This document shows positions 1 through 64,000 of a stretch of 64,000 bases of DNA, piece by piece. The DNA is from Thermus sp. CCB_US3_UF1. GTDB lineage: Bacteria; Deinococcota; Deinococci; Deinococcales; Thermaceae. The notes under the pieces were generated by a model. That model saw nothing but the letters and a program-made list of their open reading frames with translations, was not told the origin of the DNA and made no database searches. The position numbers and the translations under genes were made by a program. The stretch spans positions 2,108,001-2,172,000 of the forward strand of contig NC_017278.1 of the NCBI RefSeq assembly GCF_000236585.1, given 5' to 3'. How positions within the stretch are numbered: position 1 is the stretch's first letter; every line of letters begins with the position of its first letter.

Positions 1-68
1 GAGACGGGACTCGAACCCGCGACCCTCGGCTTGGGAAGCCGATGCTCTACCAACTGAGCTACTCCCGC
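1..68 (-). tRNA. tRNA-Gly (anticodon CCC), cut by the window edge
   Basis: On the minus strand this reads as a tRNA with acceptor 5' half GCGGGAG, a standard D arm, an anticodon loop TTCCCAA (anticodon CCC) and a T arm with TTCGAGT. The 3' acceptor half runs off the window start, so the last four acceptor bases, discriminator and CCA are not visible. It is the third gene of a Thr-Tyr-Gly minus-strand cluster. Confidence 0.93.
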
Positions 69-90
69 ATGGGGGTGTGCTGGGCACACC

Positions 91-176
91 TGGTGGGCAG
101 GGCTGGATTCGAACCAGCGTAGGCATACGCCAACGGTTTTACAGACCGTCCCCTTTGGCCGCTCGGGCACCTGCCC
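91..176 (-). tRNA. tRNA-Tyr (anticodon GTA)
   Basis: The minus strand gives acceptor GGGCAGG/CCTGCCC, discriminator A and an encoded CCA end. The anticodon loop is CTGTAAA (GTA), the variable arm is long and class II as expected for bacterial tRNA-Tyr, and the T loop is TTCGAAT. It lies between tRNA-Thr and tRNA-Gly, 16 bases from Thr, probably on one transcript. Confidence 0.95.
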
Positions 177-192
177 ACGCACCACCTCTTGC

Positions 193-268
193 TGGAGCCA
201 CCCAGGGGAGTTGAACCCCCAACCCCCCGATTACAAGTCGGGTGCTCTGCCAGTTGAGCTAGGGTGGC
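193..268 (-). tRNA. tRNA-Thr (anticodon TGT)
   Basis: The minus strand gives acceptor GCCACCC/GGGTGGC, discriminator T and an encoded CCA. The anticodon loop is CTTGTAA, giving anticodon TGT. It is the first gene of the Thr-Tyr-Gly cluster and has a good promoter just upstream (301-329). Confidence 0.94.
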
Positions 269-300
269 AGGACGGGGGATAGGACCCTGTCCGAGGGATT

Positions 301-329
301 AGGCTAACACACCAAGGGGAAAGTGTCAA
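301..329 (-). promoter_or_regulatory. Promoter of the Thr-Tyr-Gly tRNA cluster
   Basis: On the minus strand a perfect -35 box TTGACA (324-329) is followed after 17 bases by TAGCCT (301-306) as the -10 box. Transcription would begin about 25 bases before tRNA-Thr, and the intervening DNA is G/C rich, as in stable-RNA promoters. Confidence 0.7.
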
Positions 330-338
330 GATAAAGGC

Positions 339-1634
339 ATGCGCATCGTACCTTTTGGCGCCGCCCGGGAGGTGACGGGCAGCTGCCACCTCCTCCTGGC
401 CGAGGGGCGGCAGGTCCTCTTGGACTGCGGCATGTTCCAAGGACGGGAGGAGGGGAAGAACCAGGAGCCCTTTGGCTTCCAGCCTTCCCGCTTGGCCGCG
501 GTGGTCCTGAGCCACGCCCACCTGGACCACGTGGGCCGCCTGCCCAAGCTCTTCCGCGAAGGGTACCGGGGACCGGTCTACGCCACCCGGGCCACGGCCC
601 TCCTCATGCGCATCGTGCTGGAGGATGCCCTCAAGGTGATGGAGGAGCCTTTTTTTGACGAGGAGGACCTGGAAACCCTCTTTCGGCACCTAAAGCCCCT
701 GGAGTACGGAGAGTGGCTGCGCCTGGGCGACCTCACCCTCTCCTTGGGCCAGGCAGGCCACCTGCCGGGAAGCGCCTTCGTGGTGGTCCATGGGGAGGGG
801 AAGACCCTGGTCTACAGCGGGGACCTGGGGAACCGGCAAAAGCAGGTCCTTCCTGACCCTTCCCTTCCCCCCAAGGCGGACCTGGTCCTCTCGGAAGGCA
901 CGTACGGGGACCGGCCCCACCGGCCTTTCCCGGAAACGGTGGCCGAGTTCCTAGGGATCCTGGGGCACACCTTGGCCCAGGGGGGGAAGGCCTTCATCCC
1001 CACCTTTGCCGTGGAAAGGGCCCAGGAAATCCTGTACGTGCTCTACCAGCATGGCCACCGCCTGCCCCGGGCCCCCATCTACCTGGACTCCCCCATGGCC
1101 GAGCGGGTCCTGGAGCTCTACCCCCACCTGGTGCGTTACTTCAGCGAGGAGGTACAGCTTTACTTCCTCCAGGGGAAAAACCCCTTCCGCCCCCCGGGCC
1201 TTCAGGTGGTGGAGAGCGCGGAGGTTTCCCGGGCCCTGACCCGGGAGGAGGGGCCCATGGTGGTCCTGGCCGGCAGCGGCATGCTCACCGGGGGACGGAT
1301 CCTGCACCACCTCAAGCACGGCCTGGCCGACCCCAAAAACGCCTTGATCTTCGTGGGCTACCAGCCTCGAGGGGGGCTGGGGGCGGAGATCATCGCCAGG
1401 CCGGAAAGGGTGCGTCTCCTGGGCCAGGAGGTGCCCTTGAGGGCCAGCGTCCACACCCTGGGCGGTTTCTCGGGGCATGCCGGCCAGGACGAGCTTTTGG
1501 CCTGGCTGGAAGGCCAGCCCCGGGTGGTCCTGGTCCACGGGGAGGAGGAGAAGCTCCAGGGGCTGGGCGCCCTTCTGGCCTCGCGGGGCCAGGAGGCCAG
1601 CCTGGCCACCTTTGGGGAAGGGGTGGAGGTGTAG
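339..1634 (+). CDS. Metallo-beta-lactamase/beta-CASP RNA-processing ribonuclease (TTHA0252-like)
   Basis: 431 residues, the length of T. thermophilus TTHA0252, a CPSF-73-like endoribonuclease. The zinc site HAHLDH is at residues 59-64, the later MBL motif GHLPGS and YSGDLG follow, and the C-terminal half carries the beta-CASP signatures (VLAGSGMLTGG, VHTLGGFSGHAGQDE, VHGEEEK). The family cleaves RNA endonucleolytically in the cytoplasm. No Shine-Dalgarno is obvious before ATG 339, and the start matches the family N-terminus MRIVPFGAAR. It is transcribed away from the tRNA cluster and converges on metF, with two bases between the stop codons. Confidence 0.92.
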   Translation: MRIVPFGAAREVTGSCHLLLAEGRQVLLDCGMFQGREEGKNQEPFGFQPSRLAAVVLSHAHLDHVGRLPKLFREGYRGPVYATRATALLMRIVLEDALKVMEEPFFDEEDLETLFRHLKPLEYGEWLRLGDLTLSLGQAGHLPGSAFVVVHGEGKTLVYSGDLGNRQKQVLPDPSLPPKADLVLSEGTYGDRPHRPFPETVAEFLGILGHTLAQGGKAFIPTFAVERAQEILYVLYQHGHRLPRAPIYLDSPMAERVLELYPHLVRYFSEEVQLYFLQGKNPFRPPGLQVVESAEVSRALTREEGPMVVLAGSGMLTGGRILHHLKHGLADPKNALIFVGYQPRGGLGAEIIARPERVRLLGQEVPLRASVHTLGGFSGHAGQDELLAWLEGQPRVVLVHGEEEKLQGLGALLASRGQEASLATFGEGVEV

Positions 1635-1636
1635 GC

Positions 1637-2518
1637 CTAGGGGGCGGCGCGGAAGCCCAGGCGCTCCAAGACCATGCGGGTGGCAGGGCTTTTGTTGAGG
1701 GTGTAGAAATGCACCCCCTCCACCCCCGCTTGCAAGAGCTCGGCCACCTGGCGGGCGGCGTGTTCCACGCCGATCTCCAGGATGACCTGGGGGTCGTTCT
1801 GGTGGCGCTCCAGCTGGGAGAGGAGGGGCCCGGGGATGCTGGCCCCGCAGACCTCGGTGAAGCGGCGGAGCTGGGGGTAACTGGTGATGGGCATGATGCC
1901 GGGGAGGATGGGAATGCCGATCCCTACCCGCCGGGCCCGCTCTAGAAAGCCAAAGTAGTGGGCGTTGTTGAAGAAGAGCTGGGTGATGGCGAAGTCCAGC
2001 CCTGCCTCCACCTTGGCCTTGAAGTGGCGCAGGTCGGCCTCGAGGCTTTCGCTTTCCGGGTGGCCCTCGGGGTACGCCGCCCCCCCCACGGAAACCCCTT
2101 CCCCGTAGCGCTGACGGATGAAGGCCACCAGCTCAGCCGCGTAGCGGAAGCCCTGGGGATGGGGCCGGAAGACCCTCTCCCCTTGGGGGGGGTCGCCGCG
2201 GAGGGCCAGGAGGTTTTCCACCCCCACGGCCACGAACCGCTCCAACACCCCCTCCACCTCCTTCCGGCTCTGGCCGGCCACGGTGAGGTGGGCCAGGGGC
2301 AGAAGGCCCAGGCGGCGGATGCGCTCCGCCCAGGCCACGCTCCTTTCCCGGGTGCTCCCCATGGCCCCATAGGTGATGGAGACAAAGGCTGGACGGAAGG
2401 CCTTCAGTTCCCCCATGGTGCGGAAAAGCGCCTCCTCCCCTTCCGGGGTCTTGGGGGGGAAGAACTCAAAGGAAAAGAGGGGCCCCCTGCCCGCCCTAAG
2501 GAGGTCCCGGATTTTCAT
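1637..2518 (-). CDS. metF: 5,10-methylenetetrahydrofolate reductase
   Basis: 293 residues. FAD-dependent TIM barrel that reduces methylene-THF to methyl-THF for methionine synthesis. The N-terminal motif FSFEFFPPKT contains the catalytic Glu (E18). Other family blocks are present: SITYGAMGS, HLTVAGQSR, LALRGDPP, DFAITQLFFN and GIMPITSYPQ. The start at 2518 (MKIRDLLRAG) is chosen because the residues upstream in the same frame show no family resemblance. It is divergent from the isochorismatase-fold gene at 2573 across a 54-base gap. Confidence 0.95.
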   Translation of the reverse strand: MKIRDLLRAGRGPLFSFEFFPPKTPEGEEALFRTMGELKAFRPAFVSITYGAMGSTRERSVAWAERIRRLGLLPLAHLTVAGQSRKEVEGVLERFVAVGVENLLALRGDPPQGERVFRPHPQGFRYAAELVAFIRQRYGEGVSVGGAAYPEGHPESESLEADLRHFKAKVEAGLDFAITQLFFNNAHYFGFLERARRVGIGIPILPGIMPITSYPQLRRFTEVCGASIPGPLLSQLERHQNDPQVILEIGVEHAARQVAELLQAGVEGVHFYTLNKSPATRMVLERLGFRAAP

Positions 2519-2572
2519 GCGACCGAGTGTAGCCCCTCCCCCACCCCCGGTCAAGGGTGGCAGAATGGGGCC

Positions 2573-3163
2573 ATGGTGGAGGTTCCCGAGATCCCCAAGG
2601 CGGCCAGCCTGGAGCTTCCCGCCAAGGAGACGGCCCTCATCGTGGTGGACATGCAAAACGACTTCGCCCACCCCCAAGGGGCCCTCTTTGTGCCCGAGGC
2701 TCCCAAAAGCGTCCCCGCCATCAGGCTCCTCCTGGAAAGGGCCCGGGGGGCGGGGGTGCGGGTGGTCTACACCCAGGACTGGCACCGCGAGGACGACCCC
2801 GAGTTCCAGATCTGGCCCCGGCACGCGGTGGCCGGCACCTGGGGGGCAGAGATCCTGGAAGAACTCCGCCCGGAGCCGGGGGACCTGGTGGTGCAGAAGG
2901 TGCGCTACGACGCCTTCTACGGCACCCCCCTGGACCACTACCTGCACCTTTGGGGGGTGAAGCACCTGGTGGTCACGGGTACGGTGGCCAACATCTGCGT
3001 GCTGCACACCGCGGGATCGGCTGCCCTCCGCTGGTACAGCGTGGTCCTCCCCGAGGACGCCACCAGCGCCCTGACCCCCTTTGACCTCCAGGCCGCCCTA
3101 CGGCAGATCACCTTCCTCTACCAGGGGAAGGTGACGCGGGCCGAAGGGGTGCGGTTTGTTTGA
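2573..3163 (+). CDS. Nicotinamidase-like cysteine hydrolase (isochorismatase superfamily)
   Basis: 196 residues with a complete catalytic triad: D26 (VVDMQNDF), K109 (VQKVRYDAF) and C142 (GTVANICV, with the usual cis-peptide neighbourhood). Candidate metal ligands D69 and H71 (QDWH) and H84 (WPRH) fit the nicotinamidase PncA subgroup, which deamidates nicotinamide for NAD salvage. The substrate is inferred, because the superfamily also includes isochorismatases and ureidoacrylate hydrolases. The start ATG lies six bases after CAGAAT, suggesting a leaderless transcript. The end overlaps the next small gene by eight bases. Confidence 0.8.
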   Translation: MVEVPEIPKAASLELPAKETALIVVDMQNDFAHPQGALFVPEAPKSVPAIRLLLERARGAGVRVVYTQDWHREDDPEFQIWPRHAVAGTWGAEILEELRPEPGDLVVQKVRYDAFYGTPLDHYLHLWGVKHLVVTGTVANICVLHTAGSAALRWYSVVLPEDATSALTPFDLQAALRQITFLYQGKVTRAEGVRFV

Positions 3164-3491
3164 GCGCCCTGTCCTGCACGGCCTTCCGGAAGGCTTGGAC
3201 CCCGCCCCCTTCCCCCAGCAGGATCCTTTCTGGGTGCTGGCGGAAAGCCTCCCGGCCGAGGCCCCAGACCCCGAAGGGGTCCGGGGGCTAAAGCGGGCGC
3301 GGGGGATGGGACCCTGGAGGGGGAGGATGCCTTGGGCCTTCGGCCTGGGATGGCCCGAGGCCTGGCCCGTGGACGACCTGGGGGCAAAGCGGGCGGCCTG
3401 GGCCCCCTTGGGGGTGGGAAAGGCCGGGCCTTTCGCCCCTGGCGAGGCCTTCCCCCCCTACCGCAGCCACCTATGGCCGAGCCGGGTCTAA
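3156..3491 (+). CDS. Short AlkA-like DNA glycosylase C-terminal fragment
   Basis: 111 residues from TTG 3156, overlapping the preceding stop. The segment around residues 46-85 (GMGPWRGR, then WPVDDLGAKRA) resembles the helix-hairpin-helix and catalytic-Asp region of 3-methyladenine glycosylase II, and the following FPPYRSHLW resembles the AlkA WKPWRSY..W tail. The N-terminal half of a normal AlkA (about 200 residues or more) is absent. It may be a small lineage-specific glycosylase or a decayed one. The start codon is uncertain. Confidence 0.42.
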   Translation: MFERPVLHGLPEGLDPAPFPQQDPFWVLAESLPAEAPDPEGVRGLKRARGMGPWRGRMPWAFGLGWPEAWPVDDLGAKRAAWAPLGVGKAGPFAPGEAFPPYRSHLWPSRV

Positions 3492-4066
3492 TCCCCTTGG
3501 CCATGGCGGCCCCCCTAGGGGAGGTGGGCCTCCTCCAGCGGGCCCAAGTCCTGGGCTTTCCCCTGGCGGAGACCTGGGTGGAGGGGCTTTGGGAAGAGTT
3601 CAGCCGCCTCAACAACCTGCCCGACCGCCTGGGGCGGCTCTTCCAGGGGGTGTTCGGGGTCCGGGTGGACGAGGAACGCCTTCTCCTGGCCGCGGAGGAG
3701 GCGCAAAGGGCGGTGCGGGAGAGCTACCTCCTCCCCGAGCGGGCGGAAGCCTTCCTCCGCACCCTGGGCCCTGGAGGCTTCCTCCTGCGCCGGGCGGGAG
3801 AGGAAGGCTTCCACAAGGCCTCCGGAGCCCAGGAGGCCCTCTTCGCCCTCAAGCGCCTGTGGGCGGAAGCCTTCCGGGTGGAGGCCATCCTGGCGCGCTC
3901 CCCGGACCTCCTGGCCCAGCCCGCCCCGGTCCTGGTGCAACGGGCGGGAGGGGCCGAGGAGGACCCCTTCCTCTCCCTGGACCTGAGCCGGGCCCTGGGC
4001 CAGCCTGTGGTGGCCTACGCCTGGGAGGGACACCTGGTGCGGATAGAATCCTCCCATGGTGGATAG
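3473..4066 (+). CDS. Degenerate PEP/pyruvate-binding (PPDK N-terminal-like) domain protein
   Basis: 197 residues from ATG 3473, overlapping the genes on both sides (19 and 11 bases). The N-terminal part (PLGEVGLLQRAQVLGFPLAE) resembles the start of PEP synthase/PPDK nucleotide-binding domains (GxKaanLgel...GfpVPpgF). Residues around 98-150 (LLRRAGEEGFHKASGAQEAL, then KRLWAEAF) resemble their RSSatEDl..sfAGq..t..nV...W.S.f block, with the catalytic residues replaced. The phosphohistidine and PEP-binding domains are missing. Activity as an ATP-grasp enzyme is therefore unlikely, and its role is unknown. The downstream overlap suggests coupling to the histidinol phosphatase. Confidence 0.5.
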   Translation: MAEPGLIPLAMAAPLGEVGLLQRAQVLGFPLAETWVEGLWEEFSRLNNLPDRLGRLFQGVFGVRVDEERLLLAAEEAQRAVRESYLLPERAEAFLRTLGPGGFLLRRAGEEGFHKASGAQEALFALKRLWAEAFRVEAILARSPDLLAQPAPVLVQRAGGAEEDPFLSLDLSRALGQPVVAYAWEGHLVRIESSHGG

Positions 4067-4859
4067 CCACGTCCACACCCCCCTGTGCGGCCACGCGGAA
4101 GGGGCCCCGGGGGAGTACCTGTTCCAGGCGCAAAAGCAGGGGCTAAAGGGCCTGGTCTTCACCGACCACAGCCCCATGCCCCCCTGGTACGACCCGGGAA
4201 GCCGCATGGGCCTGGCCGAGCTTCCCTTCTACCTATTGGCCCTGGAACGGGTGCGGGAAACCCATCCGGAGGTCTACGTGGGGATTGGCCTCGAGGCCGA
4301 CTTCCACCCCGGCACCGAGGACTTCGTGCGCACCCTCCTCCGGAGCTACCCCTTGGACTACGTGATCGGGAGCGTCCACTACCTGGGGGCCTGGCCCCTG
4401 GACCATCCCGACCACCAGGGGGAGTACGCCTGGCGGGACCTCAAGGAGGTCTACCGCGCCTACTTCCGCGAGGTGGCCAAGGCGGCGCAAAGCGGCCTCT
4501 TCCACGCCATCGGCCACCTGGACCTACCCAAGAAGTTCGGCCACCGCCTGGAGGAGGAAGCCCTTCTGGAACTGGCCGAGCCTGCCCTCCAGGCGGTGGC
4601 CGAGGCGGGGCTCTTTCTGGACGTGAACACCGCCGGCCTACGGAACCCGGCCCAGGAGGTCTACCCCGCCCCCGTCCTCCTCCAGCGGGCCCGGGAGCTG
4701 GGCATTGGGGTGGTCCTGGGCTCGGATGCCCACCGCCCGGAACAGGTGGGCTTCGCCTTCAGGGAGGCCTCGGCCCTCCTCCGCCGGCTGGGCTACAGGG
4801 AGGCCCACTATTTCCAGGAAGGTAAGCCCCGGGCCTACCCCTTGTCCAGGGCCCCGTAA
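4056..4859 (+). CDS. hisK: Histidinol-phosphatase, PHP family
   Basis: 267 residues, the length of the characterised T. thermophilus monofunctional histidinol phosphate phosphatase. PHP metal motifs are visible: DSHVHT (H5, H7), FTDHSP, GLEADF, GSVHYLG, HAIGHLDLPKKFG and GSDAHRP. It would hydrolyse L-histidinol phosphate to histidinol in histidine synthesis. The start ATG lies inside the end of the previous gene, suggesting translational coupling. The 3' end overlaps a convergent small gene by 25 bases. Confidence 0.93.
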   Translation: MVDSHVHTPLCGHAEGAPGEYLFQAQKQGLKGLVFTDHSPMPPWYDPGSRMGLAELPFYLLALERVRETHPEVYVGIGLEADFHPGTEDFVRTLLRSYPLDYVIGSVHYLGAWPLDHPDHQGEYAWRDLKEVYRAYFREVAKAAQSGLFHAIGHLDLPKKFGHRLEEEALLELAEPALQAVAEAGLFLDVNTAGLRNPAQEVYPAPVLLQRARELGIGVVLGSDAHRPEQVGFAFREASALLRRLGYREAHYFQEGKPRAYPLSRAP

Positions 4860-5104
4860 ACCCGCTCCCCTTCAGGCCCCAGATCCAGGTGGGAACGCTC
4901 GCCCCCAGCCGCCTCGTAGGCCCGTACCGCCGCCACCAGGCGGGCAAAGGCCTCGGCGCAGGGGTCAGGGGCCGGGGCTTCGTACTCCATGTAGGTCACC
5001 CGTTCGTACTCGGGGCCATACTCCTGGGCCTCCTCCTCCACGCAGGCACGGTAGCGGCGAAGGGCCTCCTCCACCCGTTGGCGCGCCTCTTCCACGGGGG
5101 TCAT
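4835..5104 (-). CDS. Small acidic hypothetical protein
   Basis: 89 residues, mostly helical and charged, with one conserved-looking stretch of alternating Glu/Arg helices and no recognisable domain. Two in-frame ATGs exist. The second (5104) is preferred because GGAGG lies eight bases upstream, whereas it almost touches the first at 5110. The 3' end is antisense to the last 25 bases of hisK. Function unknown. Confidence 0.6.
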   Translation of the reverse strand: MTPVEEARQRVEEALRRYRACVEEEAQEYGPEYERVTYMEYEAPAPDPCAEAFARLVAAVRAYEAAGGERSHLDLGPEGERVYGALDKG

Positions 5105-5131
5105 ACCCATCCCCTCCTTAGCCTGATTATA

Positions 5132-5734
5132 TTAGGTTTTCTTACTGCGAAATCTAAGGCTAGCCGCGGGAATGGGCCCTTCCTGGAAGCGCTCCTCCCG
5201 CCAAGGATCCCCCCGCCAGTGGTAGCCCAGCCTCTCCCAAAACCCCAGCTCCAGGTGGTCCAGAAGCTCTATGGCCTGCACCCACTTGGCGCTCTTCCAG
5301 GCATAGAGGTGGGGGACGAGCAGGCGCACCGGCCCTCCCCGCTCAGGGGGAAGGGGCCGGCCGAAAAGGGTGTGGGCCAAAAGGACATCCTCCCGCAGGA
5401 GGTCCTCCAGGAGGAGGTTGGTGGTGTAGCCCCCGTAGCTGTGGACCAGGACCGCCACCGCCTCCGGCCTGGGCCTGGCCCGTTCCAGGAGAACCCGGGC
5501 CTGTACCCCCTTCCAGGCCACGTCCAGGCGGCTCCAGCGGGTTACGCAGTGGAAATCCCGCACCACCTCCACCTGGGGTAGGGCCAGGAGGTCGGCGTAG
5601 CCGAGGACCAGGGGGGCCTCCACCAACCCGCGCACCTCCAGCCGCCAGGTTTCGGGGGAAACCCTAGGCTCTTCCCCATAGGTGAGGATGGGGAAGCGCT
5701 GGGTGAGGATCTGCCCCGGGGGTACCCTGTCCAT
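5132..5734 (-). CDS. Molybdopterin-dependent oxidoreductase, sulfite-oxidase/MsrP-type domain
   Basis: 200 residues, a single oxidoreductase molybdopterin-binding domain. The Mo-ligand cysteine is C63 in DFHCVTRWS, and the downstream GGYTTNLLLEDLL and Y.WKSAKWVQAIEL blocks match the family, which includes the small YedY/MsrP and YuiH-like proteins. There is no visible twin-arginine signal, so it is probably cytoplasmic as it stands. The electron partner and substrate cannot be inferred from the neighbours. Confidence 0.85.
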   Translation of the reverse strand: MDRVPPGQILTQRFPILTYGEEPRVSPETWRLEVRGLVEAPLVLGYADLLALPQVEVVRDFHCVTRWSRLDVAWKGVQARVLLERARPRPEAVAVLVHSYGGYTTNLLLEDLLREDVLLAHTLFGRPLPPERGGPVRLLVPHLYAWKSAKWVQAIELLDHLELGFWERLGYHWRGDPWREERFQEGPIPAASLRFRSKKT

Positions 5735-5780
5735 ACGCCTTTAGGATAGGCCGGGTACCTGCAGGCAAAAGCGCCCTAGC

Positions 5781-6113
5781 TCACCGGCTCTGGTAACGGA
5801 TTACCCGCACCCTTTCCAGGGTGATGAGCCCCTCCCGCACCATCCCCTCCAGCACGGGCAAGAAGGCCTGGATCTTCTCTTCGGTATCCACGATCTCCAC
5901 CAGCACCGGAAGGTCTTGGGAAAGCTGCAGGATCTTGGCGGTGTGGATGCGGGAATGGGCCCCAAAGCCCATGAAGCCCTTGAGCACCGTGGCCCCGGCC
6001 AGGCCCGAGCGTTTGGCCTCCAGCACAATGGCCTCGTGGAGGGGCCGCCCCTCGTGGCGGTCGGACTCGCCGATAAACACCCGGAGGAGAAGGGCCTCGC
6101 CTTCCAGCTTCAT
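5781..6113 (-). CDS. DUF190 PII-like protein
   Basis: 110 residues with DUF190 features: an N-terminal LLRVFIGESDRH, central GLAGATVLKGFMGFG and LPVLVEIVD. The family has a PII-like fold and is often encoded next to CrcB fluoride channels, as it is here, four bases downstream of crcB on the same strand. It may modulate the channel or sense a nucleotide; that role is inferred from context. Confidence 0.88.
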   Translation of the reverse strand: MKLEGEALLLRVFIGESDRHEGRPLHEAIVLEAKRSGLAGATVLKGFMGFGAHSRIHTAKILQLSQDLPVLVEIVDTEEKIQAFLPVLEGMVREGLITLERVRVIRYQSR

Positions 6114-6117
6114 GCCC

Positions 6118-6495
6118 CTAGGCTACCAGCGCCCCCCCGAGCCGGTAGCCCAGGAGGACCAGGAAGAGGCCCAGGGCCAGGCTGGCCCCCACGTAGAAAA
6201 GGGCCTGGACCACCTCCCCTTCCTGCAGAAGGGCGAGGGTTTCGTAGCTGAAGGTGGAGAAGGTGGTAAACCCTCCCAGGAGCCCCACGGCCAGGAAAAG
6301 CCGGGCCTCGCCGGAAAGGGCCCCCTCGAGGGAAAGGCGGACCACCACCCCGATGAGGAAACTCCCCAGGGCGTTGACGAGAAGGGTGCTGTAGGGGAAA
6401 CCGGGTCCGGTCAGGCCCTGCACCCAGGCCCCTAGGCCATAGCGCAATAGGGAGCCCAAAGCCCCGCCCAAGGCCACCAGGAGGTAGCGTTCCAC
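6118..6495 (-). CDS. crcB: CrcB/Fluc fluoride ion channel
   Basis: 125 residues with four hydrophobic helices. Fluc signatures are present: GGALGSLLRY near the N-terminus, LVNALGSFLIG and GGFTTFSTFSYE, which carries the phenylalanines of the fluoride path. The channel is a dual-topology dimer that exports fluoride through the inner membrane. GTG 6495 is chosen because the -10-like box TATACT (6502-6507 on this strand) ends exactly six bases before it; TTG 6501 is the alternative. There is no room for a fluoride riboswitch. Confidence 0.92.
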   Translation of the reverse strand: MERYLLVALGGALGSLLRYGLGAWVQGLTGPGFPYSTLLVNALGSFLIGVVVRLSLEGALSGEARLFLAVGLLGGFTTFSTFSYETLALLQEGEVVQALFYVGASLALGLFLVLLGYRLGGALVA

Positions 6496-6501
6496 CCCCA
6501 A

Positions 6502-6509
6502 AGTATAGT
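6502..6509. promoter_or_regulatory. Overlapping divergent -10 boxes for crcB and ribH
   Basis: The eight bases AGTATAGT contain TATAGT on the plus strand (6504-6509) and TATACT on the minus strand (6502-6507). Each box is followed by exactly six bases and then a start codon: ATG 6516 for ribH and GTG 6495 for crcB. Both genes would be leaderless and would compete for the same DNA. No convincing -35 box is seen on either side. Confidence 0.65.
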
Positions 6510-6515
6510 GAGGCC

Positions 6516-6989
6516 ATGAAACCCAAGACCTTCTCCCCCATCCTCACGGCCAAGGGGGTGCGCCTGGCCATCGCCGTGGGCCGCTTCAACGAGCGGGTGA
6601 CCAAGCTCCTTTTGGAGGGGGCCCTCGAGGCCTACGCCCGGCTGGGGGGGGACCCTGCCGAGGTCCTGGTGGCCTGGGTGCCGGGTTCCTTTGAGCTCCC
6701 CCTTATCGCCAAGCGCTTGGCCCAGAGGGCCGACGTGGATGCGGTGGTGGCCCTGGGGGCCGTGGTCCGGGGGGAAACCCCCCACTTTGAACACGTGGCG
6801 GGGCAGGCAGCCAGCGGCCTCATGCAGGCCATGCTGCAGACGGAAAAGCCCATCGTCTTCGGGGTTCTCACCACCAACACCCCGGAGGAAGCCCAGGAAA
6901 GGGCCGGGGGCAAGGCGGGGAACAAGGGGGCGGAGGCGGTCTTCACCGCCATTGAGATGGTGCGCCTCTTGGAGGCTATTTCCCGGTGA
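6516..6989 (+). CDS. ribH: 6,7-dimethyl-8-ribityllumazine synthase
   Basis: 157 residues. Condenses the ribityl pyrimidine with dihydroxybutanone phosphate in the penultimate step of riboflavin synthesis, usually as a cytoplasmic icosahedral or pentameric assembly. Family blocks: AIAVGRFNERVT, VPGSFELPLIAK, VALGAVVRGETPHFEHVA (with the catalytic His region) and PIVFGVLTTNT. It stands alone, without other rib genes. It appears leaderless, with a -10 box six bases before ATG, and its 3' end overlaps the convergent DUF4395 gene by 14 bases. Confidence 0.95.
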   Translation: MKPKTFSPILTAKGVRLAIAVGRFNERVTKLLLEGALEAYARLGGDPAEVLVAWVPGSFELPLIAKRLAQRADVDAVVALGAVVRGETPHFEHVAGQAASGLMQAMLQTEKPIVFGVLTTNTPEEAQERAGGKAGNKGAEAVFTAIEMVRLLEAISR

Positions 6990-7380
6990 AAAAGGCCCGG
7001 GCGTAGCGCAGGTGCAGGTAGAGGAAGCACCCCAAACAGAAGCCGAAGGCCAGGTTGACCAAGGCCAGGAGGGCCACCAGCAGGGCCAGGCCGTAGCCCA
7101 GACCCTTTAGGCCGAGCAGGAGGCAAAGGGAGGCCAACCCCAGGAAAACCGCCCCCAGGCTCCGGGCGAAGCGGTGGGGCCTTGGGTCCTCTTCGGCCAG
7201 CCTTGGGGGTACCTGGAGGAGCCGCTTCAGGGCCACCATCAGGTCCCAAGGGGTGTGCTGGCTCAGCATGAGGAGGAAGAGCAGGTAGACGAGAAGGGGA
7301 AGGTCCAGAAGGGCCGCCAGGGGGAGAAGAAGGGTCAGGAGGGCCTGGTTGAAGCGGAGCTGGTTCCGGTCCGTCCTCAT
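6976..7380 (-). CDS. DUF4395 integral membrane protein
   Basis: 134 residues with four hydrophobic helices, an N-terminal RNQLRFNQAL and a C-terminal FGFCLGCFLYLHLRY, both typical of DUF4395. The CxxC in FCLGC suggests a thiol function, and the family is often found near thioredoxin-like or sulfur genes. Neither is adjacent here. The start at 7380 is chosen because TATAGT lies exactly six bases upstream on this strand; an upstream ATG at 7395 would fall over that promoter. Confidence 0.82.
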   Translation of the reverse strand: MRTDRNQLRFNQALLTLLLPLAALLDLPLLVYLLFLLMLSQHTPWDLMVALKRLLQVPPRLAEEDPRPHRFARSLGAVFLGLASLCLLLGLKGLGYGLALLVALLALVNLAFGFCLGCFLYLHLRYARAFFTGK

Positions 7381-7457
7381 GGCCCCACTATACATATGAG
7401 CCTATGAAGCATAGGGGTAAGGTGCACACTCGGGCCAGGACAGGGGAGAATGAGGGC

Positions 7458-8186
7458 ATGGTCCCCCTGCTCACCACCCCCCTTCCCGTCCCCCACGGCT
7501 TCACCACCCGGGAGGGTGGGGTTTCCCAAGGGCCCTTCGCCAGCCTGAACCTCTCCCCGGCCACCGGGGATGACCCCGAACGGGTAGCGGAGAACCAGCG
7601 CCGGGTCCTGGAGGCCTTCGGCCACCCTCCGGTGGCCGCCTTGAAGCAGGTGCACGGCACCCAGGTGCACCGGGTGACGGGCCCGGGGACCTGGGAGGGG
7701 GATGGCCTCCTCACCCAGACCCCAGGCCTCCTCCTCCGGGTAGGGGTGGCGGACTGCTACCCCGTGCTCCTCTACCATCCCCAAGGGGCCGTGGCCGCCC
7801 TCCACGCGGGCTGGCGGGGGGTGGTGGGGGGGATCCTGCCCCGGGCCCTGGAACTGCTGGCCGGGCTGGGCCTGGACCCCCAGGAGGCCCACCTGGCCCT
7901 GGGCCCGGGCATCGGGGGGTGCTGCTACCAGGTGGGGGAGGAGGTGGCGGCCCGCTTCGCCGAGGCGGGCCTTTCCACCTTCGCCCAAGACCCTAAGGCC
8001 CCGGGCAGGTACCTCCTGGACCTAGAAGGGGCCCTCCTCCTCCAGGCGCAAAGGTGGGGGATCCCCAGGGAACGGATCCACCGGGTGGGCCTTTGCACCC
8101 GCTGCACCCCCACCCTCTTCTCCCACCGCCGCGATCGGGGGCGGACGGGGCGGATGTGGGGGCTGGTCATGCTCCCCCCGCGTTAA
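7458..8186 (+). CDS. pgeF: Purine nucleoside phosphorylase/multicopper polyphenol-oxidase fold protein (YfiH/PgeF)
   Basis: 242 residues of the YfiH family. Metal and catalytic residues are visible in KQVHGTQVH, GVADCYPVLLYHP and ALHAGWRGVVGG, plus IGGCCYQVGEEV and LCTRCTPTLFSHRRDRG. Family members phosphorolyse adenosine and other purine nucleosides, and are linked to peptidoglycan editing. ATG 7458 (MVPLLTTPLPVPHGFTTREG) fits the family N-terminus and has GAGAAT six bases upstream. An earlier in-frame ATG at 7404 is possible. Confidence 0.87.
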   Translation: MVPLLTTPLPVPHGFTTREGGVSQGPFASLNLSPATGDDPERVAENQRRVLEAFGHPPVAALKQVHGTQVHRVTGPGTWEGDGLLTQTPGLLLRVGVADCYPVLLYHPQGAVAALHAGWRGVVGGILPRALELLAGLGLDPQEAHLALGPGIGGCCYQVGEEVAARFAEAGLSTFAQDPKAPGRYLLDLEGALLLQAQRWGIPRERIHRVGLCTRCTPTLFSHRRDRGRTGRMWGLVMLPPR

Positions 8187-8220
8187 GGGAGGGTTCACCC
8201 CGGCGTGGCACAATGAGGCC

Positions 8221-8703
8221 ATGCTCTTCCCCCGGGCCGTCCTTCCCTCCCTCCTCCACCTCACCCCAGCCTGGCTGCGGGCGCGGGGCCTCCAAGGGGT
8301 GATCCTGGACCTGGACAACACCCTCCTCCCTTACGGGGAGGAAGACCCCCCTCCCCCCTACCGGGCCTGGCTGGAGGACCTCAAGGCCGAGGTGCCCATC
8401 TACCTCCTCTCCAACGCCCTCCCCGAGCGCTTCGCCCGGGTGCAGGGAAGGCTTGGCCTCCCGGGCCACGCCCCGGCCCTCAAGCCGTGGCTGGGCTTCC
8501 GCAAGGCCCTGAGGGCCCTGGGCCTCCCCGCCCGGGAGGTGGCGGTGGTGGGGGACCAGGTCTTCACCGACGTCCTGGGGGGCAACCTGGTGGGGGCCTA
8601 CACCGTGCTGGTGCCGCCCTTGCGGGAAAAGGAATTCTTTTACACGCGTTTCATACGGATGCTGGAGACTCCGTTTAGGAAACCCTGGGGAGGGTCGGCA
8701 TGA
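8221..8703 (+). CDS. YqeG-family HAD phosphatase
   Basis: 160 residues with HAD motif I LDLDNTLL (nucleophile D30, acid D32), motif II LLSNA and motif III/IV VVGDQVFTDVLGG. This is the short YqeG class IIIA family, related to GEP4 and often encoded in housekeeping operons. ATG is preceded by CACAAT at six bases, a leaderless-type start. The stop overlaps the pilF start (ATGA), so the phosphatase opens the pilF-pilT transcription unit. The substrate is unknown. Confidence 0.85.
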   Translation: MLFPRAVLPSLLHLTPAWLRARGLQGVILDLDNTLLPYGEEDPPPPYRAWLEDLKAEVPIYLLSNALPERFARVQGRLGLPGHAPALKPWLGFRKALRALGLPAREVAVVGDQVFTDVLGGNLVGAYTVLVPPLREKEFFYTRFIRMLETPFRKPWGGSA

Positions 8704-11366
8704 GCGTGCTCACCATTGGCGACAAACGGCTGGGGGCCATCCTTTTGGACGCCGGGCTCCTCACGGACGAGGAGCTGCAGATGGCCCTGGAGAAGCACCG
8801 GGAAGTGGGGGGAAGCCTGGCCGAGGTGATCGTGGACTCGGGCCTCCTTTCGGAAAGGCGCATCGCCCAGGCCATTGAGGACCACTTCGGCATCCCCCTG
8901 GTGGAGCTGCACACCCTGGAGATCCCCCCCAAGGTCAAGGCCCTGCTTCCGGCGGAGAAGGCCAAGGAGCTCCAGGCCATCCCCTTCGCCCTGGACGAGG
9001 AGGCCGGGGTGGTGCGGGTGGCCTTCGTCAACCCCTTGGACACCCTGAGCCTCGAGGAGGTGGAGGACCTCACCGGGTTGGTGGTGGAGCCCTACCAGGC
9101 CACCCGCAGCTCCTTCCTCTACGCCCTGGCCAAGGGGTACCCGGAGCTCAACCTCCCCCTGCCCCCCTTACCCACAGGCCCCACGCAAGGGGAGCTGAAA
9201 CTGGGCGAGCTCCTTCTGGAAAAGGGCCTCCTGGACCGGGCCACCCTGGAAGAGGCCCTGGTGGAGCAGGAGAAGACGGGGGACCTCCTGGGGCGGATCC
9301 TGGTGAAGAAAGGCCTGCCCGAGGGAGCCCTCTACCAGACCCTGGCCGAACAGAAGGGCCTGGAGTTCCTCCCCTCCACCGAAGGGATCTCCCCCGACCC
9401 CGCAGCCACCGCCCTCCTCCTCCGCTCCGACGCCCTGCGCTTTAGCGCCGTTCCCGTGGCCTTCCGCGAGGGCAAGGTGGAGGTGGTCCTGGCCGACCCC
9501 CGGCACAAGGAGGCGGTGGAGGAGCTCCTGGGGCGGCCGGGCCGCTTTTACCTCACCCTGCCCAAGGAGTGGGAGGCCCTGTTCCACCGGGCCTACCCGG
9601 AGAAGGGCCGCTTGGGGGAGGTCCTGGTGCAGGAGGGCCGCCTGAGCCGGGAGCACCTGCGGGAAGCTTTGGAGGTGCAAAAGCGCCTTCCCAAGGCCAA
9701 ACCCCTGGGGGAGATCCTGGTGGAGCTGGGCCTGGCCCGGCCCGAAGACGTGGAAGAGGCCCTGAAGAAGCAGCGCCAGGGCGGGGGGCGTCTGGAGGAC
9801 ACCCTGGTCCAGTCGGGCAAGCTCAAGCCCGAGGCCCTGGCCCAGGCCGTGGCCGCCCAGCTGGGCTACGCCTACATCGACCCCGCGGAGAACCCCCCTG
9901 ACCCCGGGGCGGCCCTCCTCATCCCCGAGGACCTGGCCCGCCGCTACGGCATCTTCCCCCACCACCTGGAAGGGAGGAACCTGGTCCTCCTGATGAAAGA
10001 CCCCAGGAACATCCTGGCCCTGGACGACGTGCGCCTGGCCCTCAAGCGCAAGGGGCAAACCTACGAGCTGGTGCCGGCGGTGGCCACCGAGGCCGCCATC
10101 ACCAAGCTCATCGAGCGCTTCTACGGCAAGGAGGAGCTGGGGGAGCTGGCCAAGGAGCTCTCCAAGGGGTACCAGGAGGAGGAGGCCACCCCCACCGAGC
10201 TGGACGAAAGCGCCGCCCAGAAGTTCGTCAAGCAGGTGATCCGGGAGGCCTACCTGCAGGACGCCTCGGACATCCACGTGGAACCCCGGCAGGCCGACGT
10301 CCTGGTGCGCCTCCGCATCGATGGGGCCCTGCGCCAGTACACCACCTTGCCCAAGGGGGCCCTGAACGCCATCATCAGCGTCATCAAGATCATGGGCGGG
10401 CTCAACATCGCCGAAAAGCGCCTGCCCCAGGACGGGCGGGTGCGGTACCGCGAGGGCTCCATTGACCTGGACCTGCGCCTTTCCACCCTGCCCACGGTGT
10501 ATGGGGAGAAGGCGGTGATGCGCCTCCTCAAAAAGGCCAGCGACATCCCGGAGATCGAGGGCCTGGGCTTTGCCCCCGGGGTCTTTGAGCGCTTCCAGGA
10601 GGTGATCTCCAAGCCCTACGGGATCTTCCTCATCACCGGGCCCACGGGAAGCGGCAAGAGCTTCACCACCTTCTCCATCCTGAAGCGGATCGCCACCCCC
10701 GATAAAAACACCCAGACCATCGAAGACCCCGTGGAGTACGAGATCCCCGGGATCAACCAGACCCAGGTAAACCCCCAGGCTGGCCTCACCTTCGCCCGGG
10801 CCCTTAGGGCCTTCCTGCGCCAGGACCCGGACATCATCATGGTGGGGGAGATCCGGGACTCGGAAACGGCCAAGATCGCCACCGAGGCCGCCCTCACCGG
10901 CCACCTGGTCATCGCCACCCTGCACACCAACGACGCCGCCCAGGCCGTGACCCGCCTGGACGAGATGGGGGTGGAGCTTTTCAACATCTCCGCCGCCCTC
11001 ATCGGCGTTCTCTCCCAGCGCCTGGTGCGGCGGATCTGCGACCACTGCAAGGTGGAGGTCAAACCAGACCCCGAGGTCCTGCGCCGCCTGGGCCTCACGG
11101 AAGGGGAGATCGCGGGGGCCAAGCTCTACAAGGGCATGGGGTGCGAGCGATGCAGCGGCACCGGGTACAAGGGCCGCTACGCCATCCACGAGCTCCTGGT
11201 GGTGGACGACGAGATCCGCCACGCCATCGTGGCGGGAAAGTCGGCCACGGAGATCAAGGAGATCGCCCGCAAAAAGGGCATGAAAACCCTGCGGGAGGAC
11301 GGGATCTACAAGGCCCTCCTGGGGATTACCACCCTCGAGGAGGTCCTGGCGCGTACCATTGAGTGA
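8700..11366 (+). CDS. pilF: Type IV pilus/DNA-uptake assembly ATPase PilF
   Basis: 888 residues, matching the unusually long T. thermophilus PilF. The N-terminal ~470 residues contain three GSPII/MshEN-type modules: repeated GEILVELGL..., LRLGELLLEKGLL-like segments at about 5-150, 155-300 and 305-470. The GspE-type motor follows, with Walker A GPTGSGKS at 647-654, a Walker B/Asp box, and a tetracysteine zinc site (C780, C783, C815, C818). It powers polymerisation of type IV pili and is needed for natural transformation in Thermus. The start overlaps the YqeG stop by four bases. Confidence 0.95.
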   Translation: MSVLTIGDKRLGAILLDAGLLTDEELQMALEKHREVGGSLAEVIVDSGLLSERRIAQAIEDHFGIPLVELHTLEIPPKVKALLPAEKAKELQAIPFALDEEAGVVRVAFVNPLDTLSLEEVEDLTGLVVEPYQATRSSFLYALAKGYPELNLPLPPLPTGPTQGELKLGELLLEKGLLDRATLEEALVEQEKTGDLLGRILVKKGLPEGALYQTLAEQKGLEFLPSTEGISPDPAATALLLRSDALRFSAVPVAFREGKVEVVLADPRHKEAVEELLGRPGRFYLTLPKEWEALFHRAYPEKGRLGEVLVQEGRLSREHLREALEVQKRLPKAKPLGEILVELGLARPEDVEEALKKQRQGGGRLEDTLVQSGKLKPEALAQAVAAQLGYAYIDPAENPPDPGAALLIPEDLARRYGIFPHHLEGRNLVLLMKDPRNILALDDVRLALKRKGQTYELVPAVATEAAITKLIERFYGKEELGELAKELSKGYQEEEATPTELDESAAQKFVKQVIREAYLQDASDIHVEPRQADVLVRLRIDGALRQYTTLPKGALNAIISVIKIMGGLNIAEKRLPQDGRVRYREGSIDLDLRLSTLPTVYGEKAVMRLLKKASDIPEIEGLGFAPGVFERFQEVISKPYGIFLITGPTGSGKSFTTFSILKRIATPDKNTQTIEDPVEYEIPGINQTQVNPQAGLTFARALRAFLRQDPDIIMVGEIRDSETAKIATEAALTGHLVIATLHTNDAAQAVTRLDEMGVELFNISAALIGVLSQRLVRRICDHCKVEVKPDPEVLRRLGLTEGEIAGAKLYKGMGCERCSGTGYKGRYAIHELLVVDDEIRHAIVAGKSATEIKEIARKKGMKTLREDGIYKALLGITTLEEVLARTIE

Positions 11367-11377
11367 AGGAGGCACGC

Positions 11378-12463
11378 ATGCCCAAAACCCCCGATATCGT
11401 AGACCTTTTGACCCTGGCCGTGGAGCGGGGAGCCAGCGACCTGGTGATCACCGTGGGCCTTCCCCCCATGATCAAGGTGGACGGGGAGTTCCACCCCACG
11501 GAGTACGAGCCCCTCTCCCCCCAGGACACCCGCCGCCTCATGTACGCCCTCATGGACGAGAAGCAGCAGCGGATCTTTGAGGAGGAGAAGGAGCTGGACT
11601 TCTCCTTCAGCCTCCCGGGCAAGGGCCGCTACCGGGTGAACGTCTTCCTGCAACGGGGGAGCGTGGGCGGGGTCCTGCGGGTGGTGCCGGCGTCCATCAA
11701 AAGCTTTGAGGAGCTGGGCCTGCCCAAGGCCATCGCCGAGATCGCCATGGCCCCCCGGGGCCTGGTCCTGGTCACCGGGCCCACGGGAAGTGGCAAGAGC
11801 ACCACCCTGGCCTCCATGATCGACTACATCAACGAGCGCAAGCCGGTGCACATCGTGACCATCGAGGACCCCATTGAGTTCTTCCACCGGCACAAGAAGG
11901 CCATCATCAACCAACGGGAGATCGGGGCCGACACCCACGGGTTCCACAAGGCCTTGCGGAGCGTCTTGCGCCAGGCTCCCGACGTGATCCTGGTGGGGGA
12001 GATGCGGGACTACGAGACCATCGCCGCCGCCATCACCGCCGCCGAGACCGGCCACCTGGTCATGGGTACCCTGCACACCAACTCCGCCCCGGAGACGATT
12101 GACCGGATCATCGACGTCTTCCCCGAGGTCCAGCAGGAACAGGTCCGGGTCCAGCTCTCCAACAACCTGGTGGCCGTCCTCACCCAGCAGCTCCTGCCCA
12201 AGGCCTTTGGAGGCGGGCGGGTCCTGGCCTATGAGCTCATGATCGCCACCCCGGCGGTGCGGGCCCTGATCCGGGAGGGCAAAAGCCACCAGCTCCGAAG
12301 CGTAATCCAGACGGGAGGCCAGTTCGGCATGATCACCATGGACGCCTGCCTGGCCGACCTGTACAAGCGCAAGCTCATCACCTACGAGATGGGCCTGGCC
12401 CGGGCCGTGGACCCCAAGGAGTTCATGCGCCTGGCGGGGGTGGAGGAGGGCACCCGGCGCTAG
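11378..12463 (+). CDS. pilT: Type IV pilus retraction ATPase PilT
   Basis: 361 residues. PAS-like N-domain followed by a hexameric ATPase with Walker A GPTGSGKS (about 134-141), an Asp box (IEDPIEF), Walker B (VILVGEMRD), His box (TGHLVMGTLHT) and the PilT-type AIREGK-like motif (ALIREGKSHQLRS). It depolymerises pili for twitching and DNA uptake. ATG 11378 is chosen because GAAGGAGG lies at ideal distance. It directly follows pilF and is surely co-transcribed with it. T. thermophilus has more than one pilT; which this is cannot be told. Confidence 0.93.
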   Translation: MPKTPDIVDLLTLAVERGASDLVITVGLPPMIKVDGEFHPTEYEPLSPQDTRRLMYALMDEKQQRIFEEEKELDFSFSLPGKGRYRVNVFLQRGSVGGVLRVVPASIKSFEELGLPKAIAEIAMAPRGLVLVTGPTGSGKSTTLASMIDYINERKPVHIVTIEDPIEFFHRHKKAIINQREIGADTHGFHKALRSVLRQAPDVILVGEMRDYETIAAAITAAETGHLVMGTLHTNSAPETIDRIIDVFPEVQQEQVRVQLSNNLVAVLTQQLLPKAFGGGRVLAYELMIATPAVRALIREGKSHQLRSVIQTGGQFGMITMDACLADLYKRKLITYEMGLARAVDPKEFMRLAGVEEGTRR

Positions 12464-12485
12464 AGCCCCTGGTAGACTGGAGGTC

Positions 12486-13895
12486 ATGTACGAAGCCGTC
12501 ATCGGCCTCGAGGTCCACCTCCACCTCAAGACCCGGACCAAGGCCTTTTGCGGCTGCGAGGCGGAGTACTTTGGCCAGGCGCCCAACACCCACACCTGCC
12601 CGGTCTGCCTGGGCCTCCCGGGAAGCCTGCCCGTACCCAACCGCAAGGCGGTGGAGTTCGGCCTGAAGCTGGCCCTAGCCCTGGGAAGCCGGGTTCCGGA
12701 AAGGCTCCTCTTCCACCGCAAAAACTACTTCTACCCCGACCTGCCCAAGAACTACCAGATCAGCCAGTACGACCTGCCCCTGGGCCAGGGGGGGAGCCTG
12801 CCCTTGGGGGGACGGGCGGTGCGCATCAAGCGCCTGCACCTGGAGGAGGATGCGGGCAAAAGCCTCCACCTGGAGGGGCGGACCCTCTTGGACCTCAACC
12901 GGGCCGGTAGCCCCCTCATCGAGCTGGTCACCGAGCCGGACCTCCATACCCCCGAGGAGGCCCGGCTTTTCCTGCAACGCATCCAGGCCCTGGTCCAGAC
13001 CCTGGGCATCTCCGAGGCCAGCCCCGAGGAGGGGAAGCTAAGGGCCGACGTCAACGTGTCCCTGCGCCGCCCCGGGGAGGGCTTGGGCACCAAGGTGGAG
13101 ATCAAGAACCTCAACTCCTTCAAGAGCGTCCAGCGGGCCCTGGAGTACGAGATCCGCCGCCAGACCGAGATCCTGCGGCGGGGGGAAAGGGTCAAGCAGG
13201 CCACCTTGGGCTTTGAGGAGGGGAGCGGCAAGACCTACCCCATGCGCACCAAGGAGGAGGAGGCCGATTACCGCTACTTCCCCGAGCCCGACCTCCCCCC
13301 AGTACCCCTCCCCCGGGCCTGGCTGCAGGAGATACGGGCCAGCCTGCCCGAACTCCCGTGGGAAAAGGAGGCCCGCTACCAGGGCCTCGGCATCAAGCCC
13401 CAGGACGCCGAGGTGCTGGCCTACACCCCGGCCCTGGCCCGCTTCCTGGACCAGGCCCTGGCCCTAGGGGAAGCCTCCCCCCAGGCCCTGGCCAACTGGC
13501 TCCTGGCCGACGTGGCCGGGCTTCTCCGCGAGCGGGGGCTTGCCCTGGAGGAAACCCGCCTTACGCCCAAGGCCCTGGCCCGGCTGGTGGCCCTCTTTGA
13601 GCGGGGGGAGGTCACCAGCCGCGTGGCCAAAACCCTCCTGCCCGAACTCCTGGAAGGCCAAGACCCCGAGGCCCTGGTGCGGGAGCGAGGCCTAAGGGTG
13701 GTGGCCGACGAAGGGGCCCTGCGCCGCGTGGTGGCCGAGGTCCTGGCCGCCATGCCCGAGGCGGCAGAGAGCGTCCGCCAGGGGAAGCTCAAGGCCCTGG
13801 AGGCCCTCCTTGGCCAGGTGATGCGGCGGACCCGGGGCCAGGCCAAGCCCGAGGTGGTGCGCCGCCTCCTCCTGGAGGCCCTTGGGGTAGGATAG
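12486..13895 (+). CDS. gatB: Asp-tRNA(Asn)/Glu-tRNA(Gln) amidotransferase subunit B
   Basis: 469 residues, normal length. N-terminal cradle domain with YEAVIGLEVHLHLKT, the CxC...CxxC zinc site (CGCEAEY, CPVCLGLPG), HRKNYFYPDLPKNYQISQYD, and a C-terminal YqeY-like tail domain (from ~400). With GatA and GatC it amidates misacylated Asp-tRNA(Asn); neither partner gene is in the window. TAGACT lies seven bases before ATG. Confidence 0.96.
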   Translation: MYEAVIGLEVHLHLKTRTKAFCGCEAEYFGQAPNTHTCPVCLGLPGSLPVPNRKAVEFGLKLALALGSRVPERLLFHRKNYFYPDLPKNYQISQYDLPLGQGGSLPLGGRAVRIKRLHLEEDAGKSLHLEGRTLLDLNRAGSPLIELVTEPDLHTPEEARLFLQRIQALVQTLGISEASPEEGKLRADVNVSLRRPGEGLGTKVEIKNLNSFKSVQRALEYEIRRQTEILRRGERVKQATLGFEEGSGKTYPMRTKEEEADYRYFPEPDLPPVPLPRAWLQEIRASLPELPWEKEARYQGLGIKPQDAEVLAYTPALARFLDQALALGEASPQALANWLLADVAGLLRERGLALEETRLTPKALARLVALFERGEVTSRVAKTLLPELLEGQDPEALVRERGLRVVADEGALRRVVAEVLAAMPEAAESVRQGKLKALEALLGQVMRRTRGQAKPEVVRRLLLEALGVG

Positions 13896-13900
13896 GGCCG

Positions 13901-14902
13901 ATGCGCTACGAGGAGGCCGGGGTCAACATCGAGGCCAAGGCCGAGGCCCTGAAGCGGGCCAAGGAGGCCATCGCCGCCACCTATACCCCCTCGGTCCTTA
14001 GGGGCCTGGGGGCCTTTGGGGGGCTTTTCGACGCCATGGTCTTGAAGGGAATGGCCCATCCCGTGCTGGTGGCCACCACGGACGGGGTGGGGACCAAAAC
14101 CCTCTTGGCCCTCGAGGCGGGAGAGGTTTCCGGCCTGGGGTTTGACCTGGTCCACCACTCGGTCAACGACCTCCTGGCCCAGGGGGCTACCCCCCTCTTC
14201 TTCCTGGACTACCTGGCGGCAAGCCGCCTGGAGGAGGGGGTGCTCTCCGCCCTCCTCACCTCCTTGGCCGAGGCCTGCAAGGCCCTTTCCATCCCCCTCC
14301 TGGGCGGAGAGACCGCGGAGATGCCCGGGGTCTACCGGGAAGGGGCCTGGGACATCGCGGGCACCTTGGTGGGCGTGGTGGAGAAGGGGGAGATCCTGGG
14401 GCCGGAACGGGTGCGGGAAGGGGACGTGCTCCTGGCCCTTCCCTCCTCCGGACCCCACACCAACGGCTACTCCCTGATCCGCAAGGTGGTGGCCGGCCAG
14501 GACCTGGAGGCCTTCATCCCCGAGCTTGGGGAAAGCCTAAAGGCCGCCCTCCTCCGGCCCCACCGGGCCTACCTGGCGGAGTTTCTCCGCCTGAAGGAGG
14601 CCGGGGTGGAGATCCACGCCATCGCCCACATCACCGGGGGTGGGCTTCCGGAAAACCTGCCCCGGGCCCTCCCCCCGGGCCTGGGGGCCGAGGTCTACCG
14701 GGGAAGCTGGCCCGTGCCCCCCGTCTTCCCCTACCTGCAGGGCCTGGGGAATATCCCGGAAGAGGAGATGTACCGCGTCTTCAACATGGGCCTGGGCCTC
14801 CTCCTCATCCTCCCCGAAGGGGAGGCGCAACGGGCCCTTACCCTGGTGGAGGGGTTCTTGGTGGGGAAGGTGGTCCGAGGCGCGGGCGTGGTTCTGCTAT
14901 GA
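13901..14902 (+). CDS. purM: Phosphoribosylformylglycinamidine cyclo-ligase (AIR synthetase)
   Basis: 333 residues. ATP-dependent ring closure of FGAM to AIR in purine synthesis. Signature segments: TDGVGTKTLLA, FDLVHHSVNDLLAQGATPLFFLDYLA, GGETAEMPGVY, SGPHTNGYSLIRK and HITGGGLPENLPR. It starts five bases after gatB and overlaps the next gene by four bases (ATGA), so translation is probably coupled. Confidence 0.95.
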   Translation: MRYEEAGVNIEAKAEALKRAKEAIAATYTPSVLRGLGAFGGLFDAMVLKGMAHPVLVATTDGVGTKTLLALEAGEVSGLGFDLVHHSVNDLLAQGATPLFFLDYLAASRLEEGVLSALLTSLAEACKALSIPLLGGETAEMPGVYREGAWDIAGTLVGVVEKGEILGPERVREGDVLLALPSSGPHTNGYSLIRKVVAGQDLEAFIPELGESLKAALLRPHRAYLAEFLRLKEAGVEIHAIAHITGGGLPENLPRALPPGLGAEVYRGSWPVPPVFPYLQGLGNIPEEEMYRVFNMGLGLLLILPEGEAQRALTLVEGFLVGKVVRGAGVVLL

Positions 14903-15528
14903 AGGAAATCTGGCTCATCCGCCACGGTGAGACGGATTGGAACGTACAACGGCGCTTCCAAGGCCACCTGGACGTGCCCCTATCCCCGGTGGGCATCGGC
15001 CAGGCCTTCCGCCTGGCCCAGCGCCTGGGCAAAAGCCAACTGGCCTTCCAGGGGCTTTTCTCCTCGGACCTACGCCGGGCCAAGGAAACCGCGGAGCCCC
15101 TGGCAAGCCTCTTGGGCCTCCCCCTATCCCCCACCCCCCTCCTGCGGGAGATCGACGTGGGGGCCTTGGCCGGGCTTAGCCGGGCGGAGGCGGAGGCTAG
15201 GTACCCGGAGTTTTTCCAGAAGGCACAGGAAGACCCCTGGCACACCCCAAGGCCAGGGGGGGAGAGCATGGCCCAGGTAGCCCGGCGCCTGGAAACCTTT
15301 TGGGAAAGCCTCCCCCCGGGGCGCCACCTGGTGGTGACCCACGGGGGGATCGTCCGTGCCGCCCTCAAGCTGGTCTTGAACCTCGAGGGCCAGGCCTGGC
15401 GGCGCTTCCACATCCCCAACACCTCCATCACCCGCATCCTCCTGCCGGCAGGGGAGGTGCTGACGGTTTCCGACACCGCCCACCTGGAAACCTGGGCCGA
15501 CTGGCTTTCCGACGAGAGCCTAAAATAA
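14899..15528 (+). CDS. Histidine phosphatase family protein (phosphoglycerate-mutase-like)
   Basis: 209 residues. The RHGETDWN motif carries the phosphate-accepting His (H9); SSDLRRAKETAE and VVTHGGIVRAAL supply the rest of the active site. Size and motifs fit cofactor-dependent mutase-like phosphatases including alpha-ribazole phosphatase (CobC). No cobalamin genes are nearby, so the substrate is undetermined. Its stop codon lies inside the T-tract of the terminator of the converging rRNA operon. Confidence 0.85.
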   Translation: MKEIWLIRHGETDWNVQRRFQGHLDVPLSPVGIGQAFRLAQRLGKSQLAFQGLFSSDLRRAKETAEPLASLLGLPLSPTPLLREIDVGALAGLSRAEAEARYPEFFQKAQEDPWHTPRPGGESMAQVARRLETFWESLPPGRHLVVTHGGIVRAALKLVLNLEGQAWRRFHIPNTSITRILLPAGEVLTVSDTAHLETWADWLSDESLK

Positions 15529-15553
15529 AACCCCCCGGCATGGTGCCGGGGGG
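15521..15553 (-). terminator. Intrinsic terminator of the 23S-5S-tRNA-Gly operon
   Basis: A perfect 10-bp stem (15531-15540 with 15544-15553, loop of three) is followed on the minus strand by TTTTATTTTA (15521-15530). It ends the rRNA operon just after tRNA-Gly. It overlaps the stop codon of the converging phosphatase gene, and read from the plus strand it lacks a T-tract. Confidence 0.88.
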
Positions 15554-15559
15554 CCAGGT

Positions 15560-15635
<76 letters not shown>

Positions 15636-15644
15636 AAGGAAAAA

Positions 15645-15764
15645 TCCCCCGCACCGACCTACTCTCCCAGGACCCTGCGGTCCCAGTACCATCGGCGCTG
15701 GCGCGTTTCACTTCCGTGTTCGGAATGGGAACGGGTGGTTCCACGCCGCTATGGGCACGGGGGA
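15645..15764 (-). rRNA. rrf: 5S ribosomal RNA
   Basis: 120 bases. The minus strand begins TCCCCCGTGCCCATAGCGG and ends GGTCGGTGCGGGGGA, which pair as helix I. The internal CCGAACACGGAAG and GATGGTACTGGG are standard bacterial 5S segments close to the T. thermophilus sequence. It lies between 23S and tRNA-Gly. Confidence 0.96.
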
Positions 15765-15803
15765 TTCTCGTGTTTTGCTTTTCAAAATCCCCGCACCGCC
15801 CTT

Positions 15804-15831
15804 GGGGGCGGGGGATCCCGGCTGGGGTGGC
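15804..15831 (-). other. 3' strand of the pre-23S processing stem
   Basis: The sequence just downstream of 23S contains GCCACCCCAGC and GATCCCCCGCC on the minus strand. These complement GCTGGGGTGGC and GGCGGGGGATC in the leader (18808-18838), with unequal internal loops. The long helix brackets 23S and is the expected RNase III-type maturation substrate. Confidence 0.7.
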
Positions 15832-15847
15832 ACCATCAGGGCCATAA

Positions 15848-18765
<2,918 letters not shown>

Positions 18766-18807
18766 CTACAAAGCCGCACTGCCGTACGGCTTACAACCGC
18801 ATCACTC

Positions 18808-18838
18808 GCCACCCCAGCTTTCAAGATCCCCCGCCGCC
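18808..18838 (-). other. 5' strand of the pre-23S processing stem
   Basis: The leader segment, 43-73 bases upstream of mature 23S, pairs with the trailer at 15804-15831 as described there. Confidence 0.7.
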
Positions 18839-18858
18839 TCCCAGGCAGCGCAAAGAAA

Positions 18859-18887
18859 AAACTACCAGACCTAAAGACCCCTGTCAA
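18859..18887 (-). promoter_or_regulatory. Promoter of the 23S-5S-tRNA-Gly operon
   Basis: The minus strand shows a perfect -35 TTGACA (18882-18887), a 17-base spacer and TAGTTT (18859-18864) as -10. The transcript would start about 85 bases upstream of mature 23S. It is back to back with the amrS gene. Confidence 0.75.
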
Positions 18888-18901
18888 GGGGGGAGGGTAG
18901 A

Positions 18902-19975
18902 ATGGGGTTAGCCGGGTATGGAATGACCCTCCAGGCCACCTTGCGGGAAGCGGATCTGGTGCGCCCTTTGCCCAAGGGCTACGTGCAGTGCCGGGCCTGC
19001 GCCCACTACTGTGCCCTTCCCCCAGAAGGGGTGGGCAAGTGCGGGGTGCGGCGCCACCTAGGGGGCAGGCTTTACCTGGTGACCTATGGCAAGGCCGCCG
19101 CGGTCCACCTGGATCCGGTGGAGAAGAAGCCCCTTTACCATTTCCACCCGGGGGAAGGCATCCTTTCCGTGGGCACCGTGGGGTGCAACCTCTTCTGCGC
19201 CTTCTGCCAGAACTGGCGCATCTCCCAGTTGCGCGGGTTCCGGGTGGATGCCGAAGGGCACCTGGACCGGCCCATCGGGGAGGACTGGCCTCCGGAAAGG
19301 ATCGTGGCCCAGGCAGAGGCCTTGGGGGTGCGGCTTCTGGCCTACACCTACAACGAGCCCGCCGTCTGGATCGAGTACGTCCGGGACACCGCCCAGCTGG
19401 CCAAGGAACGGGGCATGCAAAACGTCTTGGTGACCAGTGGGTTTGAGACCCGGGAAGCCTGGAGCTACATCCGCCCTTATCTGGACGCCGCCAACGTGGA
19501 CCTGAAGGGGTTTAGCGAGAGGTTTTACCGGGAGATCTGCGGGGCCCGGCTGAAGCCCGTTCTGGAAACCCTCGAGCACCTGGTGGCCCAGGGGGTCTGG
19601 GTGGAGGTGACCACCCTCCTCCTGGAGGGGTACAACACCCAGGAGGAAGAGGTGCGGGCCATGGCCCGCTTCCTCCGGGGGCTTTCCCCCGAGATCCCTT
19701 GGCACCTCTCCGCCGCCCATCCCGATTACCGCATGCTGGACCTAGAGCCCACCCGGCATGCCACCCTGGTACGGGCCTACGAGATCGCCAAGGAGGAGGG
19801 CTTGCGCTTCGTCTACCTGGGAAACGTGCTGGACGAGGCCCGAAGCTCCACCTTCTGCCCGGGGTGTGGCGCCCTCCTCATCCGGCGGCGGGGCTATTGG
19901 GTGGAGCCCCGTTGGGAAACCCCGGGCCTCTGCCCAGGGTGCGGCAGGAGGATCCCCGGCGTATGGACCTGGTAA
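18902..19975 (+). CDS. amrS: Radical SAM protein AmrS (AmmeMemoRadiSam system)
   Basis: 357 residues. The radical-SAM cluster motif is CNLFCAFCQNW (~98-108). It is preceded by an N-terminal Cys set (VQCRACAHYC, GVGKCGVRRH) and followed by C-terminal zinc-like cysteines (FCPGCGALL, LCPGCGRR). This matches the pyruvate-formate-lyase-activating-like AmrS family, found with Memo and AMMECR1 proteins. The Memo partner overlaps its 3' end. ATG 18902 has GGGAGG five bases upstream; ATG 18923 is an alternative. The chemical substrate of the system is not established to my knowledge. Confidence 0.86.
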   Translation: MGLAGYGMTLQATLREADLVRPLPKGYVQCRACAHYCALPPEGVGKCGVRRHLGGRLYLVTYGKAAAVHLDPVEKKPLYHFHPGEGILSVGTVGCNLFCAFCQNWRISQLRGFRVDAEGHLDRPIGEDWPPERIVAQAEALGVRLLAYTYNEPAVWIEYVRDTAQLAKERGMQNVLVTSGFETREAWSYIRPYLDAANVDLKGFSERFYREICGARLKPVLETLEHLVAQGVWVEVTTLLLEGYNTQEEEVRAMARFLRGLSPEIPWHLSAAHPDYRMLDLEPTRHATLVRAYEIAKEEGLRFVYLGNVLDEARSSTFCPGCGALLIRRRGYWVEPRWETPGLCPGCGRRIPGVWTW

Positions 19976-20754
19976 GGCCTCCAGCGGTAGCCGGCTACTT
20001 CTACCCCCAGGAGGGCAGGGCCTTGGAGCAGGAGGTGGCAAGGCTCCTCGGCGAAGCCGCCAGCCCCCCCGGGCCCAGGATCCGCGGGCTTCTCCTGCCC
20101 CACGCCGGCTACCGCTACTCGGGGCGGGTGGCGGCCAAGGGGTTTGCGGCCCTCCTCCCCTGGCGGGGAAGGGCAAGGCGGGCCATCCTCCTCGGGCCCA
20201 GCCACTTCCTGGCCTTTCGGGGCGTGGCCTTCTACCCCTACCGGGCCTGGGCCACGCCCTTAGGGGAGGTGGCCGTGGACCTGGAAGGGGGAAGGCGGCT
20301 TCTCCGGCTGGGCCCCCCCTTCCGCGAGTACCAGGAGCCCTTCCTGGAGGAGCACAGCCTCGAGGTCCTCCTCCCCTTCCTGCAGGCGGTCCTCCCCCAC
20401 ACCCCCATCCTCCCCCTCCTGTTCGGGGAGGTGGACCCCGGGGAGGCTGCCCGGGGCCTTTTGGAAACGCTGGGCCCCGAGGACCTGGTGCTGGCTTCCA
20501 GCGACCTCTCCCACTACCACCCCGACCCCATGGCCCGCACCCTGGACGCCAAGACCCTGGAAAGGGCCCTGGCCCTGGACGCCCAAGGGGTGGCGGGGGC
20601 CGAGGCCTGCGGCCGCCTTCCTTGGGCTACCCTCACCCTCCTGGCCCGAGCCCAGGGCTGGCGGGCCCAGCTTTTGGCCTACGCCACCAGCGCCGAGGCC
20701 TCCGGGGATGCGGGGCGGGTGGTGGGGTATGCGGCGGTGGCCTACCTGGCCTAA
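19963..20754 (+). CDS. amrB: MEMO1 family protein (AmmeMemoRadiSam system protein B)
   Basis: 263 residues of the Memo fold, related to class III extradiol dioxygenases. Typical segments: PAVAGYFYP at the N-terminus, LLPHAGYRYSG, LLGPSHFLAF, EEHSLEVLLPFLQ and SSDLSHYHP, with the metal-binding histidines. The start overlaps the end of amrS by 13 bases, so the two proteins are probably made together. The third usual partner, AMMECR1/AmrA, is not next to them. Confidence 0.88.
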   Translation: MDLVRPPAVAGYFYPQEGRALEQEVARLLGEAASPPGPRIRGLLLPHAGYRYSGRVAAKGFAALLPWRGRARRAILLGPSHFLAFRGVAFYPYRAWATPLGEVAVDLEGGRRLLRLGPPFREYQEPFLEEHSLEVLLPFLQAVLPHTPILPLLFGEVDPGEAARGLLETLGPEDLVLASSDLSHYHPDPMARTLDAKTLERALALDAQGVAGAEACGRLPWATLTLLARAQGWRAQLLAYATSAEASGDAGRVVGYAAVAYLA

Positions 20755-21140
20755 AGGCGTAGGAGGGGCCGGAACCAGGGGATGGAGAGGAGAAGGAGGA
20801 GAAGGGCCAGGGCGAAGAGGAGCCGGGCCCGGGGCTTGCCCTTCCGGGCCTGGCCTAAGCCGGCATGGGCCAGGCCCAGGGCCACAAGCCCCCCCACCCA
20901 GTGTTCGGCCACGAAGTAACGGGCCTCCCCCGGGGTCTGCAGGGTAGCCTCCAGGGCGGCCAAGGCCCCTTGGAAGAGCGGGCTAGCGAAGGCCAGGAGC
21001 ACCCCCAGGACCACCTGCAGGGTGAGGGCGTGGGCGAAGAAAGCGCCTGGCCGGGGCTCGGGGCGGACCAAGGCCCAAAGGCCGAAGGCCAGGACCAGCC
21101 AGCGCACCAGGTTGTGGAGGAAAAGCAGGGCCTCGTGCAT
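20751..21140 (-). CDS. Four-helix membrane protein
   Basis: 129 residues with four hydrophobic helices and histidines at helix ends (LLFLHNLVRW, FFAHALTLQV, VAEHWVGG, LGLAHAGLG). This resembles small haem- or quinone-interacting membrane proteins, but no family can be assigned. TAGGCT six bases before ATG suggests its own leaderless start. The 3' end overlaps the memo stop by four bases. Confidence 0.72.
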   Translation of the reverse strand: MHEALLFLHNLVRWLVLAFGLWALVRPEPRPGAFFAHALTLQVVLGVLLAFASPLFQGALAALEATLQTPGEARYFVAEHWVGGLVALGLAHAGLGQARKGKPRARLLFALALLLLLLSIPWFRPLLRL

Positions 21141-21149
21141 GGCAAAAGC

Positions 21150-21441
21150 CTACCCCAGCCCCCCGCGGGACCTGGGGAAGGAACACACAAAAAGCAGGCC
21201 GGAAAGGATAAAGGGCAGCCCGGTCAGGAAGAAGGCCACCCCAGGGGCCCGGCCAGGGCTGCAGAGACGAGGCCAAAGGCTATGCCTCCAGCCAGGAGAA
21301 ACCATCCCCCAAGGCGGGGCCGCCGCCAGGCCAGGAGGAAAATCCGCGCCTCCTTTCCCCTGACCCCAGGGCCCCGGCAAAGAGGAGAAGGAGCCAAAAG
21401 GCTGCGGCCAGACCGGAAAGAAGGCGGGCCACAAGGCGCAC
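21150..21441 (-). pseudogene. Frameshifted small membrane protein gene
   Basis: No single frame is open, but three consecutive frames read as one hydrophobic protein. Frame A gives RLVARLLSGLAAAFWLLLLF from GTG 21441, frame B then gives GGWFLLAGGIAFGLVSAALA, and frame C gives VAFFLTGLPFILSGLLFVC and stops at 21150. The G/C third-position bias follows the same frame switches. Two frameshifts (roughly near 21350 and near 21250) are the simplest explanation. The GTG overlaps the stop of the upstream HAD gene, as expected for a former operon member. Sequencing error in G/C runs is the alternative. Confidence 0.6.
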
Positions 21442-22190
21442 TACCCCTCCAGCAGGGCCAGGGCCTGGCGGAGGTCCTGGACCTCGAGGTGGGCGGGGTA
21501 GCGGGGGTCCCGGGGCCGGTGGCCCCGGTCCACCCACACCGCCTTAAGGCCTGCGAGCAGGGCCCCCTGCACGTCCCGCTCGGGATTGTCCCCCACCATC
21601 ACCGCCTCCTCCGGGGCCACCCCGAAGGCGCAAAGGGCCATGCGGAAGAGCCTAGGGTCGGGCTTGCCCAGGCCCACCTCCCCGGAGATCAGGGTGAGGG
21701 AAAAAGCTTCCCCCAGGCCCGCCCCAAAGAGCTTCTCCCGCTGTAGGTCCGGCACCCCGTTGGTGAGGAGGAGCAGGCCTGCCCCCTTGGCCCGTAGGGC
21801 CTCGAGGAAGCCCGGCACCTCGGGAAAAAGGGGGTAGCGGCGCCTTTCGTGGAAGAAGGCCTCGGCCAACTCCCGCGCCCGCTCCACCGGCCCGCCCAGG
21901 AGCCCAAGGGCCTCGCGGAAGACCCGCTCGCGAAAGGGCCAGGCCCAGGCGGCCAGGGCCTCGAGGCCCGGGGTGGTGTAGCGGGCCCAAAGGGCCTCCA
22001 GGGCCGAGTGGCCGATGCGCTCCGCCCAGGGGTAGAAGGGGGCTTGGCGGAAGAGGGCCTCGGCCCGGGCCTTCACCGCGGGGAAAAACCCCTTTACCCC
22101 CACCTCCTGCCCCAAGGCCTCCAGTACCCCTTGGCTCACCCCGTGGTCCTGGAGAAGGGTATCGTCCAGGTCCAGAAGCCAGAGCCTCAT
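21441..22190 (-). CDS. HAD-superfamily hydrolase
   Basis: 249 residues. Motif I DLDDTLL (D7, D9), a helical cap between, motif II LLLLTNG, motif III lysine and motif IV MVGDNPERDV. Closest in layout to YjjG/NANP-type phosphatases acting on small phosphate esters; the substrate is unknown. It overlaps the upstream VOC gene by four bases and is part of the uspA-LOG-VOC-HAD minus-strand operon. Confidence 0.85.
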   Translation of the reverse strand: MRLWLLDLDDTLLQDHGVSQGVLEALGQEVGVKGFFPAVKARAEALFRQAPFYPWAERIGHSALEALWARYTTPGLEALAAWAWPFRERVFREALGLLGGPVERARELAEAFFHERRRYPLFPEVPGFLEALRAKGAGLLLLTNGVPDLQREKLFGAGLGEAFSLTLISGEVGLGKPDPRLFRMALCAFGVAPEEAVMVGDNPERDVQGALLAGLKAVWVDRGHRPRDPRYPAHLEVQDLRQALALLEG

Positions 22191-22555
22191 GCCCCCTCCT
22201 GGACCAAAAGGGGGTTCTCCCCGGGGTCAAAGAGCAGGAGGTGGTCCCCGGCCTCGCGGAAGGCCAGGCCGTACTTGGCCAGGCGGAGCTTCTCATGCTC
22301 CAGGCTTTCCACCAGGAAGACCAGCCGGCCTTCCCAGAAGCGGAGGCGGGCGAAGCCCTCCCCCTCGGGCCGGGGACGCTGGGGCCCCCGCTCCACCCCC
22401 CCGGGGCCGGGGCGGAGGAGGAGCAGGGGCCCCTCCTTGGGCACCAAAAGGGCCTCCTTCTCCGGAACCAGCTCCTCCAGGGCCAGGCCCAAGGCCTGGT
22501 AGAAGCTCACCCCCTGGCCCAGCTCGGGCACGTACAGCAAAAGGGTTTCGCTCAT
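22187..22555 (-). CDS. VOC/glyoxalase-like protein
   Basis: 122 residues. The start [20 protein letters not shown] is the typical first strand-helix of vicinal-oxygen-chelate domains, and the last strand ([15 protein letters not shown]) also fits. The metal-binding His/Glu set is not complete, so it may be a binding or resistance-type VOC protein rather than glyoxalase I. Overlaps neighbours by four bases on each side. Confidence 0.7.
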
Positions 22556-23067
22556 AGGCTTCGCAGGAAGCGGCGCAGGTCCTCCTCGTCCTCCACCACC
22601 TGGAGGAGGGCCAGGTCCTCGGGGGCGATCTCCCCCTGGGCCCGGAGGAAGGCCAGCCAGTAGGGGTCCACGGCCAGGGGCCGCCCCAGGCCCCGCCGCA
22701 GGTAGAGGAGGTTCCAGGCCAGGGTGAGCTCCGCCAGGGTGCCCACCCCCCCGGGCAGGGCCAGGTACCCCGCCCCCAGGTCCAGAAGCCGCCCGATGCG
22801 CTCGGGCAAGGTGGCCGCCGGGAGCTCCAGGTCCACGTGGGGGTTGGGGCCCGTGCGGTCGGGGAAGAGGGCTGGGGCGGTAACCCCCACCACCACCCCG
22901 CCCTTGGCCTTCACCCCCCGGGCCAGGGCCTCCATCCCCCCCTTGTACCCGCCGCAGGCCAGGCCAAACCCCTCCTCGGCCAGGACCTCCCCGTAGCGGA
23001 CCAGCCTGGGGTAGAGGGGGTCGGCTGGGGAGAGGCGGGAGGAGACAAAAACGGCAAGAAGGCGCAT
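22552..23067 (-). CDS. LOG-family (cytokinin-riboside-monophosphate hydrolase-like) protein
   Basis: 171 residues with the LOG signatures GGYKGGMEA and [14 protein letters not shown] in a Rossmann-like fold (N-terminal VFVSSR). Family members hydrolyse nucleoside 5'-monophosphates to base and ribose phosphate, and were once misnamed lysine decarboxylases. It lies immediately after uspA and overlaps the VOC gene. Confidence 0.88.
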
Positions 23068-23502
23068 CTAGCGGCAGCGCACCACCAAGACCGGCACGGA
23101 AACCCGGTGGAGGACCCCCTCGGTCACCGAGCCCAAGAGGAGCTTGTCCAGGCCCGTCCGCCCGTGGGTGCCCATCACCAGGAGGTCAAAGCCCTTGGCC
23201 GCCTCCACGATGGCGGGCACCGGCACCCCCTCCTTCACCTCCCCCGTGGCCTCCACCCCCTTGGCCTGGGCCAGGGAGAGGGCCTTGGCGATGGCCTCCT
23301 CCCCCGCCTTCCTGAGGTCCTCTAGGAGCTCCAGGCCGTAGGGGACGCTTTCTGGGGCAATCCAGATGGCCTGGGCCGGGTTCTCCAGCACGTAGAGGAA
23401 GTGGACCTTGGCGGAGAGGGCCTGGGCCAGCCCAAGGCCATGCTCAATGGCCTGGAAGCTGCAGGGGCTCCCGTCCGTGGGCATAAGGATGGTTTTGTAC
23501 AT
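23068..23502 (-). CDS. Universal stress protein (UspA family)
   Basis: 144 residues. N-terminal KTILMPTDGS and C-terminal GTHGRTGLDKLLLGSVTE carry the G-2x-G-9x-GS ATP-binding motif. It has a clear Shine-Dalgarno AAGGAGG before ATG, and TATGAT (23521-23526 on this strand) is a good -10 box. It opens the uspA-LOG-VOC-HAD operon, suggesting stress-linked expression. Confidence 0.92.
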   Translation of the reverse strand: MYKTILMPTDGSPCSFQAIEHGLGLAQALSAKVHFLYVLENPAQAIWIAPESVPYGLELLEDLRKAGEEAIAKALSLAQAKGVEATGEVKEGVPVPAIVEAAKGFDLLVMGTHGRTGLDKLLLGSVTEGVLHRVSVPVLVVRCR

Positions 23503-23548
23503 AAGGCCTCCTTCGTTTTCATCATACCCTGGGGCGTAGACTAGGGGC

Positions 23549-24274
23549 GTGTGGATCTACGGGCGGAACCCGGTCCTCGAGGCCCTGAAAACCGGCCAGG
23601 CCCGGCGGGTCCTGGTGGCCCGGGGGGTGGAGGGCTGGTTCCTAAGGGAACTGGAACGCCTGGGGGCGGAGTACACCCTGGTGCCCCGGATTGAGCTGGA
23701 CACCCTGCTCCGCACCACCCACCACCAGGGGGTGGCGGCGGAGGTGGAAGAACCCCGGTACGCTCCCCTGGAGGAAGCCTTCCGCCTGGCGGAGGCCCGG
23801 GGGGAGCCTCCCCTTTTGGTCTTCCTGGACGGCATCACCGACCCCCGGAACTACGGGGCCATGATCCGCAGCGCCCTGGCCCTGGGGGCCCACGGGGTGG
23901 TTTCCGAGGCCCGCCGAAGCGCCCCTCTTTCCCCCCTAGCCCTGAAGGCCAGCGCCGGTGCGGCCCTAAAGCTCCCCGTGGTCAAGGTGACCAACCTACC
24001 CCGGGCCCTGGAGGAGGTGAAGGCCCGGGGGCTTTGGGTCTACGGCCTGGACCTCCGGGGGGAGAAGACCCCAAGGGAGCTGGACTTTAAGCGGCCCCTG
24101 GCCCTGGTGGTGGGCTCGGAAGGGGAAGGGATGCGGCGGCTGGTGCGCGAGGGATGCGACGAGCTTTTCCGCATCCCCATCCGCCCCGAGGCCGAGTCCC
24201 TGAACGCCTCCGTGGCCTTGGCCATCGCCCTCTATGCCGCCCGGGAGGCCCGGGGTGCCCGGGGTGTAGGATAG
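23549..24274 (+). CDS. rlmB: SPOUT 2'-O-ribose RNA methyltransferase, RlmB/TrmH family
   Basis: 241 residues. N-terminal substrate-binding domain (YGRNPVLEAL, HHQGVAAEVE) and a C-terminal alpha/beta knot with NYGAMIRSALALG, LVVGSEGEGM and IPIRPEAESLNASVALAIALY. It most likely methylates G2251 in 23S rRNA. The GTG start is preceded by TAGACT with a six-base gap, a leaderless arrangement, divergent from uspA. Confidence 0.9.
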   Translation: MWIYGRNPVLEALKTGQARRVLVARGVEGWFLRELERLGAEYTLVPRIELDTLLRTTHHQGVAAEVEEPRYAPLEEAFRLAEARGEPPLLVFLDGITDPRNYGAMIRSALALGAHGVVSEARRSAPLSPLALKASAGAALKLPVVKVTNLPRALEEVKARGLWVYGLDLRGEKTPRELDFKRPLALVVGSEGEGMRRLVREGCDELFRIPIRPEAESLNASVALAIALYAAREARGARGVG

Positions 24275-24278
24275 GGGC

Positions 24279-25352
24279 GTGGACTGGGTCCGGCTCCTCT
24301 CCCGCCTCCTCCAGGCGGAAAGCCTCCCCGGGCAGGAAGGGGAGGCGGCGGCCCTGCTCCTCGAGGCCCTGAAGGGCATGGGCCTCCCCGCCTGGTTGGA
24401 CGAGGCGGGCAACGTGGAGGCCCTCCTGGGGGAGGAGGAGCCCGAGGTGGTCCTGGCGGGACACCTGGACGTGGTGCCCGTGGGGGACCCTGGGCGCTGG
24501 CCCTACCCCCAAGGGGCCGTGGCGGAAGGGGCCCTCTGGGGCCGGGGGGCGGTGGACATGAAAGGCCCCCTGGTGGCCATGCTCCTGGCCCTGGAGAACC
24601 TTGCCCAAAGGCCCCTTCGGGGAAGGGTGCGCCTTTTGGCCGCCGTGCAGGAGGAGGTGGGGGGGTTGGGAAGCCGCCACGCCGCGCCAAGGCTTTCCCC
24701 CCGGGCCTTCATCCTGGGGGAGCCCTCGGGACGGCGGCTCATGCGGGGGCACCGGGGCCGGGCCGAGGTATGGGTGGACCTGGAGGGAGAGGAACGGCAC
24801 GCCGCCCTGGCGGGCGAGGAAAACCCCCTTTACGAGCTGGCGGAATACCTCCTGGCCCTGCGCGACCTCCCTCCCCTTCCCGGCCTCCACCTCACCCCCA
24901 CCCGGGTGGACACCTACCCCGGGGCCAAGAACCAGACCCCGGGGGTGGTGCGGCTTTACCTGGACGTGCGCTACGAGCCTGAAGCAGACCCGGAGAGGCT
25001 TTTGGAAAGGCTGCGGGCCCTAGGGGGGGCCTCGGTCTACATCCCCGAGGAGGAACGGGGCTCAGGGGAGGTGCGGATGCGGCTTTCCGCCCTCTGGCCC
25101 CCCTACCGCCTGGGGGAAGACCACCCCCTCCTCCTCGAGGCCCTCAAGGCCTTGGGCCAGGAAAGGGCTGGGCTCTGGCCCTTCACCACCGATGCCCCCT
25201 ACCTGGGGGCCAAGGCCCCGGTGCTGGGCTTCGGCCCTGGGGACCCCGCCCTGGCCCACACCCCCAAGGAGCACATCCCCCTGGCCGAGGTGGAAGCCGC
25301 GGCCAGGGACTACGTCCGCCTGGTGGAGGCCCTATGGAGCGCCGCACCCTAG
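24279..25352 (+). CDS. M20-family metallohydrolase, LysK-like (LysW-lysine/ornithine hydrolase type)
   Basis: 357 residues. Dinuclear zinc site motifs GHLDVVPVG, GRGAVDMKGP, QEEVGGLGSRHA and LGEPSG, and a dimerisation domain in the middle. GEPSG followed by GHRGRAEV resembles the Thermus enzyme that releases lysine or ornithine from the LysW carrier protein. Family assignment is firm, the exact substrate is not. TAGGAT lies six bases before the GTG start. The next gene begins inside its 3' end. Confidence 0.78.
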   Translation: MDWVRLLSRLLQAESLPGQEGEAAALLLEALKGMGLPAWLDEAGNVEALLGEEEPEVVLAGHLDVVPVGDPGRWPYPQGAVAEGALWGRGAVDMKGPLVAMLLALENLAQRPLRGRVRLLAAVQEEVGGLGSRHAAPRLSPRAFILGEPSGRRLMRGHRGRAEVWVDLEGEERHAALAGEENPLYELAEYLLALRDLPPLPGLHLTPTRVDTYPGAKNQTPGVVRLYLDVRYEPEADPERLLERLRALGGASVYIPEEERGSGEVRMRLSALWPPYRLGEDHPLLLEALKALGQERAGLWPFTTDAPYLGAKAPVLGFGPGDPALAHTPKEHIPLAEVEAAARDYVRLVEALWSAAP

Positions 25353-25570
25353 CCGGAACCCCTTACCGCAAGCTCCTCACCGCCCCCCGCCCCGTGGCCG
25401 AGGGGCTCAAGGCCAGGCTGGAGGCCAAAGGCATCCCCGTCTTTCTGGAAACCCCCTTTTCCGGCCTCCCCGAGGCGGCCCTGGGCACCTACATGGGGGA
25501 CGTGGGCCTCTGGGTGCCGGAAGCCCTCTTGGGGGAGGCCGAGGCCTTGCTGGAGGAGGAGATCCCATGA
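25334..25570 (+). CDS. DUF2007-like small protein
   Basis: 78 residues, with the pattern APRPVAEGLKARLEAKGIPVFLE then YMGDVGLWVPEALLGEAEALLEE. This fits the DUF2007 'putative signal transducing protein' fold: an A..L...L...GI start and a V.V.......A..LL end. The start overlaps the LysK-like gene by 19 bases and the stop overlaps the ROK start. Function unknown. Confidence 0.75.
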   Translation: MERRTLAGTPYRKLLTAPRPVAEGLKARLEAKGIPVFLETPFSGLPEAALGTYMGDVGLWVPEALLGEAEALLEEEIP

Positions 25571-26475
25571 GGGTGGTGGGCCTGGACCTGGGAGGCACCA
25601 AGATCGCCGCCGGGGTGTTTGACGGGGAGGGCCTGCGTTCCCGGGTGGTCCTCCCCACCCCCAAGGAAGGGGGGGAGAAGGTGGTGGCCGCCCTGGCCGA
25701 GGCCGCCCTCCAAGCGGAGGCCCAGGCCGGGGCAAAGGCCCAGGCCATCGGCCTCGGTACCCCCGGCCCCTTGGATTTCCAGCGGGGGATCATCCGCTTC
25801 ACCCCCAACATCCCTGGCCTGCAGGACTTCCCCATCCGCCGCCTCCTGGAGGAGGCCACGGGCCGGCCCGTCTACCTGGAAAACGACGCCAACGCCGCCG
25901 CCTTGGCCGAGCACCACCTGGGGGCCGCACGGGGGGAGGAGAGTTCCCTTTTCCTCACGGTCTCCACCGGGATCGGGGGTGGGGTGGTCCTTAAGGGCAG
26001 GGTGCTCCGGGGGGAGCGGGGCCAGGGCGGGGAGCTGGGGCACACCACCCTCCTCCCCGGGGGGCCGGTGTGCGGCTGCGGCCTGGAGGGGTGCCTCGAG
26101 GCCCTGGCCGCCGGCAGGGCCCTGGAACGGGAGGCCAGCTACGCCTACGGGCGCCCCGTGGACACCAAGGAGCTCTTCCGCCTCTTCGGGGCGGGGGAGG
26201 CCAAGGCCAGGCGTCTGGTGCTCCAGGCGGCCCGGTACGTGGGCATCGGCCTGGCTAGCCTGGTCAAGGCCTTTGACCCCAGCGTGGTGGTGGTGGGCGG
26301 GGGCCTGGCCCTGAACGCCCCCATGGGGTACTGGCAGGCCCTGGAAGAGGCCTACCGCCACTACCTGGCCGGCTGGGAGGTCCCCCCCCTGCGCCGGGCC
26401 CTTCTGGGGAGCGAGGCTGGGCTTCTGGGGGCAGCCCTCACCGCCTACCTGGAGGTGCAAGGTGGCGGCGGGTAA
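25567..26475 (+). CDS. ROK-family sugar kinase, probable glucokinase
   Basis: 302 residues. ATP-binding [21 protein letters not shown] zinc motif [10 protein letters not shown], and a C-terminal [10 protein letters not shown] adenosine loop. It would phosphorylate glucose to glucose-6-phosphate in the cytoplasm. ATG 25567 is chosen over longer in-frame starts because it begins exactly at the conserved [12 protein letters not shown]. It overlaps the genes on both sides. Confidence 0.9.
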
Positions 26476-26674
26476 GGTTCTGGTCCTGCTGGGGCTTGTC
26501 CTGGTGGCCCTAGGCCTTCTGCTCCTTTATGCCCCCAAGCTCTTCGCCTGGTTCGGCCACCTGCCCGGGGATATCCGAATCGAACGGGAGGGGTTCCGGC
26601 TTTACCTGCCCCTCACCTCCTCCTTGCTGCTCTCCCTGCTCTTGAGCCTGGTCTTGGCCCTGGTGCGGCGCTAG
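26462..26674 (+). CDS. DUF2905 membrane protein
   Basis: 70 residues with two hydrophobic helices around the conserved loop [15 protein letters not shown], the DUF2905 hallmark. Starts at GTG 26462 inside the ROK gene. The last 165 bases are antisense to the 3' end of the SARP-like gene. Confidence 0.85.
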
Positions 26675-28285
26675 GAGGAAAACCCGCTCCTTGCCTGCCC
26701 TGGGGCGGTACAGGCGCAGGGAAAAGGCCACCACCCCCAGGCCGCTCACGGAAACCCGCCAGGGCCCTGGGGGCAGGAGGGCCAGGTAGCGGAAGGGTTG
26801 GCTACGGGCAAAGCCCAGGGTCAGGGCGCCTCGAGGGGTACCTAGGGTCAAGAAGGGCCCCTCCCCTGGCCCCGGGCTGTAGGCCTCCCCCTTCACCTCC
26901 AGCACCAGGCTCTCCTCCAGGGGGGCAAAGTCCAAAAAGGCCTCCTCCCCCGGCTCCAGCAAGGCGGCGGCAAACCCCTCGGGTGCCGCCTCCAAGCCCC
27001 TGCCCTCCCCGGGGAGCAGGGCCTGCTCCCGGCCCAGGCCCAGGAAGCGGTAGGGAAAGGCCTCGGGGGAAAAGGCCTGCCGCAAGGGGGTAGGAAGGAG
27101 GGACCACGCCTCCTCCCCCATGGCCAGGCGCATGAGGGCCTCCTCCCGGGCAAGCCCTGCCAGGGCCAAGGCCGCCGCCGCCCGTTCCTGGAGCTCGCGG
27201 CGCCAGCCTGGGGGCAGGGCCTGGGAAAGGAGGCGGCGCTCCGCTTCCTTGGCGAAACGGTAACCCTCCCGGTACACCAGCCACCCCTTGCGCTCCAGCT
27301 CCCCCAGGTAAGGGTAGGCCTCCAAAGCCTCCAGCACCGGCTCCGGCAGGGAACCCCCCACCACGGAAAGCCGCTCTAGGGCCATGCGGGCCGGCTCGCT
27401 CAGCCAGCGGGCCTGGAGGCGCAGCTGGGCCAAGGGCCGCTGGGGTAGGTCGGCGCAGGCCAGCCAGTCGGCCATCCATTCCGGCTGCCCCCCGGAAAGG
27501 AAGTAGATCCGGGCCGCCTCGAGCAAGGGAAGGCCCGCCAGGGGCCCACGCCGGGCTTCAGACCAGGTAAGGGGCGGAAGGTCCACCACCCGAAGCCGCT
27601 CCGGCGGGTAGTGGGCCCGAAGCTCCAGGAAAGCCCGGGGTTCCTCCCCGGGCTCCAGGTTGAGGACCACGAGCCCGCGGTGGGCCAGGACCTCGCGGAG
27701 AAGGGAAGGGGGAAAGGGCCCTTCCAGGTAGGAAAGCCCCTGGGGGCGAAGCCCTTCGTGGAAGGGCAGGCCCAGGGCCTGGGCCAGGGCCTGGGCCAGG
27801 TCCCGCTTGCCCGCACCCGCCCGCCCTTTCAGGACCAGGACGAGGGGAAGGGGGAGGGTGGCCAGCTCCCGCACCAAGGCCTCCCGGATGGGCACGGGGG
27901 GCCTCCGCTCCCAGCGCAGGCGCACTTCCTGGACCCAGTCCCAGAGTCCCTCCACCGCCTCCAGGCCTTCCAGGACCTCCCCCTGCCCGGTGGCCTCCAG
28001 CTGGATCCAGGGGGGGAGCGCCAAGGGGTCCTGCCCCGGGGGGAAGGGCCGCTCCCCCAGGGCCCGGGCCAGGCGGTGCAGCTCCACCCGCAGGTTTTGC
28101 AAACCGGCCCCGTGCCCGTAGAGGAGGTCGGCCAGGCGGGCCCTGGGAGTAGGCCCCTCCAAGGCCAGGTAGTAGAGGAGGGCCAGGCCCTTGCGGGAAA
28201 GGCGCACCTCCTCCAGGCCGGATAGGAGGCGGGGCCGGCCAAAAAGGGGAAGGGTGTAACGGGGGGGGTTACCCGAGCGTTTCAA
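26510..28285 (-). CDS. SARP-like transcriptional regulator with ATPase domain
   Basis: 591 residues from TTG 28285. Residues 1-80 read as a winged-helix DNA-binding domain of the SARP/AfsR type ([18 protein letters not shown], then ARLADLLYG and [13 protein letters not shown]). An ATPase segment follows, with Walker A GRAGAGKR near 155-162, then a helical region and a beta-rich C-terminal domain (430-530). The last ~55 residues are antisense to DUF2905 and look low-complexity (Q/G/E-rich); a one-base shift would stop the protein at about 26672. It is divergent from the surface operon at 28442, and phased repeats at both promoters suggest it controls that operon and itself. Confidence 0.68.
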
Positions 28286-28294
28286 CGCGTTACC
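28267..28294 (-). promoter_or_regulatory. Three phased GNAACGC-type repeats over the SARP start
   Basis: On the minus strand GGTAACGC (28294-28287), TGAAACGC (28284-28277) and GGGTAACC (28274-28267) follow each other every 10 bases and cover the TTG start. A candidate -10 box TAGAAT lies at 28307-28312, so the repeats sit at the transcript start. I infer an autoregulatory operator. Confidence 0.45.
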
Positions 28295-28356
28295 ACCCTG
28301 GCTTTTATTCTACCACCTTCCCCAACCCGCCTGGCCTCCAAGGGCACCTTTTCCCA

Positions 28357-28390
28357 GGAAACGCCAGGGAAACGCGCCCTCGCCTAACCT
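28357..28390 (+). promoter_or_regulatory. Candidate SARP-type operator and -10 box of the surface operon
   Basis: Two exact GGAAACGC repeats (28357-28364 and 28368-28375) are spaced 11 bases apart, nine bases before TAACCT (28385-28390). SARP activators characteristically bind heptamer direct repeats with an 11-bp period just upstream of the -10, in place of a -35. The same GAAACGC core is in the regulator's own start region. Activity is inferred only. Confidence 0.5.
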
Positions 28391-28458
28391 TAGAGCGTCC
28401 TGAGAGGCTCAAGCCTCCCGGGACGGATTAAGGAGGGATGTATGCGCAAAGGGATGTT

Positions 28459-28467
28459 GGTAGCAGT
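28459..28467 (+). repeat. Target-site duplication, left copy
   Basis: GGTAGCAGT directly before the left end of the IS element; an identical copy follows the right end at 29647-29655. Confidence 0.9.
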
Positions 28468-29559
28468 CTATGTACACGTCAAAACCTCCATAGGGCATAA
28501 CCCCAAGGGACTTCCGCGCCTTCCTCCCCCTGCACCCCAGAGGGCAAGCGCCCAAAGGGTGAGCAGGTCCAGCCCCGCCCGGAAGAGGCTCTGTCCCAGC
28601 CTCCCGTGCTTCTTGGGCCTCACCGGACGCACCCGGTGCAGCACAAGCCCCGTCCGAAACGCCCACACGAAGGCCAGGCTCAAGGGGACCAAAAGCCGCG
28701 AAAGCCTCTCCCCCCGCGTCACGTGCGTGGCCTCCAGGTCAAATCCCCGCCCCTTCAGGGCCCCAAAGAGCCGCTCTATCCCCCACCTGAGCCCGTACAC
28801 CTCCAGCACCCGGTGAGGGTCCAGGTCCGTAGCCACAATCAGCCACTCCCGGACCCCAAGGCGCAACCCCACCACCCACATGCGCCGCCCGTAGACCCAG
28901 TACCGCCGCCTGGGCACCCGGCTCTCTCCCACCTTCAGGGAGGCAAAGAGCTCCCAGGCCCGAGGGCCCGAGCCCAACCGCCACATCCGGGTGTTGGCCT
29001 TGATTCGGATGCACCGGGGGATGCCCTTCTCCTCCAGGTACCGGAACCACGCCTCCCCTATGAACTCCCGATCCGCCAGGAACCCCTCCACCCGGAGGTG
29101 GGGGAAGTGGGCCCTCAGGAAAGCCAAGGCCCTCTCCATCAGGGCGATGCGTTCGGGGGTGGAGGAGTTGCCGTCGTGGGGAAGGAAGCTCCAGAACAGG
29201 GGGACGGCCAGGCCTTGGTACAGGAAGGCCAGCATCAGGAGGTTGACCTTGCTCTTCCCCAGCTCCCACTCGGTCCGGTCCATGACCAGGAGGAGCCCTT
29301 GGGGTCGGAGGAGGGCGAAGATGAAGCGGGCATAGCCCTCCCCGTCCAGCCCCGGCCAGGCCAAGAACCGCTGGAACCTTCGGTAGGCGGAGCGGGGGTC
29401 AGGGCTGGCTATGGAGCCGAGGGAAAGAGCGAGTCTGGGGCCGCTTGTGGTGCGGGCGGTGACCAGAGCCATCACCAGGGCGGCCAGGAAGGTGAGGCGC
29501 CTGAGGTCGGCCTTCCAGTATCGCTTCAAGGCGTTGATGAGTGGGGTAAGCTGTTCCAT
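28468..29559 (-). CDS. IS4-family DDE transposase
   Basis: 363 residues, apparently intact. DDE residues are D in VMDRTEW, D in FLADREFIG, and E in the Y-2x-R-3x-E-6x-K signature YGLRWGIERLFGALK. ATG 29559 is favoured by AGGAGG eight bases upstream; GTG 29568 overlaps that site. The stop codon TAG is made by the outermost three bases of the terminal inverted repeat (CTA, 28468-28470). Confidence 0.93.
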   Translation of the reverse strand: MEQLTPLINALKRYWKADLRRLTFLAALVMALVTARTTSGPRLALSLGSIASPDPRSAYRRFQRFLAWPGLDGEGYARFIFALLRPQGLLLVMDRTEWELGKSKVNLLMLAFLYQGLAVPLFWSFLPHDGNSSTPERIALMERALAFLRAHFPHLRVEGFLADREFIGEAWFRYLEEKGIPRCIRIKANTRMWRLGSGPRAWELFASLKVGESRVPRRRYWVYGRRMWVVGLRLGVREWLIVATDLDPHRVLEVYGLRWGIERLFGALKGRGFDLEATHVTRGERLSRLLVPLSLAFVWAFRTGLVLHRVRPVRPKKHGRLGQSLFRAGLDLLTLWALALWGAGGGRRGSPLGLCPMEVLTCT

Positions 29560-29646
29560 GGGGACCACCTCCTATGGGTACCTGCCCATCCACGTGGGCG
29601 CAGGTCCATCCTAAAGGGGTGGTCCCACGTTTTGACGTGTACTGAG
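28468..29646 (-). mobile_element. Complete IS4-family insertion sequence
   Basis: 1,179 bp. The ends are an 18-bp imperfect inverted repeat: left CTATGTACACGTCAAAAC (28468-28485), and right, read inward, CTCAGTACACGTCAAAAC (29646-29629), with two mismatches. It is flanked by a 9-bp duplication and holds one transposase gene on the minus strand. The size, duplication length and YREK-containing DDE transposase fit the IS4 family. Confidence 0.93.
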
Positions 29647-29655
29647 GGTAGCAGT
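29647..29655 (+). repeat. Target-site duplication, right copy
   Basis: GGTAGCAGT immediately after the right end of the IS, identical to 28459-28467. It continues into ATTGGCC, the rest of the interrupted signal peptide. Confidence 0.9.
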
Positions 29656-30464
29656 ATTGGCCCTGGCCCCCTTGGCCCTGGCCCAGATCGTGGCCCCCAC
29701 CACGGGTAACGGCCCGGACGCCGTGGCCAAGGGGGTAAACTCGGCCTCGGTGAACCAGACCATCCAGCTCATCCTGCCCAAGGCCACCGCCTTGCACCTG
29801 GACGTGACCACCCTGACCTTCGACCTCACCGCCTTGGATGGCCCCAACTGGCCCAACTCCGGGGCCGATTTCGGCAACCAGATGGTCTGCGTCTACGGGC
29901 TCCAGGAAGACGATGTGAGCACCAAGCTGGGGGACAACTTCTACAACCAGATCCAGACCCTGCCCCTGGGTACCTACTACGAAGTGGCAAACTGGCCCAA
30001 CATCCGCATCGTAGGGGGCGGCCAGGTCACCGCTTACCCGCCCATCAAGCTGGACAAAAACGGGGAGCTGGTCCCGGGGAGCAAGAACCACTTCGTCTGC
30101 TACCGCTCCTTCATCCTGCAGAAGTTCTCCAACGGCAAGCGGTGGGAGCTGACCGTAAGCCGCAACGACCCGCAAGGCGCCCAGAGCATCCAGCATCTCT
30201 ACATCCAGGACAACCCCTGCGACACCTTCGGCGCCGCCACCGGCCTCTACGCCCTGCCCAACGGGGCCACCCTGCAGCTCGTGCCCAAGAACCTGCAGGC
30301 CGGCCCCACGGGGAGCCGTTCCAACAATAACCCCAAGCAATGCGGCTACAAGAGCTGGCTGGATGACCTGGTGGTGGTGGCCGTAAAGGTCAACGCGGAC
30401 CTCTGGGGCACCAGCACGGCCAACCTCACCTACACCCTCGCCACCACCGCCTGGTAAGCGGCCA

Positions 30465-30496
30465 GGGGCCCAAGCCCCCAAAGGGGCTTGGGCCCC
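30465..30496 (+). terminator. Strong hairpin between subunit and chaperone genes
   Basis: A perfect 14-bp stem (30465-30478 with 30483-30496, loop CAAA) follows the subunit stop codon by a few bases and is followed by GTTCCCCT, a poor T-tract. It may partly terminate transcription or protect the upstream mRNA 3' end, giving more subunit than assembly proteins. Confidence 0.6.
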
Positions 30497-30513
30497 GTTC
30501 CCCTAAGGAACGC

Positions 30514-31359
30514 ATGAAGCGCCTCGTCCCCCTCCTCCTCTTCCTGGCCCTAGGCGGCCTGGCCCAAAGCACCCTGGGGGTAGAGCCCCCGGTCCTCCTC
30601 AAGGAGGCCAAGCCGGGGGACACCCTCACCCACACCCTCCTGGTCCACAACGTGGGCACCCGGCCGGTGCGGGTTCGGGTGAGCCTGGGGGACTGGACCT
30701 ACGACCCCATGGGGAGGATCCAGTTCCTGCCCGTGGGCGCCCTGAAGGAAAGCGCCAGCCCCTGGGCCACCTTCAGCCCAGCGGAGTTCACCCTGGAACC
30801 CAAGCAGTCCCGCCCCGTCACCTACACCCTCACCGTGCCCCGGGACGCCACCCCCGGAAGCCACTGGGGCATCCTCTTCCTGGAGGCAGAAGACCCCAAC
30901 CCCCCTCCCGGCATCCCCCTCGCCACCTTCCGGGTGCGCATGGCCCACGTGTTCTACGTGAACATCCCCCCCTTGCGCACCGCCGGGCGCATCACCGGCA
31001 TCGTGCCCAGCGCCCCCAAGGGCCCCCAGGATCCTTTCCGCTTCGCCATCCAGTACCAAAACACCGGCAACACCGCCCAGAAGCTTTCCGGCCGTTTTGA
31101 GGTGCGGGACCCTTCCGGACGCAAGGTGGCCGAGGTGGCCATCGAGGAAGAGGTGGTCCTGCCCGGACAGGTGCGGATCCTGCCCGTAAGCCTGGTGGGC
31201 CCCCTGCCCGCGGGCAACTACACCGCCTTGGTGGTCCTCAACTACGGCGATCCCGAAAGGGACGTGGCCGCGGACCTGCCCTTCACCCTGCGCGCCCCCC
31301 TGGCCGCTCCCCCAGCCCCCCCCACGCCCCCTGAGGGGGAGAAAGGAGGCACCCCATGA
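30514..31359 (+). CDS. PapD-like periplasmic chaperone of the surface operon
   Basis: 281 residues with a signal peptide (MKRLVPLLLFLALGGLAQS). The mature part reads as two Ig-like beta-sandwich domains. The first has PGDTLTHTLLVHNVGTRPVR and EPKQSRPVTYTLTVPRDATP, and the second starts near 160 (FRFAIQYQNTGNTAQKLSG). The pattern resembles fimbrial chaperones and DUF916-type surface-protein domains, with a Pro-rich C-terminus. The usher-like gene two places downstream supports a subunit-chaperone role in the periplasm. Shine-Dalgarno AAGGA precedes ATG. The stop overlaps the next start (ATGA). Confidence 0.65.
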   Translation: MKRLVPLLLFLALGGLAQSTLGVEPPVLLKEAKPGDTLTHTLLVHNVGTRPVRVRVSLGDWTYDPMGRIQFLPVGALKESASPWATFSPAEFTLEPKQSRPVTYTLTVPRDATPGSHWGILFLEAEDPNPPPGIPLATFRVRMAHVFYVNIPPLRTAGRITGIVPSAPKGPQDPFRFAIQYQNTGNTAQKLSGRFEVRDPSGRKVAEVAIEEEVVLPGQVRILPVSLVGPLPAGNYTALVVLNYGDPERDVAADLPFTLRAPLAAPPAPPTPPEGEKGGTP

Positions 31360-31844
31360 GACCCTGGCTGGCCAGCCTGGCCCTCCTCTTGGCCCCCGCC
31401 CTGGCCCAGGCCACCTGGATCGTCCAGACCCTGATCCCTGAGACCATCGCCCTGCGCACCCCCACCACGGAGATCGCCTTTGACCTCAAGGATTACCCTC
31501 CCAAGAGCTTTCCCGCCATCTATCCCGCCACCAACCTCGAGGGGGGGGTCCTGCCGGTGCAGGTCTTCTCCAACGCCCCGGGGGTCTGGAGCCTCCTCCT
31601 GCAGATCCCCGACCTCAAAGATCCCGGCGGGGCCCTCCTCCTCCCCGCCCGCCAGGTCCTCTACCGGGTGAACGGGGGGCTCTGGCTCCGGGCCGACGGC
31701 ACCCCCCAGATCGTCTACACCCAGGCCGGCCCCACGGCGGGGTGGCTGGAGATCCGCCTGGAGTTCGCCCTCGAGCTTCTGGGCAACGAGCGGGCGGGCA
31801 GCTACGTGGTCCAGGCCCTGGTCACCGCCCTGAGGCAGCCTTGA
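31356..31844 (+). CDS. Small secreted protein, probable minor subunit
   Basis: 162 residues with signal peptide MRPWLASLALLLAPALAQA. The remainder is beta-strand rich, with a late strand pattern (LEIRLEFALELL, AGSYVVQALVTAL) that recalls the C-terminal G.Y.d.v...v strands of spore-coat-U or archaic pilin subunits. No cysteine pair. AAAGGAGG precedes ATG, which overlaps the chaperone stop. One base separates it from the usher-like gene. Subunit identity is inferred from context. Confidence 0.6.
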   Translation: MRPWLASLALLLAPALAQATWIVQTLIPETIALRTPTTEIAFDLKDYPPKSFPAIYPATNLEGGVLPVQVFSNAPGVWSLLLQIPDLKDPGGALLLPARQVLYRVNGGLWLRADGTPQIVYTQAGPTAGWLEIRLEFALELLGNERAGSYVVQALVTALRQP

Positions 31845-31845
31845 G

Positions 31846-34800
31846 ATGAAGCCCCTTTGGGCCCTTCTACCCCTCCTGGCGGGCCTGAGCCTGGCCCAGG
31901 TCCGCCTCACCCTCCCCTCCCCCCTCGCCGGGGTCCCCGGGGAGTACCTGACCCTGAGCCTGCGGGTGGAAGGGCGGGGGGCGGTGCGCTTCCGCCTTTT
32001 TCCCCCGGAAGGCTGGCAGGCCCTCTCCTCGGAACGCCAGGCGGTGCTGGAGGGGAAGGAGGAAACCCTAAGCTTCACCCTCCGCGTCCCCCCCCTGCCG
32101 GCGGGGACCCGGGGGAAGGCCGTGGTGGTGGCCTACGTGGGGGAGCAGGAGGCCGCCCGGGCGGAGGCGGAACTGGCCGTCCTGCCCCTGATCCAGATCG
32201 CCCTTTCGGTTCCCCCCACCCTCGAGGCCGAGCTGGGAGGCCCCTTTGAGTTCCCCGCCTATATCACCAACCGCTCCAACCAGCGGGTGGAGGTCCTCCT
32301 GGAAGCCGAGGCCGCCATGTTCCAGGTCTTCCTGAACCCCCCGGGCCTGGGCCTGGCCCCTGGGGAAACGGGGGCGGTGCGGGTGCTGGTGAGCCCCGAG
32401 GGGCAGATCTCCGCCGGCTACCGCTTCTACATGAAGCTCCGGGCCACCCCCAGGGGCCTGCCCGAGGCCCGGAAGGAAGCCGGGGTCATCGTCCTCTTCC
32501 GCGACCCCCTGGTGGGGGGCCGGAAGGGCAAAGACCCCGAGCTAAGCCTGGGCCTAGGCGTGGGTTTCAGCCTAGGGGCCACCTGGGAAAGGGGCCAGCT
32601 CCGGGGCCAGGTGGGCTACCAGCTCCTCCCCACCCTTTCCGGGGCCCTTTCCGACTACGTCACCGCCACCGCCAGCCCAGGCCCCGTCAGCGGGGACCTG
32701 GAAAACCCCCTGCGCCTCCCCCAGACCCTCACCCTAAGCCTCCGAGGGGAGGGCTGGGAGGCCCGGGCCCAAGGGGGCCCAGGGAGCTTTAGCCTGGCCA
32801 CCGCCTTCCGCTTAGACCCCGTGCGCCTGGGGGTGGAGGGGGGCTACCGTCCCCAGGGGCTGGCCTTCCGGCTGAGCGGGGTCAGCCTGGACAAGGCCCT
32901 GGACCTGCAGGGCAGCCTCAGCACCCAGGCCACCCCCACCGGGCGCCAGGACAGCCTCAGCCTCCGCTACCGCCTGCCCCTGGAGGGAGGGCTCAGCCTA
33001 GGCCTGGGCACGGACCTGGCCGGGCAGGCCGGGGAGGGGTACCGGGTTTCCTTCGGCCTGAGCCAAAGCCTTACCTGGCAGACCCAGGGGCTGGAACTGG
33101 TGCAAACCTATAGCGGCGTGCCCCTGGCGGGCCTCCACGCCCTGGGCCTGGCGGGGGGCACGCGAAGCCTTTACCCTTGGGGCCTCCGGGGGAGCACCAG
33201 CCTGCAGCTGGGCCCCAACCTGGGCCTCTGGCAGAGCCGGCTCAGCCTCTACTACCAGCCCCTTCCCGGCCTCCTCCTCACCCTCACAGGAAGCTACCGC
33301 CAGCAAGGGGAGGAGCGGGGCTTTGGCCTGGCCCCAAGCCTCACCGCCAGCTTCGGCGCGCCCGGGGTGGTCTGGGGAAGCCTCAGCCTGGGCTACGGCA
33401 CCGAGCAGACCCTTTCCGGGCAGGCCCCCGAACGCCAAACCTACCAGGGAAGCCTCAGCCTGGGCACCCGCGAGTTCAGCCTCTCCGGCTACCTGCGCTA
33501 CCTGGCCCAGGAAACCCCCTACCTGGAAGGCAACCTCCTCCTGCGCTATGCCTTTCCTGGGGGGAGCCTCGAGGGGGTCTACCTGGTCAAGCAAGGAGGA
33601 GCCCAGGACCAAAGCCTCTATGGGGTTAGCTGGAGCCACCTCTGGCCAGGAAGCCTGCAAAGCCGCCTCTTTTACGAATACCGCCAGCAACAAGAGGCCA
33701 GCCAGCGCCTGGGCCTCACCCTCTCCCAGCGGAACTTCCTGGAACCGGGCCTCTCCCTGGGGGCCACCTACGCCCTCACCCTCCAGGGGGGCGAGGCCCG
33801 GCACGACTTTGGGCTGAGCCTGGCCTACGCCCAGGCCCTCGCCTTCGCCACCCCCAAGGAGGTGGTGGACCTGTTTGGCGGGCGCAAGGGGGGGGAGGTG
33901 GCCGGCCGGGCCTTCCGCGACACGAACCTGAATGGCCGCCTGGACCCCGGGGAGGAAGCCCTGTCCGGGCTACGGGTCTGCCTGGGCAACACCTGCGAAA
34001 CCACCGACGCCGAAGGGCGCTACCGCCTGGTGGTGGCCCCTGGGGAGGGGAGTTTGCTCTTCGGCAACCTGCCCGCCACCCTGGCCCTGGTGGGGGAGGA
34101 ACGGGTTTCCGTAAGCCTAAACGCCCGCCTGGAAAAGGACCTGCCCTTCGCCCCCGCCACCAGCTTGCCGGTCGTGGTCCTGGATACCGACACCGGCCAA
34201 GGCCTGGCCTTCGCCGGGGTCTGCGCCGAAGGGCCGGTCAAGCGCTGCACCCGGGCCGACGCCAACGGACAGGCCCTGCTGGGAGGCCTCTTCCGCGGAA
34301 CCTACCGGGTCTACCCCGACCCCCGTTTCCTCCCCCAGGGGTACCGGGAGGAAAAGGCAGCCCAGGTCCAGGTGGAGCCCGGAACCCCCCTTGCCGGCGT
34401 CCAGGTGAGGGTGGCCCCCCCCAAGCGGGAGATCGTGGTCACCTACACGGCCGACCGCCTCAGCCTGGTGGCCACCGCCGACCCTCCGAGCCCCCTCGCC
34501 GGGGCGGAGGTGGAGGTGAAGGCCCTGGTCCAAGGGGAGGCTGAGGCGGTATGGCTGGAACTGCCCACGGGGCGGATCCCCTTACAGCCCCAGGGGGAGA
34601 ACTACTATGCCGCCCGGATACGCCTCACCTTGCCCCCTGGCTTCCACAGCCTAAGGGTCCTGGCCCAGGGGCGGGAAGAGGCGGAAGCCCCGCTCTTCCT
34701 CCAGGTCCTTCAGGGGGCCCTCTTCGACCCCCGGGTCCTGGAAGGCCCCAAGGTCCGCCTCACCCTGCGCTTCCGGGCGCGCCAGGTGGCCTTGAGCAAA

Positions 34801-34956
34801 GGGGGGGAGAGCTTTCCCCTAAGGAGCGAAAACGGTTACACCTGGACCGGGGAGGTGCCCCTCGGCCCCGGTCAGCACACCCTCTTGGTGCTGGCCGATG
34901 GGGAGATGCTGGGGCAGGTGGCCCTCAGCATCCCCGCGGAGAGCGCAACGCATTAG
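31846..34956 (+). CDS. Usher-like outer-membrane beta-barrel protein
   Basis: 1,036 residues. Signal peptide (~1-17). Two N-terminal Ig-like/NEW3-type domains (~20-220). A long region of alternating amphipathic strands (~230-670) with many YxxxLxLxLG repeats, reading as a 20-plus-strand outer-membrane barrel. Then an SdrB/carboxypeptidase-regulatory-like domain (~683-735: GRAFRDTNLNGRLDPGEEAL, TTDAEGRYRLVV), as occurs in archaic fimbrial ushers after the barrel. Three or more beta domains complete the C-terminus. I infer a secretion or assembly pore for the subunits encoded upstream. A plain outer-membrane porin with surface domains is the alternative. Confidence 0.65.
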   Translation: MKPLWALLPLLAGLSLAQVRLTLPSPLAGVPGEYLTLSLRVEGRGAVRFRLFPPEGWQALSSERQAVLEGKEETLSFTLRVPPLPAGTRGKAVVVAYVGEQEAARAEAELAVLPLIQIALSVPPTLEAELGGPFEFPAYITNRSNQRVEVLLEAEAAMFQVFLNPPGLGLAPGETGAVRVLVSPEGQISAGYRFYMKLRATPRGLPEARKEAGVIVLFRDPLVGGRKGKDPELSLGLGVGFSLGATWERGQLRGQVGYQLLPTLSGALSDYVTATASPGPVSGDLENPLRLPQTLTLSLRGEGWEARAQGGPGSFSLATAFRLDPVRLGVEGGYRPQGLAFRLSGVSLDKALDLQGSLSTQATPTGRQDSLSLRYRLPLEGGLSLGLGTDLAGQAGEGYRVSFGLSQSLTWQTQGLELVQTYSGVPLAGLHALGLAGGTRSLYPWGLRGSTSLQLGPNLGLWQSRLSLYYQPLPGLLLTLTGSYRQQGEERGFGLAPSLTASFGAPGVVWGSLSLGYGTEQTLSGQAPERQTYQGSLSLGTREFSLSGYLRYLAQETPYLEGNLLLRYAFPGGSLEGVYLVKQGGAQDQSLYGVSWSHLWPGSLQSRLFYEYRQQQEASQRLGLTLSQRNFLEPGLSLGATYALTLQGGEARHDFGLSLAYAQALAFATPKEVVDLFGGRKGGEVAGRAFRDTNLNGRLDPGEEALSGLRVCLGNTCETTDAEGRYRLVVAPGEGSLLFGNLPATLALVGEERVSVSLNARLEKDLPFAPATSLPVVVLDTDTGQGLAFAGVCAEGPVKRCTRADANGQALLGGLFRGTYRVYPDPRFLPQGYREEKAAQVQVEPGTPLAGVQVRVAPPKREIVVTYTADRLSLVATADPPSPLAGAEVEVKALVQGEAEAVWLELPTGRIPLQPQGENYYAARIRLTLPPGFHSLRVLAQGREEAEAPLFLQVLQGALFDPRVLEGPKVRLTLRFRARQVALSKGGESFPLRSENGYTWTGEVPLGPGQHTLLVLADGEMLGQVALSIPAESATH

Positions 34957-34981
34957 AGGATTGGGAAAGGAGGAATTGGGT

Positions 34982-36151
34982 ATGCGGTATTGGTACGGCA
35001 TTCTTTTGGCGGTGGGGCTTCTGGCGGCCTGCTCGCAAAGCCCCCAAGGGGTGAACCCCCAGGCGGTGGTGGTGCCGGCTTCGGTGACCGTGGAGAAGAC
35101 CGCGGTCCCCAAGTTCAAGCGCACCTACCGCTGGACCATCGCAAAGCAGGTAACCGACCCCGCGAGCGGTACCCTCACCCTGGCCACCGGCCAGGCCTAC
35201 ACCTTGAAGTACGCGGTGAACCTTCTGGGAACCCCCACGGATTCGGACTTTAGGGTGGAGGGCAGGGTGACCATTCGGAACACGGGCAGCGTGCCGGTGG
35301 AACTGCAAGCCCCCACGGACACCATCACCCCGGGCGGGATCGGCGTGACCCTGAACTGCGGGGTCACCTTCCCCTATACCCTTTCGCCCGGAAGCAGCTT
35401 GGTCTGCGACTACAGCCAAGCTCTGCCCGATGGGCAAAGCCGCACCAACAGCGTGGCGGTGAGCTGGTCCGGCGGGGGGCAAAGCGGCACCGCCACCGCC
35501 CAGGCGGGCTTCAGCTTCACCAACCCCACGGAGGTGGTGGACGGCAGCGTCACCGTGAGCGACCCCTCGGCCACCTTGGTGAGCAGCATCAGCGGCATCG
35601 ACCCCCAGGGAGTCATCTCCCAGACGCACTTCTTCGAACGCACGGTAAGCTTTGACCGCTGCGGGGAGTACCGGGTGGAGAACACCGCCACCTTCACCAC
35701 CAACACCACCGGCACCCAGGGCTCCGCCTCGGCCACGGTCCAGGTGAACGTGCCCTGCGTAGGCGGCTGTACCCTGACCCAGGGCTACTGGAAGACCCAC
35801 TCCCGGTATGGCCCCGCCCCCTACGACGACACCTGGGCCCAGATCGGGGAGGACACCCCCTTCTACCTCTCGGGCAAGGGCTACTACCAGGTCCTCTGGA
35901 CCCCGCCCTCCGGGGGCAACGCCTACTACATCCTGGCCCACCAGTTCATCGCCGCCAGGCTGAACATCCTGAACGGGGCCGCCACCACCCCTGCCGTGGA
36001 TGCCGCTTTGGCCTGGGCCCACACCTTCTTCCAGACCTATAGGCCCACGGATAGCCTGAGCAAGGCCCTGGCCAACCAGGCCAAGGGGTACGCCGCCACC
36101 CTGGACAGCTACAACAACGGCTACATCGGCCCCGGACACTGCTCCGAGTAG
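34982..36151 (+). CDS. Lipoprotein with TQGYWK-type domain
   Basis: 389 residues. Lipobox LLAAC gives a lipidated C17. Residues ~30-255 are Ig-like beta domains with DUF11-like repeats and cysteines (LNCGV, LVCDYS, FDRCGEY). A C-terminal domain follows (~260-389), starting GCTLTQGYWKTHSRYG and ending GHCSE. This TQGYWK module is seen on many secreted bacterial proteins and has no known function that I can name. ATG 34982 has AAAGGAGG at eight to nine bases. Probably the surface-exposed tip or anchor component of the operon (inference). Confidence 0.7.
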   Translation: MRYWYGILLAVGLLAACSQSPQGVNPQAVVVPASVTVEKTAVPKFKRTYRWTIAKQVTDPASGTLTLATGQAYTLKYAVNLLGTPTDSDFRVEGRVTIRNTGSVPVELQAPTDTITPGGIGVTLNCGVTFPYTLSPGSSLVCDYSQALPDGQSRTNSVAVSWSGGGQSGTATAQAGFSFTNPTEVVDGSVTVSDPSATLVSSISGIDPQGVISQTHFFERTVSFDRCGEYRVENTATFTTNTTGTQGSASATVQVNVPCVGGCTLTQGYWKTHSRYGPAPYDDTWAQIGEDTPFYLSGKGYYQVLWTPPSGGNAYYILAHQFIAARLNILNGAATTPAVDAALAWAHTFFQTYRPTDSLSKALANQAKGYAATLDSYNNGYIGPGHCSE

Positions 36152-36160
36152 GAGGAGAGG

Positions 36161-36583
36161 ATGAAAAAACTTGGCCTTCTCCTCCTGGCCCTGGCCGCCT
36201 GCACCGCTCCCCAGGGCATCCGCACCACGGGCAACCTGAGCATCCAGGCGGTGCAGCCCGACGTGGTGGCGGGGTGCGTGGTGCGGGCGGGAGACTGGAT
36301 GCTCCTCAAGGGCAACACCTTTGGCAGCCAGGCGGACTGGGATGCGGGCACCAACTACGCCCTCTTCCCCCCGGACCTCCCCGCGGAAGACCCCGAGATC
36401 ACCCAGGCGGAAAACCCCGCCACCCTGATGTTCCGGGTGCCCCAGGGGGCGCAAAGCGGGATCCTGCGCGTGCACGTGGAAGGCGTAGGGGATGCGGAAA
36501 TCCCGGTCAACGTCCAGGCCCTGGGGGTGCAGATGGCCGTCCCGGGGTGCGAGGTACCCGCACCCCCGCCGCAGCCCAACTAA
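36161..36583 (+). CDS. Small lipoprotein, last gene of the surface operon
   Basis: 140 residues. Signal peptide with lipobox ALAAC (C14). The mature part resembles one IPT/TIG-like beta domain (VRAGDWMLLKGNTFGS, then MFRVPQGAQSGILRVHVEG). Two cysteines (GCVV, PGCEVP) and a Pro-rich tail. AGGAGGAGAGG precedes ATG. Followed by a strong terminator. Confidence 0.7.
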   Translation: MKKLGLLLLALAACTAPQGIRTTGNLSIQAVQPDVVAGCVVRAGDWMLLKGNTFGSQADWDAGTNYALFPPDLPAEDPEITQAENPATLMFRVPQGAQSGILRVHVEGVGDAEIPVNVQALGVQMAVPGCEVPAPPPQPN

Positions 36584-36597
36584 GGCCGTAGGGCCCA

Positions 36598-36624
36598 CCC
36601 TCCCCGCCAGGGCGGGGAGGGTTT
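36598..36624 (+). terminator. Terminator of the surface operon
   Basis: An 11-bp perfect stem (36598-36608 with 36611-36621, two-base loop) followed by TTT. It ends the operon just before the converging folE stop codon. Confidence 0.82.
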
Positions 36625-37231
36625 ACTTGAGGTGGCTTAAGAACTCTTCCCGGGTCTTCTGGCTTTCGCGGAAGACCCCCAGCATGGCGCTGGTGATGGT
36701 CCGGGAGTGCTGCTTCTCCACCCCCCGCATCATCATGCACAGGTGGACCCCTTCCACCACCACCCCCACCCCTTGGGGTTCCAGGACCTCCTGGATGGCC
36801 TCGGCCACCTGGACCGCCAGGCGCTCCTGCACCTGGAGCCTGCGGGCAAACATGTCCACGATGCGGGCGAACTTGGAAAGGCCCAGGATCTTGCCGTTGG
36901 GGATGTAGCCGATGTGCACCTGGCCGAAGAAGGGGAGGAGGTGGTGCTCGCACAAGGAGTAGAACTCCACGCCCTTCACCACCACCATCTCGCTCCCCTC
37001 GGCCTGGAAGACCGCCCCGTTCACGATCTCCTTCAGGTCCTGGCGGTAGCCCCGGGTGAGGAAGGCCCAGGCCTTGGCCACCCGTTCGGGGGTTTTCCGG
37101 AGGCCCTCCCGGGCGGGGTCCTCGCCGATGACGGCCAACCACTCGGCGGAAAGGTGCTGGAGGCGCTCCAGGTCCACCTCGGTTGCGAAGCTCAGACCAG
37201 TTTCTTCGATCTCCACCATCTTGCGGCTCAT
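36623..37231 (-). CDS. folE: GTP cyclohydrolase I
   Basis: 202 residues. Converts GTP to dihydroneopterin triphosphate for folate. Family motifs: [40 protein letters not shown] (zinc Cys/His), [12 protein letters not shown] and [15 protein letters not shown] 37231 ([10 protein letters not shown]) is preferred because AGGGGGGAG precedes it; an upstream ATG at 37273 is also in frame. Confidence 0.94.
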
Positions 37232-37269
37232 GGTACTCCCCCCTGGATCCGCCACCTGTATCCCCACCC

Positions 37270-39177
<1,908 letters not shown>

Positions 39178-39229
39178 GCCCTTATCCTACGCCCCTCCCC
39201 GTGGTAAAGTGGGGGGATTGGGTGCGCCC

Positions 39230-40993
39230 ATGGAGATTAGAAACATTGCCATCATAGCCCACGTGGACCACGGCAAGACCACCCTGGTGGACGCCATGCT
39301 TCGCCAGGCCAAGGCCCTGGCCAAGGCCGAGGGGGAGCGGATCCTGGACTCCCATGACCTGGAACGGGAGCGGGGCATCACCATCCTGGCCAAGAACACC
39401 GCGGTGGAGTGGCAGGGGGTCAAGGTGAACATCGTGGACACCCCGGGCCACGCGGACTTCGGGGGGGAGGTGGAGCGGGCCCTTTCCCTGGTGGATGGGG
39501 TCCTGCTCCTGGTGGACGCCGCCGAGGGGCCCATGCCCCAGACCCGCTTCGTGCTGCGCAAGGCCCTGGAGGCCGGCCTCAAGCCCATCGTGGTCCTCAA
39601 CAAGGTGGACAAGAAGGAGGCCCGCCCCGACGAGGTGCTGAACCTGACCTTTGACCTGATGGTGGAGCTGGGGGCCACGGAAGCCCAGCTGGACTTTCCC
39701 TTCCTCTACGCCGTGGGCCGCGAGGGCCGGGCCTGGCGGGAAACCCCCCGGGAGGACCTGGCGGAGCTTTTCGCCACCATCCTGGAGCACGTGCCCCCAC
39801 CCCGTTGGCAGGAAGGCCCCTTCCAGCTCCTGGTGGCCAACCTGGACCACTCCCCCTACCTGGGGCGGGTGGCCATCGGCAAGGTGACCCGGGGGCGGGT
39901 GCGCAAGGGGGAAACCCTGGCCATCCTGAAGGAAGGGCAGGAGCTCCTGGCCAAGGTGGCCGCGGTCTACACCCACCGGGGGCTGGAGCGGGTGGAGGTG
40001 GCGGAGAGCCTGCCTGGGGACCTCGTGGCCCTGGCGGGCCTCGAGGGGGCGGAGATCGGGGACACCCTGGCCTCCCCCGAGGCCCCCGAACCCCTCCCCC
40101 GCCTCCGGGTGGACGAGCCCACGGTGGCCCTCACCCTCACCGCCAACACCTCCCCCTTCGCCGGGCGGGAGGGGAAGCACGTGACGGGGCAGAAGCTGAA
40201 GGAGCGCCTGGGGCGGGAGCTGCGCACCAACGTGGCCCTGCAGGTGGAGGAGGTGGCCCCGGAGGTCTTTGAGCTCCGGGGCCGGGGGGAGCTGCACCTG
40301 GCCGTGCTCCTGGAGACCATGCGCCGTGAGGGGTACGAGTTCAGCGTGGGCCAGCCCCGGGTGCTCCTCAAGGACGGCCTCGAGCCCTACGAGCTCCTGG
40401 TGGTGGAGGTACCCCAGGAACGCTTTGGGGCGGTGATGGAAGCCCTGGGGGCCAGGCGGGCGGAGATGGCCCACATGGAGGTGGGGGAACGGGTGCGGGC
40501 GGAGTTCGTGGTGCCGGCCCGGGCCCTTTTCGGCTTCCGCAGCCTTTTCCTCTCCCTTACCGGGGGGGAGGGGCTCATGAGCCACACCTTCCACGGCTAC
40601 GGCCCCGAGGCCGGCCCCATTCCTAGCCGCACCACGGGCAGCGCCGTGGCCATGGAGGCCGGGGTGGCCACCGCCTACAGCCTGAACCGCCTGCAGGAGC
40701 GGGTGCAGTTTTTCATTGAGCCGGGAACCGAGGTCTACGTGGGGATGATCGTGGGGGAGCACGTGCGGGAAAACGACCTGGACGTAAACGTCACCATCGG
40801 CAAGAAGCTCACCAACGTCCGGGCCGCAGGCTCGGACGAGAACATCCGCCTCATCCCCCCGCGGAAGCTCTCCCTGGAGGAGGCCTTGGGCTTCCTGGCC
40901 GAGGACGAGCTCCTGGAGGTAACCCCCAGGAGCCTGCGCCTGCGCAAAAAGGTCCTGGACCCCTCGCAGCGCAAGCGCCTGGTTGGCAAATGA
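39230..40993 (+). CDS. typA: Translational GTPase TypA/BipA
   Basis: 587 residues. G1 AHVDHGKT (10-17), G2 RERGITI, G3 DTPGH, G4 NKVDK, then EF-G-like domains II, III and V and the BipA-specific C-terminal domain ([27 protein letters not shown]). It binds the ribosome and aids assembly and adaptation at low temperature. ATG 39230 starts exactly at the family N-terminus [15 protein letters not shown]; a longer frame upstream is antisense to DUF1028. TAAAGT lies 19 bases before ATG. Confidence 0.95.
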
Positions 40994-41021
40994 GGGCGGA
41001 GGGGCCTAGGCCCCTCCGCCC
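40994..41021. terminator. Palindromic terminator after typA
   Basis: 28 bases, a perfect palindrome (13-bp arms meeting at CCTAGG), directly after the typA stop. It could also stop the converging small gene at 41034-41114. The flanking T-tracts are weak. Confidence 0.7.
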
Positions 41022-41033
41022 TTACCCTATCCC

Positions 41034-41114
41034 TTACTCCTCCTCCCGCTCCCCGTAGGTTTCCAGGGCCTCTTTCCACGCCTGGCTGATCTCCTTGGCC
41101 TGCTCCTGACCCAT
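41034..41114 (-). CDS. 26-residue small acidic protein
   Basis: ATG 41114 to TAA 41034 encodes a 26-residue peptide beginning MGQEQAKEISQAWKEALE and ending in a Glu-rich tail. It would form one amphipathic acidic helix. AAGGAGG lies six bases before ATG, a near-ideal Shine-Dalgarno site, and the codon third positions are G/C as in real genes here. It converges on typA. No homologue is known to me. Confidence 0.55.
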   Translation of the reverse strand: MGQEQAKEISQAWKEALETYGEREEE

Positions 41115-41180
41115 GGTGGACCTCCTTAGCTTCCAGGCTAGGGGGAAACCCGGGGTTTTCGTCCGGGCTAAAGCCCAGAC

Positions 41181-41205
41181 CCCTACACCCGCGGGCGGTG
41201 TAGGG
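41181..41205. repeat. Inverted repeat downstream of the degenerate-GGDEF gene
   Basis: CCCTACACC (41181-41189) and GGTGTAGGG (41197-41205) form a 9-bp stem with a seven-base loop. It lies between the stop codon at 41224 and the small gene at 41114. No T-tract; it may be a weak terminator, RNA stabiliser or protein-binding site. Confidence 0.5.
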
Positions 41206-41223
41206 AGGGAAAGGGTACACCGG

Positions 41224-41907
41224 TCAGGTCTGGAGCAGGGCCTCGGCCTCGAGGCGGGCCAGAACCCGCTCCAGCCTCCCCCCCCGCCAGCGCTCCACGG
41301 CGTAGGCGGCCAAGGGAAAGCGCTCCCTTAGCCGGCGGATCAGCCCCGCGGCGTCCTCAGGCCGCCCCCCCTGGAGGACCAGGAGGTACCCGCCCTCTAG
41401 GCGGAAGGCCAGGTCCCCCCGGCGGAGCTCCTCCTGCAGGCGCTCCGGGGGAACGGCCAGGCTGAGGTACACCAGGACCAGGGGCCGCCTCAGGGCCAGG
41501 CCCTCCAGGGCCCCCGCCAGCCGGAGGAGGTCCTCCCGCCCCCCCACCCCTTCCAGGGCCGGAAGCAGGGGGGCTTCCTTCCCCGTGCCCAGGAAGAAAG
41601 CCCCGCCCAAGGCCAAGGCCCCCAGCACCCCCCCTAGGGCGGTGTAGGCCGGGGCCTCCCCCCCGGTGAGGGCAAGGGCGCTTTCTAAGGAGAGCTGGAA
41701 GGCGAGCAGGCCCAGGCCCAGGACCAGGGCCAGCTGCACCCCGTAGGCCACGGGGAAGCGGGAGTACAGGCTCCCCGCCCCCGCCAGGAGGAGGGCGGCC
41801 AGGAGAAGCCCCAGCCCCCGGTCCACCTGGCCCAAGGGCTCCCCGCCGACCAGGGGCCAAAGCCCCAGGAGGAAGAGGCCCCAAGGCAGCAAGAAAAGCC
41901 CGCGCAT
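41224..41907 (-). CDS. Membrane protein with degenerate GGDEF domain
   Basis: 227 residues. The first ~110 residues hold about five hydrophobic helices. The C-terminal ~110 residues follow the GGDEF-domain layout (LLRLAGAL, then [20 protein letters not shown] and [19 protein letters not shown]), but the GGDEF signature is reduced to EGGYL, so no cyclase activity is expected. Possible signal-sensing or pseudo-enzyme role. Starts divergently from rarA. Confidence 0.65.
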
Positions 41908-41951
41908 GCTCGCCTAAAGCCTACCATGCCTCCCCTTACCCTGGGCTTAGC

Positions 41952-43226
41952 ATGGAAGGGATGGAGCCCCTGGCGGAGCGCCTCCGCCCGCAAAGCCTGG
42001 AGGAGGTCCTGGGCCAGCCCCACCTCACCGGGGAGAAGGGCCTCCTAAGGCGGATGCTGGCCGGGAAGCGCCTGGCCTCCATGGTCCTCTTCGGCCCTCC
42101 CGGCACGGGCAAGACCACCCTGGCCCGCCTCCTGGCCCAGGGGGTGGGGCGGCCCTTCCTCCACCTCTCCGCGGTGGAGGCGGGGCTCAAGGAGGTGCGG
42201 CTGGCGGTGGAGCGCGCGCGGCAGGAGGGGGGTCTAGTCCTCTTCCTGGACGAGGTCCATCGCTTTAACCGGGCCCAGCAGGACGCCCTCCTGCCCCACC
42301 TGGAGTCGGGCCTCCTCACCCTGATCGGGGCCACCGCGGAAAACCCCGCCTTTGAGCTCACCCCCGCCCTGCGCTCCCGCCTGCGCTTCTTCCCCCTAAA
42401 GCCCCTGGGGGAGGAGGACCTCCTCATCCTCCTCCGGCGGGCCCTCCAGGACCCACGGGGCCTTCCCGGCACCCCCTACGAGGAAGGGGCCCTCCGCCTC
42501 CTGGCCCAGGCCGCGGGTGGGGATGCCCGCTTCGCCCTGAACACCCTGGAGCTGGCGGCGGCCTTTGGCCGGGTGGACGGGGAAACCGTGCGCCTAGCTC
42601 TAGGCAGCGAGCGCTTCGCCATGGACCGGGGTGGGGACGGGTTTTATGACCTGGTCTCCGCCTTGCACAAAAGCCTAAGGGGAAGCCACGTGGACGCCGC
42701 CCTCTACTACCTGGCCCGGCTCCTAAGGGGCGGGGCCGACCCCCTTTACCTGGCCCGCCGCCTCATCCGGGTGGCGGCCGAGGACGTGGGCCTGGCCGAC
42801 CCCCTGGCCCTGCGCCTGGCGGTGGCGGCCAAGGAGGCCTACGAGGCCCTGGGAAGCCCAGAAGGGGAGCTGGCCTTGGTGGAGGCCGCAGTCTACCTGG
42901 CCCTGGCCCCCAAGTCCAACAGCCTCTACGCCGCCTGGAAGCGGGCCGTGGAGGCCGCCGAGGCCCACCCAGAGGCCCCGGTGCCCAACCATCTCAAAAA
43001 CGCGCCCACGGCCCTGGCCAAGGCCCTGGGCCACGGCCAGGGGTACGCCTACTACCACGAGGACAAGGAGGGGAGCTTCGCCCAGAGGTACCTGCCGGAG
43101 GGCCTCGAGGACCTCCGCCTCTTCCAGGCCACGGGGGAGGGCTGGGAGGAAAGGGTGCGGGAACGGCTAAAGGCCCTCAGGGAGCGGTTTGCCCGTGGAA
43201 ACCCAGGGCCAGATAAGGCCCCCTAG
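41952..43226 (+). CDS. rarA: Replication-associated recombination protein A (RarA/MgsA)
   Basis: 424 residues. AAA+ ATPase with Walker [10 protein letters not shown], Walker [10 protein letters not shown], sensor [10 protein letters not shown], and a C-terminal tetramerisation domain ([30 protein letters not shown]). It acts at stalled replication forks. ATG 41952 is taken; ATG 41961 is possible. The 3' end is antisense to the next gene over 50 bases. Confidence 0.94.
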
Positions 43227-43686
43227 GGCCATAGCCCCCCTCGAGGGCCCACCCCTCCCCCCAGTACCCCAGGGTGAGCTGGGGGGAAAAGGCCCCCCAG
43301 GGCAGGAGGTGAAGGCGGGGAGAGAGATAGAAACCCTCCCCCAGCCGCCAGAGCAGCCCCGCATCGGCCGAGGTTTCCGTCAGGCCCTGTTGCAAGTCCC
43401 CCCAAAGGGAAAGCCCTCCCTCCAGGCTCACCCCCTCGGCCAGCCTCACTTTCATCCCCAAGCGGAGGGGCAACTGGAAGGCCAGGCTGAACTCCCGCTC
43501 CCCATCCCCTATGGCATAGCCCAGGTAGGGAAGCCCCCACACGGGGTAGGGGCTCTGCGTGGGGGCTGGGAAAAGGCTTCCCCCCAGGGTAAACCGCTGC
43601 CCCCGCACCGGCTCCGGGGGCTGGAGCACCGCCATGGGCACGCACCCGACCAGGAAGGCGGCTAGGCCTAGGACCCATACCCTCAT
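43177..43686 (-). CDS. Small outer-membrane lipoprotein, paralogue 1
   Basis: 169 residues. Lipobox-like FLVGC (C15), followed by [13 protein letters not shown] and about eight short amphipathic strands ending in an aromatic-rich C-terminus, suggesting a small lipidated beta-barrel. Closely related in layout and N-terminal motif to the neighbour at 43697-44227, so the two are tandem paralogues. Function unknown. Confidence 0.7.
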
Positions 43687-43696
43687 CCTTCACCCC

Positions 43697-44227
43697 CTAG
43701 AGGCGCACCGCCGCCGAAAGGCTGAAAAGGGCGGCCCCTTGCCCGCCCCCCCGGGGGTTGAAAAGCACCCCCACCTCTCCCAAGAACCCTTCCCCCGCAT
43801 AGCCCAGGGTGGCCTGGTAGATAAAGCCAGAAATGTTTAGCTCCTGGTAGGCAAAGCCCAACCAGTGCACCCGCGGGGAGAAGTAAAACCCCCCTAGGCC
43901 CAGGAGGAGGCCTGCGTCCGCGGCCAGGGGCAACCCTTCCTGTCCGACAAAGGGGGGTAGGGTGAGGCCCAGGTCCAGGGAAACCCCTGGGAAGAGGGCC
44001 TGCTTGAGGCCCGCCCTAAGGCCGAGCTGAACGGAAAAGCTGTACTCGGTGCTCCCATCCCCTTGGGCATAGGCGGCGTAGGGCACCAACAAGGCTCCCC
44101 CCTCTGCCCCCACAGCGCTCAGGCCCAAGGCCAGGCTCCGCCCCGCCACGGGCTCCGGGCTCCGCAACACCGCCACGGGGAGGCACCCGGCCAAGAGCCA
44201 TGCCAAGGCCACCCAAAGGAAGCGCAT
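43697..44227 (-). CDS. Small outer-membrane lipoprotein, paralogue 2
   Basis: 176 residues. Signal peptide with LLAGC (C15), then LPVAVLRSPEPVAG, matching the C-xx-AVL-xxPEPV motif of paralogue 1. Similar strand pattern, with YAAYAQGDGSTEYSFSVQLG aligned to [19 protein letters not shown] of the paralogue. It is ten bases upstream of its sister gene on the same strand. Confidence 0.7.
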   Translation of the reverse strand: MRFLWVALAWLLAGCLPVAVLRSPEPVAGRSLALGLSAVGAEGGALLVPYAAYAQGDGSTEYSFSVQLGLRAGLKQALFPGVSLDLGLTLPPFVGQEGLPLAADAGLLLGLGGFYFSPRVHWLGFAYQELNISGFIYQATLGYAGEGFLGEVGVLFNPRGGGQGAALFSLSAAVRL

Positions 44228-44261
44228 GCCCTTTCACCCCCTTTGGCCCCAGTATAGCCCT

Positions 44262-45047
44262 TCAGCCCTTAAGCCCCTCCTCAAAGGTGGCCACCACCCG
44301 CCTTTCAAAGGCCAGGTACAGGAGGGCGATGGGCAGGACGGAGAAAAGGGCCGCCGCGGAAAGCAGGCCCCAGTCCGTGGGGTGTTTGCGCTGGAGGTCG
44401 GTAAGCCAGGTCTGCAGGGTCCAGAAGCGGGGGTCGGAAACCACCACCCGGGGGTAGAGGACCAGGTTCCAGTGGGCGGCAAAGGCCAAGACCCCGGCCG
44501 CCACCAGGGTGGGGCGGACCAGGGGAAAGAGGATGCGGAAAAGCAGGACCCGGTGCCCCGCCCCATCCAGCCTGGCCGCCTCCAAAAGCTCCTCCGGCAC
44601 GCCCCGCATGGCCTGGTACACCAGGTAGACGATGAAGGGGCTGGCGGCAAAGGGGAGGACCAGGGCCCAGAGGGTATCCAGGAGGGAAAGCTCCTTCAGG
44701 ATGCCGTAAAGGGGCACCAGGAGGAGCTCCGCCGGCACGGCCATGAGCACCAGGTAAAAGGGCAAAAGCCCCAGGCCAGCCCGGAGGGCGTAGGCCCCTA
44801 GAAGGGCGGTGATAAGCTGCAAGAAGACCACCCCCGAGGAAAGGGCCAAGGAGAAGAGGAGGCGGTCCCAAAACCCCTCCTTGCCCAGGGCGCGCACGTG
44901 CTCCAGGCTGAAGCCCACCCGGGAGAAAAGCTCTCCCGAGTAGACCGCCTCCTTGGGCATGAAGGCGGCGTAGGCCATCCAAATAAAGGGTAGGGCGATG
45001 AAGAGGAGGACGGCGAAGACCAGGAGGTGCCGCACAAACCGGCCCAC
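44262..45047 (-). CDS. Carbohydrate ABC transporter permease (MalG type)
   Basis: 261 residues with six hydrophobic helices and the ABC-permease EAA loop (EELLEAARLDGAGHRVLLFR, then ILFPLVRP). No second permease, binding protein or ATPase is adjacent, so it is an orphan in this window. GTG 45047 is chosen because TATAGT lies six bases upstream; a longer frame would run antisense through the CoA-transferase gene. Confidence 0.87.
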   Translation of the reverse strand: MGRFVRHLLVFAVLLFIALPFIWMAYAAFMPKEAVYSGELFSRVGFSLEHVRALGKEGFWDRLLFSLALSSGVVFLQLITALLGAYALRAGLGLLPFYLVLMAVPAELLLVPLYGILKELSLLDTLWALVLPFAASPFIVYLVYQAMRGVPEELLEAARLDGAGHRVLLFRILFPLVRPTLVAAGVLAFAAHWNLVLYPRVVVSDPRFWTLQTWLTDLQRKHPTDWGLLSAAALFSVLPIALLYLAFERRVVATFEEGLKG

Positions 45048-45077
45048 GCCCCCACTATACCGGCGTAAGATGCCCCC

Positions 45078-46265
45078 ATGAAGCCCCTCGCTGGCCTCAA
45101 GGTCCTGGACCTTTCCCGGGTGCTGGCCGGGCCCCTCTGCACCATGATCCTGGCCGACCTGGGGGCGGAGGTGGTCAAGGTGGAACCCCCCTGGGGGGAC
45201 GAGACCCGGGGCTGGGGACCGCCCTTTGTGGCAGGGGAAAGCGCCTACTTCCTCTCGGTGAACCGGGGCAAAAAGAGCCTGGCCCTGGACCTCAAGGCCA
45301 AAGAGGGCCAGGAGGCGGTGCGGCGGCTGGCGGCGAGGGCCGACGTTCTGGTGGAGAACTTCAAGACCGGGGACCTGGCCCGCTTCGGCCTGGACTACGG
45401 GAGCCTGAAGGCCCTCAACCCCCGCCTGGTCTACCTTTCCCTCACCGGCTTTGGCCAGACCGGCCCCCGGGCCAAGGAACCCGGTTACGACGCCGCCCTG
45501 CAGGGCTATACCGGGATCATGTCCGTCACCGGGGAGCCCCATGGCCCCCCCATGAAGGTGGGGGTGGCCTGGATCGACGTGATGACGGGGATGATGGGGG
45601 CGGTGGCGGTCCTGGCAGCCCTCTGGGAGCGGGAGCGGAGCGGACTTGGCCAGCACGTGGACCTCTCCCTCTTTGACGTGGGCCTCTTCGCCCTGGTGAA
45701 CCTGGGGGAAAGCTACCTGCTCACGGGAAGGCCCCCTGCCAGGCTGGGGAACGCCCACGCCCAGATCGTGCCCTACGGGGCCTTCCCCGCCGCGGACGGG
45801 TGGCTGGTGCTGGCGGTGGGCAACGACGAGCAGTTCGCCCGGCTTTGCGGGGCCTTGGGGCTAGGGGAGCTGGTCGAGCGCTTTCCCACCAACGCCAGCC
45901 GGGTGGAACACCGGGAAGCCGTGGTGGAGGCCCTGTCCCAGGTCCTCCGGACCCGCCCCCGGGCCTACTGGCTGGAGAAGTTTCAGGGCATAGGCGTACC
46001 CGCCGCCCCGGTGAACGACCTAAAGGAGGCCTTCCAAGACCCCCAGGCCCAGGCCCGGGAGGCGGTCTGGACCCTACCCCATCCCCTCCTGGGGAGCCTC
46101 CCCACCCTGGCCAACCCCTTGCGCTTCCTCTCTCGCACCCCCGCCTCCCCCTCCCTGCCTCCGCCCCTCCTGGGGGAGCACACGGAGGAGGTCCTCCTCG
46201 AGGCCGGCTTCACCCCGGAGGAGGTGCGGGCCCTTGTGGAAAAGGGGGTGGCGCGCAGGCGCTAA
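45078..46265 (+). CDS. CaiB/BaiF family (type III) CoA-transferase
   Basis: 395 residues. N-terminal GLKVLDLSRVLAGPLCTMILADLGAEVVKVE is the family signature. VAWIDVMTGMMGAVAVLAAL contains the likely catalytic Asp, and the C-terminal large domain is complete (VPAAPVNDLKEAF). It moves CoA between organic acids; the acids cannot be deduced from the neighbours. TAAGAT is six bases before ATG, and the promoter is back to back with that of the ABC permease. Confidence 0.9.
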   Translation: MKPLAGLKVLDLSRVLAGPLCTMILADLGAEVVKVEPPWGDETRGWGPPFVAGESAYFLSVNRGKKSLALDLKAKEGQEAVRRLAARADVLVENFKTGDLARFGLDYGSLKALNPRLVYLSLTGFGQTGPRAKEPGYDAALQGYTGIMSVTGEPHGPPMKVGVAWIDVMTGMMGAVAVLAALWERERSGLGQHVDLSLFDVGLFALVNLGESYLLTGRPPARLGNAHAQIVPYGAFPAADGWLVLAVGNDEQFARLCGALGLGELVERFPTNASRVEHREAVVEALSQVLRTRPRAYWLEKFQGIGVPAAPVNDLKEAFQDPQAQAREAVWTLPHPLLGSLPTLANPLRFLSRTPASPSLPPPLLGEHTEEVLLEAGFTPEEVRALVEKGVARRR

Positions 46266-46279
46266 GGTGGGGAGGGAGG

Positions 46280-46304
46280 GAAGAAAAAGCCCTCTGGAGA
46301 GGGC
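46280..46304 (-). terminator. Terminator downstream of SRP RNA
   Basis: A 7-bp stem (46289-46295 with 46298-46304) is followed on the minus strand by TTTTTCTT. It would end the SRP RNA transcript about 60 bases past the mature 3' end. Read on the plus strand it may also end the CoA-transferase mRNA weakly (CTTT). Confidence 0.7.
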
Positions 46305-46342
46305 CTTTGGCCCCTACGGCCCTCTGGGGCCAGGGGCCTCCC

Positions 46343-46366
46343 CTTGTGGATAACCTTGTGGATAAC
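46343..46366. repeat. Two tandem perfect DnaA boxes
   Basis: A 12-base unit CTTGTGGATAAC is repeated exactly (46343-46354, 46355-46366). Each contains TGTGGATAA, the perfect DnaA box (TTATCCACA on the other strand). The pair abuts the 3' end of the SRP RNA gene. Confidence 0.75.
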
Positions 46367-46466
46367 GCCCCCGGCTACCCAGCGGCACCCGACCCGTGGC
46401 GCTTAGGGCTGCTTCCTTCCGGACCTGACCCGGTTCACGCCCGGACCGCCGCGCTGGACCGGGGGC
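46367..46466 (-). ncRNA. ffs: Signal recognition particle RNA (4.5S, small bacterial type)
   Basis: About 100 bases. The minus strand contains the apical domain GGTCAGGTCCGGAAGGAAGCAGCC, of which TCCGGAAGGAAGCAGCC is diagnostic, and its termini pair (CCCCCGG...CCGGGGG). It works with Ffh in co-translational targeting. The promoter and terminator are described separately. Confidence 0.93.
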
Positions 46467-46471
46467 TTGGG

Positions 46472-46478
46472 TAGTATA
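46472..46478. promoter_or_regulatory. Overlapping divergent -10 boxes for SRP RNA and the ABC ATPase gene
   Basis: TAGTATA contains TATACT on the minus strand (46473-46478), about seven bases before the SRP RNA 5' end. On the plus strand it contains TAGTAT (46472-46477), seven bases before ATG 46485. One short palindromic element apparently serves both directions. Confidence 0.6.
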
Positions 46479-46484
46479 GCACCC

Positions 46485-47363
46485 ATGGAAGCCCTGAGGC
46501 TAGAGGGCATCGGCAAGCGCTACGGCCGCAAGCCCATCCTGGAAGGGGTGAGCCTCTCCGTGCGCCCGGGGGAGGTCTACGCCCTGGCCGGGCCCAACGG
46601 TTCGGGGAAGACCACCCTGATCCGGCTCGTCACCGGCCTGGCCTTTCCCAGCCAGGGACGGGCCCTCCTCCTGGGGGAGGACGTGCACAAGACCCCCAGC
46701 GCCAGGCGCCACCTGGGGGCGGTGGTGGAGGCCCCAGCCGCCTTCTACCCCTACCTGACGGGGCGGGAAAACCTAAGGATGCACGCCTACCTGGCCGGGG
46801 TGAAGGAGGAGGGGCGGTTGGCCGAGGTCCTGGCCCGGCTCCGGCTCCTGGCCGTGGCCGACCAGAAGGTGGGGGGCTACTCCCTAGGGCAGAGGCAGCG
46901 CCTGGGCCTGGCGGCGGCCATCCTGCACCGGCCCAAGGTCCTGGTCCTGGACGAGCCCACCAGCGGCCTGGACCCCGAGGGGGTGGAGCTGGTCCATGGC
47001 CTTCTCAAGGAGCAGGCCCAGGAAGGGGTGGCGGTCCTCCTTTCCACCCACCACCTGCAGGAGGTGGCCCGGTACGCCCACCGGGTGGGCATCCTGGGGG
47101 GTGGGCGCCTCCTGGACGAGGTGGCCTTAAGCGGGCGGGAAGCCTACCGCCTCGAGGCCGAACCCCTAGAAGGGGCCCTGGCTCTCCTCAAGACCCTACC
47201 CCAGGTGGCCGCGGTGCGGCTCCAGGGCGGGGCCATCCTCTTTGAGGGCAGCCCCGAAGGGGTGCTCCAGGCCCTGTTGCGGGAGGGGTATAGGGTGCGG
47301 GCCCTGCACCCCCAGCGGTTTGATCTCATGGCCTACTACCAGGAACGGGTGAAACATGCTTAG
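46485..47363 (+). CDS. ABC transporter ATP-binding protein
   Basis: 292 residues. Walker A GPNGSGKTT, signature YSLGQRQRLGLA (variant of LSGGQ), Walker B VLVLDEPTSGLD and H-loop STHH. A C-terminal ~80-residue extension is typical of ABC-2 exporter ATPases of the drug/bacitracin type. The ATG at 46485 begins the family N-terminus. The downstream permease overlaps by eight bases and forms the membrane part. Confidence 0.9.
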   Translation: MEALRLEGIGKRYGRKPILEGVSLSVRPGEVYALAGPNGSGKTTLIRLVTGLAFPSQGRALLLGEDVHKTPSARRHLGAVVEAPAAFYPYLTGRENLRMHAYLAGVKEEGRLAEVLARLRLLAVADQKVGGYSLGQRQRLGLAAAILHRPKVLVLDEPTSGLDPEGVELVHGLLKEQAQEGVAVLLSTHHLQEVARYAHRVGILGGGRLLDEVALSGREAYRLEAEPLEGALALLKTLPQVAAVRLQGGAILFEGSPEGVLQALLREGYRVRALHPQRFDLMAYYQERVKHA

Positions 47364-48126
47364 GCTTTGGCGCTTTGAGGTGTACAAGCTCTTCCGGCTG
47401 CGCTCGGTGGCCCTGGGGCTCCTGGCCGCCTTCCTCCTGCCCTTCCTTTGGGCGTTGGCCCCTGGGCTTAAGGAGGTCTACGGCCTGGTCCTGGCCTCGG
47501 GCTGGCAGGTGGTTTCCCTAAGCCTCCTGGCGGGGATGGAGTTTCTCTTCCCCTTCCTGGTGGTCATGGCCGCCAGCGAGTCCTTGGGAAGCGAGGTGGC
47601 CCAGGGAACCTTGAAAAGCCTCCTCCTCCGCCCCCTGCCCCGGACGGGCCTCCTCCTGGCCAAGCTGCTGGCCATCCTCCTCTACCCCTTTGTCCTCCTG
47701 GCCACCAGCTTTCTCGGCGGCCTCCTGGCGGGCCTTCCCCACGGCCTGGGCCCCTTCTTCGGCGGCACCGGCCTGGGAGAGGGAGGGTTTGCCGGGGTGG
47801 GGCTCCTGGGGCCCGGGCAGGCCCTGGCCGAACTCCTTAGGGCCCACCTCCTGGCGGGGGCGGTCCTCCTCCCCTTGGCCGCCCTGGCCCTCCTCTACGG
47901 CACCCTTTTCCTCTCCACCACGGCCAGCGCCCTGGCCGCCGTGGCCACCCTGCTCCTCATGCGCCTCCTGGTGGCCTTCCCCGCCCTCACCCCCTTCCTC
48001 CTCACCACCTACCTGGACCTCCACCTGAGGCCCGGGGCGGCGGGGCTGGGCCTTTCCCTCCTCCTCATCTACACCCTGGGCTTTGCCTTCCTGGCGGCCT
48101 TGGTGTTTGAGCGCAAGGACCTTTAG
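47356..48126 (+). CDS. ABC-2 type transporter permease
   Basis: 256 residues with six hydrophobic helices. The N-terminus LRLWRFEVYKLFRLRSVALG and SLGSEVAQGTLKSLLLRPLPR are characteristic of ABC-2 permeases of NatB/bacitracin type. The start overlaps the ATPase gene. The substrate is unknown. Converges on the aminopeptidase gene with a four-base overlap. Confidence 0.85.
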   Translation: MLRLWRFEVYKLFRLRSVALGLLAAFLLPFLWALAPGLKEVYGLVLASGWQVVSLSLLAGMEFLFPFLVVMAASESLGSEVAQGTLKSLLLRPLPRTGLLLAKLLAILLYPFVLLATSFLGGLLAGLPHGLGPFFGGTGLGEGGFAGVGLLGPGQALAELLRAHLLAGAVLLPLAALALLYGTLFLSTTASALAAVATLLLMRLLVAFPALTPFLLTTYLDLHLRPGAAGLGLSLLLIYTLGFAFLAALVFERKDL

Positions 48127-49205
48127 GGCAGTTCGGGAAGACCCAGGAACCGCCCCCCTTGCCAAAGGGGCTCCCCGTCCAAGAGAAGCCTGCCCTCCTC
48201 CAGGGAAAGCACCAGGTCCCAGTGGAGGGCGCTCTGGTTTTTGCCCCCGGTTTCCGGGTAGCTCCGGCCCAGGGCCAGGTGGACCGTGCCCCCCATCTTC
48301 TCGTCCAAAAGGATCAGGCCCGTGGGGCGGGTGAGGCCGAAGTTGGTGCCGATGCCCACCTCCCCCAGCCTACGGGCCCCCTCGTCGGTTTCCAGGGCCT
48401 GGCGCAGGTAGGCCTCCCCTACCTCAGCCCGGGCCTCCACCACCTTCCCCTCCTGGAAGCGGAGGTACACCCCTTCCACCCGTCTGCCCCCCACGAAGGC
48501 GGGAAGGTTGAAGCGGACCTCCCCTTGGGCGCTCTCCTCCAGGGGCCCCGTGAACACCTCCCCCGAGGGCATGTTGCGCCGCCCGTCGGAGTTGATCCAG
48601 GTCCTCCCGGCCACGGAAAGGCGGAGGTCCGTACCCGGGGCCAGGATCCTGAGCTCCCGGGCCCGGGAAAGCCTGGCGATCAAGGCTTCCTGGAAGCGGG
48701 CCAGGGCCCGCCAGGCGGCCACGGGGTCCTCCCGGTCCAGAAAGAGGGCCTGGGCCACATAGGCGCGGAACTCCTCCGTGCCCATCCCCGCCCCCACGGC
48801 GTAGCCCACCGTGGGGTAGAGGGTGAGGGTCCAGCGCTTCCGCAGGCGAACCTCAAAAAGGGGACGCCAGGCCCGCTGGTGCCTCAAGGAGGGTTCCGGG
48901 TCCAAGGAAGCGCCCTCTAGAGGGTTCTCCGCCGAGAGGATGCGCAAGAACTTGTCCGCCCTCTCGTAAAGGGCCCATTCCACCTCCGGGATCTCCTCCA
49001 GCCAGCGCCCGCCGTGGCGCAGGAAGTCCTGGGCCTCCCCAGGGTAGGCCAGCCGCAAAAGGGGGTAGGCACCCCGCTCCAGGAGGACCCGCTTCAAGGG
49101 CCGAAGGAGGGGCAGGGCTGGGGTTTCCGCCTCCACCAACACCGTTTCTCCCGGGAGAACTTCCAAGCAGTAGTCGGCCAGGAGTTGAGCAAAGCGCGCT
49201 TCCAC
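48123..49205 (-). CDS. Aminopeptidase, M29 family (AmpS/AmpT-like)
   Basis: 360 residues, somewhat shorter than AmpT (~408). Metal-binding residues of the dinuclear M29 site are visible in NMPSGEVFTGP, LGEVGIGTN and HLALGRSYPE, then ALHWDLVLS. It removes N-terminal residues from peptides. It starts next to the divergent E3-binding-domain gene, 20 bases apart. Confidence 0.87.
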   Translation of the reverse strand: MEARFAQLLADYCLEVLPGETVLVEAETPALPLLRPLKRVLLERGAYPLLRLAYPGEAQDFLRHGGRWLEEIPEVEWALYERADKFLRILSAENPLEGASLDPEPSLRHQRAWRPLFEVRLRKRWTLTLYPTVGYAVGAGMGTEEFRAYVAQALFLDREDPVAAWRALARFQEALIARLSRARELRILAPGTDLRLSVAGRTWINSDGRRNMPSGEVFTGPLEESAQGEVRFNLPAFVGGRRVEGVYLRFQEGKVVEARAEVGEAYLRQALETDEGARRLGEVGIGTNFGLTRPTGLILLDEKMGGTVHLALGRSYPETGGKNQSALHWDLVLSLEEGRLLLDGEPLWQGGRFLGLPELP

Positions 49206-49225
49206 CCTGCTATCATAGGGCCAGG

Positions 49226-50329
49226 ATGGCCGAACCCAAGATCACGCCCCTGGCCCGGCGGCTGGCCGAGGAAAACGGCATAGACTGGCGCAGGCTCCAG
49301 GGCACAGGCCCCGAGGGCACCATCGTGGAGCGGGATATCCTGGCCTTTCTGGCCAAGGTGATGGCCGGGGAGGTGGACCTTCCCCCCATGCCCGAGGAGC
49401 CCCCTCCCCTGCTGCCGGAGGAGGAGCTCAAGCGGGCCCAGGCCGCCCTGAGCCGCGAAGGGGTGGACCTGACCGAGCTGATCCCCGAAGGCCCCAAGAC
49501 CCCCACCCTCGAGGTCCAGGTGGAGGAGACCGCGGAGCTGGACCTGGAGCCGGTCCTCCTGGAGGATCTGGATCTGGACCTGGACCTGGAGGAGGGAAAG
49601 CCCTCCCTGGCCCCCGAGCCCCTGGCCGAGGAGTGGGAAGAGGAGCTCCTGCAAACACCCCCACCCCCCCCGGAGGAGGTTCTGGAAAGCTTCCTGGAGG
49701 ACGCCCCCCAAGGCCCGGCAACCCCCCTTCGGGAGGACCTCCTGTCCGAGGAGGAGCTCCTGGCAGGCCTGGAGGAGGTAGAGGAGCAGGCCCCCCCGAG
49801 CCTCCTGGAAGAGCCCCTGGAGGCCGCCCTGGAAGAGCCTCCCCCGGCCCAGGCCGTGCCCCAGACTTCTGGCCTGGCAGCGGTGGCCTCCACCCCTCCC
49901 CCCACCCAGCCCCTTTGGGTCTGGCGCCGGCGGGTGGCCCTGGAGGCCCTGGAGGCCGCCCAGGAGGCCTTCCAACGGGTCCATGGCCTCCCCAAGACCC
50001 CCCTGCCCTTCCTCCTCAAGGCGGCGGAGCGGGCCTTGGCGGAGCTGGAACTCCCCTACCGGCCCCTTCTGGGCCAGGTGACGGGGGAAGGGGTACGGGG
50101 CCTGAGGCCGGCCCCCAGCTTCCTGGCCCTTTTCCGGCAGCGGGAGGGGGAGGCGGGGGAGGGCCTCCTCTGCCTAGCCGGGGAGGAGGAGGTCCACACC
50201 GGCCGCCCCAGCCTCTTCCTTTCCCCAGAGGGGGTGCTTTCTGCCTCGGGGCTGGAAGGGGCTGTGGCGAAGAAGCTCCTGGAGCGGGTGGCCCTGTACC
50301 TGGAAAACCCCGTCCTGCTCCTGGCCTAG
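49226..50329 (+). CDS. E3-binding-domain protein with degenerate E2-like C-terminus and no lipoyl domain
   Basis: 367 residues. Residues 4-42 are a peripheral-subunit-binding domain ([32 protein letters not shown]) as in E2 components of 2-oxoacid dehydrogenases. Residues ~50-230 form an acidic, proline-rich linker. Residues ~235-367 ([16 protein letters not shown], then [20 protein letters not shown]) resemble the acyltransferase domain, but the HxxxDG catalytic motif is not seen and the N-terminal lipoyl domain is absent. It may be an assembly or regulatory subunit (E3BP-like), or a relic. TATCAT lies nine bases before ATG. Confidence 0.7.
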
Positions 50330-52320
50330 CGCCGCCGCTTGCGGCGGCTTCCGGGCAGGGTCTCCGGGGCCTTTAGGCCTTGGAGGCGGGCCTCGAGGGC
50401 CCTTAGCTCATCCCGCAGCCGGGCCGCCCGCTCAAAGTCCAGGGCCTCCGCCGCCTGCCACATGAGGAGCTCCAGCTCCCCAATCCGCTCCTTGAGGTCC
50501 TCCTCCGGCACCTCGGCCCCCACCGCCTCGGCGTACCCCTCGGGGCGGATGAGGGGGCGCACCTCCTTGCGCACGGTCTCAGGGGTGATGCCGTGCTCCC
50601 GGTTGTAGGCCTCCTGGAGGGCCCGCCGGCGGTGGGTTTCCCGGATGGCTCGCTCCATGGCCTCGGAAACCTGGTCCGCGTAGAGCCAAACCTCCCCCCT
50701 GGCGTTCCGCGCCGCCCGGCCGATGGTCTGGATGAGGCTCCGCTCGCTCCTCAAAAAGCCCGTCTTGTCCGCATCCAGGATGGCCACCAGGGAAACCTCA
50801 GGGAGGTCTAGCCCCTCCCGCAGGAGGTTGATCCCCACCAGGCAGTCGTAGTGGCCAAGCCGCAGGTCCCGCACCAGGGCCTGGCGCTCAAAGGCGTCCA
50901 GCTCATGGTGGAGGTAGCGGGCGCGGATCCCGTGCTCCACCAGGAAGCTCGTAAGCTCCTCGGCCATGCGCACCGTGAGCACCGTGACCAGGGTGCGCTC
51001 GCCCCGGGCCGCCCTTTCCCTAATCCCCTCCATGAGGTCCAGGATCTGGTTCTCCGTGGGCTTCACCACCACCAAGGGGTCCAGGAGGCCCGTGGGGCGG
51101 ATGATCTGCTCCACCATCCTGCCCGAATGGGCCAGCTCAAAGGGCCCCGGGGTGGCGGAGACGAAGACCACCTGGGAGACCCGCTCCAGGAACTCCTCAA
51201 AGCGCAAGGGGCGGTTGTCCAGGGCCGAGGGCAGGCGGAAGCCGTAGTCCACCAGGGTCTTCTTGCGCGCATAGTCCCCCCGGTACATGCCCTGGAGCTG
51301 GGGCACGGTCACGTGGGACTCGTCCAGGAAGACCAGGAAGTCCTCGGGAAAGTAGTCCAACAGGGTGTAAGGGGGCTCCCCCGGGGCCTTGCCCGTGAAG
51401 TAGCGGGCGTAGTTCTCCACCCCCGGGCAGGTGCCCATGACCCTAAGCATCTCCAGGTCGTAAAGGGTGCGCTCCTTGAGGCGCTGGGCGTAGAGGACCT
51501 CCCCCAGGGCCTCAAAGTAGCGCACCCTTTCCTCCAGTTCCTTCCGGATCTCCTCCAGGATCCCCTGCAAGCCTTCCGGGGAAAGGTAGTGGGTGGCGGG
51601 GAAGAGGACGAAGCCGGGAAGCTCGCGAAGCCTCTCCCCCGTGACGGGGTGGACCTGGAGGATGCGCTCCACCTCGTCGCCAAAAAGCTCCACCCGGATG
51701 GGCTCGGTATCGTAGGCGGGGAAGATCTCCAGCACCTCCCCCTTGGCCCGGAAGCGGCCTGGGGAAAGGTCTATATCGTTCCGCTCGTAGCCCAGCTCCA
51801 GAAGCCTCTCCAAAAGGGCCTCCCGGGGGTAGAAGGCCCCCCGTTCCACCACCAGGTTGCGCGCCCGGTACTCCCGCGGGTCCCCCAGGCCGTAGATGGC
51901 CGAGACCGAGGCCACCACGATCACATCCCGCCGGGTGAGGAGGCTCCGGGTGGTGGAGTGGCGCAGGCGCTCGATCTCGGGGTTGATGGAGGCATCCTTC
52001 TCGATGTAAAGGTCCTTCCCCGGCACGTAGGCCTCGGGCTGGTAGTAGTCGTAGTAGCTGATGAAGTACTCCACGGCGTTTTCCGGGAAAAGCTCCCGGA
52101 ACTCCGCCGCCAGCTGGGCGGCCAGGATCTTGTTGGGGGCGAGGACCAAGGCCGGCCGGCCCAGGGCCTCGATGACCTTGGCCATGGTCACCGTCTTCCC
52201 CGTGCCCGTGGCCCCCAGGAGGGTGAGGAAGCGCTCCCCGTCCCTAAGGGCCTCCACCAGCTCCCGGATGGCCTTGGGCTGGTCCCCCTTGGGGGGGGGG
52301 CCTAGGTAGCGGAAGGGCAT
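50326..52320 (-). CDS. uvrB: Excinuclease ABC subunit B
   Basis: 664 residues, nearly the same as T. thermophilus UvrB. Walker A GATGTGKT (36-43), the beta-hairpin segment [21 protein letters not shown], helicase motifs [12 protein letters not shown] and QTIGRAARN, and a C-terminal UVR motif ([18 protein letters not shown]). It is the damage-verifying helicase of nucleotide excision repair. ATG 52320 ([16 protein letters not shown]) is the family start. The codons for residues 7-10 include a ten-base C run. Confidence 0.97.
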
Positions 52321-52348
52321 CCCCTTCAGTTTAGGGGGGAGGAAGGGG

Positions 52349-52380
52349 AAAGGAAAACCCCCGCCCTTCCAGGGCGGGGG
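52349..52380 (-). terminator. Terminator of the S-layer protein gene
   Basis: Stem CCCCCGCCC/GGGCGGGGG (52358-52366 with 52372-52380), five-base loop, followed on the minus strand by TTTTCCTTT. It separates the highly expressed S-layer gene from uvrB. Confidence 0.85.
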
Positions 52381-52396
52381 CTGACAGGCCAGCAAC

Positions 52397-55141
52397 CTAG
52401 AAGTTCACGGTGTACTGGATGCGGAAGACGCTACCGAAGTTACCGGTGAGGTTGCGGTTGAAGACCTCGGAGAGGAGGTTGCCCAGCTCCTGGTCCTTGA
52501 AGACCCCGTAGATGAAGGCGAGGTCCCAGTAGTTCCAGGTCACGTAGAGGCCGGAGAGGGTCCTGGTCCCCGCCTGAGTCGCGGTGGTGTAGAGCTGGTC
52601 CACAGCTGCGTTGAAGGCGTTGTCCGCATCGGCCGCGTTGTAGAGGGCCAAGCCTTGGGCAGTGTACTGGGCCGCCTTGACCTCCAGCACGCTCTTGTCA
52701 AAGAGGAACTGGCCAAACCTTACCCCGAAGCCGTACTTGAGCTCGCTGATATTGGTCTGGCTTTCCCTGTAAGCAAGCTCACCGGTGAGGCTGGGGTTCA
52801 AGGGCAGGCCAGCCAGGTTGATGCCGCCCCGGATGCCACCCTTGAGGGTCTGGCCAGCCGCAGCGTTCTGGAGGTTGGAGTCGTTGTAGCGGAAGACCAC
52901 CCTGTCCACGCTGATGGGACCAAGGGCCAAGCCGCCAAAGTCCCCGAAGGCGGCAAGGCCGTCGTTGGCCCCGCCCAACAGGGTGCGGTTGGTGTAGGAG
53001 AGGGTCAAATTGAGGCCCTGGATGAAGGCGTCCTTGGCCTTGCCGTCGTGGCTCAGGGTAGCCACGATGGCCGTGGCGTAGTCGGTGGCGGAGGCAGGGC
53101 CAGGAACACCGGTGAAGTTGTAGGTGCTGGGGAACCATTCGCCAGCGGTGTTGCTGGCCAAGGTCCCCCGGGCGCTCAGCTTGAAGCCAGCGGGCAGACC
53201 CAGGTCGGCGCTAGCCCGGAAGGCGCTGGCGCTGGGGGTACCGAAAGCGGTGTCCATCTGAGCGTTGTAGAGTAAGCCCAGGTTGAGGCCCAGGATGGGG
53301 AGCCCAGCCTCCACGGTGAAGCCGCGCTGGCCCCAGCGGAAGGGGTTATCATTGTCCAAGCTAAGCCCGGCGGGGTCTGGTGCTGCCCCAGCATCAAAGC
53401 CCCGGACGTTGGCCTTAACCGGACCCAGCTCCGCCCGCAGGTAAGCCCCTTCCTTATATGTAGCGGAGAAGATGTTAGCCCCGTAGCGGAAGTACTCGCC
53501 GGAGAGCTTGGCAAAGCCAAGGTCCAGGCTACCATCCGCCCCGGCCACTTCCTCAAAGGCTACGTCATGCTGGGCGTAAGAAAGCCCGAAGGAGAGGCCT
53601 TGCAGGGGAGAAAGGGCCAGCCGGAGGGCCTTGAAGTAATCGAAGTCCGCCGTAACGGGATTCCTCTCGCCGTAAGCCGCGGTAAGGGTACCTCCCAGGG
53701 GCAGGCCCCTCAGGGTGGCCACGAAGCCGTGGCCGAGGCTGTTGGACTCGTTATCCATCACGTACTCGGTGAACTTGGTGTTCACCGAACGGCCGAAGAC
53801 GAAGGTCAGAGGCTGGTCTTCCGCAACCCTCAGGGTGGTGGAAACCCTATCCACCACTAGGTTGAATGTGGAAGCAGCAGCACCAGAAGAGGGGTTGGTC
53901 CAGCTACCCCTAATGCTGAACTGCACCAGGCCTGGGTAGGCATTAGCCCCACCAGAGGAGCGGGCATCTAGGGTCCCTGTCTGGAGCCTGAGGCTCAGTT
54001 CAGCATTCGTAGCACCAGAAACAGGCGCCTTGGGGAAGGGAGCCGTTAGGTCTGCCTGTTCGACCACGTTTCCGTCATTATCGGCGTCGCCAGTGCTGAG
54101 GATGGTTCCCGGGATCAAGCGGTCAACATCGTAGTCGCTGCCCCCGTTGAGGTTGAAGTTGCCGTCCCTAGCCTCATAGCGCAGGCCCAAGCTCCCGCTG
54201 ATGGTGAGGCGGTTCCGCTCCAGGGTGGAAACCCGGCCAGAGACCCCATTCAGGTCGGTCTGGAGCTTGCCAACGGTGCCCTCGAGCCTGGACACCTTAT
54301 CGGCCAGGTTGACCAGGTCGGAGCGCAGGGCGGCCACGAACTCCTGCACCGCGGCCACGTCCTCCCGGGTGGCGAACTCCTCAAAGTCAATGGCCTGGAA
54401 CTGGGCCCGCAGGTCCGCTAGCCCCTTCTCCAAGGCCGTGGCCCGGTCCTGCAAGGTGAGGACATCCTGGTTGAGGAGGACGGCCAGCTCGTTCAGGGCC
54501 TGGATGGCCTGGGTGTTCCCCTCCACCAGGCTGGAGAGCACCGCCAGGTCCCCCTTCACCCCCTCCACGTCCTGGGCCAGGGCATCCAGCTGCTCCGCCA
54601 GCTGCTGGGCCTGGGCCAAGGCGGTGTCGGCGGCGATGGAGGCGGCCTCCACCCGGTCGGCCAGGTCTTGGAGGGCGGCGGCGTCCATGCCGGGCTCAGG
54701 GGCCGGCTGGGCCTTGAGCTCGGCGATCAGGGCCTCGAGGCGGGCGATGTCCTCCTTGGTGGCGGCGCTGTCCTCCAGGGCCGAGACCCGCACGCCCAGG
54801 GCAGCCAGCTCCGCAGCCAGCTCCTGCACGGCGTTCTTCAGGGCTTCAAGCTCCTCGGCGGAGAGGGCCTCCATGGTGGGGGACTCGCCCTTGGCCTTCA
54901 GCTCCTCCTGGATCTGCTGCAGGAGGCGGTAGATGATGAGGGCGGCCTGGTAGCGGGTGAGCCCCTCGTTACCCCGGAACGTACCATCCGGGAAACCCAC
55001 AATAATACCCTTGGCCGCCAGGGCCTCCACGGCCTCCTTGGCCCAGTGCCCGGCGGGCACGTCAGAGAACTGGGCCAGACCGAAGCCCATGGAGAGCACG
55101 GTCAAGAGCCCGGCCAACAGCATGACTAGCTTTTTCTTCAT
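52397..55141 (-). CDS. slpA: SLH-domain outer-membrane/S-layer protein (SlpA-like)
   Basis: 914 residues, similar to Thermus SlpA (~917). Signal peptide ([20 protein letters not shown]...LAQ). One SLH domain (~26-75: [43 protein letters not shown]) binds secondary cell-wall polymer. A long coiled coil follows (~80-330), then a beta-strand-rich C-terminal barrel (~340-914) ending in the aromatic RIQYTVNF typical of outer-membrane proteins. It should span from peptidoglycan to the outer membrane. ATG 55141 has AAGG upstream, with a long structured leader. Confidence 0.9.
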
Positions 55142-55223
55142 ATGCCTTAGCACCCCCTTCAGGGTCGGGAGGGGCGGCTGGGGGCGAGTTGCCGCGTTTC
55201 CTCTTCCCGCCGGACCCTTCCCG

Positions 55224-55273
55224 GGATGCAAGGGGGGTTTCCGCCCCAAAGGGCCAGGTTTTCCCTTGCATCC
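55224..55273 (-). promoter_or_regulatory. Stem-loop in the slpA mRNA leader
   Basis: GGATGCAAGGG and CCCTTGCATCC (55224-55234 with 55263-55273) form an 11-bp stem right at the predicted transcript start, in a ~130-base untranslated leader. Regulation through the slpA leader has been described for T. thermophilus. This stem could stabilise the mRNA or bind a regulator. Confidence 0.65.
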
Positions 55274-55279
55274 GCCGGT

Positions 55280-55309
55280 ATCATAAAAGGCTCACGCGCA
55301 GGCTGTCAA
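55280..55309 (-). promoter_or_regulatory. slpA promoter
   Basis: Minus strand -35 TTGACA (55304-55309, perfect), an 18-base spacer and -10 TATGAT (55280-55285). One of the best promoter matches in the window, fitting a very abundant protein. Confidence 0.8.
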
Positions 55310-55327
55310 GCCCTAAGGGCTTGGGTT

Positions 55328-55336
55328 TGCTATACT
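55328..55336 (+). promoter_or_regulatory. Extended -10 promoter of glmS
   Basis: TGCTATACT gives a TGn extension plus TATACT at 55331-55336. No good -35 is seen. The transcript would start near 55343, about 45 bases before the ribozyme cleavage site and back to back with the slpA promoter. Confidence 0.65.
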
Positions 55337-55377
55337 CGCCCAGGGGGTGGGAGCCTGCCAGGATAAGGTCTAGGCCG

Positions 55378-55555
55378 GAAGGCGGGAAGCGCAGGGGGCC
55401 CCATGGGGGCCCGACGAGGTGGCGGACCCCAGGAAGGGGATTACCGGCCCAAGCCGGGAAAGGTCGAGGGTATCCGCGGATGCCGCCCGGGGTGTGCCCG
55501 CCCCGCCCGCCTGCGAAAAGCCCGGAGGGAAAGCCCCAGAGGAGGGGACAACCGA
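55378..55555 (+). ncRNA. glmS ribozyme (glucosamine-6-phosphate-activated)
   Basis: The 5' leader of glmS carries the ribozyme core: AAGCGC at the cleavage site (predicted cut between 55388 and 55389), a P2 hairpin, GACGAGGTGGCGGA, then CGCGGATGCCGCCCGG (compare the consensus GACGAGG.GG.GG...GGCGGATG.C.CCCGG). A P4-like helix (GCCC...GGGC, 55520s-55550s) follows with an inner CCCC/GGGG stem. Bound GlcN6P acts as cofactor for self-cleavage, which lowers glmS expression. The 3' boundary is approximate. Confidence 0.85.
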
Positions 55556-55616
55556 AGGGCAGGGCGCTGCCAAGGGGAAGGCGCTTTGGAGCCCCAGGGG
55601 CTCTTATGGGGAATAT

Positions 55617-57431
<1,815 letters not shown>

Positions 57432-57434
57432 AGG

Positions 57435-59003
57435 CTAGATTAGTTCCAGGAAAGCTCCCACCAGCTCCGGGTCCAGGGCCTTGCCGGCCAGGGCCCGGAG
57501 CTCGGCCTTGGCCTCCTCCTCCGTCCAGGCCCGCTTGTAAGGGCGGGGAGAGATCAGGGCGTCGTAGACGTCCACCACGGCAAAGATGCGGGCCTCGAAG
57601 GGGATGGCCTCCCCCTTGAGCCCCCGGGGGTAGCCGGAACCGTCCCAGCGCTCATGATGGTACAGGACCACGTTCAGGGCGGTCTTGGGCAGGAAGGGGA
57701 GGCTTTTCAGGATCTCCAGGCCCACCTCGGGGTGGGTCCGCACCACCCGCCACTCGGCGGTGGAAAGGGAGGCGGGCTTGCGCAGGATCTCGTCGGGAAG
57801 GGCCAGCTTGCCCAGGTCGTGGAAGTAAGCTCCCAGGCGCAGGCCCTCGAGGTCAGGAAAGCCCACGCGCTCCCCCAGGCGCAAGGAGAGCTCCGCCACC
57901 CGCTCGGTATGCCCCTGGGTTTCCAGGTCCCGGTACTCCAACACCCGGGAAAGGGCCTTCAGGGCCGCTTCCCGGGTGGCCTTCAGGGTCCTCAGGTGGA
58001 AAAGGCGCTCCAAGGCCTCCTCCAGCCGCCGGGCCACCAGCTTGAGAAGGGCCTCGTCCTCCGGGCGGTAGGCCACCGCCTCCCCAAAGGAACCCAGGGC
58101 CAGGACCCCGTACCGCCGCCCCTCCGGCCGGAGAGGGACCAAGAGGGCCGAGCGGAGGCCCCTTTCCGCATAGGGCTTCAGGGCCCCGGGAAAGCGGGCG
58201 TAGTCTTCCACGTACACCGGCCCCTCCCAGAGCCGGGGATGGCCCAGAAGCCCCTCCCCAAAACGCACGGGGTGCTCCACGTAGAGCCGGGGAAACTCCG
58301 GCGGGTAGCGGCCGGAAAAAACCGCCGGTCGCACCGTACCCTCCTGGAAAAGGTACAGGGCCCCCCCGTGGTACGGGGTGAGGCGGAGGAGGGTTTCCAA
58401 GGCCTCCTGGGCCATGACCAGGGGGTCCCGGGCGGCCTCGAGGGAAAGGGAAAGCTGCAGCAGGGCCTGGGCCCGGGCAGCCTCGGCCTGGGCCCGGCCC
58501 AGGGCCTCAATCCGGTCCAGCACCACCCCCGCGGCCTCGGCCAGGGCCTGGATCCAGAAGCGCTCCTCGGGGAGGATCTCCCCCACCCCCCCGGCGGTAT
58601 CCATGGAAAGGACGCCGATGGGCTGCCCCGCGGCGTTGCGCAGGGGCACCCCCAGGTAGACCCCCGACTGGGGGTGTCCCGAGAGAAAGACCACCCGAGG
58701 GTCCTGGCGCACATCGGCCAGGTACACGGGCTCCCCCCCTTCCAGGACCGCCCAGGAAATCCCCCGGCCCCGGGGAAGCCGGAGGCCCACCTTGTCCCGG
58801 CTAAGCCCCGCGGCCGCCACCAGCTCCAGGGCGTCCTCCAGGGGGCGGTAGAGGAAGAGAAGGACGGAAACCGCCCGGGTGGAGGCCTTGGCGGCCTCCA
58901 CCACCGCCTGGTAGACGGCCTGGGGGCGTTCCAGGGGAGCCAGCAAGCGCCAGGCCTGGACCAGGGCCTGCAAGCGCCTTAGCTCCAAAACCTCGGGGGT
59001 CAT
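57435..59003 (-). CDS. GAF-GAF-HD-GYP signalling phosphodiesterase
   Basis: 522 residues. Two GAF sensor domains (~25-165 and ~190-330) are joined by a helix to an HD-GYP domain (~345-522) with HTERV, HDLGK, THPEVGLEIL, HHERWDGSGYP and a final DVYDAL. It should hydrolyse cyclic di-GMP, with GAF domains sensing a ligand or redox state. It converges on glmS with three bases between stop codons. Confidence 0.92.
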   Translation of the reverse strand: MTPEVLELRRLQALVQAWRLLAPLERPQAVYQAVVEAAKASTRAVSVLLFLYRPLEDALELVAAAGLSRDKVGLRLPRGRGISWAVLEGGEPVYLADVRQDPRVVFLSGHPQSGVYLGVPLRNAAGQPIGVLSMDTAGGVGEILPEERFWIQALAEAAGVVLDRIEALGRAQAEAARAQALLQLSLSLEAARDPLVMAQEALETLLRLTPYHGGALYLFQEGTVRPAVFSGRYPPEFPRLYVEHPVRFGEGLLGHPRLWEGPVYVEDYARFPGALKPYAERGLRSALLVPLRPEGRRYGVLALGSFGEAVAYRPEDEALLKLVARRLEEALERLFHLRTLKATREAALKALSRVLEYRDLETQGHTERVAELSLRLGERVGFPDLEGLRLGAYFHDLGKLALPDEILRKPASLSTAEWRVVRTHPEVGLEILKSLPFLPKTALNVVLYHHERWDGSGYPRGLKGEAIPFEARIFAVVDVYDALISPRPYKRAWTEEEAKAELRALAGKALDPELVGAFLELI

Positions 59004-59011
59004 GACGCTCC

Positions 59012-60226
59012 CTACTCTACCAGACGGGAAGGCGCAGAAAGGGGGTGGAGGCGCAAGCGGCCTTGGGCCTCAAAAGCCCGGCGCCAGGGAAAGCCCAGGC
59101 CCTCCAGGTCTACCCGATAGCCCTCCAGCGCCCAGTAGGGCCATAAGGCCACCACCCCCTGGGCCTCCTCCGGCAGGGGTTCGGCGAAGCGGGCCCGCAC
59201 GTGGGGCCGGCCCACCTCCCCCCACCAGTAGGCGAAGTAGGCCTCGGCCAGCCGCTCCAGACGGCCCTGGCTTTGGGAAAGGAAAAGCCCCCCTTGGGCC
59301 AGGGCGCTTCCCAGGTTGTTGGCCGGGGTGCCCCAGCTGGCGTAGGCCGCCAAGCGGCCATAAAGGCCGAGGTCCTGCAGGTAGGCCATGAGGCCCGGGT
59401 CCCCCCGGTTCACCCGGGCGAGGTCCGCCAGGGCCACGGGGAAGCGGGCCATGAGGCCCAGGAGTTCCCGGGCCGCCCCCCGGGGATCCTGGCCCCCATA
59501 GGCGTAAAGGACCAGGTCCGGTCCCTCGGCCAAGGCCACCTCCTGGGCCCCCGCGCTCCGGAGGAGGCCGGCCACGGTTTCCCGCAGGGGCAGGGCCTCG
59601 TAAGGGGTGACCCGCTCCGCCCCAACCCCCCTGTAGACCACCCCCACCCGTAGCCCGGGGCGGAGAGCCCGGAGGAGGAGGACCTGCCCCGCCTCGTCCG
59701 CCCCAGGGCGGCTCGGGTAGGGAAGTTCCCGGGCTTCCCGCGGGGCGGGGGAGTCCTTGAGGGCATCGTCCCAAACCGCCTCCAGGTACAACCCCTCCAG
59801 GAGGGCCCCAGGGGCCAGGCGGCGGAGCACCTCCAGGTTCCGCTCCCTCCGGCTGGCATCCCAACGGGGCACCACCCCGAAGAGGAAGACCTCCCCCCCA
59901 TGGCGCCCCCTCCAGGAAAGGAGGGGTTCCAGACGGGCCAGGGCCTCCTCGGGGTAAAGAGCCCGGTGGCGGCTTGGGAGGAGCCCGCCATAGGCGAGGG
60001 CGTCCAGGCTGGCCACCAGGCGCTCCCCCGGGGTGGCGAGGAGCCAGGCCCTAAGGAGGGCCTCGTCTGCCCCCTCCGGACCCCGGTAGGCCGCCCGTGG
60101 GGGGCAGAGGACCAGGCCCCAGGCGCAAGGGGCCCAGTTGGGCGGGCGGTCGTCCAGGGGAAGGTACAGGGTCTGGCCTAAGGCCAGGCCCAGGAGGAGG
60201 ACCAGGGCAGAAAGCCGGCTGGCCAC
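59012..60226 (-). CDS. DUF4127 family exported protein
   Basis: 404 residues with a signal peptide (LSALVLLLGLALGQ). Family pattern: YLPLDDRPPN near the N-terminus, SLDALAYGGLLPSR, FGVVPR, RPGADEAGQVLLLR, LAYGGQDP-like LYAYGGQDP and ASWGTPANNLGSALAQG. The family function is not known to me. It lies five bases after trxB and could be in its operon. Confidence 0.82.
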   Translation of the reverse strand: MASRLSALVLLLGLALGQTLYLPLDDRPPNWAPCAWGLVLCPPRAAYRGPEGADEALLRAWLLATPGERLVASLDALAYGGLLPSRHRALYPEEALARLEPLLSWRGRHGGEVFLFGVVPRWDASRRERNLEVLRRLAPGALLEGLYLEAVWDDALKDSPAPREARELPYPSRPGADEAGQVLLLRALRPGLRVGVVYRGVGAERVTPYEALPLRETVAGLLRSAGAQEVALAEGPDLVLYAYGGQDPRGAARELLGLMARFPVALADLARVNRGDPGLMAYLQDLGLYGRLAAYASWGTPANNLGSALAQGGLFLSQSQGRLERLAEAYFAYWWGEVGRPHVRARFAEPLPEEAQGVVALWPYWALEGYRVDLEGLGFPWRRAFEAQGRLRLHPLSAPSRLVE

Positions 60227-60231
60227 CGCGC

Positions 60232-61209
60232 TTAGGGCCGTACAGGTTCGCTGTGCTCCGCCAGGTACTTCTCCGCGGTCATGGCCGCCCGGGTACCGGC
60301 CCCCACACTGGTGGTCAGCTGGCGGTAGATGGGGTCGGCTACGTCCCCGGCGGCGAAGATGCCGGGAACCGAGGTGTAGACCTCGTCGCGCACGGCCACA
60401 TACCCATCCGGCCTGAGCTCCACCACCCCCTTGAGGAAGGCGGTGTTGGGCTCGTGGCCGATGAAGACGAAGACCCCGTCCGTGGGGTAGACGTACTCCT
60501 CCCCCGTTTTCAGGTTCTTGAGCCGGACCCCGGTCACGCTCTCCTCCCCCAGGACCTCGGTCACCACGTGGGAGAAGAGAAAGTGCATCTTGGGGTTCTG
60601 GAAGGCCCGGGCCTGGGCCACCTTGTTGGCCCTGAGCTCGTCCCGGCGGTGGACCAGGGTCACCTTACGGGCAAACTTGGTGAGGAAAAGCCCCTCCTCC
60701 ACCGCGGCATCCCCCCCGCCCACCACCACCACCTCCTTATCCCGGTAGAAGAAGCCGTCGCAGGTGGCGCAGGTGGAAACCCCCCGGCCATAAAACCGCT
60801 CCTCCCCCGGAACCCCTAGCTTCCTGGGGTTGGCCCCGGTGGCGATGATGACCGCCCGGGCCAGATAGGTGCGCTCAAAGCCCCGCACCAGGAAACCGTT
60901 TTCCCCGGGCTCTATCCCCAACACCTCGTCCATGACGATCCGGGCCCCGAACTTCTCCGCCTGCTGGACCATGCGCCCTGCCAGCTCCGGGCCAGAGATG
61001 CCTTCGGGGAAACCGGGGTAGTTCTCCACCTCGTCGGTCTGGGCGATCTGGCCCCCGGGCAGGCCCTTTTCCAGGATCACGGTCTTGAGCTGGGCCCGGC
61101 CCGCGTAGATGCCAGCGGTGAGCCCGGCGGGGCCACCGCCGATGATGACCACGTCGTAGCGCTCTTCCTTGGCGCCGCTTCCCGCAAGCCCGGTGAGGGT
61201 GAACTCCAT
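60232..61209 (-). CDS. trxB: Thioredoxin reductase
   Basis: 325 residues. FAD-binding GGGPAG (24-29), redox CATC (C147, C150), NADPH-binding [10 protein letters not shown], and a C-terminal [18 protein letters not shown]. It reduces thioredoxin using NADPH. The N-terminus has about 17 extra residues before the Rossmann strand. GGAAGGAGG precedes ATG. A symmetrical element overlaps the promoter. Confidence 0.95.
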
Positions 61210-61230
61210 CTTGGCCTCCTTCCTTTAGGC

Positions 61231-61258
61231 TACACCCCCTATACCTACCGGGGGTATA
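61231..61258 (-). promoter_or_regulatory. Inverted repeat over the trxB promoter
   Basis: TACACCCCC (61231-61239) and GGGGGTATA (61250-61258) form a 9-base inverted repeat with one mismatch and a 10-base spacer. The spacer holds the likely -10 (TAGGTA or TATAGG on the minus strand). C/G-tract dyads with TA edges resemble operators of CsoR-family repressors. The regulator is unproven. Confidence 0.45.
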
Positions 61259-61324
61259 TGGCCCACCCAGTCTGGGCAAGGCCGCCGCCCCTTGTCAAGG
61301 GGCAAAAGCAATCCGAGCCGCTCC

Positions 61325-61400
61325 TGGTGACCCCAGGGGGATTCGAACCCCCGTCTCGGCCTTGAGAGGGCCGTGTCCTAGGCCTCTAGACGATGGGGCC
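61325..61400 (-). tRNA. tRNA-Glu (anticodon CTC)
   Basis: Acceptor GGCCCCA/TGGGGTC, discriminator A, encoded CCA, anticodon loop CTCTCAA. Last gene of a Gln-Glu-Glu minus-strand cluster; identical acceptor and T arms to its neighbour. Confidence 0.95.
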
Positions 61401-61421
61401 ATGCGCGGCTCGGACTGCTTC

Positions 61422-61496
61422 TGGTGACCCCAGGGGGATTCGAACCCCCGCCGCCGCCTTGAAAGGGCGGTGACCTAACCACTAGTCGATGGGGCC
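61422..61496 (-). tRNA. tRNA-Glu (anticodon TTC)
   Basis: Acceptor GGCCCCA/TGGGGTC, discriminator A, encoded CCA, anticodon loop CTTTCAA. Middle gene of the cluster; a recent duplicate of the CTC isoacceptor judging by the shared arms. Confidence 0.95.
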
Positions 61497-61502
61497 AAAG
61501 TT

Positions 61503-61576
61503 TGGCTGGGGTGCGTGGACTCGAACCACGACCGGCGGATCCAGAGTCCGCTGTCCTGCCGTTAGACGACACCCCA
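61503..61576 (-). tRNA. tRNA-Gln (anticodon CTG)
   Basis: Acceptor TGGGGTG/CACCCCA, discriminator G, encoded CCA, anticodon loop CTCTGGA. It begins with T, as usual for tRNA-Gln. First gene of the cluster, six bases from tRNA-Glu(TTC). Confidence 0.95.
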
Positions 61577-61608
61577 GCGGCGGGTGCCCGATCCCTCGGG
61601 CAGAGGTT

Positions 61609-61637
61609 ATGGTACACTCTGAGGGGCAGATTGGCAA
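61609..61637 (-). promoter_or_regulatory. Promoter of the Gln-Glu-Glu tRNA cluster
   Basis: Minus strand TTGCCA (61632-61637), 17-base spacer, TACCAT (61609-61614). The plus strand of the same region holds TACACT (61613-61618), a candidate -10 for the divergent gene at 61654. Confidence 0.65.
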
Positions 61638-61653
61638 GCCCCTCGGGTGTCCT

Positions 61654-62262
61654 ATGGAGGAAAGCCTTTTGCAAATCCTAAGCCGCTATATCTCCCCCCG
61701 GGCGGCGGAAAATCTGGTGCGCCGGGCCGTGGCCCAGCATCCCCCCGCCACCCCGGCGGACTGGGTGCGGCTTTTGGAAGGGGTGCTTTGGCCGGAGCTC
61801 AGGAACCTCCTTCCCTTCCGGGAGATGCCCCCTGAGCTGAAGGCCTGGGCCCGGGAGCTCAAGAACCTGGCGGCCTCGAGGGCCCTAGAGGAAGTGGCGG
61901 AAGAGGAGGAAGAGGAAGCGGGGGACCTCCTCCAGGAGGCCGTGGACCTGGAAGACCCCTCAGCCCGGCAGGCCCTGGCCCGGCGGCTGGCCCGGCTGGA
62001 AGGGGTGGTGGGGGTGGTGGTGGCGGGGCGAAGCGGCAAGGAGGAGCTCTTCGCCGGGGAAGCGGTTTCCCTGGATTTGGCCCATCTCCTTTTGGGCCGC
62101 CAGGGTTATGGGGCCTTCTATGCGGTCATGGAGAACACCGTGGTGGTCCTGAGGGCCTTGGGCCAGGGCCATGTGGGACTTCTGGCCCGCAAGGAAAGCA
62201 ACATTGGCCGCCTGCTCCACGGGCTTAGGCGGCTTGCCCCCAGTGCGGAGGTCAACGGATGA
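61654..62262 (+). CDS. Hypothetical protein with Roadblock/LC7-like C-terminus
   Basis: 202 residues. N-terminal helical part (SRYISPRAAENLVRRAVAQH, LLEGVLWPELRNLLPF), then an acidic run near 80-95, then a C-terminal alpha/beta segment (~120-200: LEGVVGVVVAGRSGKEELFAG, VMENTVVVLRALGQGHVGLL, NIGRLLHGLRRL). The latter follows the layout of Roadblock/LC7 domains, known in bacteria as partners of small GTPases. No GTPase gene is adjacent. Its stop overlaps the next start (ATGA). Confidence 0.6.
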   Translation: MEESLLQILSRYISPRAAENLVRRAVAQHPPATPADWVRLLEGVLWPELRNLLPFREMPPELKAWARELKNLAASRALEEVAEEEEEEAGDLLQEAVDLEDPSARQALARRLARLEGVVGVVVAGRSGKEELFAGEAVSLDLAHLLLGRQGYGAFYAVMENTVVVLRALGQGHVGLLARKESNIGRLLHGLRRLAPSAEVNG

Positions 62263-63950
62263 AGCGGAGCCTGTTCCTGCTCTTGTTCGGGCTTTGGACC
62301 TTGGCCGCCGGGCTTCCCCAGGCCTACGACCGCTTGGCGGAAGCCTTAGCCCAGGTGCGCCTGGGCAACCCCACCCAGGCCCTGGCCGCCTTGGACCGGG
62401 CCCAGGGGATCCTCCGCCAGGAAGCGGAAGGCCTGCCCCCGGTCTTGCGGGATGCCGCCCTGGCCAACCTCCAGGAGGCCCGGCAGGCCGTCCTACGCCG
62501 AAGCCAAGTGGACCTCGAGGCCCGCCTCCTCCTGGTGCGCCACCTGGTGGGAAAAGCCCTTTATGACGGCTTCTTCCAGGCCCCACCCCAGGAAAAGCCT
62601 CCCTACCTGACCCGCCTGGCCCGGGCCACCGGCCTGCCCGCCGCCTTGGTCCAGGGGATGGGTAACCTTTCCCCCGAGGAAGCCCGGCGCAGGCTGGAGG
62701 GCCACTACCTCCAGGGCATGGCCGAGGACCTGGCCCGGGCCCTGGACGCCACCTCCCGCCCCCAAGCCTACCTGGCCCTGGCCCGGGCCTACGCCCGGTA
62801 CCTGGTGATCCAGGACAGCCCCCAGAGCACCCTCAAGGCCCAGGACTTCGTCCAAACCTTGGCCAAGGTTTCGGGTGGGGAGGCCTTCCGACCCGAGGTA
62901 GGGGAGCTGCAAAAGAAGGTGGCCGCTTGGCGGCAGGCCCTTGTCCGCCAGACCCCCCCTGTTTCCGCCGCTCCCGCCTCCCCTACCCCCACCCCCTCCG
63001 CGTCCAACCCCACTCCGGCCTCCCCGTCCCCCAGCAGCCCCCCTGCCCCTACGCCGAGCCCCAGCCAGGTCCGGTTGGCGGAAAGCCTATTGCCTCAGGA
63101 AATCCGTGAGGAAACCAGCCTGTTGCGGCTGGACCCGGAGATCGCCACCAAGGTGGGGGAAGCCCTTCAGCGGCTGGCCATCCCCAGCCTGGTGAACTGG
63201 CTGGACCTCCTGGACGAGGTGCGGAGCAGCCTGGCCCAGGCGCAGCTCTACACCGAAACCGGCCAGTACCAGCGGGCCCGGGCCCAGCTGGCCTACGCCT
63301 ATAGCCGCTTCCGCCTCAAGGTTTATCCCGTGGTGGGGGCCTACGCTCCCGAGCTGGCGGAGCGCACGGACCGGCTCTTCCTCCGCATGCAAGAAGCCGT
63401 AGGGTTGCGCACCGTGGACTTCGCGGTTTTGTTGGGAGAAATCCAGGAAATAGAGGAACGCCTCCTAGGGGGGTCCCTGGGCTTCTGGCACGCCCTGCAG
63501 GTGCAGATTCAGCTGTTTCTTTTGGGCATCCCCCGGGCGGTGTTTTTCCTCTTGGCCGCAGCCCTGGCCTTCTTCCCCCTCTACCTGATCCGCCTGACCT
63601 TCGGCGGGCGCAACGTGTACTGGAACCTCCTGGGCCTGGCCTTCCTCTTCCTGGTCCTCCCCATCATGACCGAAGGGCTCTCCTACATGGGTTCCATCCT
63701 AGCTGAATATGGCGGCCTACCCATCCTAGGCCTTTTGGCCAACCTCTCCATTGCCCAAGCCCTGGTGGCCTACCTGGCCTGGGGGCTTTCCGCCTTCCTG
63801 GTGGTGGCCTTCGCCGGGGCAGGCCTTAGGGGCATCGCCGCCCAGTTCGGCCTCCTCAAGGAGCGGGGTGCGGAGGTGGCCGCCAGCGAGGAGCGGCCCG
63901 CCACCACCCTCACCAGCGAAACCATCGTGGAGTGGGACGAGGAGTTTTAG
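62259..63950 (+). CDS. Hypothetical exported membrane protein
   Basis: 563 residues. Signal peptide or first helix (1-18), a long helical extracytoplasmic region with repeat-like ALAQVRLGNPTQALAALDRAQ, a Pro/Ser/Thr linker (~233-269), a second helical domain (~270-415) and three to four membrane helices (~420-525) before a short acidic tail. I do not recognise the family. It is translationally coupled to the Roadblock-like protein, which suggests that the two act together at the membrane. Confidence 0.65.
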   Translation: MKRSLFLLLFGLWTLAAGLPQAYDRLAEALAQVRLGNPTQALAALDRAQGILRQEAEGLPPVLRDAALANLQEARQAVLRRSQVDLEARLLLVRHLVGKALYDGFFQAPPQEKPPYLTRLARATGLPAALVQGMGNLSPEEARRRLEGHYLQGMAEDLARALDATSRPQAYLALARAYARYLVIQDSPQSTLKAQDFVQTLAKVSGGEAFRPEVGELQKKVAAWRQALVRQTPPVSAAPASPTPTPSASNPTPASPSPSSPPAPTPSPSQVRLAESLLPQEIREETSLLRLDPEIATKVGEALQRLAIPSLVNWLDLLDEVRSSLAQAQLYTETGQYQRARAQLAYAYSRFRLKVYPVVGAYAPELAERTDRLFLRMQEAVGLRTVDFAVLLGEIQEIEERLLGGSLGFWHALQVQIQLFLLGIPRAVFFLLAAALAFFPLYLIRLTFGGRNVYWNLLGLAFLFLVLPIMTEGLSYMGSILAEYGGLPILGLLANLSIAQALVAYLAWGLSAFLVVAFAGAGLRGIAAQFGLLKERGAEVAASEERPATTLTSETIVEWDEEF

Positions 63951-64000
63951 GGCCTCACCCAAGACGCGTCCCCGGAACCACCCCGTACCCCCGGGCCCAG

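Follow-up and report, generated by a model that had tools for sequence, protein, structure and literature searches.

Winged-helix relatives with the folds of OmpR/PhoB, EmbR and AfsR bind to direct repeats of about 11 bp. For Streptomyces antibiotic regulatory proteins (SARPs), a rule has been described by which the repeats are spaced by 11 bp and the 3′ repeat lies 8 bp from the -10 box (PMC10936776). In the case of AfsR, a pair of 11-bp repeats that overlaps the -35 element is occupied by two adjacent SARP molecules, which dock sigma region 4, and most of the contacts to sigma region 4 and to αCTD are made by the BTA domain, which is thought to be central to SARP activation (PMC10936776). 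PimR uses 10-bp spacing too (PMC5930380); operators of this SARP-LAL type, whose regulators join a SARP domain to LAL parts, consist of two or three CGGCAAG heptamers with 4-bp spacers, the main operator not overlapping the -35 region, and of a secondary operator made of 10-bp units. The literature describes SARPs as confined to actinobacteria (PMC10972967). The SARP-type response regulator known from Deinococcus (PMC3564903), which carries a CheY domain, is of a different type from the regulator treated here, and another paper (PMC1274311) uses the acronym SARP in an unrelated sense.

How does the present locus compare with these systems? In the window, that is, the whole 64-kb stretch of Thermus sp. 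CCB_US3_UF1 DNA analyzed here, GGAAACGC occurs twice on the + strand (28357-28364 and 28368-28375), and the operator drawn from it, GAAACGC-N4-GAAACGC with an 11-bp period, adjoins a probable regulator gene that diverges from an operon of surface proteins (Table 1). The earlier note had reported two exact repeats 11 bp apart that end nine bases before TAACCT and had likened them to a SARP operator; their positions and sequence were confirmed, and the likeness holds as well, with 9 bp between the second heptamer as drawn and the -10 box where the SARP rule has 8 bp (PMC10936776). As in the afs box of AfsR, two direct repeats of 11-bp period overlap the -35 region with the 3′ repeat near the -10 box, the core here, GTAACGC, being different; as in PimR-type operators, heptamers are separated by 4-bp spacers. 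OmpR/PhoB response regulators and the pho box share the 11-bp direct repeats, and TTCAC-like variants in some of the loci below are a further resemblance to them. Exact 8-mer repeats at period 11 are found twice in the window, and TANNNT follows at 9 bp only after the operator. When the 156-bp intergenic region was subjected to dinucleotide shuffling, such a repeat arose in 66 of 20,000 shuffles (0.3%) and a repeat together with a -10 box in 0 of 20,000. The exact match to GWAACGC-N4-GWAACGC at this site is the single one in the genome.

Table 1. Features of the regulator-operon locus (positions in the window)
Feature	Position	Strand	Remark
Regulator, 591 aa, TTG start; predicted OmpR-type winged helix, STAND-like NTPase fold, CBM6-like beta-sandwich, without BTA domain	26510..28285	-	
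Regulator DNA-binding domain	27992..28285	-	AF2 model, pLDDT 90.6
Repeat R4, GTTACAC (weak)	28254..28260	-	same position in most orthologues
Repeat R3, GTAACCC	28266..28272	-	mean conservation 0.85
Repeat R2, GAAACGC, overlapping the TTG start	28277..28283	-	mean conservation 0.83
Repeat R1, GTAACGC	28287..28293	-	mean conservation 0.95
Regulator promoter, extended -10 TGGTAGAAT	28307..28315	-	TGnTANNNT in nearly all clade-A orthologues
Operon-side heptamer 1, GAAACGC (GTAACGC in most orthologues)	28358..28364	+	mean column conservation 0.95
Operon-side heptamer 2, GAAACGC, 11 bp from heptamer 1	28369..28375	+	mean column conservation 0.95
Operon -10 box TAACCT (TANNNT), 9 bp past heptamer 2	28385..28390	+	gap conserved
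5′-leader hairpin, just past the -10 box	28397..28424	+	covariation; predicted from transcript sequence
Shine-Dalgarno AAGGAGG of first operon gene	28430..28436	+	from sequence
S1 (secreted protein), 5′ part, first operon gene, cut by IS	28442..28467	+	
IS4-family element	28468..29646		transposase 28468-29568 (-), NF033591 IS4 transposase
S1, 3′ part	29656..30457	+	
Periplasmic chaperone-like protein	30514..31359	+	Fn3/PapD/WxLIP-like domains, all below cut-off
Secreted protein, 162 aa	31356..31844	+	recurs with the operon; no Pfam match
Protein of 1036 aa, SdrD-B-like domains	31846..34956	+	barrel from sequence reading
Secreted lipoprotein	34982..36151	+	

The operon-side repeats are real and conserved. 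When intergenic regions were aligned from 13 orthologous loci (12 from Thermus genomes other than this one, and one from elsewhere in Thermaceae), the operator core was found to be GTAACGC-N4-GTAACGC, of which GAAACGC in the window is a variant; column conservation is 0.95 in the heptamers, 0.64 in the spacer, 0.64 in the gap and 0.53 in the remaining intergenic DNA, and T, A and the final T of the -10 box are invariant in 14 of 14 aligned sequences. A paralogous locus, called B as opposed to the orthologous locus A, is complete in nine Thermus genomes and carries pairs of TTAACGC (sometimes TTCACGC) in the same placement. Over both loci, the arrangement 7-4-7-9-TANNNT is exact in 22 of the 23 promoters scored, the remaining one having an 8-bp gap. 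At thresholds of E<1e-50 for the regulator and E<1e-40 for the operon chaperone, regulator and operon occur together in 15 Thermus genomes, and in 12 others neither is intact, two of the latter retaining regulator fragments. The recognition helix reads ELHRL in clade A, with GTAACGC, and ELTHL in B, with TTAACGC; this co-variation is suggestive only, because the pattern follows the clades.

The divergent regulator-operon pair is present also in other families of the phylum, with varying preservation of the operator. Loci L190 and L191 (TTAACGC-GTCG-GTCACGG-9-TACCTT) and L194 (TTCACGC-AGGC-GTCACAC-9-TACATT) keep the exact 7-4-7-9 layout with variant heptamers, and L183-L185, L030 and L193 have a degenerate operator on the operon side, with regulator-side repeats that are partly clearer. 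Meiothermus-type genomes keep a related regulator and lack the operon. All the 27 loci found in the one-genome-per-species data (27/27) belong to Deinococcota, and the relatives carrying names are Thermus (T. caliditerrae, T. igniterrae, T. arciformis, T. altitudinis, T. composti and T. tenuipuniceus), Meiothermus, Calidithermus and Deinococcota MAGs. The earlier note had proposed to look for the repeats wherever the regulator-operon pair is conserved; there they are, throughout Thermus and more loosely in other Deinococcota. It is to be noted that kinship among the sequences inflates some of these counts, and that the cross-family loci and the mirrored control described below are less dependent on it.

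On the regulator side, GGTAACGC, TGAAACGC and GGGTAACC lie on the - strand at 28294-28287, 28284-28277 and 28274-28267. The earlier note had described them as three repeats phased by 10 bp over the regulator's own start. Three repeats are indeed present over the start; the even phasing did not survive alignment by the core, which gives four repeats at spacings of 10, 11 and 12 bp. They begin about 13 bp downstream of the extended -10 element TGnTANNNT and span the TTG start codon (28285).

What kind of protein is encoded next to these repeats? A Pfam search of the regulator gave essentially no match. In an AlphaFold model from 32 homologues (mean pLDDT 89.7), the predicted chain opens with a winged helix (residues 9-96), which two helices connect to a P-loop NTPase core; a helical/winged module follows the core, and the C terminus is formed by a beta-sandwich. 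Foldseek matched the regulator to STAND proteins (6mfv, CED-4 and Apaf-1) and to CBM6 modules with low whole-chain TM-scores, so that these are fold-level calls; at this level, the NTPase core and the following winged-helix module have a STAND/NOD fold. The isolated DNA-binding domain is best matched by OmpR/PhoB winged helices, mostly of response regulators (1gxp, 4nhj and 2zxj among the matches), and also by EmbR (2fez) and AfsR (8hvr/8k60), all at modest scores (TMq about 0.45-0.58, no E-value <0.04). Matches to Trans_reg_C are weak and come from 3 of the 32 members, and the profile of the domain also matches a BTAD SARP of the same genome. No receiver domain, as OmpR/PhoB response regulators have, was found by Pfam in the regulator or its homologues, or in the model.

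The regulator thus resembles AfsR in having an N-terminal OmpR-type DNA-binding domain with a NOD/STAND-type NTPase fold further on, and differs from it in several respects: it has no BTA domain, its NTPase fold comes almost directly, just two helices, after the DNA-binding domain, its P-loop is degenerate, its C-terminal domain is CBM6-like where AfsR has TPR, and it probably acts on a surface operon and not on an antibiotic gene. The BTA domain (PF03704) is absent among the best 25 of the 30 families matched by the 32 homologues, and none was found in the AlphaFold model or in the Pfam search of the window protein. Therefore, true SARP membership was rejected for the SARP-like gene of the earlier note. 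No intact Walker A (GK[ST]) was found in the P-loop: its lysine (GAGKRD) occurs in the window protein only and is replaced by Q, R or another residue in 31 of the 31 other aligned sequences, which makes an ATP-driven switch doubtful. In many genomes, homology at the C terminus containing in-frame stops had suggested a small protein fused to, or read through from, the end of the regulator; this was ruled out, since the homology is that of a DUF2905 gene (26462-26674, + strand; the match covers residues 6-69) lying antisense to the final 55 codons of the regulator's reading frame, and orthologous regulators end earlier.

The earlier note had also called it unusual to find this geometry beside a SARP-like gene outside Actinobacteria. 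The occurrence of such genes is in itself no rarity when the phylum is surveyed: BTAD-type proteins are encoded in 40 of 41 genomes, with up to 25 per genome. A BTAD SARP gene of this genome looks split by an insertion (L134:6802-7656, G000:C2 about 171,800), a transposase-like ORF following the BTAD part at 7663-8883 and the TPR-containing part resuming at 8926.

The reading that we prefer, with a probability of roughly 0.7, is that these repeats serve as operator for the divergent regulator, whose tandem binding would activate the operon in a SARP-like manner and would probably repress its own gene. Two regulator molecules would bind head to tail on the heptamers spaced by 11 bp, on the same face of the helix, and, being placed just upstream of the -10 box, would replace a good -35 element and recruit RNA polymerase as SARPs do. 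Activation of the operon is the most likely outcome, judged by analogy, because the operon-side repeats stand almost where AfsR sites do with respect to the -10 box. On the other side, the location of the repeats downstream of the -10 element and across the start codon suggests autorepression, in which binding at the three or four repeats would block transcription of the regulator. The STAND-like middle part and the CBM6-like C-terminal part would probably gate oligomerization or sensing. In favor of this explanation are the conserved geometry and heptamers at loci A and B and at pairs in other families, the joint presence of regulator and operon within Thermus, the matches against the mirrored control given below, the confidently modeled DNA-binding domain with its fold matches, and the uniqueness of the operator in this genome. 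Several points tell against it: the BTA domain, the main contact maker in AfsR, is absent; repeats of this class stand also at promoters that the regulator does not adjoin; Meiothermus-type genomes keep a related regulator without the operon; and some operators in other families are degenerate.

The repeats may instead be bound by another OmpR-type winged-helix protein, such as a PhoB/OmpR response regulator or a BTAD SARP encoded elsewhere, the divergent regulator being a mere neighbor or a secondary binder. OmpR/PhoB domains bind 11-bp direct repeats too, the fold matches of the DNA-binding domain are mostly response regulators, BTAD proteins are common in these genomes, and promoters with the GTAACG class are numerous throughout the phylum. 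In 61 related genomes, GTAACG-N5-GTAACG far outnumbers the mirrored control, and the motif with TANNNT at 9 bp has 66 matches in 111 Deinococcota genomes against 0 for the mirrored control. Of 24 sites outside the locus, 11 have TANNNT beginning at 9 bp, 4 at 8 bp and 3 at 11 bp, with only five other TANNNT starts scattered across 50 positions. Because of these genome-wide matches and the distribution of gaps, the 7-4-7-9 layout is a phylum-wide promoter class of which the divergent regulator is probably one of several users; the same repeat class is present at promoters without this regulator adjoining, and therefore other regulators can use it. Against a foreign binder at this locus stand the occurrence of repeats at both promoters of the intergenic region, the recurrence of regulator, operon and repeats together across the genus and beyond, the failure to find the operon-side operator where a paralogous regulator has no operon (L065), and the lack of a second exact GWAACGC-pair operator in the genome, so that we consider this reading unlikely.

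It is quite improbable that the regulator binds to the repeats and represses the operon. A protein placed just upstream of the -10 box could exclude sigma region 4; however, the distance from the last repeat to this box is a constant 9 bp, which is the layout of SARP-activated promoters (PMC10936776), and it is the regulator-side repeats, in contrast, that lie downstream of a -10 element. A chance feature of GC-rich intergenic DNA, as the one further 8-mer repeat in the window might hint, is practically out of consideration, being already refuted by the comparative data (conservation, geometry and the mirrored control).

If the preferred reading, binding and activation by the divergent regulator, is true, a BTA-less regulator with SARP geometry would separate the effect of placing the DNA-binding domain from the contribution of the BTA domain. 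The locus further supplies a testable operator motif for many promoters of Thermus, Meiothermus and their relatives that are uncharacterized so far, and it provides the surface operon, itself little studied, with a candidate regulator. A wider picture is tentative: GTAACGC-N4-GTAACGC-N9-TANNNT promoters would be a Deinococcota-wide type at which BTA-less STAND-like regulators with OmpR-type DNA-binding domains replace the -35 element, and the regulator here, possibly sensing a glycan-like ligand via its CBM6-like domain, would control an operon for surface assembly that has a conserved CCACCA-loop hairpin at the start of its mRNA.

In this leader hairpin, 6 of the 11 stem pairs are changed on both sides with compensation, 86.7% of cells are paired, and none of 500 shuffles scored as high (0/500). 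Its apical loop is CCACCA in 12 aligned relatives and TCAA in this genome. A covariance model found the hairpin at this operon in 12 Thermus genomes and, apart from one weak extra match, nowhere else; Rfam offered no credible match to the intergenic region. A role in mRNA stability or translation control is possible.

The operon recalls chaperone-usher systems in that secreted subunit-like, periplasmic chaperone-like and large barrel-like proteins are encoded together, and differs from them in that no usher or PapD chaperone is matched above the Pfam cut-off and in that the barrel-like protein, probably an outer-membrane beta-barrel as read from its sequence, carries SdrD-B-like domains. With no match to the usher family and a chaperone-like gene that matches families below cut-off only, it is not assigned to that class; a literature search on Thermus chaperone-usher systems found no paper devoted to this operon. 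The IS4-family element, absent from the earlier note, interrupts S1 within codon 9 and is flanked by a 9-bp target duplication, GGTAGCAGT (28459-28467 and 29647-29655). With the insertion site read as empty, S1 comes out at 275 aa and shares 81-85% identity with intact orthologues. Ten identical copies of the transposase in the genome point to a recent burst. The regulator, the operator and the genes downstream are intact, so that the switch may still drive what remains of the operon, if only poorly, or may fail to do so.

Several other sites of the repeat class were noticed. A second GTAACG-N5-GTAACG in this genome (L133:7355, G000:C2:1357354), 8 bp before TAGGGT and kept in other Thermus, is flanked by a KAS-III-like gene and a gene for an 858-aa TPR/ATPase-type regulator, the C-terminal part of which resembles, as judged by eye only, the winged helix of OmpR-type proteins. 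Elsewhere in the order, one genome (L140, G042:C1:1176304-1176342) has four GTAACG copies in tandem with an 11-bp period. In the Meiothermus group (L085, L087, L088, L114 and L115), a conserved operator and -10 promoter (GTAACGCGCYTGTAACG...) precedes a short conserved stretch; Rfam gave no match on L085, L087, L088 and L114, and over the operator loci other than the present one it yielded two tRNAs only. In two Thermus genomes (L137 and L138), a lipoprotein like that of the operon is encoded elsewhere with its own upstream GTAACG pair, and it is possibly a second target in trans.

Follow-up and report, generated by a model that had tools for sequence, protein, structure and literature searches.

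An operon of Thermus sp. CCB_US3_UF1, lying within a window of 64,000 nucleotides (the whole stretch of DNA that was analysed), probably encodes a chaperone-usher-like (CU-like) system in which Ig-like subunits are exported and polymerised, by a mechanism that we infer; the system would form a separate lineage within Deinococcota. Remote homology of the chaperone-like protein and of the barrel to parts of archaic CU systems is supported, as is the kinship of the two secreted subunits. The system departs from the standard archaic CU type, and the suggestion of an earlier note on this DNA that it may form a lineage of its own fits the data. The features are listed in the table.

Features of the operon and its surroundings, with positions counted from the first base of the window
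Feature	Position	Strand	Remarks
Divergent gene encoding 591 aa; family conserved	26510-28285	-	Putative regulator; P-loop-like stretch seen by eye
Gene of the major secreted subunit, split by an IS element in the signal-peptide region	28442-30457	+	Intact in relatives
IS element	28468-29646	-	9-base direct repeats at both sides
Transposase within the IS element	28468-29568	-	ORF list
Remainder of the subunit gene downstream of the IS element	29657-30457	+	ORF list
Two-Ig periplasmic chaperone-like protein	30514-31359	+	
Small secreted subunit	31356-31844	+	Homologous to the major subunit by profile comparison
Outer-membrane usher-like barrel, 1,036 residues	31846-34956	+	
Lipoprotein 1	about 34982-36151	+	
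Lipoprotein 2, 140 aa	36161-36583	+	
GC-rich hairpin with 11 pairs and a 4-base loop	36597-36622		Between convergent genes; by eye

The open reading frames and their order were as previously described and the operon is real and conserved, but it holds six genes rather than the five counted before. The chaperone-like gene and the small-subunit gene overlap by 4 bases, and the barrel gene starts 1 base past the small-subunit stop. The signal peptides and lipoboxes (LLAAC, LALAAC) claimed earlier can both be seen by eye in the operon translations. As for the terminator claimed at the operon end, the hairpin is there, but only a short T run follows it; the hairpin is absent from the output of the pattern scans, and it is possibly a two-way terminator between the convergent genes. 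Pfam and NCBIfam scans named no whole operon part.

We compared 27 systems from Thermus, other Deinococcota and Deinococcus plasmids. The order subunit-chaperone-small subunit-barrel was found in 26 of the 27 systems with enough flanking DNA, so the arrangement is more than chance, and the co-location in other genomes on which the earlier reading had been staked was thereby borne out. Of 27 Thermus genomes, 13 carry the system, and a related second system occurs in other Thermus genomes; on three Deinococcus plasmids the annotation lists the four core genes of the system as hypothetical proteins. Lipoprotein 1 lies downstream in Thermus and its sister genus, and lipoprotein 2 in 17 of the 24 systems having downstream sequence. 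The divergent-gene family stands upstream, in divergent orientation, in 20 of the 25 systems having upstream sequence; its member here has no Pfam match at E <= 0.01, and from its pattern we take the product to be a putative SARP/BTAD-like regulator. A limited plasmid search for barrel relatives gave four records, all from Deinococcus, and scanning genome contigs for the barrel with two strict peptide patterns gave eight loci, all from Deinococcota; these limited searches found no barrel relative outside the phylum, where others are possible. Queried against plasmids, the chaperone found 5 Deinococcus and 2 Clavibacter plasmids, and the small-subunit query yielded 3 from Deinococcus and one weak match from Streptomyces.

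The IS split of the major-subunit gene was confirmed: the element, which we take to be IS4-type, sits between two copies of a 9-base direct repeat, GGTAGCAGT (28459-28467 and 29647-29655), and occurs in 10 genome copies that are 100% identical over 1,170 bases. The insertion should have stopped production of the major subunit in this strain. A profile search (E <= 0.001) found no second subunit gene of the major-subunit family in the genome. In relatives the gene is unbroken (e.g. L041, 82.7% identity), Thermus caliditerrae (L063) and T. igniterrae (L065) being examples with an intact operon, and Cys78 and Cys148 of the major subunit are conserved in all 16 rows of the alignment. Profile comparison related the small to the major subunit at 97.4%. 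No SCPU pilin match (Pfam, E <= 0.1) was detected among 16 major-subunit-family and 12 small subunits, and profile comparison with SCPU pilins gave no link (4.4% and 0.6%). Both subunits show W-x-L-like stretches by eye; an assignment as WxL domains was dropped at profile comparisons of 0.8% and 0.1%, and Pfam likewise gave no WxL match. The major-subunit profile had five PDB matches, the best being a leucine-rich-repeat protein (E 0.0014) taken as unrelated, and the small-subunit profile had none.

The two-Ig chaperone proposed earlier held up in its fold and in a profile tie to archaic CU chaperones; it has no PapD_N match. The chaperone profile matched eight archaic CU chaperones at 96.8% (score 74.7, 218 columns), with control scores of at most 19.6 for 60 shuffles, 12.7 for the reversed profile and 42.5 for generic NEW3 Ig proteins. 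With the orthologous chaperones alone, the match to the archaic ones covered the first domain only (89 columns, 95.0%); the comparison with classical chaperones gave 22.5%. The structural model matched both CU chaperones and WxLIP over both domains, among them FimC (3jwn_I in VIA: Z 11.4, rmsd 7.0, 183 aligned) and CsuC (6fqa, E 6.2e-07). At the residue level, an N-domain Trp (8 of 12 rows) and Pro (10 of 12) align with invariant archaic ones, the conserved strand-F1 Tyr-Arg pair of archaic chaperones aligns with Trp-Gly in the Thermus-type protein, and R142 and H145, in the strand after residue 137, are invariant in 13 of 13 rows. None of the 13 chaperone-family members matched PapD_N at E <= 0.1, and the same model found all four archaic chaperones used as positive control (three of them from Deinococcota) and matched in 1 of 111 Deinococcota genomes; 'Flagellar-associated PapD-like' was weakly matched by two members (best E 0.0068). 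A PDB sequence search with the chaperone alone gave nothing useful. CsuC was absent from the 50 VIA rows listed for the chaperone, an observation given no weight.

The same protein also resembles WxLIP, which opens the view that the operon builds a WxL/WxLIP-like diderm surface scaffold. The two-Ig protein would then be a lasting structural partner rather than a recycled chaperone, binding Ig-like surface proteins and perhaps peptidoglycan, and the barrel would export or anchor these with no fibre being polymerised. Among weak Pfam matches, the chaperone family hits WxLIP_PGBD most often (8 of 13 members, best E 0.0009), with the window protein itself at 17.4 bits, below the cut-off of 27.3, and WxLIP 9i25_C is the best two-domain match in VIA (Z 12.5, rmsd 10.1, 224 aligned). 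The chaperone profile matched one Clavibacter DUF916 protein at 97.7% (score 89.8) and four WxLIP proteins of lactic acid bacteria at 79.7% (score 45.3), against 1.4% for generic NEW3 proteins and the same four. In those bacteria WxLIP genes also adjoin small and large partner genes, as seen in the loci fetched and in PMC10599100. The match to the WxLIP set is, however, unevenly shared, with 56.4% for the chaperone orthologues alone and 1.1% for the paralogues, and the Clavibacter protein itself reaches only 34.1% against the WxLIP set. Moreover, the archaic CU score exceeds that for the WxLIP set, though the Clavibacter score is higher still; profile comparison does not link the subunits to WxL domains; by eye, the chaperone shows no evident transmembrane helix at its C-terminus; and no outer-membrane barrel is annotated beside the fetched WxLIP genes. 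In the PDB search with the chaperone profile, WxLIP came first (E 0.0067), but 2qsv (an unknown protein, 0.011) and 5n5p (a cellulosomal scaffoldin, 0.037) followed so closely that this ranking alone proves nothing. We regard such a scaffold, the main rival to the CU-like reading, as unlikely.

The barrel protein comprises two Ig domains (about residues 20-220), a barrel (about 232-668) and C-terminal domains, namely an SdrB-like, a carboxypeptidase-regulatory-like and two more Ig-like domains. Its profile matched seven archaic ushers at 96.0% (score 86.8, profile columns 530-837), spanning the barrel end and the C-terminal domains; control scores were at most 23.8 for 60 shuffles, 40.8 for the reversed profile and 19.1 for four TonB receptors. 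The match was retained with orthologues alone (95.4%) and with paralogues alone (86.3%), and became weaker when split into barrel (50.4%) and C-terminal part (21.5%). Classical ushers (2.5%) and EcpC (0.3%) were unmatched in profile comparison. Pfam Usher matched 0 of 14 barrel proteins and 0 of 111 genomes, and it misses three archaic ushers of Deinococcota too (none, 16.2 and 22.3 bits against a cut-off of 27.1). SdrD_B was present in all 14 barrel-family members (E <= 0.1), so the SdrB-like domain noted earlier is there, but its description "as in archaic ushers" was not sustained, Pfam SdrB being found in 0 of 4 archaic ushers at E <= 0.01. A PDB sequence search with the barrel alone gave nothing useful.

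Because large barrels and Ig domains are common folds, the CU resemblance could instead reflect a porin or transporter of the outer membrane whose surface partners are Ig-like, the genes being co-located for another envelope function. When only the barrel is considered, TonB receptors equal or beat FimD in VIA (Z up to 17.6), OprD-type porins likewise match it, and the N-domain similarity of the chaperone is largely common to generic NEW3 Ig proteins (68.5%). Ushers nevertheless came first in Foldseek, where FimD chains took PDB ranks 1-4 (E 1.7e-14 to 3.5e-14, 761-787 columns, at low TM-scores of 0.27-0.39 and an rmsd of 17-19); ranks 5 and 6 went to ciliary-apparatus proteins with Ig repeats. 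The FimD alignments in VIA continue past the barrel into the C-terminal domains (9fy9_D: Z 16.9, rmsd 10.4, 431 aligned, model 226-856), the archaic-usher profile match lies above its controls, and homologous secreted subunits flank the chaperone in nearly all systems. A porin or transporter is quite improbable.

The barrel model is weak (pTM 0.38, alignment of 9 sequences) and suggests, with low confidence, about 26 strands instead of the 24 expected. A plug and an usher N-domain were not found, which goes part of the way towards the closed porin lacking both that the earlier note had named as grounds against its reading: the archaic plug profile gave 0.1% (classical ushers 97.1%) and the N-domain 0.1% (classical ushers 79.8%), though the test is weak because it also misses the usher EcpC (1.1% and 0.3%). 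In the model, the barrel takes up about 440 residues, so that a plug would hardly fit. NEW3-like Ig domains occupy the place of the usher N-domain. This Ig pair was also considered as a built-in chaperone copy (96.7%), which was dropped on a generic NEW3 Ig match of 93.0%; in that control alignment the open reading frames of L096, L099, L101, L102 and L103 seem to belong to a different gene, which leaves 9 of 14 rows to carry the control.

For the CU-like export system that we favour, both subunits would enter the periplasm by Sec, as their signal peptides suggest by eye, and would there be held by the two-Ig protein, most likely via the conserved strand after residue 137. The barrel would receive them and pass them through the outer membrane, with its two N-terminal Ig domains replacing the usher N-domain and its C-terminal domains acting like those of ushers. 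The exported subunits may then polymerise into a fibre or surface layer, probably by donor-strand exchange, and the lipoproteins may be tip, anchor or accessory parts. The known appendages of Thermus are type IV pili. An additional assembly system, so far without a name, could explain surface or biofilm material not made of type IV pilins, and structural work could draw on its thermostable parts. Should the plug really be absent, the question becomes how an usher gate works without it. Since the chaperone is linked both to CU chaperones and to WxLIP, the origin of both systems also becomes testable. That all three form one superfamily, with the Deinococcota export machine as an evolutionary bridge, is a tentative possibility; CU pili and WxL clusters would then descend from one strand-donating subunit-handling system, kept in Deinococcota with a plug-less usher.

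Among known systems, the archaic (sigma) CU pathway, e.g. Csu pili, has the same operon logic of secreted subunit, two-Ig chaperone and outer-membrane barrel, and profile similarity to it is detectable for the chaperone and for the barrel end plus C-terminal domains. Canonical archaic CU copies occur in Deinococcus (L079, L080) and in G003 (L071), and in all five annotated archaic CU operons retrieved from plasmids of proteobacteria the genes run spore-coat-U pilin-chaperone-usher. A literature search agreed with the earlier statement that no Thermus example is described, yet archaic CU systems are reported for the phylum in PMC4654587. Unlike these, the Thermus-type system has no PapD_N or SCPU match and no detectable plug or usher N-domain; its barrel protein has extra N-terminal Ig domains as well as SdrB-like and carboxypeptidase-regulatory-like domains after the barrel, and its operon additionally encodes two lipoproteins and, between the chaperone and the barrel, a small subunit. 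The WxL/WxLIP (DUF916-DUF3324) clusters of Gram-positive bacteria are akin in chaperone fold and sequence and in encoding the two-Ig protein beside small and large partner proteins, but the Thermus-type subunits have no detected WxL domain, no transmembrane helix was seen, and there is an outer-membrane barrel where those clusters have attachment to the cell wall. Classical FimC-FimD type 1 pili are alike in chaperone and barrel folds, with no clear link at the sequence level.

The operon is real and conserved. In the window's genome (2.26 Mb, genus Thermus), six consecutive genes lie on the forward strand, and their features are collected in the table below. The barrel protein was matched in 40 of 111 Deinococcota genomes (E <= 0.001), some matches covering parts only; near full-length relatives were found in 13 of the 27 Thermus genomes, counting the window's own and the frame-split copy of G052, in the sister genus (52% identity for G071) and, with 32-37% identity, in further families of the order. 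Named carriers are Thermus composti, altitudinis, caliditerrae, arciformis, igniterrae and tenuipuniceus, together with several Deinococcus.

Features of the operon and its flanks (window coordinates)
Feature	Position	Strand	Remark
Divergent gene, upstream of operon	26510-28285	opposite direction	member of a conserved family
Insertion element	28468-29646		9-base direct repeat at each side
Secreted subunit, remainder	29657-30457	+	IS-cut major-subunit gene
Two-Ig protein	30514-31359	+	281 residues
Secreted protein (small subunit)	31356-31844	+	162 residues
Barrel protein	31846-34956	+	1,036 residues
Lipoprotein 1	about 34982-36151	+	
Lipoprotein 2	36161-36583	+	

Profile searches covered 27 systems whose upstream flank was long enough, 22 of them in genomes and 5 on Deinococcus plasmids (gene-order and neighbour counts were tallied by hand from the output). 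In 26 of these the genes run subunit, chaperone, small subunit, barrel. Genomes G091 and G094 share 99.9% identity across 8.3 kb, which makes 25 of 26 the fairer figure; G010-G012 are mutually 90-94% identical. An additional subunit-like match adjoins the small subunit in three systems (loci L047, L056 and L068), and in AB2017081 (L077) the small subunit was recognised at E 2e-06 only. The lone exception to the order is D. deserti (L076), where the chaperone is the sole part recognised. On this plasmid (L076 6444-10292) the diverged chaperone carries the annotation FimB/Mfa2 fimbrial subunit; after it comes a carboxypeptidase-regulatory-like protein of 839 residues to which the barrel profile gives no match, an arrangement that may be a further variant. 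Six genomes with shorter flanks or contig ends were left out of the count (G066, G045, G058, G019, G090 and G021), the first four of which have chaperone, small subunit and barrel side by side. Upstream, the divergent gene was present in 20 of the 25 systems with sequence available on that side; downstream, 17 of 24 such systems have lipoprotein 2. Lipoprotein 1 comes after the barrel in the 11 of the 22 genomes that belong to Thermus or the sister genus, and Deinococcus NW-56 has a weak match to it on the opposite strand. The barrel gene of Thermus genome G052 (L060 4998-8113) and the chaperone gene of G001 (L048 3244-4099) are each split over two reading frames, possibly as pseudogenes or through assembly errors. 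In four Thermus genomes (L051, L052, L054 and L059) there is also a related second system, which has a barrel of ~952 residues and either two or three subunit genes; open-frame matches of its type occur in 9 of the 27 Thermus genomes and shorter pieces in two more, but none was seen in the window's genome.

In the window's strain, the insertion element cuts the signal-peptide region of the major-subunit gene (start 28442), and a profile search found no second gene of this subunit family in the genome; therefore, the strain probably makes no major subunit. The element has 10 genomic copies, identical over 1,170 bases, which suggests a recent spread.

The two-Ig protein was compared with chaperones of chaperone-usher (CU) systems and with WxLIP (DUF916-DUF3324) proteins. 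PapD_N matched none of the 13 family members in Pfam, an informative absence because PapD_N does find the archaic chaperones of Deinococcota; the commonest weak match was WxLIP_PGBD (8 of 13). The AlphaFold model (pLDDT 75.7, pTM 0.62, 9 sequences) has two Ig-like domains, for which Foldseek ranked RbmA first and WxLIP second (E 1.0e-9), with CfaA, FimC and CsuC also among the matches. The top VIA rows were glycoside hydrolases, covering the second domain only; over both domains the best match was WxLIP 9i25_C (Z 12.5, 224 residues, rmsd 10.1), followed by FimC (Z 11.4, 183 residues, rmsd 7.0), and the large rmsd may reflect a differing domain angle. Profile comparison, the source of all percentages from here on, gave 96.8% against 8 archaic CU chaperones (218 columns, score 74.7), 97.7% against one Clavibacter DUF916 protein (score 89.8), 79.7% against 4 WxLIP proteins (score 45.3), 22.5% against 5 classical chaperones and 14.3% against EcpB; the column-shuffle maxima were 19.6 (archaic, 60 shuffles), 21.2 (Clavibacter, 60) and 18.0 (WxLIP, 40). 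Part of the N-domain signal is general, because the generic NEW3 Ig family reaches a score of 42.5 there, on the N-terminal domain only. Taken alone, the orthologues gave 95.0% against archaic chaperones, over the first domain only (89 columns), and 56.4% against WxLIP, while the paralogues gave 93.9% (207 columns) and 1.1%. Without the Thermus family, the WxLIP set gave 50.5% against archaic chaperones, 0.5% against classical ones and 34.1% against the Clavibacter protein. Based on these comparisons, the Thermus family looks to sit between archaic CU chaperones and WxLIP, the CU side being the firmer. A WxLIP-like stretch was also seen on a Klebsiella pneumoniae plasmid (CP069367.1 102085-102462), the other records listed being from Gram-positive bacteria; it may be contamination or misassembly.

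R142 and H145 of the chaperone are invariant (13 of 13 rows), and hydrophobic residues alternate by eye on the strand that carries them, which would fit a donor strand. The conserved Tyr-Arg pair of archaic chaperones, presumed to include the arginine that PMC4654587 describes as binding the subunit, aligns with Trp-Gly in the window's family.

The barrel model (pLDDT 73.7, pTM 0.38, 9 sequences) comprises, in order, two Ig domains, ~26 barrel strands (232 to 668), an SdrB-like domain, a carboxypeptidase-regulatory-like domain and two Ig-like domains. In Foldseek, the first four matches were FimD (E 1.7e-14 to 3.5e-14, with TM-scores of 0.27-0.39 and rmsd of 17-19); the fifth and sixth were ciliary Ig-repeat proteins, and OprD-type porins came lower, near 1e-7. 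On this model, VIA is less favourable than Foldseek to an usher likeness: TonB receptors, with the barrel alone, scored up to Z 17.6, against Z 16.9 for FimD. FimD aligns over 431 residues, from the barrel on into the C-terminal domains (model 226..856); the TonB receptor matches, among those listed, stop at the barrel. In profile comparison, the barrel protein gave 96.0% against 7 archaic ushers (score 86.8), spanning the barrel end and the C-terminal domains, against control scores of 23.8 for shuffles, 40.8 for the reversed alignment, 19.1 for TonB receptors and 31.8 for classical ushers. The orthologues alone gave 95.4% and the paralogues alone 86.3%. Cut into pieces, the protein gave only 50.4% for the barrel and 21.5% for the C-terminal part, and archaic-usher subsets gave the orthologues 43.4% (Deinococcota) and 62.5% (proteobacterial), neither carrying the full signal alone. 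The N-terminal Ig pair gave 93.0% against NEW3 domains. Profile comparison found no plug or usher N-domain; as the same test also misses the usher EcpC, their absence is likely rather than certain.

The small subunit is a homologue of the major one (97.4%), and all 16 rows of the major-subunit alignment share two invariant cysteines. Profile comparison linked the subunits neither to SCPU pilins nor to WxL domains, and no convincing solved relative of either was found by sequence; they look like a separate subunit family. The lack of a WxL link counts against the main rival explanation, a WxL-like scaffold exported without polymerisation, which the WxLIP affinity of the two-Ig protein favours; on WxLIP, PMC10599100 reports that AlphaFold predicts insertion of a hairpin strand of DUF916 into WxL. 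In a CU-like mechanism, most likely, the subunits would be exported by Sec to the periplasm, captured by the two-Ig protein and delivered to the barrel, through which they would pass and then polymerise. Of this, the computations back the inventory of parts, their remote homology and their linkage.

Archaic CU systems are present in Deinococcus-Thermus according to passages of PMC4654587. PapD_N matched one of the 111 Deinococcota genomes, in which (L071) a chaperone and a 735-residue usher-like ORF adjoin an SCPU gene, and Deinococcus sp. NW-56 and D. radiodurans have plasmid-borne chaperone-usher pairs. Pfam Usher matched none of the 111 genomes, which says little because it misses, or scores low on, these archaic ushers of Deinococcota too. 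In NW-56 (L079 2625-4586 and 5920-8761), a canonical archaic chaperone-usher pair is preceded by a relative of the divergent gene (E 2e-18). Since one NW-56 plasmid holds both kinds, the window-type system is more than a local version of archaic CU. As far as searched, in a literature base that lacks most subscription journals and preprints, the operon has no name: among the papers listed, no title or abstract opening describes it, either for CU-like systems of Thermus or Deinococcus or for WxL proteins in connection with DUF916 and chaperones or with WxLIP. Further literature includes PMC12024867, on the type IV pili of thermophiles, and PMC4793230. By the tests made here, the operon is not a member of the archaic CU family; it is a chaperone-usher variant that, on present evidence, works in the same way.
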